Shown here piece by piece: positions 1 through 33,052 of a DNA stretch of 33,052 nt. Made by a program: the position numbers and the translations under genes. The stretch comes from a virus: the IMG/VR virus record IMGVR_UViG_3300035183_000599, positions 1-33,052 of that record, one strand, 5' to 3'. How positions within the stretch are numbered: position 1 is the first letter of the stretch; every line of letters begins with the position of its first letter. The notes under the pieces are model-generated. The model searched no databases, was not told the DNA's origin, and saw only the letters and a program-made list of their open reading frames with translations.

Positions 1-203
1 ATTTGGAGACCAAATAAATTCTGGAAGTGTTACTATTGGAAATACTATTTTACAGCCAGACCCACTTCATGTAGAGGGAGATATAAAATCTACAAATACC
101 GTCAAGGCTCAAAAATTCTTAGCTAATGTTACCGATTCTGCTATTATTTCTGCTGCTGGTAATATTAAAAGTCAAGGTGGAAATATTATACTTTCCAAAC
201 TTG
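1..203. repeat. Terminal overlap, left copy
   Basis: Matches 32850-33052 base for base apart from one position: G at 76 here versus T at 32925, which changes Glu to Asp in the fibre protein. The simplest reading is an unresolved circular assembly overlap, with the mismatch coming from population variation or sequencing error. Confidence 0.95.
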
Positions 204-1816
204 GTGGAGTAGATGTTACATTAGATTCTCCAACTGGAACATCTAATCATTTTATCGGTTTTCTTCCAGTTGCAACTGGACGCTCATCTGATATTAATGT
301 TAAATTTGGGTTTAAGCCTCAACAATTATATAATTATCAAAAAGCTACTGTCAATGTTGAAGCAGGTAATACTGATGATGGGGAATATAACAGTGCTTTG
401 ACTGTTCAAGCAGGAGGTGCTTTCGGACAGGGAACAAAAGGAGGTCATGTCATTATCAGGAGTGGGTTTGGTAATGGAGATGAAAGTACAGCAGGAAAGT
501 ATCCATACGGAGGAGATATTGTTGCCTCTGGAAGTAATGTTGTTGTTGTTGCGAATAAATTTGATACAACAAATTCAACAAAAACAGTTCTTTCAAAAAC
601 AGGAATTAATAATCCCAATCCAGATACAGCAAATTTTGCACTTGATGTTACAGGTAAAATACAAGCTACGGATTCCATTTATGCCAATTGGGGTCATAGC
701 CAAACTATAGACCAACCTAGTGCAAGACTAGGTTATCCAAACTTACGTAATGGAGTATTACGTTTTGAATGCATCAATACAACAAATCACATTGAAATAG
801 AAAGTAATAGTTCAATACTGGCAAATCGTAAACAGTATTTACAAGATAAAGACGGAAAAATTGTTCTTGAAGAAAATGGTTCTATCTACGTACCACAAAA
901 AATTCATGCTTCTGGTGCAATTAATATAAGACAGCTTGACCCATATGCTGGAGAACGGGATGCATTGAATATTGCTGGTGGGATAACACTCTCTGCTCCA
1001 ACTGCATCTATAAGAATAGATTCATGGCATGGTGATATTATTAGACAAACTATTGGACCTGGTAAATGTGATAACGATAATTGGTTTATTGGATGGAAAA
1101 ATGGTCTTGATGGTGCTGGTTCATATGATATAGCACAAATGACTTTAATGGCAGGTAATACTACATATGGACAGCATTATAGCAAAATAACTATACAAGG
1201 AGGTGGAGCAGATGGTCAAGATGAACAGGGAGGGCATGTTGTTATTAGAGGTGGATATGGAAATGGTGATATAACAACTGCTGGAAAATATCCATATGGA
1301 GGAGAAGTTCATATCTCTGGTAGTGTTGTACGTACTATTGCAAACCGTATAGAATTTTCTTCAAATTCATCCGATGTTTCACAAAAAATATTCTCTGGAG
1401 GTAAAGTTGTACTTGGTAATGTCAGTGGTGTAAATAGCACAAATAATAATGTTGAAGTATGGGGTACAACAAATCTTGTTGGACTAACAAAAGTCTCAGG
1501 AAGTCTAAAAGTAAGAGATGGTTTCTATACGACAAGTGTAAAGACAATAAATGCTTCATTATCTCCTTATTCTATAACTAATTCAGACTGTATTATTCTT
1601 GCCGATTCAGTAGACGGTTTGGTAGAACTTCATTTACCTGATGCAACAACAGTCAAAGGACAATATATATTTATAAAAGTTGTTGATGCATCTAATGGAG
1701 TAAAAGTGTACCCACAATCTGGACAAACAATAGATGGACAAACAGCATACAATATGAGCACAAACTATGAAGGACTCTATATTGTAAGCAGTGGAGATGA
1801 TTGGTTTATCATTTAA
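1..1816 (+). CDS. Tail fibre protein, 3' part (gene continues from the window end)
   Basis: Reading is open from base 2 to the TAA at 1814-1816 and joins in frame with the gene starting at 32350 once the duplicated ends are merged; the whole protein would be 771 aa and this part begins at codon 168. It is Gly/Ser/Asn-rich, as in beta-structured phage fibres. It holds an internal duplication: a GGHVIIRSGFGNGD...AGKYPYGG block (about 437-525) recurs as GGHVVIRGGYGNGD...AGKYPYGG (about 1228-1306). The last ~110 residues (SPYSIT..., TVKGQ...IIKV-type, ending DWFII) are paralogous to the end of the 6647-8491 fibre, suggesting a shared C-terminal module. Fibre role is inferred from composition, module sharing and position after the tail genes; the receptor is unknown. 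Confidence 0.8.
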   Translation, partial: FGDQINSGSVTIGNTILQPDPLHVEGDIKSTNTVKAQKFLANVTDSAIISAAGNIKSQGGNIILSKLGGVDVTLDSPTGTSNHFIGFLPVATGRSSDINVKFGFKPQQLYNYQKATVNVEAGNTDDGEYNSALTVQAGGAFGQGTKGGHVIIRSGFGNGDESTAGKYPYGGDIVASGSNVVVVANKFDTTNSTKTVLSKTGINNPNPDTANFALDVTGKIQATDSIYANWGHSQTIDQPSARLGYPNLRNGVLRFECINTTNHIEIESNSSILANRKQYLQDKDGKIVLEENGSIYVPQKIHASGAINIRQLDPYAGERDALNIAGGITLSAPTASIRIDSWHGDIIRQTIGPGKCDNDNWFIGWKNGLDGAGSYDIAQMTLMAGNTTYGQHYSKITIQGGGADGQDEQGGHVVIRGGYGNGDITTAGKYPYGGEVHISGSVVRTIANRIEFSSNSSDVSQKIFSGGKVVLGNVSGVNSTNNNVEVWGTTNLVGLTKVSGSLKVRDGFYTTSVKTINASLSPYSITNSDCIILADSVDGLVELHLPDATTVKGQYIFIKVVDASNGVKVYPQSGQTIDGQTAYNMSTNYEGLYIVSSGDDWFII

Positions 1817-1834
1817 TAAAATAAAAGAGGAATT

Positions 1835-2185
1835 ATGAAATATCGTTTAGCTCAACAGTCTGATGTCCAATCAATAAAAGACATTTGTGATAAACAACAT
1901 TGGACTTTACCAAGTGGTGTTATTTTTGTAGCAGAAGATGATAACAAAAAAATTGTAGGTATTATTGCAATTAAAACAACAACAGAACTCACACATTTCT
2001 ATGCGGAAAGTGCATTTATTGCACATGCTCTCGCTCAACGTGCAGAAGGTGCTTTAGAATTGAGCGGTGTAAAAAATATTCAGATTACTGTCAAATCAGA
2101 TAGACAAGACCTTATGGATTTATATGAAAAGTGGGGTTATGTTGTAGAAAAAAATAATATTGTTATTATGGAGAAAGAGTTATGA
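1835..2185 (+). CDS. Small GNAT-like N-acetyltransferase
   Basis: 116 aa. The start follows an AGAGGAATT ribosome site. The layout resembles a compact GNAT domain: an N-terminal YRLAQQSDVQSIKDI segment typical of strand 1/helix 1, a central VGIIAIK strand, and the end motif LYEKWGYVVEK, like the family's 'FYeklGF' strand. The acetyl-CoA loop is degenerate (around RAEGAL instead of Q/RxxGxG/A), so activity is uncertain. The stop overlaps the next start (ATGA at 2182-2185), implying translational coupling with the virion genes that follow. Its position directly after the tail fibre suggests a role tied to virion or host-surface modification, but no substrate can be inferred. Confidence 0.65.
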   Translation: MKYRLAQQSDVQSIKDICDKQHWTLPSGVIFVAEDDNKKIVGIIAIKTTTELTHFYAESAFIAHALAQRAEGALELSGVKNIQITVKSDRQDLMDLYEKWGYVVEKNNIVIMEKEL

Positions 2186-2712
2186 GTGGCGAAAGTCAAA
2201 GAGAAAGAGAAATTAATCGTCTTATATCTGACATTCAGTCTGCAAAACAATCCAATCCCCTTTTGAATTTTAGACCTGAATTTTCTACTCAGGATTTGTT
2301 AAATAATCTTGATAAACTTATAGGACAATATCAAACTTCTTTAACACGACAGGCAGGAGAAAATCTTAATCGTGGCGTGTCGAATATAACGCAGAGTCTT
2401 GCCAGTCAAGGGATAACAAGAGGAAGTCTCCTCTCTGCTCAACAGAGAAATGTCGCTTCTGATGTCCAAAGGAATCTGTCTAATGCACTGGAAAATCTCT
2501 TTTCTTCTGCAATCAAACAGAGAGGAGATATTATGCAGAATCAAAATCAGTTTGGTCTAAGTACTGCTGCTGCAAAAAATCAAGCACTTGCACAGTTATT
2601 AGGTCTGCAAGGAAATGCAGCAAGTGCAGCAAATTCTTCTACATGGTTGGATGACCTCTTTGCTGGAATAACAGCAGTAGGGAATCTCGTTGGCGCAATT
2701 AGAGGAAAGTAA
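2182..2712 (+). CDS. Probable internal virion (DNA ejection) protein, small
   Basis: 176 aa, translationally coupled to the preceding gene by ATGA overlap. The protein is Gln/Asn/Ala-rich and predicted helical (repeated Q-x-x-x-N and A-A-A-x-N stretches), with a hydrophobic C-terminal segment WLDDLFAGITAVGNLVGAI that could insert into a membrane. Position and size resemble the smallest member of podovirus ejection sets (such as T7 gp14 or P22 gp7), followed here by two much larger candidates. I see no direct sequence motif that proves it; the call rests on composition and gene order. Confidence 0.5.
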   Translation: MSGESQREREINRLISDIQSAKQSNPLLNFRPEFSTQDLLNNLDKLIGQYQTSLTRQAGENLNRGVSNITQSLASQGITRGSLLSAQQRNVASDVQRNLSNALENLFSSAIKQRGDIMQNQNQFGLSTAAAKNQALAQLLGLQGNAASAANSSTWLDDLFAGITAVGNLVGAIRGK

Positions 2713-2723
2713 AGGAGTATATT

Positions 2724-4238
2724 ATGCCTGGAGCATTATCAAGAGCTTTACAACAAACAGGGTATCTTTCTAACGTAAGTAAAGTAATCTCTGATATAGT
2801 TAATGAAAAGAGAAAACAAGATTTCTTAGATACTATAGCAGAGTTAGGAAAACAAATAAAACAAGCATATGAGCCTAGTGTGCTCACAATGGGAAAGACA
2901 CAACTTCAACTTCCTGAAGGAATTTCTACTCCACTGAAAAGTGACGTAACAGTGCCAGTGCCACAGTTTAAACCAGACTATGCTAAAGCAGTACAAACAT
3001 CACAAGATATTCTTTCTCAAGCTCTACAGGAAGCATTAAAAAGAAATATAGATGATAAAACTGCTCAAGCTGCTATTTCTTCTTTACAAGCTACAGCAGC
3101 CTCTTTATTGCCGAAGAAGAAAGAATATGAGACTGCGAAAGAAGGAGATATACTCTTTGAACGAGACCCATACACAGGTGAGATAACGAATGTAAAGGCA
3201 TTTCCTAAATCACCATCACAAACAGGACACCTTATTGGAGCATTCGACCCTGCTGAGTTTGATAAGGCAAGAAAAATAGGAAAGAATTTTACTCTACCAA
3301 AGTATGCAATCAATCCTACAACAGGAGAATTTATTACAAAACCAGATGGTAGTAAAATCATATTGGGATATGAGAAATTTGGAGAGGAACCAATACATTT
3401 TACTTCTCCATCTGAACTTACGAAAGAGGATGCTCAGGCTATAGCTGAGGCTATTGTAAGAGGAGACCTACCTCCAACACTTAGAGGATTATACAAGAAT
3501 GCTGGTCCTGTTCTTGCAGCATTAGCAAAGAAAAAATTACCTGATGGAAGTTATTTTAATTTATCAAAATTTGCATTAGATTATGAGGCAACAAAGAAAT
3601 TCCTTGCTACTGCAAATGATGATAGACAGAATAATATCCGTCAATCTATTACTGTGTTAGAGCATGCTTTGCCGTTTATTGATGAGTTATACACAAAACT
3701 GGAAAAAGAACTAAAACGCACTGGATTTAAACAGTTAGATAAAATAGCTCTAACTGCAGCAAAAAACTTACCTGGCGATGCTGGAAGACTTGCTACTCAA
3801 TTAGATGCACAAATTGTTGATGTTATAGAAGCACTTGCCAAAATCTATATGGGAGGAAATTCTCCTACGGATAAAGCATTAGATTTGGCAAAACAGCAAT
3901 TAAGCTCAGACTGGAATCCTGAGACATTCAAAGCAGCATTAAAACAAGCTATGGCTAATCTATCATATAGAAAAGCAGCCATGAATGCTTCCGTTCCATT
4001 TGCATCTCCTGATAATCCGTATTTCTATCCACCAGAACCGACAGATATAACAACTGACATTCCACCTAGCGAGATAGATGCACAAATGAAGAAAAGGAAA
4101 AATACTAATAAAAAGGAAAAGCCTGCGAAAAGAAAAATGACTAAGGAAGAGTTTATTGAAGATTTTAAAAAAGAGTATGACCGTGAACCAGAGGATTACA
4201 TTATTGAAGGAGCTAAAAAAGAAGGTATTTGGGAATAA
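2724..4238 (+). CDS. Probable internal virion (DNA ejection) protein, medium
   Basis: 504 aa. The start is supported by AAAGGAG just upstream. Mostly helical, Lys/Ala-rich, with a charged C-terminal tail (DAQMKKRKNTNKKEKPAKRK followed by an acidic/basic helix). No enzymatic motif is visible. It lies between the 176-aa and 794-aa proteins, in the place where podoviruses encode their second ejection protein (T7 gp15, P22 gp20). The basic tail could contact DNA, which is inference. A generic structural protein is the alternative. Confidence 0.5.
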   Translation: MPGALSRALQQTGYLSNVSKVISDIVNEKRKQDFLDTIAELGKQIKQAYEPSVLTMGKTQLQLPEGISTPLKSDVTVPVPQFKPDYAKAVQTSQDILSQALQEALKRNIDDKTAQAAISSLQATAASLLPKKKEYETAKEGDILFERDPYTGEITNVKAFPKSPSQTGHLIGAFDPAEFDKARKIGKNFTLPKYAINPTTGEFITKPDGSKIILGYEKFGEEPIHFTSPSELTKEDAQAIAEAIVRGDLPPTLRGLYKNAGPVLAALAKKKLPDGSYFNLSKFALDYEATKKFLATANDDRQNNIRQSITVLEHALPFIDELYTKLEKELKRTGFKQLDKIALTAAKNLPGDAGRLATQLDAQIVDVIEALAKIYMGGNSPTDKALDLAKQQLSSDWNPETFKAALKQAMANLSYRKAAMNASVPFASPDNPYFYPPEPTDITTDIPPSEIDAQMKKRKNTNKKEKPAKRKMTKEEFIEDFKKEYDREPEDYIIEGAKKEGIWE

Positions 4239-4244
4239 TGAACT

Positions 4245-6629
4245 ATGGGAAAATACGACTTTCTTTACAAAAATAGAATTAATTTAAATCAGGCAACTAC
4301 TCCTGCTAGTACTACATCAGTACCAACTGATATAACAAATATTATAGATACAACTACAGGAAAACCTGTAAAAATTGATACTGGACAACCTCAAGAAGAT
4401 TTATCATTCTGGGAATTGCCTTCAAATATCCCTTCTTCATTGCTTAATACAGCAATAAATGTTGGTAAAGGATTAATACATCCTGAAGTTATACCTCAAA
4501 TTTTCTTTGGTGCTATATATAATTTTTTAGGTAAAGAACCTACGTCAGAACTTGAAAAAAGTAACCAAGAGGTCTATCGTGCATTTTTAAAAGAAATTCA
4601 GAATCGCTATGGAGATGCAGAGTCAATAAAACGAACTATGATAAAAGACCCAGTAGGATTTTTATTAGACCTTTCCACCATTATAGCACCGTTTAAAGGA
4701 TTTATCACTTCTAAAGCAGCAGAAGTAGGAAAAGCAGCAGCAGAAGCAGGAAAAGTAGGAAAAGTAGCAGAAACATTAGGAGAAGCAGCAGAAACAGTAA
4801 AAAAAGTAAAAGGAAAAGCAGCAGAAACATTAGGAAAAATAAAAGGAAAAGCATCAGAAACAGCAGGAGAATTTGTAGGAAAAGTATTTGGTACTCCTGG
4901 ACTTGTTGCAAAGAAGGCTTTTGAAGGTTCTGAGCCATTTGTTGAAGCAATGAGAGGAAACGTAAGTAATGTTGATTTAGCTAATCAAGCTCTTGAAGGT
5001 ATAAGTAGATTAAAAGCAGAACGAGCAAGAGAATTTGAAGAAGGATTAATAAATAGAGACACTGGAGTAAATAGATTGGATGAAAATTTAGGAAAAGAAA
5101 ATAATAGAATATTGCAAACAAATATTGCTGAAATACAAAAACCAGGAGTAGAAAATACAGAGATAAGACCAACACAACTATACAAAATGGATAAAAGTGG
5201 AAATGTTTCTACAGTTAATAAAAAGTTAAGTCAATATGGAATTAAAGGAAATAGCAATTTTTTCTATAAAACGAAAGGAAGCATCCTAAAAAATAAAGAA
5301 AGTAGATTAGAAATAATCTCTGAACTGGAACCAAACATAAAAAATGAAATTAAAAATCAAATAGAAAATCAAATAAAAAATGAAATTAAAAATCAAATAG
5401 AAAATCAATACGATAATAATATATTAGACAGTAAAGTAAATGAAATTTTTGAGAATGCTAAAGAAGCGTTTATAAATAATACAGAAAATACAGTAACAGA
5501 CAGTAATGTAAAAAATGTTATTGATAATATCAATAATAATATAAATCAATACATTAATAATCTGCAAAGAAAACGAGGATATAAACGCTATGAAGATTTG
5601 GTAGATGAAATCAGAGATAAGTATCCAGGGCTTAATGATGAAATGATACATAAATTAGCACGAGATGAAGTGAGAAAGAATCCAGATTCAATAAATCCAT
5701 TTGATTTATCAGAAACGAATCTTAAAGGCGGAGACGCATTAAAAGTACAAGAAATTCTCAACAATACTGTAGTTCTATTAAAAGACCCATTTACTACACT
5801 ACGAGATGTTCATAATTTAAGACAAGCCATTAACGACTATATATACTCTAAAGAGACTTCAAATACAGCTAAAAAAATATTAGGTGAAGTGCGAGAAACT
5901 ATAGATGAAACGTTTAAACAAATAAAAATTGATGAGAATACTACATTTTGGGATAAGTTAAAAAATTATGCAAAAAAATCTGATGAAATATCAGAAATAG
6001 AAAAACTTTTCTCTTTACAAGATGATAAAAATATCGATTTAGCTGCAAGAAAATTGATAAAACAGATGAGAAAAGATAAAGAATTTGCTAGTACATTGTT
6101 GAAAGTACTCAACGATTCAACAGAAAACAAAGATTTGATAGATAAACTTGCAGGAGTACACTCAAGAGAATCATTTAAAATTCCATCACTTACTGAAGGA
6201 GCTAGTATAGCATACATTTTACATTCATTAAAGTTACCTGTAATTTCATATATTCTTGCAGCATCTCCTCGTCTTAGAGCAGAATTTATTTATTACTTAG
6301 GTAAAACAGCAAGAATAATTAAAAAAGGTGCATCAACTAAGTTGGGTAATATATATGGTAAAGCTGCTGTTATATCAGGACATGCACAGAAAAATGAAGA
6401 AGAAGATAATACTCAAGAAGATAATACTCAAGAAGATAATACACAAGAAGATTATAATCTAAGACTGAATGAACTTAACAAAAAGGCATTTAAAGATGCT
6501 CCTGATATTGGTACAATCAAAAAAGGATACAAGTATAAAGGAGGAGACCCGTCTTTACAAAAGAATTGGGTTAAAGTCCCAAAAAAATACGATTTTCTTT
6601 ATGAAAAATATAAACAAAATAAAAAGTAA
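4245..6629 (+). CDS. Probable large internal virion (DNA ejection) protein with low-complexity repeats
   Basis: 794 aa; only a weak ribosome site (GGGAA) lies upstream, six bases after the previous stop. Three features stand out. An Ala/Gly/Lys/Glu repeat tract (about residues 155-210, GKAAETLGKIKGKASETAG-like) looks like an amphipathic helix. A perfect-looking NEIKNQIENQ repeat (about 5343-5409) forms a probable coiled coil. Near the C-terminus a 15-bp tandem repeat (6401-6445) encodes EDNTQ units. The motif KYDFLY occurs at both termini (residues 3-8 and again about 15 residues from the end). No lytic transglycosylase motif is seen. Size and position match the largest podovirus ejection protein (T7 gp16-like slot). 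Confidence 0.5.
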   Translation: MGKYDFLYKNRINLNQATTPASTTSVPTDITNIIDTTTGKPVKIDTGQPQEDLSFWELPSNIPSSLLNTAINVGKGLIHPEVIPQIFFGAIYNFLGKEPTSELEKSNQEVYRAFLKEIQNRYGDAESIKRTMIKDPVGFLLDLSTIIAPFKGFITSKAAEVGKAAAEAGKVGKVAETLGEAAETVKKVKGKAAETLGKIKGKASETAGEFVGKVFGTPGLVAKKAFEGSEPFVEAMRGNVSNVDLANQALEGISRLKAERAREFEEGLINRDTGVNRLDENLGKENNRILQTNIAEIQKPGVENTEIRPTQLYKMDKSGNVSTVNKKLSQYGIKGNSNFFYKTKGSILKNKESRLEIISELEPNIKNEIKNQIENQIKNEIKNQIENQYDNNILDSKVNEIFENAKEAFINNTENTVTDSNVKNVIDNINNNINQYINNLQRKRGYKRYEDLVDEIRDKYPGLNDEMIHKLARDEVRKNPDSINPFDLSETNLKGGDALKVQEILNNTVVLLKDPFTTLRDVHNLRQAINDYIYSKETSNTAKKILGEVRETIDETFKQIKIDENTTFWDKLKNYAKKSDEISEIEKLFSLQDDKNIDLAARKLIKQMRKDKEFASTLLKVLNDSTENKDLIDKLAGVHSRESFKIPSLTEGASIAYILHSLKLPVISYILAASPRLRAEFIYYLGKTARIIKKGASTKLGNIYGKAAVISGHAQKNEEEDNTQEDNTQEDNTQEDYNLRLNELNKKAFKDAPDIGTIKKGYKYKGGDPSLQKNWVKVPKKYDFLYEKYKQNKK

Positions 6630-6646
6630 AAATGGAGTACTAATGT

Positions 6647-8491
6647 ATGTCTAAACCTTGGGAAGAATATAAAAGAAAACCAAAAACTGAGGTAAAGAAT
6701 ACTGATAAATTAGAGAATATCCTATTTAGATTCGTTAGAAAGAGTATAAATACTATTTCTGAATCATTAACCAGTGAAATAGAATCATTAAGGAAAGAGA
6801 TAGAAGAGACAAAGAAAAAACTTAACGAATCTAAAAAAGTTGAAATAATAGAATCTACACCTGCAAAGACACCTGCAAATACAGAAACCTATAATCCCAA
6901 TAAATTCTTTGTACCAGATGTACTTGGTGCAGGAGAAACACCATCTCCTAGAGGGAGAGAGAATCATGTCCTTAGTTCAGACGGATATAAATACGTTTGG
7001 TTAGATAAGAATACTCTCGGAGGAGGTACTTCAAATCACGCTGCTTTAACTAATCTTGATTATTCTTCATCAGGTCACACTGGATTTGCAGGCACTCAAG
7101 TTTCCAACCTTTTTACTCAACCTCAAACTATCTCTGGAAGTTTAACAGTTTTTCCTGCAAGTGGAAGTAATTTTGCATTAAATATCCGTGAGTGGTCAGC
7201 AACTGGTTCTGTCTATACTGAGCCGTCTGTACTAACACTTGACGATGCTCATTTCGATGGAACTTACGCTAATGTATCACGATTAACATATAATACAAAA
7301 GTTGATGATGGTATTTTAATCATAAATGTTTCTGATGCTAGTTCTAATCCCAATAAATACTGGGTATATAATACTCTAACAAATGAATTTTATTCCAATC
7401 AATTGATGGATACCAACTGGAAAGATATACCAGGTGGATATGGATTAAGAATTAGATTCGATAGTGTCACTGGGCATGGTCTTAATGATAGATGGAATAT
7501 AAGAATAAAAGATATTCCAGCACTAAAAATATACAAAAACGACCAAAGAGAATCTACATCATATCCTATACTACAGTTCAGAAATAATGGTATTGTTATA
7601 AACAATAATCCAAGTGGACTGCTTAACCCTCCATTTCAAAATAATGTTGGAATTTTTGTAAATGAATACGCAGATGAATCTAATCCATGGGCGCATGGTA
7701 TTATTACGCAAGTATCTCAAAAGATTTCAAGTAGTGTAAACTTTAACACACTTGGAAATTATATTAGAAGTCAACTAATTGGAGGGTCAACTGGAACAAA
7801 CACTGGATTTGTTCTTGGTCAATTTACAGTTGCTGCAAATTATTCTGCAACAACTGCATCAAATGTTGTAGCAGGACAGTATGCTTGTGAATTTTGGGGT
7901 GGAAGCGGTGTTACAACAAACGCATACGTAATGTCATTAAGATTTGCTGGAATCAATAACAATTGTACAATATATAACGGTCGTGGGTTATACATTGAAC
8001 CACTGTATCATCCAAGAATATTAAATGGAACTTATGCCATTTACCAAGAGGGAAGTCAAGATTGGAATTATTTTGCTGGTAAAGTTGGAATAGGGATAAC
8101 GAGTCCAGAAGATAAATTACACGTACAAGGAACTACAAAAATAGTAGGTCTTACTCAAGTTTCTGGAAGTATTAAAATAAAAGATGGTGTTTATACAAAT
8201 ACAAAAGTTGTAGATGCCTCAATGTCTCCATACTCCGTATCTCCTTCAGATTATATTATATTAGTAGATGCTAATAGTAACCAGGTGGATATATCTCTAC
8301 CAGACCCAGTTACTATAAAAGGTCAAAATATTATCATAAAAGTTATTAATGCATCTAATCCAGTAAAAATTAATACAACAAATGGTCTTATTGATGGTAT
8401 GACAGATATTAGTCTTGGTAATCCATATTCATTTATTCATATAGTAAGTGATGGAATCGATTGGTATATTATTTCACAATATAATGTTTAA
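6647..8491 (+). CDS. Second tail fibre/spike protein
   Basis: 614 aa. The ATG at 6647 follows GGAG; an ATG four bases earlier opens only a three-codon frame. Modules in order: a probable coiled coil (about 20-65, ESLTSEIESLRKEIEETKKK); a linker; a segment NLDYSSSGHTGFAGT...NLFTQPQT (about 137-162) shared with the N-terminus of the other fibre; a variable middle; and a C-terminal ~110-residue module paralogous to the end of the other fibre (SPYSVSPSDYIILVD, TIKGQNIIIKV, IDWYII). The VGIGITSPEDKLHVQG stretch is typical of phage tail-fibre repeats. Likely a receptor-binding or accessory fibre sharing assembly and C-terminal modules with the 32350/1816 gene. Confidence 0.75.
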   Translation: MSKPWEEYKRKPKTEVKNTDKLENILFRFVRKSINTISESLTSEIESLRKEIEETKKKLNESKKVEIIESTPAKTPANTETYNPNKFFVPDVLGAGETPSPRGRENHVLSSDGYKYVWLDKNTLGGGTSNHAALTNLDYSSSGHTGFAGTQVSNLFTQPQTISGSLTVFPASGSNFALNIREWSATGSVYTEPSVLTLDDAHFDGTYANVSRLTYNTKVDDGILIINVSDASSNPNKYWVYNTLTNEFYSNQLMDTNWKDIPGGYGLRIRFDSVTGHGLNDRWNIRIKDIPALKIYKNDQRESTSYPILQFRNNGIVINNNPSGLLNPPFQNNVGIFVNEYADESNPWAHGIITQVSQKISSSVNFNTLGNYIRSQLIGGSTGTNTGFVLGQFTVAANYSATTASNVVAGQYACEFWGGSGVTTNAYVMSLRFAGINNNCTIYNGRGLYIEPLYHPRILNGTYAIYQEGSQDWNYFAGKVGIGITSPEDKLHVQGTTKIVGLTQVSGSIKIKDGVYTNTKVVDASMSPYSVSPSDYIILVDANSNQVDISLPDPVTIKGQNIIIKVINASNPVKINTTNGLIDGMTDISLGNPYSFIHIVSDGIDWYIISQYNV

Positions 8492-8531
8492 TAGTTAAAC
8501 GCTAATAAAACTCTTGGAAAAGGTGAAAACA

Positions 8532-8999
8532 ATGAAATACATTAAACTTTTCTTTGAACCAAGCTGGAGATGGATTTTTAATTCAAGTTATACAATACTA
8601 AAATCCATTCTCGCTATCGCTCTTGTTGCATTAGATTTTCTACTGGGAAATAGTATAAATCTGTACATTACTATTTTTGTACTTGTGAACCTTGATGCTT
8701 TAACAGGAATTTCAAGAGCCATAAAATATAAAAATTTCACATCCAGTAAATTTAGAAATACTGTTATCAAACTTGTTGGATACTTCATTATAGTAGTTGC
8801 TGCAACAAAACTTGCTTCAGTTCTTGTTATTTTTGAGTGGTTAAAATTTGCAGAAATTGTAGCAGCCTATATCTGCTCAGTGGAATTTATCTCTATCGTA
8901 GAGAATTTGAAAGAGTTAGGTATAGTTACACCAGCTTGGATTATTGAAAAATTGAATAGATTCATAAAAACAGGAAAATTTAATGAGAATGGAAAATAA
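8532..8999 (+). CDS. Holin (TcdE/phage_holin_4-like)
   Basis: 155 aa from the ATG at 8532, chosen because AAAAGG lies eight bases upstream; a TTG at 8514 would add six residues but has no ribosome site. Three or four hydrophobic segments are visible (ILKSILAIALVALDFLL, LYITIFVLVNLDALTGI, LVGYFIIVVAATKLASVLVIF, IVAAYICSVEFISIV). The NLDALTGISRAIK loop and the closing EFISIVENLKELGI are the hallmark motifs of the phage_holin_4/TcdE family, which permeabilises the inner membrane at lysis. Its stop overlaps the next start (TAATG). No endolysin follows it, which is unusual. Confidence 0.88.
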   Translation: MKYIKLFFEPSWRWIFNSSYTILKSILAIALVALDFLLGNSINLYITIFVLVNLDALTGISRAIKYKNFTSSKFRNTVIKLVGYFIIVVAATKLASVLVIFEWLKFAEIVAAYICSVEFISIVENLKELGIVTPAWIIEKLNRFIKTGKFNENGK

Positions 9000-9757
9000 T
9001 GCAAAAAATACTACTTCTTGACATCGAAACGGCTCCAATCACGGCAAAAATTTGGAGACTTGACACTCAATACGTAAGCACAAACCAAATCATTGAAGAT
9101 TCTCACTTACTATCTTATGCAGCGAAATTCTTAAATGAAAAGAAAATCTATTATAATGACCAAAAAAATGTAAAAGATAAAACAAATGACAGGAAACTTT
9201 TATTAGAGCTAAAAGAACTTTTGAATGAAGCAGATATTGTTATTGCACATAATGGAAAAGCCTTCGATATTCCTTTTATCTTGGGCAGAATGTTCCTGAA
9301 CAATATAGACCCTCCATCGCATTTTGAACAGATTGACACCTATAAATTATTAAAGTCCAAATTCGCTCTAACATCGAATAAACTCGAATATGTTGCAAAA
9401 TATTTCAAATTAGAAAAATACAAACACAAAAAATTTTCAGGAATTGAACTTTGGCTGGAATGTTTAAAAGATAACAAGAAAGCATTTAAAGAACTCAAAA
9501 AATATAACATACAGGATGTTATCATATTAGAAAAAATTTATTTGATGCTAAGAAAATATATAGATTCCAAACTCTATGTTGAAGATGAAAACCAATGTCC
9601 ACATTGCCTGTCTAAAAATACTTTACAAAAGAATGGAATACGATATACTAAATCCAATGTGTACCAGAGATATATCTGTACTAAATGTTTCGGATGGTCA
9701 AGAGGAAAAATAGCATTAAACAATAAAAAAATTAATATCTTTAAAAAAACTATTTGA
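8999..9757 (+). CDS. DEDDy 3'-5' exonuclease-like protein with C-terminal zinc ribbon
   Basis: 252 aa, start overlapping the holin stop. The N-terminal ~190 residues form an RNase H-fold exonuclease: motif I LLLDIET (D8, E10), motif II IVIAHNGKAFDIPFIL (D90), motif III YNIQDV (Y169, D173), i.e. a complete DEDDy set as in YprB-like and DnaQ-like nucleases. A zinc ribbon follows (CPHC at 200-203, CTKC at 227-230) with the KNG...QRYICTKC pattern also seen in IS1-type transposase and other DNA-binding ribbons. Probably a nucleic-acid exonuclease targeted by the ribbon; the substrate (DNA or RNA) is unknown. Its placement in the lysis/late region rather than with replication genes is odd. Confidence 0.85.
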   Translation: MQKILLLDIETAPITAKIWRLDTQYVSTNQIIEDSHLLSYAAKFLNEKKIYYNDQKNVKDKTNDRKLLLELKELLNEADIVIAHNGKAFDIPFILGRMFLNNIDPPSHFEQIDTYKLLKSKFALTSNKLEYVAKYFKLEKYKHKKFSGIELWLECLKDNKKAFKELKKYNIQDVIILEKIYLMLRKYIDSKLYVEDENQCPHCLSKNTLQKNGIRYTKSNVYQRYICTKCFGWSRGKIALNNKKINIFKKTI

Positions 9758-9768
9758 GAGTGTGAACA

Positions 9769-11577
9769 ATGAGTACTTTAAAAAAATCAAAAGGAAGAGT
9801 GACACTTGAAGAACTAAACCAAATTCTTCAAGAACCTTATTTAAGCAGAATAGAAAAAATTAAAGAATTACAATCTGCTAAAACACCACTTCAAAAAGTA
9901 GAGCCAGCTCTTAGCATAATGAACAAATCATTGCAAGCTGGTTTTGCTCCATTTACTGCTGCTGTTGAATCTACGAGAAATATACCAGGGATTGGAGAAG
10001 ATATTCACACAATGCTGACTTTACTCCCTAATATTATCAATTTCGCAGTTGACAAGGGAGTGGACTTAGCTATTGCAGCAACACCAGACTATGTAAAGTC
10101 TGCTGCTATTGCTTTAGCTAAATCTCAAGGTATGACAGATGATGATATTGAGAGACTGAAAAACACATCAAAAGAAAGCCTTTCTCTTGCCATTCCTTTA
10201 GTACTTCCTTTTGCTATTAAGGCAGCTAATGCTCTTCGAGTTCAGGAAATTCCAGCATCTGCACGAATTACAACTGTTCCTGCATCAGGTGCTGCTACAA
10301 CTCAGGCAACAGCACTTGATGCACTCAAGACAGGAGAAATTCCTCGTTTTGTACGTTATAGGGGCGGAGAGACAATTGAACTTGATGAGACAGGAAGAGC
10401 AGTGAATCCTGCACCGAGAGCAGGAGAAGCCCAAACAGCATTAGACATGTTAAAAGAGAAAAAAGACATGCCAAGACAAGTGAGTTATAGAGGAGGCGAG
10501 ACAGTAGAACTTGATGAGACAGGTAAAGCAGTCAGTCCAGCACCGAGAGCAGAACTGGAACAAGTCCCTCCTTCAAGACCAACTCCTCCTCCAAGTAAAG
10601 TTCAGTCTGGAAATGAAGTGATTGAACTTGATGAAAAAGGAAAAGCAGTTAATCCACCTCCTCGTGAAGTTGTTAAACCAAGTGCAGAGGAAGCTGCTGA
10701 TATAGTCTCAGAAAAAGTATCGCAAGCGAAAAGTAAATATCCACTCGTTGTTCGCTATAAGCATCCAGATGGAACAATAGAAGAAATTCCCATTGAAAGA
10801 AAAATACAAAAGAAAGACATAAACCCAGAACTACCAAAATCCAGTCCAGAAAACTTTATTGGAGCCTCTATCCTTCCTCCTGATTTACTAAAACAAATTT
10901 GGGACAATTTTATTAGATTCAAAAAGGAAAATCCAAAGAAATCTTATGTTGATTCTAATGTATTTTTGTCCCTTGTTGAAGATGTAGATGATAAAAGTAA
11001 ACAACATGCAAAAAATATTGCAAAGATGATGGAAGATGGACATTTGACAGTGAGAAATGGACAGTTAGTACTTGGAGGTAGACATATCACAAATCCAGTT
11101 GAGAAAGAAAAATTGCCAAATGTAGAAGTACCTGCACATCCAATTAAAACAGATGCATACAATTTGAATTTGCCAACAGAAATGTTCACTGAAAAATTAA
11201 GGGACTATGGACTGTGGGAAAAATATTATGATGCAATAAAGAAAGACCCAGAAGGATTTGAACATAGGCAAGTTCTGAAAGAATTAGTAGACAATGAATT
11301 TAAAAATAGTGATGCAGAATCATTCGCAAAAAGAATAATGAATCCAGAAATTGCAGACAGACTTGCAAACGAATGGTTTGATACACTAAAAGAGGCATCA
11401 AATAGAATTAAAGAAGGTAACATTGACTTTGAAACAGAAATTGCAAGAGCAGTAGAGAATAACAAAAGGAAAGAAGCTATTGAGGCTTGGTTAGGAAAGG
11501 CAATCGGAGGAGAAACACCTTCTGAAGTCTATATGAATCTGAAAGAGGCTATAAAAAATAAAACCCGAACAGAATGA
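9769..11577 (+). CDS. Large probable virion protein with triple GGE-ELDE repeats
   Basis: 602 aa. Last gene of the rightward late operon; its stop codon lies in the loop of the terminator. Residues about 60-155 contain hydrophobic stretches (TLLPNIINFAVDKGVDLAIAA and SLSLAIPLVLPFAIKAANAL) that could interact with membrane. Residues about 195-305 contain three copies of a unit around RGGETIELDETGRAVNPAPR (the third reads SGNEVIELDEKGKAVNPPPR). The C-terminal half is charged and helical. No catalytic motif is visible. Membrane-interacting segments and location suggest another ejection or minor virion protein; a role in lysis cannot be excluded since no endolysin is recognised. Confidence 0.45.
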   Translation: MSTLKKSKGRVTLEELNQILQEPYLSRIEKIKELQSAKTPLQKVEPALSIMNKSLQAGFAPFTAAVESTRNIPGIGEDIHTMLTLLPNIINFAVDKGVDLAIAATPDYVKSAAIALAKSQGMTDDDIERLKNTSKESLSLAIPLVLPFAIKAANALRVQEIPASARITTVPASGAATTQATALDALKTGEIPRFVRYRGGETIELDETGRAVNPAPRAGEAQTALDMLKEKKDMPRQVSYRGGETVELDETGKAVSPAPRAELEQVPPSRPTPPPSKVQSGNEVIELDEKGKAVNPPPREVVKPSAEEAADIVSEKVSQAKSKYPLVVRYKHPDGTIEEIPIERKIQKKDINPELPKSSPENFIGASILPPDLLKQIWDNFIRFKKENPKKSYVDSNVFLSLVEDVDDKSKQHAKNIAKMMEDGHLTVRNGQLVLGGRHITNPVEKEKLPNVEVPAHPIKTDAYNLNLPTEMFTEKLRDYGLWEKYYDAIKKDPEGFEHRQVLKELVDNEFKNSDAESFAKRIMNPEIADRLANEWFDTLKEASNRIKEGNIDFETEIARAVENNKRKEAIEAWLGKAIGGETPSEVYMNLKEAIKNKTRTE

Positions 11578-11589
11578 GTTCGGGTTTTT
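11561..11589 (+). terminator. Strong Rho-independent terminator, probably bidirectional
   Basis: Perfect 10-bp stem AAACCCGAAC / GTTCGGGTTT with a 7-base loop containing the TGA stop of the preceding gene, followed by a T run. The A-rich left flank provides a T run for leftward transcription too, so it can separate the convergent late (+) and accessory (-) operons. Confidence 0.93.
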
Positions 11590-11605
11590 GCATTGCCGAC
11601 AATGC
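11590..11605. other. Perfect tetraloop hairpin resembling the TnpB-element end hairpin
   Basis: GCATTG-CCGA-CAATGC, a perfect 6-bp stem directly beside the terminator. Its core CATTG-NNGA-CAATG is the same as that of the hairpin at 14224-14239 in the TnpB element's right end. It could be part of the leftward terminator or a decayed insertion-sequence end; see findings. Confidence 0.55.
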
Positions 11606-11627
11606 AGGAGGAACACATTGGGCTTTG

Positions 11628-12134
11628 TCAATCCTCTGGAAAATCGTCTATATCGTCAATATCGTCTGGAAAGTCCTCCTTAACATTCTCCTTCTCTTTC
11701 TCCTTTGCAGATGCTTTTGCTGATGTAGAAGACGCTTTTGTTGTAGAAGATGCTGCCTTCTTCCTCTCAGCTACAAACTGCTTATATTCTGCTGGAGTTG
11801 GAATAGAAATTTTATTAATTAAAGTTCCATTAGGTTTCTTCTCTATTCCCAACTTAGCAATGAACTTCTTTCCTACCAATGCATCTGTTTCGATTTTTGT
11901 CTCAGACTCACTTATTCCAATTGCTACCAATAAATTGTTTAAATTATTCTTACTAGTCCATATAGAAGATGTAATAATATGACACGAAGCACCAGTAAAT
12001 ACGTCTGCAAGTTCCCAAAGTAGATATTCCTTGTTTAAATCCTTTGCCTTCCTAACATCAACTCCAACTACAATTAATTTATAAACACCTGCTGGCAAAA
12101 TTTTTAATTCTGTGTTTTGTTTTTCAATAACCAT
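11628..12134 (-). CDS. DUF669-like single-stranded DNA-binding protein candidate
   Basis: 168 aa; the start follows AAAAGGAGGAGCT. The N-terminal ~115 residues (ILPAGVYKLIVVGVDV..., LLWELADVFTGASCHIIT, LVGKKFIAKLGIEKKPNG) follow the DUF669 pattern of an OB-like beta barrel found in phage replication regions. An Ala/Ser/Lys-rich linker (120-150) then leads to a strongly acidic tail DDIDDIDDFPED, the architecture of SSB proteins whose acidic tip recruits partners. The likely role is protecting single-stranded DNA during phage replication. It is the last gene of the leftward operon. Confidence 0.65.
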   Translation of the reverse strand: MVIEKQNTELKILPAGVYKLIVVGVDVRKAKDLNKEYLLWELADVFTGASCHIITSSIWTSKNNLNNLLVAIGISESETKIETDALVGKKFIAKLGIEKKPNGTLINKISIPTPAEYKQFVAERKKAASSTTKASSTSAKASAKEKEKENVKEDFPDDIDDIDDFPED

Positions 12135-12140
12135 AGCTCC

Positions 12141-12171
12141 TCCTTTTAATTAAATGAATGATTTTGTTTAA
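12141..12171 (-). repeat. Repeated operon joint, copy 1
   Basis: Holds the last codons and stop of the 12146-12607 gene plus the ribosome site of the next gene. TCCTTTTAATT followed by AATGATTTTGTTTAA recurs at 12618-12654, so both upstream proteins end in KQNH plus three residues. Confidence 0.75.
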
Positions 12172-12607
12172 CACTCTGTTCATATGGTTCAACTTCTATG
12201 TAAGTCTTCCCAAGTCTATCAATTTTCTTCTTTAGAATCTTATAAAAATCCATCATTTCCAATTTTTCTATAATTCTAACATTCTCTCTATTCTTCTTAA
12301 ACTTCTCACAAATAACACCATCGTATTTGTTGGCTATTTCTGTCGTGATTTTTTCCAGAAATCTTTGTTTTTCCATCTCAAAATTCTGCTTTTCCAGTAC
12401 GAAAAGCACAACAGCTTTGGCATGCTCTAAAGTACCACGCTTTTCAGTCAATAAAATTTTTTCAAGTTTGAGTATTCTATTAAATGAATTGTATATATTT
12501 TCTGGATTAATTACAAAACTTTTTCCATCTACATCACATAATGCAAGTAAATTGTCTACTCCAGCATATATTCCAACCAAATTCTTATCTTGAATCTCTT
12601 GTACCAT
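12146..12607 (-). CDS. TnpB-derived RuvC-fragment protein, probably nuclease-dead
   Basis: 153 aa, with a GGAAT ribosome site. It aligns along most of its length with the RuvC core of the TnpB encoded nearby (residues ~178-320): VGIYAGVDN against VGIDTGSKT, LEKITTEIANKYDGVICEKF against LHKRTTEIANRYDTVFCENL, and DFYKILKKKIDRLGKTYIEVEPYEQS against YFYQMLKYKLEERGKNYDEIGRFEPS. The RuvC-I aspartate is Tyr, the RuvC-II glutamate is retained (CEK), and the zinc finger, RuvC-III aspartate and the whole N-terminal wedge/recognition region are absent. The reading frame is intact with its own ribosome site inside a phage operon, which suggests a domesticated protein rather than debris. Function unknown; regulator, decoy or TnpB antagonist are possibilities only. 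Confidence 0.75.
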   Translation of the reverse strand: MVQEIQDKNLVGIYAGVDNLLALCDVDGKSFVINPENIYNSFNRILKLEKILLTEKRGTLEHAKAVVLFVLEKQNFEMEKQRFLEKITTEIANKYDGVICEKFKKNRENVRIIEKLEMMDFYKILKKKIDRLGKTYIEVEPYEQSVKQNHSFN

Positions 12608-12617
12608 TTATCAATAT

Positions 12618-12654
12618 TCCTTTTAATTTAACAAATGATTTTGTTTTTGTTTAA
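12618..12654 (-). repeat. Repeated operon joint, copy 2
   Basis: Encodes the KQNHLLN end of the 12623-13129 protein and the ribosome site of the TnpB-fragment gene; near-copy of 12141-12171. Confidence 0.75.
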
Positions 12655-13129
12655 AAAGTTTCGTTTCAATTAAAATTCTTTCCACAGAATACTCATCTTC
12701 AATCTTCCTTGTCCTCTCATCCACTTCTACCAAATTCCTGTAATTTTTAAGCTGATTGGATAGAGTTTCCTTAATTTTTAAGGAAATTTCATCTGAAAAC
12801 ATTAAAAATCTAACTGCCTTAATTATTCCTGTGCTTGAATCTATAATGTAAATAATTGTTGACCCAAAATTTACGTTACTAATGTCTTTTACAAAAGCAT
12901 TGAATGGTGCTGCAAAACCTACGTACTGGAATTTTAGAACTAAAAACGGTATATCGTCTTTCGTGAAAATTCCATATTCGAGCGGCCTATCCCTAAACTG
13001 ACTAACTTCATTATCACTTATGTACGATAGAGCTACTACTGTGTCGAAAGAGTCTTCTTGTTGTACAATAACCGCACCATTATGCATGTATGGTATTGCA
13101 TAATTTATTTTTTCACCTACAGATTTCAT
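12623..13129 (-). CDS. Uncharacterised 168-aa phage protein
   Basis: Start overlaps the stop of the 49-aa gene upstream (ATGA), with GAGGA seven bases before it. A globular alpha/beta segment (about 25-130) has alternating hydrophobic strands: DTVVALSYISD, IPFLVLKFQYVGFAAPFNAF and STIIYIIDSSTGIIKAVRFL. It is followed by a helical charged C-terminus. The general pattern ('...IYIIDSSTGIIKAVR...') resembles an uncharacterised family I have seen in low-GC bacteria and phages but cannot name. No catalytic motif is apparent. The C-terminal KQNHLLN parallels the KQNHSFN of the next protein because the operon joint is repeated. Confidence 0.8.
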   Translation of the reverse strand: MKSVGEKINYAIPYMHNGAVIVQQEDSFDTVVALSYISDNEVSQFRDRPLEYGIFTKDDIPFLVLKFQYVGFAAPFNAFVKDISNVNFGSTIIYIIDSSTGIIKAVRFLMFSDEISLKIKETLSNQLKNYRNLVEVDERTRKIEDEYSVERILIETKLFKQKQNHLLN

Positions 13130-13275
13130 TTTGTTTCCTCATTTTGTTTCCTCCTTTCATCATCTTCGTATTCATTATCACGCCATATCTTGTAATAACC
13201 CTTATGCAGACACTCTCTTAATTCATAAATCTCATCTTCTGTTAATGGCCTTGGCTTATAATTTTTCCAGTCCAT
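13126..13275 (-). CDS. Small 49-aa charged protein
   Basis: Starts MDWKNYKPRPLTEDEIYELR and ends RRKQNEETK, with a GGAGATATAACA ribosome site beginning right after the preceding gene's stop (13288-13290). Its TGA overlaps the next ATG, giving a tight three-gene coupled string. Tyr/Trp/charged residues and a predicted helix around TEDEIYELRECLHKGYYKI are visible. No family recognised; reality is supported by the ribosome site, coupling and codon continuity. Confidence 0.75.
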   Translation of the reverse strand: MDWKNYKPRPLTEDEIYELRECLHKGYYKIWRDNEYEDDERRKQNEETK

Positions 13276-13287
13276 TGTTATATCTCC

Positions 13288-13620
13288 TTAATCTAAAACC
13301 CTCTGAATTGCTTTCTCAAACGGGTCATATTGACGTTTTTGAATGACCTTATAAAACCCTTTTTCCAAAAGAACTGGTTTGTGTTCCGCAGGCATACCAG
13401 TTGTAGTGTATACATGCTCAACAATTGCATCCATTTGGGCGTCAACGTACATATCACCATTTTCATCTTCGAGTAAAAGACCATTTTTCAAAACATGGCC
13501 ATGACCGCTCACTTCTCCCAAAGCGATAATATTATTGTCCTTTACTTTAAGATTGGATGACTTCTTTCGCCTTGTCCTCACGAACAATAAGTCACCTTGC
13601 CGAATTTGTTTTGCTTTCAT
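13288..13620 (-). CDS. Conserved hypothetical phage protein (YKVIQKRQYDP family)
   Basis: 110 aa. The start at 13620 is chosen over one 15 codons upstream because AAAAAGGAGC lies just before it and because a good promoter (13644-13672) overlaps the longer version. The pattern QGDLLFVR...ALGEVSGHGHVL...AIVEHVYTT...PVLLEKGFYKVIQKRQYDPFEKAIQRVLD matches a widespread uncharacterised family (G-E-x-T/S-G-H-x-H and Y-x-V-x-x-x-R-x-Y-D-P ... R-R-V-x-D) found in phages, plasmids and genomic islands. The paired histidines could bind a metal, though this is inference. Function unknown. Confidence 0.85.
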   Translation of the reverse strand: MKAKQIRQGDLLFVRTRRKKSSNLKVKDNNIIALGEVSGHGHVLKNGLLLEDENGDMYVDAQMDAIVEHVYTTTGMPAEHKPVLLEKGFYKVIQKRQYDPFEKAIQRVLD

Positions 13621-13643
13621 AATAGCTCCTTTTTTGTTTGTAT

Positions 13644-13672
13644 AAGATAATATATAAAATTTCATTTGTCAA
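13644..13672 (-). promoter_or_regulatory. Sigma-70-type promoter
   Basis: Leftward TTGACA (13672-13667), 17-bp spacer, TATCTT (13649-13644), placing the start of transcription about 15 bases before the 13620 gene. Its TTGACAAA.G.AATTTT start is shared with the promoter at 16471. Confidence 0.65.
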
Positions 13673-13693
13673 TACAATATTTAATCTTCACAC

Positions 13694-13730
13694 ATTCCAA
13701 ATATAATGTTCTCAATTCATTTTTTATAGT
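13694..13730 (-). promoter_or_regulatory. Phage motif P, copy d
   Basis: ACTATAAAAA, 12 bases, CATTATATTT on the minus strand, 16 bases after the stop of the 13747-14208 gene and 74 bases before the 13620 gene. One of four copies with constant inner spacing (others at 15432, 16287, 19045). Best read as a promoter or operator. Confidence 0.6.
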
Positions 13731-13746
13731 GGTCTACGAAAAAATT

Positions 13747-14208
13747 TTATCCAATCTCTCTCAACGCCATTCCACAAGAGGGACACGGAATTTCTCTCCC
13801 ACTTGGCTTGTGTGCATCCTTTCCATACTGACCACAGGTCTCACAATAATTATTAATTTTTTTTAGGGTATATACCACTTGAACCTTTTGATTCATCATT
13901 TTACATTTCGTGATATTTCCAAACACACTTTTGACTGTACCACCGAACCTTATTCTATTTACATTTTTTCCAAAATCCTTTAATATTTCTTCCTTCGAGA
14001 TTAAAGAGTTCTCGTCTACCACATAATTATTTTTTAAGAAGTTTTTCAACTCATAATCAACACAGGTTTTCCTTTTCCCTTGTAAGAATCTTCCAGACTC
14101 ATTCTCTTCAATTTCGTCTTCTTGTTCTGTTGGTTCATATTCATCTTCTTGTTCAAGTTCATCTTCAGGTTCTAATTCTTTATTATTATTTGTCTTACCA
14201 TTCAACAT
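13747..14208 (-). CDS. Zinc-ribbon/winged-helix-like protein, truncated paralogue
   Basis: 153 aa. Residues ~45-150 are paralogous to the C-terminal part of the 15485-16162 protein: DYELKNFLKNNYVVDENSLI, RFGGTVKSVFGN, and a zinc ribbon CETCGQYGKDAHKPSG...CPSCG (CxxC...CxxC). The FLKNNY...FGGTVKSVFG part recalls the winged helix at the end of D5/P4-type primase-helicases. The N-terminus is an acidic Glu-rich stretch. The paralogue has ~80 further residues upstream; here the TnpB-element end (TCAA at 14217-14220) lies 8 bases before the ATG, and no clear ribosome site is present. The gene has therefore probably lost its 5' end, and expression is uncertain. Confidence 0.75.
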   Translation of the reverse strand: MLNGKTNNNKELEPEDELEQEDEYEPTEQEDEIEENESGRFLQGKRKTCVDYELKNFLKNNYVVDENSLISKEEILKDFGKNVNRIRFGGTVKSVFGNITKCKMMNQKVQVVYTLKKINNYCETCGQYGKDAHKPSGREIPCPSCGMALREIG

Positions 14209-14216
14209 ATCTCTCT

Positions 14217-14330
14217 TTGAACGCCATTGTTGACAATGGTTCCTGCTTCATTGCTCCGCCTTACAGCACGGTGGCTCCACAGGCTTTAGACGGTCGTTCC
14301 AACCGCCTTTACATTATGCTTCTGCAATCC
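14217..14330 (-). ncRNA. Right end and probable omega/reRNA of the TnpB element
   Basis: Leftward sequence after and overlapping the tnpB 3' end contains GTGGAGCCAC, GCGGAGCAATGAAGCAGGAA, a perfect hairpin CCATTG-TCAA-CAATGG (14224-14239) and ends GTTCAA. These are characteristic of IS200/IS605 right ends, where cleavage falls just after TCAA and the transcript serves as TnpB guide RNA. The guide would start at 14216 and read AGAGAGATATG, i.e. into the truncated zinc-ribbon gene. Extent is approximate. Confidence 0.7.
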
Positions 14331-15410
14331 GAACCGAAGAATGTTATTCGCTGCGAGAAAATCTCTATCGTGCGTTCTTCCACAACTTTCGCACGTCCAT
14401 TCTCGGTCTGCAAGTGTTAATTTGTTATTGATTACCCCGCATGTGCAGAGTTTAGATGATGGCTCGAAACGTCCTATCTCATCATAGTTCTTGCCACGCT
14501 CTTCGAGCTTGTACTTGAGCATTTGGTAGAAATATCCAAGTCCCAAGTCTCCAATGCTTCTGGCAAGTTTTCGGTTTGCCATCATTCCCTTGATATTTAG
14601 ATTCTCGCAGAAAACTGTATCGTACCGATTGGCTATCTCGGTAGTACGTTTATGCAAGAAGTCTAGTCTTTGGTTTGTTACTTTCTCATGTTGCCGAGCA
14701 AGTCGCATAATCGCTTTAGCTCGGTTTTTACTGCCCTTTACTTTCTTCGATACTCTTCGCTGCAACATTCTCAAGCGTTTGAGCGACCTCACAAGATACT
14801 TTGGGTTTTCAATCCGTGTACCATCGCTCAACGTTGCATATGTCTTGCTGCCTGTATCAATTCCAACCGCTCCATGTTCTTGAATAGGCTTTTTATTGGG
14901 TTGATTTTTTGGTTCATCAACGGTGATACTTATGAAAAACTTTCCTGTCTTTGTCTTGCTGATTACTGCCGTTTTGATTGTTCCATCGAATGTACGACTC
15001 AAGCGTGCTGGTATCCATCCGAGCTTCAGAACCCACACTCGGTTTGCATCAAAATCAATCTTGGTGTTCTGAGGAAACATAATGCTCTGATTATCGTGTT
15101 TGAGTTTGAAGCGAGGAAAACCGTGCTTTTCTCGGAAAAATCTCTTGAACGCTTTATCCATGTTCCTGATGCTCTGTTGCAAGCTCTGAGCTACACTCAA
15201 ATTCAGCCACTCATACTCTGGCTTTTTTTTCATCTTAGCTAGCTCTTTCATCAGCGTAAAAGCAGATATACTGGTCTTGTCCTTCTGGTATGCTTTGATA
15301 CGCCGAGCCAACGCCCAATTATACACCCACCGAGCATTTCCGAACATTTGGTTGATGCTCTGCTCCTGAGTTTTATTGGGATAGATTCTATATTTATAGC
15401 CCTTGAACAT
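14286..15410 (-). CDS. tnpB: TnpB RNA-guided nuclease (OrfB family), apparently intact
   Basis: 374 aa, typical TnpB length. N-terminal MFKGYKYRIYPNKTQEQ and FGNARWVYNWAL are the family's helix-turn-helix/wedge signature. The RuvC triad is present: D185 in GIDTGS, E269 in FCENLNIKGM, D350 in THDRDFLAANN. The zinc finger has C322/C324 (C-x-C variant) and C340/C343. TnpB is known as the guide-RNA-dependent ancestor of Cas12 and helps retain IS200/IS605 elements. No ribosome site is visible, but motif P copy c lies 22 bases upstream and may drive it. The G+C and codon use differ from the phage genes around it. Confidence 0.95.
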   Translation of the reverse strand: MFKGYKYRIYPNKTQEQSINQMFGNARWVYNWALARRIKAYQKDKTSISAFTLMKELAKMKKKPEYEWLNLSVAQSLQQSIRNMDKAFKRFFREKHGFPRFKLKHDNQSIMFPQNTKIDFDANRVWVLKLGWIPARLSRTFDGTIKTAVISKTKTGKFFISITVDEPKNQPNKKPIQEHGAVGIDTGSKTYATLSDGTRIENPKYLVRSLKRLRMLQRRVSKKVKGSKNRAKAIMRLARQHEKVTNQRLDFLHKRTTEIANRYDTVFCENLNIKGMMANRKLARSIGDLGLGYFYQMLKYKLEERGKNYDEIGRFEPSSKLCTCGVINNKLTLADREWTCESCGRTHDRDFLAANNILRFGLQKHNVKAVGTTV

Positions 15411-15431
15411 TTTTTTAATGACGACTAATCT

Positions 15432-15468
15432 AATATAAATATAATGTCCTCAATTCATTTTTTATAGT
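15432..15468 (-). promoter_or_regulatory. Phage motif P, copy c
   Basis: ACTATAAAAA, 12 bases, CATTATATTTATATT on the minus strand, 16 bases after the stop of the 15485 gene, exactly as copy d is placed after the paralogous gene. Lies 22 bases upstream of the tnpB ATG. Confidence 0.6.
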
Positions 15469-15484
15469 GCTTCATAAAAAAATT

Positions 15485-16162
15485 TTATTCAATCTCCCTC
15501 AACGCATTACCACACGAAGGGCATGGAATCTCTTTCCCTTTTGGCTTGTGTGCATCTTTACTATACTGACCACAGGTCTCACAATAGTCGTTTATTCTTC
15601 TTAACCTTTTCAGTTGGTATAATGCACAATTTTTTTTGTTTAACATCTTATATACAATTATATTACCAAAAACACTCTTAATTGTTCCACCAAACCTTCT
15701 TTTGTTAATATTCTTTCCGAAATCACTTAAAATGTCATCTCTTGATATTGAAGAATTCTTATCCACAGTGTAATTATTTTTTAAAAATTCCCTAAATTCA
15801 TAATCAATACAATTTTTTCTACTTCTATCTTCTTGTGCTGGTGTTGATTCAAATTCAGACTCTTCATATTCATCTTCTTCTTCTTGTGTTAGTTGTTCTT
15901 CATTATGATTACCACGTAGCATTTCACTAAGCACTTCCTGAATCGTACTTCTTAGCAATTCATTGTCTATATTTTCCCTAATTACATCTTTAAGTACATC
16001 TTTAATCATTGGTTGTAAATTATTGTTAATCATAGATTTATCCTCCTTTTGAATTAATATGTTTCTGCCGCATACTGGGCATTGATTAGTTTGGTTTGTT
16101 CTTGGTTGGTCTTGTTCTTCTAAGCAAAATAAACATAGTCGATTGTATTCTGCATTAAACAT
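15485..16162 (-). CDS. Double zinc-ribbon/winged-helix-like protein
   Basis: 225 aa; AAAGGAAATT ribosome site. The N-terminal ribbon is LCLFC...CPVCG (about residues 9-34). A helical stretch follows (MIKDVLKDVIRENIDNELLRSTIQEVLSEML), then an acidic Glu-rich linker, a winged-helix-like segment (DYEFREFLKNNYTVDKNSSI...KRRFGGTIKSVFGN), and a C-terminal ribbon CETCGQYSKDAHKPKG...CPSCG. The RFGGTIKSVFG pattern recalls the DNA-binding tail of D5/P4-like primases. First gene of the leftward operon, so a DNA- or RNA-binding early regulator is plausible. The paralogue at 13747-14208 retains only the second half. Confidence 0.75.
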   Translation of the reverse strand: MFNAEYNRLCLFCLEEQDQPRTNQTNQCPVCGRNILIQKEDKSMINNNLQPMIKDVLKDVIRENIDNELLRSTIQEVLSEMLRGNHNEEQLTQEEEDEYEESEFESTPAQEDRSRKNCIDYEFREFLKNNYTVDKNSSISRDDILSDFGKNINKRRFGGTIKSVFGNIIVYKMLNKKNCALYQLKRLRRINDYCETCGQYSKDAHKPKGKEIPCPSCGNALREIE

Positions 16163-16286
16163 AATTTCCTTTCGTTATTTTTATAATTAATAAATAGAAA
16201 AATTTTTTATTGAATGCAAGTAATTTGTACATAAATTTTATTTATACATTGAAAATATAAATATAAAAAATTTTTATGAGTAAGGT

Positions 16287-16323
16287 ACTATAAAAAGTTA
16301 AACATAGACATTATGTTTATATT
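16287..16323 (+). promoter_or_regulatory. Phage motif P, copy a
   Basis: ACTATAAAAA, 12 bases, CATTATGTTTATATT. Followed by the conserved structured element and then the replication genes. Confidence 0.6.
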
Positions 16324-16348
16324 GAATAATGATAGAGTGGACGTAGAC

Positions 16349-16451
16349 AGCTTATAAACCCATCTAAATCGAACGTAAATTGGTCTATAAGCTATTATTC
16401 TTACTTTGGAGTGGTCTAATAGAGGTTTTAAGAGAAAGTGGCCTATAAACG
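16349..16451 (+). ncRNA. Conserved non-coding element, copy A
   Basis: Begins with an 8-bp inverted repeat AGCTTATA...TATAAGCT (16349-16356, 16386-16393), extended past one mismatch by three pairs, whose loop holds AATCGAACG. This and the following ~60 bases align with 19601-19695: AAACCCA, AATCGAACG.AAAT, TGGA.G.GGT...ATAG...TTTT, and GCCT...ATAAAC/TATAAC. Two copies in separate intergenic regions suggest a structured RNA or regulator-binding region; no known family recognised. Confidence 0.5.
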
Positions 16452-16470
16452 AAAATTAACAAAAATTAAT

Positions 16471-16498
16471 TTGACAAACGGAATTTTTGTTATATATT
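16471..16498 (+). promoter_or_regulatory. Sigma-70-type promoter for the replication operon
   Basis: TTGACA (16471-16476), 16-bp spacer, TATATT (16493-16498), about 45 bases before the 16546 start. Shares its first ~14 bases with the leftward promoter at 13672. Confidence 0.75.
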
Positions 16499-16545
16499 GC
16501 TCGTGTAATTAAATATGTAAAATTGTTCAAAAAGGGATAAACAAG

Positions 16546-16902
16546 ATGAAAAAATATTTTAAAATTCCAACAAAAATTTATGACCACATTTTTTTAGATG
16601 ATGGTTTAAGTAAAAATGAGATTCAGGTATTACTAGTCATAGCAAGACTTACTTTTGGACTTAACAAAGAAAAAACTATGGCTAGTATCAGATACATAGC
16701 CTCATGGATTAAAGACTACAGTGGATATTTTTATGAAAATGAAGATAAAAAGGAAAATAAAAATAAAAATATATGTAGCATAAGTATAGCAATAAATAAA
16801 TTAATCAAAAAAGGCATACTAAACTACGAGTGGACAACCTGTAACGGAAGAAAGACAAGGGTACTGTTTTTTAATAATAATTATCTACAACATTTTCAAT
16901 AA
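16546..16902 (+). CDS. Winged-helix replication/regulatory protein (phage O N-terminal-like)
   Basis: 118 aa, AAAGGGAT ribosome site. It has the phage replication protein O N-terminal fold: KIPTKIYDHIFLDDGLSKNEIQVLLVIARLTFGLNKEK, ASIRYIASWI, then a Lys/Asn-rich insertion, SISIAINKLIKKGILNYEW and TRVLFFNNNYL. The insertion is absent from its paralogue at 17273. It consists of the DNA-binding domain only, with no C-terminal domain. The iteron array starts two bases after its stop codon. Likely binds the iterons, perhaps as a copy-control or autoregulatory version of the larger initiator; this is inference. Confidence 0.8.
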   Translation: MKKYFKIPTKIYDHIFLDDGLSKNEIQVLLVIARLTFGLNKEKTMASIRYIASWIKDYSGYFYENEDKKENKNKNICSISIAINKLIKKGILNYEWTTCNGRKTRVLFFNNNYLQHFQ

Positions 16903-16904
16903 TT

Positions 16905-17088
16905 ACATAGTGCGATTCTCACCATCTACATAGTGAGATTCGCACCATGTACATAGTGCGATTTGTACTATACTCATAGTGCGATTTGTACCACATACAT
17001 AGTGCGATTTGTACTATACTCATAGTGAGAATCGCACTACGTTTACATAGTGCGATTTGTACCATGTTACATAGTGCGATTCTGACAC
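16905..17088 (+). repeat. Array of eight ~23-bp iterons, putative replication origin
   Basis: Core ACATAGTGCGATTTGTACCA or close variants starts at 16905, 16928, 16951, 16974, 16997, 17020, 17045 and 17069. Spacing is exactly 23 bp for the first five steps, then 25 and 24. Variants include TCATAG starts and AGTGAGATTCGCAC forms; the sixth (AGTGAGAATCGCACTA) reads nearly as the reverse complement of the first. Directly repeated sites next to an O-like initiator gene and an AT-rich stretch are typical of iteron origins. Confidence 0.9.
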
Positions 17089-17272
17089 AAAGAAATGAAA
17101 AAATTAATTAAATGAAAAATACTATAGAAATAAAAATAATTGGAAAAAAAAAAAAAAAGAAAGAAAGAAAAAAGTAGTAGTAGTAGTAAAAAAAAAATCA
17201 CTACTACTACAATTTTTCCTTTTCAATTTTTTTTAAATAAAAAAAGCATTAACCAAAAGGAGAAATATTATC
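17089..17272 (+). other. AT-rich origin flank with hairpin
   Basis: No gene. Almost entirely A/T, with a 15-A run (17144-17158), a purine-rich AAGAAAG tract and an 11-bp perfect hairpin GTAGTAGTAGT/ACTACTACTAC (17177-17187, 17200-17210) with an A-rich 12-base loop, followed by a T-rich strand. Suits a DNA-unwinding element; the hairpin may act as terminator or single-strand initiation site. The next gene's ribosome site AAAGGAG is at the right edge. Confidence 0.7.
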
Positions 17273-18052
17273 ATGAAACCATATTCCAAAATAGATAACA
17301 GTGTATACGATAAAGTTCTTTTAGATACTAATAATTTAAGTAAAAACGAAATTAGAGTAATATTTGCAATTATAAGACTTACTTTTGGATTTAACAGAGA
17401 AAAAACTATAGCTAGTGCTAGATATATTTCAGGATGGATTAATAATAAAAATATTAGTACTGTAAATAGAGCAATAAATAAATTAATAAAAAAGAAGATA
17501 TTAGACTTTGAATATACATACTACAATGGTAAAAAAACAAAAGTATTATTTTTTAATAAAGAGTATTTAAAGTCAATAGGGGGTATGCTTTCGCCGAAGG
17601 AAGAAGATTTTAATATATCTACTAGTTCCGCCCCCGCCGCCGCCGAAGGCGTATGTGCGGACATAAGTGATACTGATACTGATAGCGTTAGCGATACTAA
17701 TAATGGTACTGATAACAGTAGCGATAGTAATGCTGAAAAGTTTGATACACTGTTTCGAGAATTTTTTAATAGAAAGAGAGATGGTAACATAGATTTTGTT
17801 GAGAAAAAAAATAAAAGACTTGAAAGATGGAGGAGATTATTGGGTGTATTTGAATTTGATAAATTAAGTTCTAGATTAAAGTCATTTGAGAATACTAGAA
17901 ACGAATTCTACACAAAGAAAGCCAGTAATAAGTATAGTCCAGCTTTATTTGAACTGTTCTGTAATCAGGGTATTGATACGGAAAAGGACAAGGATAATAA
18001 TAAGGACAAAGAATTATATCGTAATTTTGTAGATTTAGTAATAATAAAATAA
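17273..18052 (+). CDS. Replication initiator, lambda O-like
   Basis: 259 aa, AAAGGAGAAA ribosome site. Residues 1-100 are a winged helix paralogous to the 16546 protein (KIDNSVYDKVLLDTNNLSKNEIRVIFAII-type, ARYISGWI, VNRAINKLIKKKILDFEY, TKVLFFNKEYL). A low-complexity acidic Ser/Asp/Thr/Asn linker (about 120-160) leads to a C-terminal helical domain (EFFNRKRDGNIDF... to the end) likely to contact the helicase loader. Organisation (DNA-binding N-terminus, linker, protein-binding C-terminus, adjacent iterons, loader gene next) matches lambda O. A GC-rich insert (17627-17661) encodes SAPAAAEG at the start of the linker. Confidence 0.8.
   Translation: MKPYSKIDNSVYDKVLLDTNNLSKNEIRVIFAIIRLTFGFNREKTIASARYISGWINNKNISTVNRAINKLIKKKILDFEYTYYNGKKTKVLFFNKEYLKSIGGMLSPKEEDFNISTSSAPAAAEGVCADISDTDTDSVSDTNNGTDNSSDSNAEKFDTLFREFFNRKRDGNIDFVEKKNKRLERWRRLLGVFEFDKLSSRLKSFENTRNEFYTKKASNKYSPALFELFCNQGIDTEKDKDNNKDKELYRNFVDLVIIK
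17627..17661. other. GC-rich island inside the initiator gene
   Basis: About 35 bases of G/C-dominated sequence (TCCGCCCCCGCCGCCGCC..., bounded by TCCGC and GCGGA) in a gene otherwise near 30% G+C. The 9-mer CGCCGAAGG also occurs at 17592-17600 and 17641-17649. Encodes an Ala/Pro stretch in the linker. Confidence 0.6.
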
Positions 18053-18081
18053 ACAATAAAAATGAAAGGAGAATAAACAAT

Positions 18082-18861
18082 ATGAAACTTGTTGAAAGTA
18101 CATTTTTTTCTAAAAAATTATCGCCTAATAAATTAGGTGAAACTTTAAAATGTCATAATTGTGGTAATACTTTTGAAACGAAAAAGTCATATCCAGACGA
18201 GTATTACGAATACATGGTTAAGCACATTTTTCCTTATTTGTATGAAAGAAATTACGTTTGTTTTGATTGCTATGAGTCTCTTTCGGATAGAGAAGTAGAT
18301 AAATTTAGTCTCGCAGTAGACTTATACTATAACGGTGTTAATAGTGATATGTCCTTTTGTAATTTTGATAATTTTAATGCTACAGATAAGAAAAGTAAAT
18401 TACTTCTTGAAGAAGTAATAAAATGGTATAGGTCTGATGGAAAATTTCTAATTATTTTATCAGAAGGTAAAGACAAGACCCATCTTGCTATATCCTGTTT
18501 TGCTGAGTATTATTTTAATAATTATGACGATGATTATAACGATGATGATAATTATAAAAAATTCATTTTCGTTAATGAAAGAGATATATTTAATAAGATG
18601 GAAAATTGTCGTAATACTAGATACAGTACTGAAGCTGTAAAGGCAGAATTAATCAATGCTGATTGGTTGATTATAGATGATTTATTTTCTAGTAACATGT
18701 CCGAATCTGATATAGATGTAATATTAGATATTATCGAAGGGAGAAGAAGTAAAGAAGGCAGAATGATATTAAATAGCAGCTTAACACTTGAAGAAATTGA
18801 AGGAATTGATAGTAGAATTTTTAATAAATTTTCAAATTTGTTTAAAGTTATTCAGGCTTAA
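18082..18861 (+). CDS. DnaC-like helicase loader with N-terminal zinc ribbon
   Basis: 259 aa, AAAGGAGAAT ribosome site. The N-terminal ribbon is C24-x2-C27 ... C60-x2-C63. An AAA+ domain follows: Walker A region FLIILSEGKDKTHLA (127-133) and Walker B WLIIDDLF (D199, D200). The C-terminal RMILNSSLTLEEIEGIDSRIFNKF resembles the DnaC sensor/arginine region ('...sNl...el...Ri.sR'). Walker A is degenerate: the usual GxxGxGKT reads LSEGKDKT, with Leu and Asp in place of two glycines, so ATP use may be weak. Expected to load the host DnaB helicase at the iteron origin with the O-like initiator; no phage helicase is present. Confidence 0.8.
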   Translation: MKLVESTFFSKKLSPNKLGETLKCHNCGNTFETKKSYPDEYYEYMVKHIFPYLYERNYVCFDCYESLSDREVDKFSLAVDLYYNGVNSDMSFCNFDNFNATDKKSKLLLEEVIKWYRSDGKFLIILSEGKDKTHLAISCFAEYYFNNYDDDYNDDDNYKKFIFVNERDIFNKMENCRNTRYSTEAVKAELINADWLIIDDLFSSNMSESDIDVILDIIEGRRSKEGRMILNSSLTLEEIEGIDSRIFNKFSNLFKVIQA

Positions 18862-18928
18862 AAGATATACACACTTGGGTTATATGTCTACTTTTCTATA
18901 CACTTTATGAATATAGTTAGGTAAAACT

Positions 18929-19015
18929 ATGCAAATTCTTCCATTTTTAACGATTTTTATGCTATTGAGCTATGTCTACTTTTGTGGACAGTTAGATATT
19001 CACACATTCAGATAA
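18929..19015 (+). CDS. Possible 28-aa hydrophobic peptide
   Basis: Reads MQILPFLTIFMLLSYVYFCG then eight more residues; one membrane-spanning-type segment. Its leader AATATAGTTAGGTAAA is nearly the same as that before the 19145 gene. No standard ribosome site and no recognised family, so this may be chance; the second TATGTCTACTTTT repeat lies inside it. Confidence 0.25.
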   Translation: MQILPFLTIFMLLSYVYFCGQLDIHTFR

Positions 19016-19044
19016 TTTTATCTTAAATTAAATTTTCACCAGAC

Positions 19045-19081
19045 ACTATAAAAATCATATCATAGACATTATATTTTCATT
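19045..19081 (+). promoter_or_regulatory. Phage motif P, copy b
   Basis: ACTATAAAAA, 12 bases, CATTATATTTTCATT, 64 bases before the sigma-like gene and immediately before the hairpin at 19084. Confidence 0.6.
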
Positions 19082-19083
19082 AG

Positions 19084-19122
19084 ATGGCTATCCGAGATTT
19101 TATTAAGATAGCCATTTTTTTT
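19084..19122 (+). terminator. Hairpin plus T-run: terminator or leader attenuator
   Basis: 9-bp stem ATGGCTATC/GATAGCCAT with a 14-base loop and eight T. It can end replication-operon transcripts. If motif P copy b is a promoter, the hairpin would lie at the extreme 5' end of its transcript, making an attenuator or stabilising cap equally possible. Confidence 0.75.
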
Positions 19123-19144
19123 AAATATAGTTGGGTAAATATGT

Positions 19145-19600
19145 ATGACTGAAGTTCAACTAAAAAACATAGCTTTGGCTAAAAAATGGCTAAAGTATTT
19201 TCATCGTCAGTATAATGAAGACGATGTGGAAGACGTGATTGAGTTTGCTCTCGGTCTGGACTCGTCTGTAACTGAATTAGATATTATAAACTATATTCGA
19301 GAGAGGTATAAGAAAATGAGAAGGAATGAGAATAAGAGCTTTGTAGACGATATGGACTCTATACCTGTTGAAGATGAAAATATTCTTTCTTTTGAGGAAG
19401 AACAGTATAATCAAGTTTTGGAGAAAGAATTAGACAGGATTCTAACGAAGCGAGAGAAAGCACTTTTTCTTTACAGACTCAATAAAGTCCCGTATAAAGA
19501 CCTTTCTCATAGGTTTCATTTATCAGAAATAGCCTTAAAAACCATTTATAGAAAGGCTGTAAAAAAGGTTAGGCAAAAAATAGACTTGGACTCCCTCTAA
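19145..19600 (+). CDS. Sigma-70 region 4-like transcription factor
   Basis: 151 aa. An ATG four bases earlier opens only three codons; no strong ribosome site is present, just GGGTAAAT. The N-terminal half is charged and helical. The C-terminal ~60 residues (ELDRILTKREKALFLYRLN, VPYKDLSHRFHLSEIALKTIYRKAVKKVRQKI) match the region 4 helix-turn-helix of sigma factors and phage late-gene activators (ArpU/RinA-type positioning). Position just before the terminase genes suggests control of late transcription. It could read motif P or the operator-like dyads at 19718-19763; both are inference. Confidence 0.75.
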   Translation: MTEVQLKNIALAKKWLKYFHRQYNEDDVEDVIEFALGLDSSVTELDIINYIRERYKKMRRNENKSFVDDMDSIPVEDENILSFEEEQYNQVLEKELDRILTKREKALFLYRLNKVPYKDLSHRFHLSEIALKTIYRKAVKKVRQKIDLDSL

Positions 19601-19695
19601 AAACCCACCGCAATCGAACGGAAATGGCCTTTGCAGCCTCTATCTCTGTCTGGAAGGGGTAGGATAGCCCTTTTTGGAGATAGCCTCTTATAACT
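19601..19695 (+). ncRNA. Conserved non-coding element, copy B
   Basis: Starts one base after the sigma-like gene. Aligns with copy A (16349-16451), sharing AAACCCA, AATCGAACG and the distal GG.GGT..ATAG..TTTT..GCCT block. It can fold as a nested structure: CTATCTC (19640-19646) with GAGATAG (19677-19683), enclosing AAGGG/CCCTT (19654-19658, 19668-19672) followed by T. The inner stem plus T run could also end transcription. Confidence 0.5.
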
Positions 19696-19717
19696 AATTT
19701 TAGAGCGATTTTTGATG

Positions 19718-19763
19718 TAACTTATATAGGTTATAATTTGAAATATAACTTTATATGGTTATA
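19718..19763 (+). promoter_or_regulatory. Tandem operator-like dyads upstream of the terminase genes
   Basis: Two related inverted repeats: TAACTTATATAGGTTA (19718-19733, palindromic except one pair) and TATAACTTTATATGGTTATA (19744-19763, TATAAC...GTTATA arms). The rest of 19696-19900 is AT-rich with no gene seen. Their centres lie about 28 bp apart, so they could bind a dimeric regulator twice. Confidence 0.5.
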
Positions 19764-19900
19764 CTTTTTGTCTTTAAAAATTCTATTTATATTAATGGAG
19801 ACCCATGTGATAAATATATTTTTATGTACAATTTAAGACTTTAATGTCTTAATATTAGTATTTTTTAACTTAATGTAACAAAAAAATTTTTCTTTTGCAA

Positions 19901-20326
19901 ATGAGTGAAGAAGACAAGAAAAAAGATGTAGAGTATACCAAAAAATTTCTTAAACAGTTAGAGGAAGAATATCCAATCCAGTTTGAAAAGGATGGGAAGT
20001 TTAAGAAGGGGTCTAAGCCTTGGATTGTTCGTGATTCTTATAAGATTTACAAACTGAAGAATCTTGTTGAAGGAAAGACTTTAGACGAAATCACATGGGA
20101 AGATGTTGGAAAATTAGCTAAGGCTGCTGTAATAGTTGCGTTAACAAGAGGTGGAGTGAATCTTTCTTCACGGGTAGCAATAGATTTAATGAAAATTATG
20201 ATTCCGCAAAGAGTCATAAATGTCAATGCAGATGTGAAGAAAGACGACAAAGACAAAGTGGAAGTCATTCGGATAGAATTCATAGACTCCATAGACAATA
20301 ACAATAACAATAATGAAAATCAATAA
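19901..20326 (+). CDS. terS: Terminase small subunit
   Basis: 141 aa from ATG at 19901; a TTG two codons earlier is in frame but less likely. No ribosome site is visible in the A/T-rich leader, which is exceptional in this genome. The central helices (LAKAAVIVALTRGGVNLSSRVAIDLMKIMIP) followed by QRVINVNADVKKDDKDKVEVIRIEFIDS and an Asn-rich tail follow the usual small-terminase C-terminal pattern. The next gene, overlapping by 14 bases, is the large subunit. Expected to recognise phage DNA and hand it to TerL. Confidence 0.75.
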   Translation: MSEEDKKKDVEYTKKFLKQLEEEYPIQFEKDGKFKKGSKPWIVRDSYKIYKLKNLVEGKTLDEITWEDVGKLAKAAVIVALTRGGVNLSSRVAIDLMKIMIPQRVINVNADVKKDDKDKVEVIRIEFIDSIDNNNNNNENQ

Positions 20327-21632
20327 GGTCTTTAAGCCACTCTTTCTCTCTAAATCTCGTTACAATATCCTTTGGGGAGGAAGAGGTAGTGGTAAGTCTG
20401 TAGCAGCGACAAATTTTGTTTTGTTGAGAGTGATAAAAGATAATATCAATGCTCTTGTTGTACGTAAATATGCCGCATCGTTAAGGCGTTCTGTTTTGGC
20501 TGAATTTGAGACGCAGATTAAAGCAAATAATTGGACTAAAGATTTTGAAATCAATGTCTCTCCCGCTCAAATCAAATGTTTACTGAATGACAATAAAATC
20601 CATTTTGTTGGGTTAGATGACACAGAGAAGTTAAAGTCAATTCCAAATATATCGTTAATCTTTATTGAAGAAGCGAATGAATTAGATGAAGATGATTTTC
20701 TTTCGTTAGATGCTGGTCTGAGAACAAGTAACAGTCTTCTTCAGATTGTTCTTTGTTTTAACCCAATATCAGAATTCCATTGGCTAAAGAGGAGATTCTT
20801 TGATTCGGAATGGGCAAGAGATGCAAGAATTGAAGGAAGAATTTTAGATATTCACTCAACTTACAGAGATAATAACTTCATTGACAAAGTTGAGTATGAA
20901 CGCACTTTGAAATCCATGTCTGATTCAAGATTCTATTCTATTTATGCTAATGGCCAGTGGGGTTCTTTCTCAGGTAAAATTCTTAATGATTTCACTTTAG
21001 AGAATGTTGTAGAAGGTTATGAGCCAGATGGGTCTGAGAATATATCGTTCGTGTTTGATTGGGGAATCACAAATCCGTCAGTTGTTTCATGTTTTGCAAC
21101 AAGACCAAATGGCGATACTTACCTTTACAAACAACTCTATCGGAAGAATATGTTAATCAGTGATATTGCAGCATGGATGAAGTCTCAACCTGAATTCAAT
21201 TACGTTCATCAATTCATTGCAGACCCAGCAATCAAAGCGAGAGAAAGAGATGGAAGAAGTATTTATGATGACTTTATAGATTTCAATATCTTCTTTCAAC
21301 TTGCCGACAACAATTTCGAGCAAGGAATAGTTAAACTCAATCAAGCATTTAGAGATAAGAAATTATTTGTGTCTCGTAAATGTACAAACACGTTAAATGA
21401 AATAGCATCATATGTATGGGATGATAAAGGGAAAGCAAAAGGAGATGACCATGCGATAGATACACTAAGATATTTTGTTAATTCTATTGATGTCCCTGTT
21501 GTTAATAAAGACAGTAGACCTAAATTTATGATTGCATTAGAATTGGAAGAAGAGAGACGAAAACGGAGAGAAGAAATATTGAATCGTTATGAATATATAA
21601 TCGAAGAACCAGTTTTACCTTTTGAGGACTAA
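20313..21632 (+). CDS. terL: Terminase large subunit (PBSX-type)
   Basis: 439 aa. Packaging ATPase: Walker A GGRGSGKS (about 22-29), Walker B SLIFIEEAN (E119/E120). Nuclease domain: FVFDWGITNPS (D249), FIADPAIKARERDG (D304), KGDDHAIDTLRYFV (D378/D379, D383). Length and motifs fit the PBSX/terminase_3-like family. The enzyme pumps DNA into proheads through the portal and cuts it. Its start lies inside the end of terS, implying coupled translation. Confidence 0.97.
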   Translation: MKINKVFKPLFLSKSRYNILWGGRGSGKSVAATNFVLLRVIKDNINALVVRKYAASLRRSVLAEFETQIKANNWTKDFEINVSPAQIKCLLNDNKIHFVGLDDTEKLKSIPNISLIFIEEANELDEDDFLSLDAGLRTSNSLLQIVLCFNPISEFHWLKRRFFDSEWARDARIEGRILDIHSTYRDNNFIDKVEYERTLKSMSDSRFYSIYANGQWGSFSGKILNDFTLENVVEGYEPDGSENISFVFDWGITNPSVVSCFATRPNGDTYLYKQLYRKNMLISDIAAWMKSQPEFNYVHQFIADPAIKARERDGRSIYDDFIDFNIFFQLADNNFEQGIVKLNQAFRDKKLFVSRKCTNTLNEIASYVWDDKGKAKGDDHAIDTLRYFVNSIDVPVVNKDSRPKFMIALELEEERRKRREEILNRYEYIIEEPVLPFED

Positions 21633-21633
21633 T

Positions 21634-22008
21634 ATGAATAAACCAGGAGAATTAGTTGTAGTGGTAAAGAAACAATCCAAACCTCAACAGAGATTTACTC
21701 AACTGAAAGGTGTATTCAGCAAGTATCTGGATGAGGAATTTGCAAAGAAAGCTGCAATGGCTGGAGTACAAGATGAGTTTGGAGATGATGCAATAGAAGA
21801 GGAATATGAAGATGAGCATGAAGATGGAAAATCTCAAGAAGAAATAACACATGAGCTTAGAGCAATTGAACTCTATCTTCGAGAACTGAAGAATGAAGAC
21901 TATAGCGAAGAGGACTGCAAACGTCATGCAGTAGCTCTTTGGAATCTTGGAAATTTAGACCATACACCTATTGACTATGAGGAGGTGGAAGACATATGGC
22001 GAAGCTAA
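21634..22008 (+). CDS. Unknown acidic head-region protein
   Basis: 124 aa from the ATG at 21634, which follows TTTGAGGACT; an upstream TTG at 21622 has no ribosome site. The N-terminus is basic (VVVKKQSKPQQRF), the middle strongly acidic (DDAIEEEYEDEHEDG), and the C-terminus helical (EITHELRAIELYLRELKNEDYSEEDCKRHAVALWNLGNL). No family recognised. It sits between terminase and portal genes and overlaps the next gene by 13 bases, so a head-assembly role is possible. Confidence 0.75.
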   Translation: MNKPGELVVVVKKQSKPQQRFTQLKGVFSKYLDEEFAKKAAMAGVQDEFGDDAIEEEYEDEHEDGKSQEEITHELRAIELYLRELKNEDYSEEDCKRHAVALWNLGNLDHTPIDYEEVEDIWRS

Positions 22009-22214
22009 CCTATAGTGAAAGAGAAAATCTGCCTTCTTCTGCTTTTGTCTTCCATTCAGAAAGACGTTATCCAATACATGACATTGCTCATGCTCGTAAT
22101 GCTCTGGCTCGTGTAGCTGCTTTTGGTACTCCTGAAGAGAAAGCGAAAGTGAGAAGTGCAGTGTACAGGCGATTTCCTGAATTGAAAAAAACTAAACGAA
22201 TGAAGAGAGTTTAA
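21996..22214 (+). CDS. Conserved small phage protein (RYPIHDxAHARNALAR family)
   Basis: 72 aa, GAGGAGGTGG ribosome site inside the preceding gene. MAKLTYSERENLPSSAFVF...ERRYPIHDIAHARNALARVAAFGTPEEKAKVRSAVYRRFPEL is the complete signature of a small protein family that accompanies phage head genes (sometimes as a domain of larger proteins). Basic C-terminus (KKTKRMKRV). Biochemical role is not established. Its stop overlaps the portal start (TAATG). Confidence 0.9.
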   Translation: MAKLTYSERENLPSSAFVFHSERRYPIHDIAHARNALARVAAFGTPEEKAKVRSAVYRRFPELKKTKRMKRV

Positions 22215-24205
22215 TGGTTACACAAGGCGAGAAAGAACTAAAACTTATAAGCCGAATCTGGGCTGCTCAACATGATTTAGCTGTAAGATATTCGTCTTTT
22301 ACACGAGAAATTCTAAGAAATTTTAACATTGTAGCTGGTAAGGTCTACTCAGACAAGTACTTGGAAAAGCTCAAGAAAGAAGAGCGTCCAGTATTTCAAT
22401 TTAATTTAGCCAGACCAATCATTAATTCTATTGTTGGCTCATTCAAACAAAATATTCCTGGAGTCAGTATCTTACCCAGACAGCCCATTGATGAAGAAAT
22501 TGCACAACTCTTTGAACTGCTTAACGATTATATCTGCTACCAACAGAATGATTTAAAGTACGAAATAGCGGTAGCATATTTACATGCTCTTATCGGACGT
22601 GTGGGATGGATAAAACAGGAATTTATCTATGATGATAAACATCCCAATGGCTATGTGAGAATTCAACATGTAGACCCATTTACTGTCTATGCCGATATTT
22701 CAACTCAGTCAAGGAGTTTAACGAATTGTAATTATATCTGCGAGTCAATGTGGTTGAGTGTAGAAGATGTGTTGAGTACGTATGCAAATGATAATTCCAC
22801 TCTCTCAGAACAAATTCTCACGAATGCAAGAGAATTATATGGACCAAGTATGGATGAAAAGCAAAGAATGCAAACTTGGTCTGAACGCATTCAAAAGTTA
22901 AAGTCATTTGCTAAATCAGAATTGCGAGGATTTAATTCAGATATGTCTCGCAATATCTTGGATAATCAATTTACTCTTTTCAATGATGGTCTTTTACATG
23001 TCATTAACTTTTATGAAAGACGGCAAACTCATCAAATGCTTCTTGTAAAAGATAATAATGCCGTTGATATTACCGAGTTTGTGAAGGTATCAGATGATAT
23101 TAATGAACGTGATTGGTTTGATAAGGAAAAATTACAGAAGATTTTAGAGAAATATCCTCAGTCTACTACAAAAGAAAGAATTGTGTCAAAATATTGGCAA
23201 TCTACAGTTTGTCCAATACTTAATCTTGTCCTTTACGATAACGAGCAGGACATTCAATCCAATTTTAAACTTACTCCTATATTCTGTTACGATTGGAGTC
23301 CAGACTTTTTTGAGACTCGTTCCATCGTAGATGACATGAAAGACCAAATACAGAGTTTCAATGAGTTAAATAATGCTGTCCATACTATCCTTAATTCCTA
23401 TGCAAAAGGTGGATATATCGCTGAGGAACAGGCCATAAAAGGCTATGAATCGGATTGGATTGGAAACACAAAAATTGGAGGTATCAGGCGAGTTAGACCA
23501 GGCCAACTTGGACATATTCAACCCATGCTGCCTCCTCCACTGCCTGAAGGTCTGTCACGATATGCACTCAATCAGTTTGAATTTATTAAGTCTATAACAG
23601 CTTCTACAGACCCGTCAAGAGGATTTATTTCAAGTGCTGGAGATTCGGGTAAACTATTTGAAGCTCAAGTGAGACAGTCCAATCTCATGCAGGAATGGCA
23701 TAATGAAAATGCTCAATCATCGCTCAAGAAAATAGCAGAAAATAATATTGCATTTATTAAAAAATATTGGACAAGTCCTCAGGTTATTAGACTGGACAGT
23801 ACGATTTTTGAAAATGCAGCTAAGAGTTTCAATCTTCAGAAATCTCAACGTGGAGATTATTTCTGGTTGGAATTAAATAATGAAGACATTTTAAGAACTA
23901 TTGCAAGAGATTCAGTATTCGACATTCAAATCTCTACTGTGCCATTTGGAGAAATAGCTAAAAAGAATGAGTTCTCTATGTTAGTCCAAGCTAATATGTT
24001 GCTTGGAAAAATTAATCCTGCTCTTATTGATGTTACTGGTCTTGTTGAGAATCTTCCATTGAATGTAGGAAAGAAATCTCTTGTTGACCATGTTAATAAA
24101 GTCATAAATAGTACTGAACAAAATCAAAATCAGAATCAGAATGGAATAGAGAAGTTACAGAATATTTTACAATCTCTTGCTCCTCAAAATGGAGAAGTTT
24201 CTTAA
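22214..24205 (+). CDS. Portal protein, P22-like
   Basis: 663 aa. RYSSFTREILRNFNIVAGKVYSD, RPVFQFNLARPIINSIVGSFKQN...ILPRQP, AVAYLHALIGRVGWIKQEFIYDD, RIQHVDPFTVYAD and FCYDWSPDFFETRSIVDDMKDQIQSFNELNNA are the pattern of the P22-type portal family, and the length matches. It forms the 12-subunit ring at one head vertex used for packaging and ejection. A Gln/Asn-rich stretch (QNQNQNQN) lies near the end. Confidence 0.92.
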   Translation: MVTQGEKELKLISRIWAAQHDLAVRYSSFTREILRNFNIVAGKVYSDKYLEKLKKEERPVFQFNLARPIINSIVGSFKQNIPGVSILPRQPIDEEIAQLFELLNDYICYQQNDLKYEIAVAYLHALIGRVGWIKQEFIYDDKHPNGYVRIQHVDPFTVYADISTQSRSLTNCNYICESMWLSVEDVLSTYANDNSTLSEQILTNARELYGPSMDEKQRMQTWSERIQKLKSFAKSELRGFNSDMSRNILDNQFTLFNDGLLHVINFYERRQTHQMLLVKDNNAVDITEFVKVSDDINERDWFDKEKLQKILEKYPQSTTKERIVSKYWQSTVCPILNLVLYDNEQDIQSNFKLTPIFCYDWSPDFFETRSIVDDMKDQIQSFNELNNAVHTILNSYAKGGYIAEEQAIKGYESDWIGNTKIGGIRRVRPGQLGHIQPMLPPPLPEGLSRYALNQFEFIKSITASTDPSRGFISSAGDSGKLFEAQVRQSNLMQEWHNENAQSSLKKIAENNIAFIKKYWTSPQVIRLDSTIFENAAKSFNLQKSQRGDYFWLELNNEDILRTIARDSVFDIQISTVPFGEIAKKNEFSMLVQANMLLGKINPALIDVTGLVENLPLNVGKKSLVDHVNKVINSTEQNQNQNQNGIEKLQNILQSLAPQNGEVS

Positions 24206-24241
24206 TCACATCACAGCGCAAATTGAGAAAGGACGCTTGCT

Positions 24242-25402
24242 ATGACACAAATGACACAAGAAGACGAAATAGTTAATAAAATTGCAAATGATACTTTAAC
24301 AGAAGAAGATTTAAAATCTTTATCAAAACTTAATGCTGAGGATACTAATGTTGAAGAAACGGATTCTGAAGTTTCTAACGTATCCGATAAGGCTTCTGAT
24401 ACTGATAATACTTCGCAAAGTTCTGAACAAGTTTTAACTGATAAAACTCATGAACAAGTTTTAACTGATACAACTCATGACGTAATAAGCAAAATGCCGA
24501 AAGGCAAAGAGCTTGTTACTGTCGATGATGAGTTTATCGAAGCACAACCAGAAGAAGTAAAAAAATACTTATCTGGTATCAAAGGTGAAACACTGTCGTT
24601 GAATATGCTAAAAACATATGTAAATGAACAGTGGTACATCGACACAATAAAAAAACAGCAAAAACAGTCAGAAACGAAGCAGTTTGAAGTTGATGAGAAC
24701 TTTGGAGACAAAGACTTTCTCGCACTTCCTGCTGTTGAGACTGAAGTTAATTCTGCTGTTGTAAAAATCCTTAGGGAGAAATACCCTGACCTTCCTGCAA
24801 ACGCAACTCAGGAAGAGATAGACGATTTCATTAAAGACTTGCAGTTTGAGAATCCGAGAAAAGCTATCGCTTTTATTCGGGATGAAGAACAGGCGAGAGC
24901 CGATGTTCAGAAAGCAGTCGAAAAAATTGTCTATTTGCAAAATAACTGGAAAACTCTTGCAGCACAATCTATAGAAAATGCTGTAGAAAGAGTGAATAAA
25001 AAAATTCAAGATAGTTTTGGAGTGTCACTAGAAGATTTAGGAGTAAATCTCCATCTTGATGACAAACTCTATAACGAATTCTTGTATGAACGAGTACTTA
25101 TGCCTGATAAAAAGGTTAATACTCGTGTTGTTAAGAATGTTGGAGATGTTTTTGTTATTGATGAAGATGCAGCCGCAAGTGAAATTCTTAACAATATTTT
25201 AGACTTTTTAGGCAAGAAGGTGCGGTCTGGTGTGAGAACATCTGAGATTGTACCTCCTCCGAGTCCTAAGTCTTCTATTTCAGGTAAAAAGGCTGCTCAA
25301 GTTCAATCTACTGTTAAATCTATTGACGTGTCAAAATTAACACCAGACATGCCGATAGAAGAAATTGATAGAGCATTAGAAAGTTTAATTAAAGGAGTTT
25401 AA
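24242..25402 (+). CDS. Scaffolding protein
   Basis: 386 aa, AAAGGA ribosome site. Acidic and predicted helical, with no enzymatic motif. Thr/Ser/Asp/Glu-rich N-terminus containing a short duplication (EQVLTDKTH followed by EQVLTDTTH), a helical middle and a basic patch near the C-terminus (GKKVRSGVRTSEI, SISGKKAAQVQ). Location directly between portal and capsid genes is the standard place for podovirus scaffolds, which guide capsid assembly and then exit or are cleaved. Confidence 0.75.
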   Translation: MTQMTQEDEIVNKIANDTLTEEDLKSLSKLNAEDTNVEETDSEVSNVSDKASDTDNTSQSSEQVLTDKTHEQVLTDTTHDVISKMPKGKELVTVDDEFIEAQPEEVKKYLSGIKGETLSLNMLKTYVNEQWYIDTIKKQQKQSETKQFEVDENFGDKDFLALPAVETEVNSAVVKILREKYPDLPANATQEEIDDFIKDLQFENPRKAIAFIRDEEQARADVQKAVEKIVYLQNNWKTLAAQSIENAVERVNKKIQDSFGVSLEDLGVNLHLDDKLYNEFLYERVLMPDKKVNTRVVKNVGDVFVIDEDAAASEILNNILDFLGKKVRSGVRTSEIVPPPSPKSSISGKKAAQVQSTVKSIDVSKLTPDMPIEEIDRALESLIKGV

Positions 25403-25407
25403 AAACT

Positions 25408-26733
25408 ATGGCTACTTTTGCAAATAACAATCTGAGTCAACTTTATCGGCGTGGTTTAGCTGCTAAAGTCGACAAGCTCATCTGGACTAAAGGTACGTTT
25501 GCTCGCTTTGTCGGTATTATGCAAGGAGAGAAGTACCAAGCTGCTCTTCCGTTCGGAGGTGCACAACTCTTAAAGCCGTCTGGTCTTCCTTTCGATTTAC
25601 GCCGAGAGTTAGAAACTACAGGCGGGTATGAACTTGACGTTCCTGTTGCAGTTCCGATTACAGGGAAAGGTCGGGTTGGAGGTGCAACTCTCGTAGGGAA
25701 TGCAGTTAAGCGCTCTATGGCGTTTAAGAAAGTGCGCTTTAACACTGTTCGTCAGGCTATTCAGGTTCAAGACACCTGGATGAGTTCTCTTTCTCTTCAC
25801 AAACCTGAAGTTTTTGCTGAACTCGTGAATAAACAAGCAGCAGAACTTACTGACTGGTTTGGTCGAAGAATTTCGTTCATGATTGCACAGGCTATTTTAG
25901 AGTCTGCAAGTGATAACCTTACAGACCCTGTTGATGGTCTTGGTGTACCTCGCAGGAGTCACCCGAACTTCTATGTGAAGACTGGAGCGACTGATGGTGC
26001 TTATGTGAAGGCAACATTTAATGGTACATTCGATGCAACTTACGAATCGAATTGTGCTACCGCTCTTGCATCTTTAGCGACAGGTAGTGCTGGTGCATTC
26101 TCTGCTTTAGATATTCGTCAGATGATGTACTTAGCAAGTGCACACAAGATTCAAGGTTTTGAGATACTGAAAGGTTATCCTGCTATGCCGATAATCTTCA
26201 TCCATTCTGCACAGGCTCGTCAGTTAACGAACGACCCTGAGTGGATTGCTGCTCAGCGTTATGCAGGTCCTCGTGAGTATGAGAAGAACCAACTCTTCAC
26301 GAACGCAATTCAAGGTGTTCCGTTTGCTGGAGCGTATGTCGTTGTCGATGATACAATCCCCTCTGCATTAATTAGCGGAGACACGGGATATAGTTCGACC
26401 AGGGGCACTGTGAACTACGGATGCTATGCTGACTTACCGTCGAACATAGCTTCACTTGCACCTCTTAACGAGTATATGGATTATCCTCGTGATTTAGGTG
26501 CACGTAAGCCTGCTCTTCTTGTAGGTCAGGGCGCAGTAGTCGGTGCTCAAGCAGGTGCAATTAGGTTCACATCTGATGTTCAAGACCACGAAGCTGTCAA
26601 AGAAGACGGTGCAGTGCTGAACATTGGTTGGGAACGAGCAGATATTTTCAACGACCAGAATAGCGGAGGGGCTATCGGCTCGTTCAGGGAAAATAGCTCT
26701 TCGCTTGTGTATTTCACGAATAGTCCAGCTTAA
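25408..26733 (+). CDS. Major capsid protein
   Basis: 441 aa with a strong AAAGGAG site. VGGATLVGNAVKRSMAFKKVRFNTVRQAIQVQDTWMS, AAELTDWFGRRISFMIAQAIL and FIHSAQARQLTNDPEWIAAQRYAGP resemble the N4 gp56/DUF4043-type capsid proteins (HK97-like fold). Codon choice is visibly more G+C-rich and regular than in neighbouring genes, as expected for the most highly expressed protein. It lies after the scaffold and before the small head protein. Confidence 0.88.
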   Translation: MATFANNNLSQLYRRGLAAKVDKLIWTKGTFARFVGIMQGEKYQAALPFGGAQLLKPSGLPFDLRRELETTGGYELDVPVAVPITGKGRVGGATLVGNAVKRSMAFKKVRFNTVRQAIQVQDTWMSSLSLHKPEVFAELVNKQAAELTDWFGRRISFMIAQAILESASDNLTDPVDGLGVPRRSHPNFYVKTGATDGAYVKATFNGTFDATYESNCATALASLATGSAGAFSALDIRQMMYLASAHKIQGFEILKGYPAMPIIFIHSAQARQLTNDPEWIAAQRYAGPREYEKNQLFTNAIQGVPFAGAYVVVDDTIPSALISGDTGYSSTRGTVNYGCYADLPSNIASLAPLNEYMDYPRDLGARKPALLVGQGAVVGAQAGAIRFTSDVQDHEAVKEDGAVLNIGWERADIFNDQNSGGAIGSFRENSSSLVYFTNSPA

Positions 26734-26756
26734 TTTTTAGAAGAGGAGAAAAACTT

Positions 26757-27047
26757 ATGAGTCTCACGAAAAACTTAATGAACATGCAGATTGCTTACGG
26801 TCCTAACTTTGAAGACCGATTCAATCTTCAAGGTTCAGGTTCTATTACTCGTAACGTTGTTGTGTTCAGCGGTAATGGTGCATATCGTGCCGTTGCTTTC
26901 ACACAAGGCGTTACCAATGCCCAACTTCTTGCTTTAAACAACTTACCTGTCGGCTCTGTCGTCTTTGATACGAGCGGATTTGTTTATGTGCATAATTCCC
27001 CGACAACGTGGAATTATGTCTCAGGGTCAGTTGTAACTGTATCGTAA
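26757..27047 (+). CDS. Small head protein (possible decoration protein)
   Basis: 96 aa, AGAGGAG ribosome site. Gly/Asn/Val/Ser-rich beta-type sequence (GSGSITRNVVVFSGNGAYRAVAF, VGSVVFDTSGFVYVHNSPTTW). It shares the capsid gene's G+C-richer codon use and is followed by a terminator, so it is probably made in large amounts with the capsid protein. A decoration or head-fibre-type protein fits, but no family is recognised. Confidence 0.65.
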   Translation: MSLTKNLMNMQIAYGPNFEDRFNLQGSGSITRNVVVFSGNGAYRAVAFTQGVTNAQLLALNNLPVGSVVFDTSGFVYVHNSPTTWNYVSGSVVTVS

Positions 27048-27056
27048 TCACTATAG

Positions 27057-27103
27057 AGGTGTAGCTGCTCTCATTTTCGTGGGAGCACTACACCTTTACT
27101 TTT
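27057..27103 (+). terminator. Long-stem terminator after the capsid genes
   Basis: AGGTGTAG...CTACACCT outer stem and TGCTC/GAGCA inner pairing around a TTTTCG loop, ending in TTACTTTT. Probably partial, letting capsid messages outnumber downstream tail messages. Confidence 0.85.
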
Positions 27104-27115
27104 ACAGGAGTACAT

Positions 27116-27691
27116 GTGGAAGCAGGATATGTTATAGAACGAGTCCGTAAAACATTAAATGAAGTTGATACTAATACATATTCAGATGAATATATTGTTA
27201 ATATTGTTAATGAAGTACAGGACTCAATCTTTCGTAAAATAAAACCAGATTTTCAATTCACTATCGACTTAGATGGAAGTGAATTTTATTATTTTCCAAA
27301 CCCTTCAGTATTCCAACTTGATGGAATAATAACTTCATGGAAGGGTGAAATTATTTTTGTTCCTCCGTCTCGTTGGAATGAAATTCAGTCTATTCAGTCT
27401 GGACAATTTCCTTCTTTTGCGATGGTCTTTGAGGGCAAAATATATCTTTATCCAGTATCTTCAAGCGGTTCTATAACATTTTTTGGAAAGCAGATTGGAC
27501 TGATGACCAAAATGGAGAAAGATACATTCACTACTGTACCTGCTCAGTATGATAAAGCTCTTATTTATGGTACATTAGCAGAATTTAACGCTCAGTATTT
27601 GCCTTTATTTGAGCAAATATTGGAAAAGACATATATAGAATCCGCACCATCTGTAGGGTCAAATATTTTACATCCCACGTATTCATTTTAA
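27116..27691 (+). CDS. Head-tail connector/adaptor-like protein 1
   Basis: 191 aa from GTG at 27116, chosen because AGGAG lies five bases upstream; the overlapping ATG at 27114 opens only seven codons. YVIERVRKTLNEVDTNTYSDEYIVNIVNEVQDSIFRKI is the helical N-terminus typical of connector proteins and parallels the start of the 28352 protein (VR...EVDTN...D..I...IN). A beta-rich middle (FVPPSRWNEIQ..., KIYLYPVSSSGSITFFG) follows. Expected to extend the portal for tail attachment. Confidence 0.65.
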   Translation: MEAGYVIERVRKTLNEVDTNTYSDEYIVNIVNEVQDSIFRKIKPDFQFTIDLDGSEFYYFPNPSVFQLDGIITSWKGEIIFVPPSRWNEIQSIQSGQFPSFAMVFEGKIYLYPVSSSGSITFFGKQIGLMTKMEKDTFTTVPAQYDKALIYGTLAEFNAQYLPLFEQILEKTYIESAPSVGSNILHPTYSF

Positions 27692-27696
27692 TATTT

Positions 27697-28347
27697 ATGG
27701 CAACTCCAAAATTTGACAGGATAATCACTGAATTTTCTCTTAAAATATCAGACCCAGCAACATTTGTTTCTGGTGTACTACAGAATGGTAATGTCCTGAC
27801 TGCAAGTGAAAAAGTGCATTACGTGAATAGAGCACTGTTTAAGCTGTTTGAGACTGTTGTTGCACAGAATAAAGATAAAAATGCAATTGCAGCAATATTT
27901 CCAGAACTCATTGCTAACGCAACAAATGTTTCATTTACTCCAGGAGCAGCATATGGATTGGGAAATGGTCTGACATATGTTGTTTCTTCTCCTTATTTAG
28001 ACTTCTCTAATATTGTCCTTAATGCTTATGCTCATTTCTCTATCCCATCAAGAATGACTGTTCTTAGTCCTGAAATGCTCTCCATTGTTGCAAGTGGAAT
28101 TAATACAGGATATATACCTTCTGTAGAAAATACTTTTCTTATTCCTAATGGAAGGATACTCTATGCCTATCCATCAGGTTTTGGTACACAAATTAGTTTT
28201 CAGTATATCAAACTTCCTTTGAATAATTTAACTGGAGGACTATTAACACAAAATGGCTCTGTGGATAGTCCTTTTTCTGATGCATGGACTTCTACATTAG
28301 CCGATATAGCAGCACAAATTTATTATCAAGACTCACAATTAGGGTAA
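27697..28347 (+). CDS. Head-tail connector/adaptor-like protein 2
   Basis: 216 aa; no clear ribosome site, start six bases after the previous stop, so coupling is likely. The N-terminal VHYVNRALFKLFETVVAQ helix, a central beta region (YLDFSNIVLNAYAHFSIPSRMTVLSPEMLS, NTFLIPNGRILYAYPSGFGTQISFQYIKLP) and a final helical segment (DAWTSTLADIAAQIYYQDSQ) echo the other two connector-type proteins. The call is by architecture and position. Confidence 0.6.
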   Translation: MATPKFDRIITEFSLKISDPATFVSGVLQNGNVLTASEKVHYVNRALFKLFETVVAQNKDKNAIAAIFPELIANATNVSFTPGAAYGLGNGLTYVVSSPYLDFSNIVLNAYAHFSIPSRMTVLSPEMLSIVASGINTGYIPSVENTFLIPNGRILYAYPSGFGTQISFQYIKLPLNNLTGGLLTQNGSVDSPFSDAWTSTLADIAAQIYYQDSQLG

Positions 28348-28351
28348 CAAT

Positions 28352-29032
28352 ATGCCAGCACTTTCCACTATTCAAGCAAAATCAGTTCTTTCCATTGTTC
28401 GTAACATTGCGAAAGAAGTTGATACAAATATTGTTAATGATTCTATTCTCATTGATTTTATCAATCTTTCTGTGTCTTCAGTAGCAGAGATGTTGAATGG
28501 AGCAGCTTTACCTGATTACTGGAGTGAGACTAATCTCGTTATAGCACAGAGAACAGATGGATTATATTTTGCCACACTTCCTCCTGACATAGATAGACTT
28601 ATTGAAGTTCGATGTGCTAATCCAGCAGTTAGTTTGAGTAAGGCAAGTGAAAGTCAATTTCGCTTGTATACTCTGTCTTCTATGACTTCATGGCAAAATT
28701 CTGTTGTTTGGATGCAGGCAGGAAGAAGTGTTCTTTTCTATAACGGAGCAAATGTTAGTCCTGGAGATTGGATAAACAATATGAGTTCAAGTTATTATAG
28801 AATTCCAACTCCTGTAACAAGTGGAAATAGCTATTTAGATATTCATAATAAATATATTCCACTTGTCATTGATTTAACAAAATCGTATGTCTACGAAGCC
28901 ACGTCTAAACCTGTTCCGCAAAGTATTACAGATAATATTCTTAATGCTACTGCTGCAATTCGTCAGTATGCATTAGACAAGGCTTCACTTATTCAAGCAA
29001 AAAGTAAACGAACAGAATCTACACCTGTCTAA
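28352..29032 (+). CDS. Head-tail connector/adaptor-like protein 3
   Basis: 226 aa; a weak AGGGTAA site within the end of the previous gene. SVLSIVRNIAKEVDTNIVNDSILIDFINLSVSSVAEML parallels the first connector. Beta-rich middle with LPPDIDRLIEVRCANP and SVVWMQAGRSVLFYNGANV, then a C-terminal helix (KYIPLVIDLTKSYVYEA, DNILNATAAIRQYALDKASL). Its stop overlaps the next start (TAATG). Confidence 0.6.
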   Translation: MPALSTIQAKSVLSIVRNIAKEVDTNIVNDSILIDFINLSVSSVAEMLNGAALPDYWSETNLVIAQRTDGLYFATLPPDIDRLIEVRCANPAVSLSKASESQFRLYTLSSMTSWQNSVVWMQAGRSVLFYNGANVSPGDWINNMSSSYYRIPTPVTSGNSYLDIHNKYIPLVIDLTKSYVYEATSKPVPQSITDNILNATAAIRQYALDKASLIQAKSKRTESTPV

Positions 29033-31836
29033 TGCCTCAGAAAGAACAGTTACAAATTCTTAATTTTGAGGGTATTTCTGTATCTCAACGTATTCCGAAT
29101 ATCAATTCCTGTCAAGATTCATTGAATTTTGATGTTCGGAGTGTTTCAGGTGATTTACGAACGATAAAAAATGATACATTAGAAATACCTGCTCCTACGA
29201 ATATCAGTAGAAATAAACTTACTGGTATAGTCTATAATCATTACACAGTCTTTAGTGTAGATTCACGAGATGTTCATGTTTTAATAGGGTCTGCTACATT
29301 AAATCCTGAAACACCATATACGTTAAGCCCTCCAAGTCCTATCACTGTCCCTGTTGTCTTAGTCTATCCGTATTATAACCCAAATACCAATACATGGGTA
29401 AATGGATGGAGAAATTTAGCAGAATGTTATCTCACACGTATTAGACAGTCTTCGACAAATGAATTTATTTATTTAGATACAAATGATGCATTTTTTGCAA
29501 CAGATGAAATAAGAACATGGACATTACAAAATATTAGTTCAGGGTCTGTAGCACCACAATTTATTGTTGATGGCTTTTCTGTTTCAGGGAGTGTTCTTTA
29601 TTCAGCAGGAAAGAGTAAACAAAATATTGGAGATACTGTTCTCATACAGAGAAGTTATATACCATTTGAAAATCTTATAGAGAATGCTAAAGCAGACAAG
29701 AACGATATAACAACACATGCAGTTCTTGATTCTCTTCGTATTGGATTCGGTTCAAAAAATAAAAGAAAAGCATTAGCAATAAATTTTGTTAATGATTTTC
29801 TTGATATTTATAATTTTGATTTATATACCTATACACAGACTCAACTTGAACGGAGAGCAAGAAGGCGTGGATTATATCTTAATGTCTATAATGTTCCAGC
29901 AATTGGTAAGCTCGGACTTAATGTTTTTTCATCAGGCGGTCAGCTTGCAACAGGTTCATACAATGTGAGTCTTTATGGATTACTTGATGGATTTCAGCCT
30001 ATCCATATCTCTGATTCTTCCTTTTATGCTCAGACTCCAACTACAATGGTAGATTTTTATCCTACTCTTACGTTGAGTACGATAAATCCAAGACTGACTG
30101 ACCTGTATGTGTTCATGACCAAACCAAACCAGACTGTATTTTATCTTAATGCAACCTATAATGTACGCTCTTTAACATATAATACAGGCAGTGTTTTCAA
30201 AGTTAATGATAAAGGAGAATTTGTACCCAGATTCTCTATGGAGCCTGGACAAAACGGCATTGAATTCAATACACTGAATAATGCCGCTGTCCCTTCATAT
30301 CTCATTGCAAATGAAGCAAATGCTATAACAGGATTTAAGTCCAGTTTTCAAGATGTTTTTCCTGTTATCAGTCAGAACGTTACTGTACAGAATGGACTTT
30401 ATGCATTAAAAAGTCCAATTGATGTGATGTTTACGAATAATATTTTGTGGAGGTCTGGGAAATGGTTTACAGTAAATTGTTATGTAAAAATTGTTAGTAA
30501 TACGTATCCTAATAATAACACCATAACTGTTCTTACGTTTCATTCTCCATCTCATGATTCACAACAAGTATTTTCTACTTCTTACGCTAATTCAGATGGT
30601 TGGGTCAATATCAATTTCTCTTTTCAAGCAACACATGACTTTGATGCAGTAGTTATTCAACATAGAGGGATTGGAGGGACTAATGAAGAACTTTATGTTG
30701 ATAATTTCTCATTTTCGGAAATTAATCAACCTGCTGTTTTAGAAGTAAATCAAATTTCTGAATTAATTTCATTTTTGGGATATAATCCTTTTAATCCTCT
30801 CGTTGATAGCTGGGAAAAAGGATTGATTATAAATGGGAGAACGTATGCACTAAACACAAGAGTTCAAGATGAAGTACTCAAGAACAAAATCATTCTCTCT
30901 CCAGTATCGTCAGGAGCTGGTGCATTTCTTTATGATATTCTTTCTGTAGAGAATTTTATTGATGCAGAAACATTTGATGGTAATGATACTATTACTATAC
31001 ATCCTACTCCAACAAACGATTTATTTTTATTCAGAAGAAACAGTATAGACCTTGTAAACATTAACACAGGAGTCTCGTATAATATCCGTACTGGAGATGG
31101 TATAATCAGTAAGCATTCTGTTTCAAGTATTGATGATACAGTATTTTTCACAGGATTTTATGATGTTTATGCAATTCAAAATGGAAATATTGTTAATATT
31201 TCTGAGAACTCCATACGAAAACAATATAGAGAACTCCCTCTTGATGTAAAAAAACGTATTATTGCTATAACAGAACCGAACACGAAATCCTATAGATTTT
31301 CTTATGATAATACTTCATTTCTATTTACCAATAAAGGTTGGTTTCGTGAAGACCTGATTCAATCCCCTATCATGTTCTCAAGAAATTCAAGTGGGTCTTT
31401 GCTCTATACGATAAGCAATGGTTCAATTTATAGCATGAGAACATCAGATACATTTAAATCAACATTTCTATGGCGTTCGATTGTTATAGATTCTCGTTTG
31501 ATGAGTATCCCTTATAATTCACTCTTTAAAGTGATTAGCCATAACGTTCATTATAATGCTAACACTCCATTTTTGCTTAATTTTTATAATAGTGATATTT
31601 CTACTGTAAATCCTGTAAAATCATGGACTTTACCGAGTGGAAGTGGAGACTATACTGTCAGACATGGATTGGACAATACTTTAAGACGATATTTTATTGA
31701 GGTAAAGAACGTTTCAGGAAGTGTTGTAAGTTCAGATGTAAGCATACACAAAATTTCAACTCGGTACAGTTATATTCCAACAGGACTCAGAAATAATATT
31801 CCTTTACGTGGGTTTGAAACACCAATAGAAGAATAA
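29032..31836 (+). CDS. Large tail hub/nozzle protein
   Basis: 934 aa. The opening (LQILNFEGISVSQRIPNI..., CQDSLNFDVRSVSGDLRTIKND) resembles the start of podovirus tail stabilisation or tubular proteins (P22 gp10/T7 gp12 role), where the first residues list 'nFd.r..G.Lr...g'. The rest is long, beta-rich and Ser/Asn/Thr-rich, much longer than P22 gp10 (about 470 aa). A segment VNCYVKIVSNTYPNNNTITV...HRGIGGTNEELYVDNFSFSEI looks like a carbohydrate-binding jelly-roll insertion. It follows the connectors and precedes fibre genes. Confidence 0.7.
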   Translation: MPQKEQLQILNFEGISVSQRIPNINSCQDSLNFDVRSVSGDLRTIKNDTLEIPAPTNISRNKLTGIVYNHYTVFSVDSRDVHVLIGSATLNPETPYTLSPPSPITVPVVLVYPYYNPNTNTWVNGWRNLAECYLTRIRQSSTNEFIYLDTNDAFFATDEIRTWTLQNISSGSVAPQFIVDGFSVSGSVLYSAGKSKQNIGDTVLIQRSYIPFENLIENAKADKNDITTHAVLDSLRIGFGSKNKRKALAINFVNDFLDIYNFDLYTYTQTQLERRARRRGLYLNVYNVPAIGKLGLNVFSSGGQLATGSYNVSLYGLLDGFQPIHISDSSFYAQTPTTMVDFYPTLTLSTINPRLTDLYVFMTKPNQTVFYLNATYNVRSLTYNTGSVFKVNDKGEFVPRFSMEPGQNGIEFNTLNNAAVPSYLIANEANAITGFKSSFQDVFPVISQNVTVQNGLYALKSPIDVMFTNNILWRSGKWFTVNCYVKIVSNTYPNNNTITVLTFHSPSHDSQQVFSTSYANSDGWVNINFSFQATHDFDAVVIQHRGIGGTNEELYVDNFSFSEINQPAVLEVNQISELISFLGYNPFNPLVDSWEKGLIINGRTYALNTRVQDEVLKNKIILSPVSSGAGAFLYDILSVENFIDAETFDGNDTITIHPTPTNDLFLFRRNSIDLVNINTGVSYNIRTGDGIISKHSVSSIDDTVFFTGFYDVYAIQNGNIVNISENSIRKQYRELPLDVKKRIIAITEPNTKSYRFSYDNTSFLFTNKGWFREDLIQSPIMFSRNSSGSLLYTISNGSIYSMRTSDTFKSTFLWRSIVIDSRLMSIPYNSLFKVISHNVHYNANTPFLLNFYNSDISTVNPVKSWTLPSGSGDYTVRHGLDNTLRRYFIEVKNVSGSVVSSDVSIHKISTRYSYIPTGLRNNIPLRGFETPIEE

Positions 31837-31840
31837 ATTT

Positions 31841-31984
31841 ATGGCATCAATAAAACGAATAACGACATCAATAAAAACTCTTGAAGATGCTGAAAGAGAG
31901 TTTGCAAATATTATAAAACAAGTTGAAGTTATTCTCACACAATTGGAGAAGAAAATAAATGAAACAAGAATATCCAACTCCTAG
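31841..31984 (+). CDS. Small 47-aa coiled-coil protein
   Basis: MASIKRITTSIKTLEDAERE continues as a heptad-patterned helix (FANIIKQVEVILTQLEKKI) and ends RISNS. It begins four bases after the tail hub stop and overlaps the next gene by 26 bases in another frame. No standard ribosome site, so coupled translation is assumed. Possibly a small structural or chaperone protein for the tail tip; no family recognised. Confidence 0.6.
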   Translation: MASIKRITTSIKTLEDAEREFANIIKQVEVILTQLEKKINETRISNS

Positions 31985-32336
31985 ATGGGATATTTTTATA
32001 CAACAAAATGCAAGCTGGAATAGTGGTTTAATCATTTTAGAATATGATAACACAAGCGGGTCTGTTCCAGTTGATTTGTCAGGTTATATCTTTAGTGGTA
32101 GTGTACGAAGAAATTTCTCAGATAAAAATGCAATACTGTACTTCCGACCCAGTGGTTCTATAAATTCACCAAGTGGAAGTTTTGCATTTGAGTTATATGC
32201 TTCAGATACAAAGAATATCAATAATACAAATCAAACAATAACAGCAGTTTGGGATGCTTATTTGATAAAAGGTACAGAAAGTTTGAGAGTGTTTGAAGGT
32301 TTTGCATACTTAGTCCCATCTGCAACAAAATTATAA
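31959..32336 (+). CDS. Tail-fibre-associated beta protein
   Basis: 125 aa, GGAGAAGAAAAT ribosome site. WDIFIQQNASWNSGLIILEYDNTSGSVPVDLSGYIFSGSVRRNF, SPSGSFAFELYASDT, TAVWDAYLIKGTESLRVFEGFAYLVPSAT follows the common pattern of small phage tail proteins and BppU-type N-terminal domains ('f.i..G.dw...l...d..G.pvDLtG......R...G...v.p..T'). Likely attaches fibres to the tail or forms a tail-tip subunit. Immediately upstream of the fibre gene. Confidence 0.7.
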   Translation: MKQEYPTPRWDIFIQQNASWNSGLIILEYDNTSGSVPVDLSGYIFSGSVRRNFSDKNAILYFRPSGSINSPSGSFAFELYASDTKNINNTNQTITAVWDAYLIKGTESLRVFEGFAYLVPSATKL

Positions 32337-32349
32337 ATAGAGGTTTTCT

Positions 32350-33052
32350 ATGCCGATTATCATTCAACCTAAAATCATTCAGCAAGGAAACATAAAGAAA
32401 CTCATAGTTAATAGAGGAGAGCCTGGAGAAAGGTCCACTTTCCATGACCAGTTGCAACATCTTGATTATGCAAGTTCAGGTCATACAGGCTTTGCTGGTA
32501 CTGATGTTGCTAATATTTTTACGCAAAATCAGACAGTTACTGGAAGTATTTATAGTTCTAATGTTGTAGAAGCTAAACTTTTAAAGGCCTCTGTTGGATT
32601 AAATACCAACACTATAACATCAGACTTTGTTAAACAATCTTTTGGTACAAATACCGTAGTATTTCAACCTCTTGTTGGTGATGGAATAAATATTATTTCA
32701 ACTACAGGTTCACTTAAACTTTATGTATCAACTAATTTTAATCCTGGAGGTAAAGTAAGTTTAGTTGGAGGAGGTAGTATTGATTCTGTTGGCGGAGATG
32801 TTGAACTTACTGGTGGAAGTGGTCCTATTGGAAAAGGAAAGATTAAAGTATTTGGAGACCAAATAAATTCTGGAAGTGTTACTATTGGAAATACTATTTT
32901 ACAGCCAGACCCACTTCATGTAGATGGAGATATAAAATCTACAAATACCGTCAAGGCTCAAAAATTCTTAGCTAATGTTACCGATTCTGCTATTATTTCT
33001 GCTGCTGGTAATATTAAAAGTCAAGGTGGAAATATTATACTTTCCAAACTTG
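32350..33052 (+). CDS. Tail fibre protein, 5' part (continues at base 1)
   Basis: Starts at ATG 32350 after AGAGG and is open to the window end; with the ends merged it continues to 1816 (771 aa). Begins MPIIIQPKIIQQGNIKK. Residues ~38-66 (HLDYASSGHTGFAGT...NIFTQNQT) are the module shared with the 6647 fibre, probably its attachment or trimerisation segment. Gly-rich beta repeats follow (KVSLVGGGSIDSVGGDVELTGGSGP). Confidence 0.85.
   Translation, partial: MPIIIQPKIIQQGNIKKLIVNRGEPGERSTFHDQLQHLDYASSGHTGFAGTDVANIFTQNQTVTGSIYSSNVVEAKLLKASVGLNTNTITSDFVKQSFGTNTVVFQPLVGDGINIISTTGSLKLYVSTNFNPGGKVSLVGGGSIDSVGGDVELTGGSGPIGKGKIKVFGDQINSGSVTIGNTILQPDPLHVDGDIKSTNTVKAQKFLANVTDSAIISAAGNIKSQGGNIILSKL
32850..33052. 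repeat. Terminal overlap, right copy
   Basis: Duplicate of 1-203 with T at 32925 in place of G at 76. Merging the copies restores one open fibre gene. Confidence 0.95.

What the first reader, a model, noticed from the sequence alone, without database searches (positions are those of the whole stretch)
12146..12607. A domesticated, probably nuclease-dead TnpB RuvC fragment in a phage operon
The 153-aa protein aligns with TnpB residues ~178-320, best at TTEIANKYDGVICEK against TTEIANRYDTVFCEN and at the FYKILKKKIDRLGKTY helix. RuvC-I Asp is Tyr, RuvC-II Glu remains, and RuvC-III, the zinc finger and the whole N-terminal half are missing. Yet the frame is clean, it has its own ribosome site and it sits between two phage genes in one operon. 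Known TnpB-like nuclease-dead repressors (TldRs) keep most of the TnpB length; a RuvC-only mini-protein would be something different, for example a guide-RNA sponge, TnpB inhibitor, or DNA-structure-binding protein.
Basis: partly seen in the sequence, partly recalled or inferred. Interest (0 to 1): 0.85.

Follow-up and report, generated by a model that had tools for sequence, protein, structure and literature searches.

The report
Dead TnpB RuvC-core mini-protein in phage
A bacterial virus carries a small gene that is the captured, enzymatically broken core of an RNA-guided DNA-cutting enzyme (TnpB); it has been re-shaped as a protein in the viral genome for a long time, but no relatives of the short form were found, so its present function is unproven.

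Summary
The 153-aa ORF lies on the MINUS strand (12607 to 12146) and is a real TnpB homologue (resident TnpB, E 9e-18; PHROG transposase profile, 6e-7; Foldseek top hits are TnpB structures). It covers the contiguous RuvC core and stops at the RuvC/zinc-domain border. RuvC-I Asp is Tyr, RuvC-II Glu is kept, RuvC-III, zinc finger and WED/REC are absent, so cleavage and guide binding are very unlikely. It nests in a clade of phage TnpBs (99/98 support) on a branch about ten times longer than theirs. Along that branch it changed like a coding gene (codon positions 43/30/62% changed; hydrophobic core 24/27 kept), and its codon usage matches the phage, unlike the resident TnpB. So it is neither random decay nor a fresh copy of the neighbour. 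No homologue of the short form was found. A 29-nt direct repeat flanks it and supplies its last residues, which suggests a recent 3' end; a recently truncated, TldR-like longer protein stays a serious rival. Best reading: an exapted, nuclease-dead RuvC-fold accessory protein acting by protein contact (its strong positive charge is mostly gone). A guide-RNA sponge is unlikely.

The parts
12146..12607 (-). 153-aa ORF: RuvC core of TnpB (beta1-beta5 and helices), RuvC-I Asp to Tyr, RuvC-II Glu kept, no RuvC-III
12141..12169 (-). copy 2 of 29-nt direct repeat; encodes the last residues (KQNHSFN stop) of the ORF and the ribosome site of the next gene
   Evidence: 0 expected by chance; 90% identity
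12618..12646 (-). copy 1 of the 29-nt direct repeat; encodes the end (KQNHLLN stop) of the upstream gene and the ribosome site of the ORF
12593..12621 (-). possible out-of-frame relic of TnpB N-terminal half (RNIDKWYKRF against RNMDKAFKRF), overlapping the start of the ORF
   Evidence: 24/29 nt; 0 of 2000 shuffles and 0 of 523 control stretches reach it; uncertain
12623..13129 (-). upstream gene A of the operon, 168 aa, phrog_12389 (unknown function)
11628..12134 (-). downstream gene B of the operon, 168 aa, weak DUF669 / phrog_2300
14286..15410 (-). full-length resident TnpB, 374 aa, catalytic motifs GID, CEN, HDRD intact; foreign codon usage (GC3 47%)

Best explanation
An old capture of a phage TnpB. 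The gene lost its first catalytic Asp and everything outside the contiguous RuvC core, and went on evolving as a protein-coding gene in the phage's minus-strand accessory operon. What is left is an RNase H-fold scaffold without nuclease or guide-binding parts and with most of its positive surface charge gone. It most likely works as a non-enzymatic accessory protein that binds another protein, a partner from its own operon being somewhat more likely than a TnpB/Cas12-type nuclease. Shown: homology, loss of catalytic parts, fast but coding-constrained evolution, codon usage adapted to the phage. Inferred: present function, protein binding, the partner.
For: Nested in the clade of window TnpB + L041 + L042 with 99/98 support; end branch 2.37 against 0.17-0.33 for its sisters. 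Where the close TnpBs share a nucleotide, it differs at 43/30/62.5% of codon positions 1/2/3 (chi-square p 0.0045; with L054 added p 0.004). 24 of 27 conserved hydrophobic sites stay hydrophobic; neutral simulation gives 19.0 +/- 2.2, 6 of 400 reach 24. Neutral drift from the resident TnpB sequence to 50% aa identity or less leaves 0 of 300 frames open. GC3 25% and coding log-odds 0.29 per codon match the operon genes, while the resident TnpB has 47% and 0.005. Its ends coincide with the RuvC domain borders: ISDra2 TnpB RuvC is 185-326 before the TNB insert (PMC10097598), and the profile match to that protein is 189-330.
Against: No homologue of the short form was found in viral contigs, genomes or phage records. 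The 29-nt flanking repeat is 90% identical, whereas third codon positions against the resident TnpB are nearly random (32%, 27% expected), so the present 3' end may be much younger than the divergence. The coding signature could then date from before truncation. The fold model depends on the TnpB rows of the alignment: alone the sequence folds at pLDDT 48.
Confidence: 0.5

Rival explanations
1. Recently truncated remnant of a longer nuclease-dead TnpB (TldR-like). The long, constrained divergence happened in a full-length RNA-guided protein; a recent rearrangement between short repeats cut it to 153 aa, which has not yet decayed.
For: The last residues (KQNHSFN stop plus ribosome site) lie in a repeat of the upstream gene's end, 26/29 identical; at about 0.05 neutral changes per site 29% of simulated frames are still open; a possible out-of-frame N-terminal TnpB relic sits upstream. 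TldRs arose several times and occur in phages (PMC13418256).
Against: Both ends fall on RuvC domain borders, which random truncation would seldom give. Loss of basic charge does not fit a protein that long kept guide and DNA binding. The repeat may be conserved for stop and ribosome-site reasons.
Confidence: 0.3
2. Plain TnpB pseudogene whose frame is open by chance.
For: Partial TnpB remnants exist in phages: PHROGs has partial-length transposase families, and 14 of 383 phage records lack a place covering 80% of TnpB.
Against: Codon-position pattern, hydrophobic-core retention, codon usage in frame and the open-frame simulation. Indels against TnpB are all multiples of three.
Confidence: 0.12
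3. Inhibitor or decoy for TnpB or Cas12-type nucleases (for instance to protect the phage or to restrain a TnpB), by mimicking the RuvC lobe.
For: It shares a genome with an apparently intact TnpB from the same clade and keeps the RuvC shape.
Against: No guide-binding lobe; basic surface lost; its codon usage suggests it is older in this phage than the resident TnpB, so it probably did not arise to control that copy; no direct evidence.
Confidence: 0.08

Closest known systems
IS200/IS605 TnpB (ISDra2 type), RuvC domain
   Same: Sequence, predicted fold, order of beta1-beta5 and helices, RuvC-II Glu
   Different: No WED/REC, no TNB zinc finger, no RuvC-III; RuvC-I Asp is Tyr; net charge near +3
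TldR (TnpB-like nuclease-dead repressors)
   Same: Phage-borne TnpB derivative with a dead RuvC, next to non-transposon genes (PMC13418256)
   Different: TldRs keep guide and DNA binding; this protein lacks the whole guide-binding lobe and the TNB domain
Cas12m
   Same: Altered RuvC centre that does not cut double-stranded DNA (PMC10442227 abstract)
   Different: Cas12m is a full-length RNA-guided effector
Stand-alone RuvC Holliday junction resolvase
   Same: RNase H fold of similar size (7xhj, E 8e-3, TM 0.4)
   Different: Sequence and structure are clearly nearer to TnpB; catalytic Asp residues missing

Membership tests
TnpB | RuvC sequence homology | tested here: met
TnpB | complete RuvC triad D-E-D | tested here: not met
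   D to Y, E kept, third D absent
TnpB | WED/REC guide-binding lobe and TNB zinc finger | tested here: not met
   ORF of 153 aa spans only 176-320 of the resident TnpB
TnpB | guide RNA at the 3' end of the gene | not tested
   the 3' part of tnpB is missing; a whole-window Rfam scan found no such RNA, but no specific model was tried
TldR | inactivated RuvC | tested here: met
   RuvC-I Asp replaced, RuvC-III absent; by sequence only
TldR | kept guide-RNA and DNA binding parts | tested here: not met
   N-terminal lobe and TNB absent; charge lost
TldR | stable linkage to a partner gene across genomes | tested here: inconclusive
   no homologous locus found

The most novel reading that the evidence does not exclude
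A RuvC-only, nuclease-dead mini-protein exapted from TnpB and kept by selection in a phage: a class of TnpB domestication without RNA guidance, built on the RNase H scaffold alone.
Probability: 0.4. Interest if true: 0.68.

Novelty: new variant of a known kind. Interest (0 to 1): 0.45.

Why it matters
Known TnpB exaptations (Cas12, TldR) keep RNA guidance. If the short form works, it shows that phages also reuse the bare RuvC scaffold, and it gives a small natural test of what that scaffold can do without cutting or guides.

Tried and rejected
Fresh fragment or duplicate of the resident TnpB: rejected by saturated third positions and different codon usage. Chance similarity: rejected. Search for orthologues through neighbours and structural genes (gene A, terminase, major head protein, zinc-ribbon paralogues): no related phage found. 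Search of 299 Bacillota genomes: only full or near-full TnpB frames of 285-381 aa matched. Single-sequence fold: uninformative. PADLOC hits only reflect the Cas12f/TnpB relationship. Host: not established. The primary TldR paper is not held, so the statement that TldRs keep guide binding rests on PMC13418256.

Full report
Observation. The finding's coordinates hold an open frame of 153 codons on the minus strand, ATG at 12607, stop at 12146; the plus strand is not open there in that frame. It lies in a minus-strand run of genes (16162 to 11628) with gaps of 15 and 11 nt to its neighbours. The neighbours are phage genes of unknown function: phrog_12389 upstream and weak DUF669/phrog_2300 downstream. 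The contig is a 33-kb virus record with portal, major head protein, terminase and replication genes.

Homology. The protein matches TnpB over residues 5-147: phrog_506 at 6e-7, NF038281 at 9.8e-6, PF01385 at 6.7e-5, under the curated cut-off, and the TnpB of the same contig at 35% and 9.4e-18. AlphaFold2 with an alignment of TnpB RuvC segments gave pLDDT 81 and an RNase H-like order of strands and helices; Foldseek's best hits are TnpB 8h1j (1.2e-7) and 8exa. Without the alignment the model is poor (pLDDT 48), so the fold rests on homology. The RuvC domain of ISDra2 TnpB is residues 185-326 and 360-375 with the zinc-bearing TNB domain between, and the catalytic residues are D191, E278 and D361 (PMC10097598). 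A profile of the short protein and its relatives matches 189-330 of that protein. The ORF is thus the contiguous part of the RuvC domain, cut where TNB begins. D191 corresponds to Tyr, E278 to Glu, and D361 is absent.

Descent. In a tree of RuvC segments the protein lies inside a clade of the window's TnpB and two viral TnpBs (L041, L042), support 99/98; the placement within the clade is not settled. L041, L042 and L054 are full-length frames of 387-401 aa. Its branch is 2.37 changes per column; those of its sisters are 0.17-0.33. Of 75 sites identical in the three sisters it keeps 27, whereas L007 and L005 outside the clade keep 56 and 50.

Selection. Against the resident TnpB, identity at codon positions 1, 2, 3 is 54, 64 and 32%, with 27% expected by composition at position 3. 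Restricted to nucleotides shared by the sisters, which largely isolates the protein's own branch, it differs at 43, 30 and 62.5% (p 0.0045), and at 42.5, 27 and 61% with L054 added (p 0.004). Conserved hydrophobic sites stay hydrophobic more often than neutral drift would give (24 of 27; 6 of 400 simulations). Neutral simulation leaves no open frame at 50% identity or less. GC3 (25%) and in-frame codon log-odds (0.29) equal those of the operon genes, while the resident TnpB (47%, 0.005) looks newly arrived. So this is an old resident that changed as a protein.

What weakens the exaptation claim. A 29-nt direct repeat, 26/29 identical and not expected by chance, bounds the ORF: it carries the end of the upstream gene and the ribosome site at one side, and the end of the ORF and the next ribosome site at the other. 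Compared with saturated third positions it is young, unless conserved for its signals. The 3' end of the ORF may therefore be a recent event, and the coding signature older than the truncation. A 29-nt stretch at the start resembles the N-terminal half of the resident tnpB in another frame (24/29), a possible relic, though such a well-kept non-coding relic sits oddly with saturated third positions, so chance is not excluded. No short-form homologue was found in any scan, so purifying selection on the present form cannot be measured.

Mechanism. Cleavage needs the acidic triad, of which one residue is left (established for TnpB). Guide binding needs the absent lobe. The RuvC segment of the related TnpBs has 25-33 K+R against 11-15 D+E; here it is 26 against 23, which speaks against general nucleic-acid binding. 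What remains plausible is a fold used as a protein-binding surface. This step is inference.

Verdict. Observation confirmed; interpretation partly supported; a new variant of TnpB exaptation if the short form is functional, with recent truncation of a longer dead TnpB as the main rival.

Noticed in passing
13699-14208 and 15437-16162: The resident TnpB (14286-15410) is bracketed by two copies of a zinc-ribbon gene (62% aa identity; 83% nt identity over 167 nt at the 3' end and intergenic part). Both TnpB-derived genes of this phage are thus flanked by a duplication of the preceding gene's end.
   Followed up: partly
14286-15410: The resident TnpB has intact catalytic motifs but codon usage foreign to the phage (GC3 47% against about 24-33%), as if newly acquired; by eye no tnpA among the ORFs, not scanned.
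   Followed up: partly
16546-16902: A 118-aa frame that resembles the N-terminal part of the replication-initiator gene at 17273-18052: a possible partial duplicate.
   Followed up: no
L007:9983-11175: The Spirosoma telluris TnpB near to the resident one is split over two frames, a broken copy.
   Followed up: no
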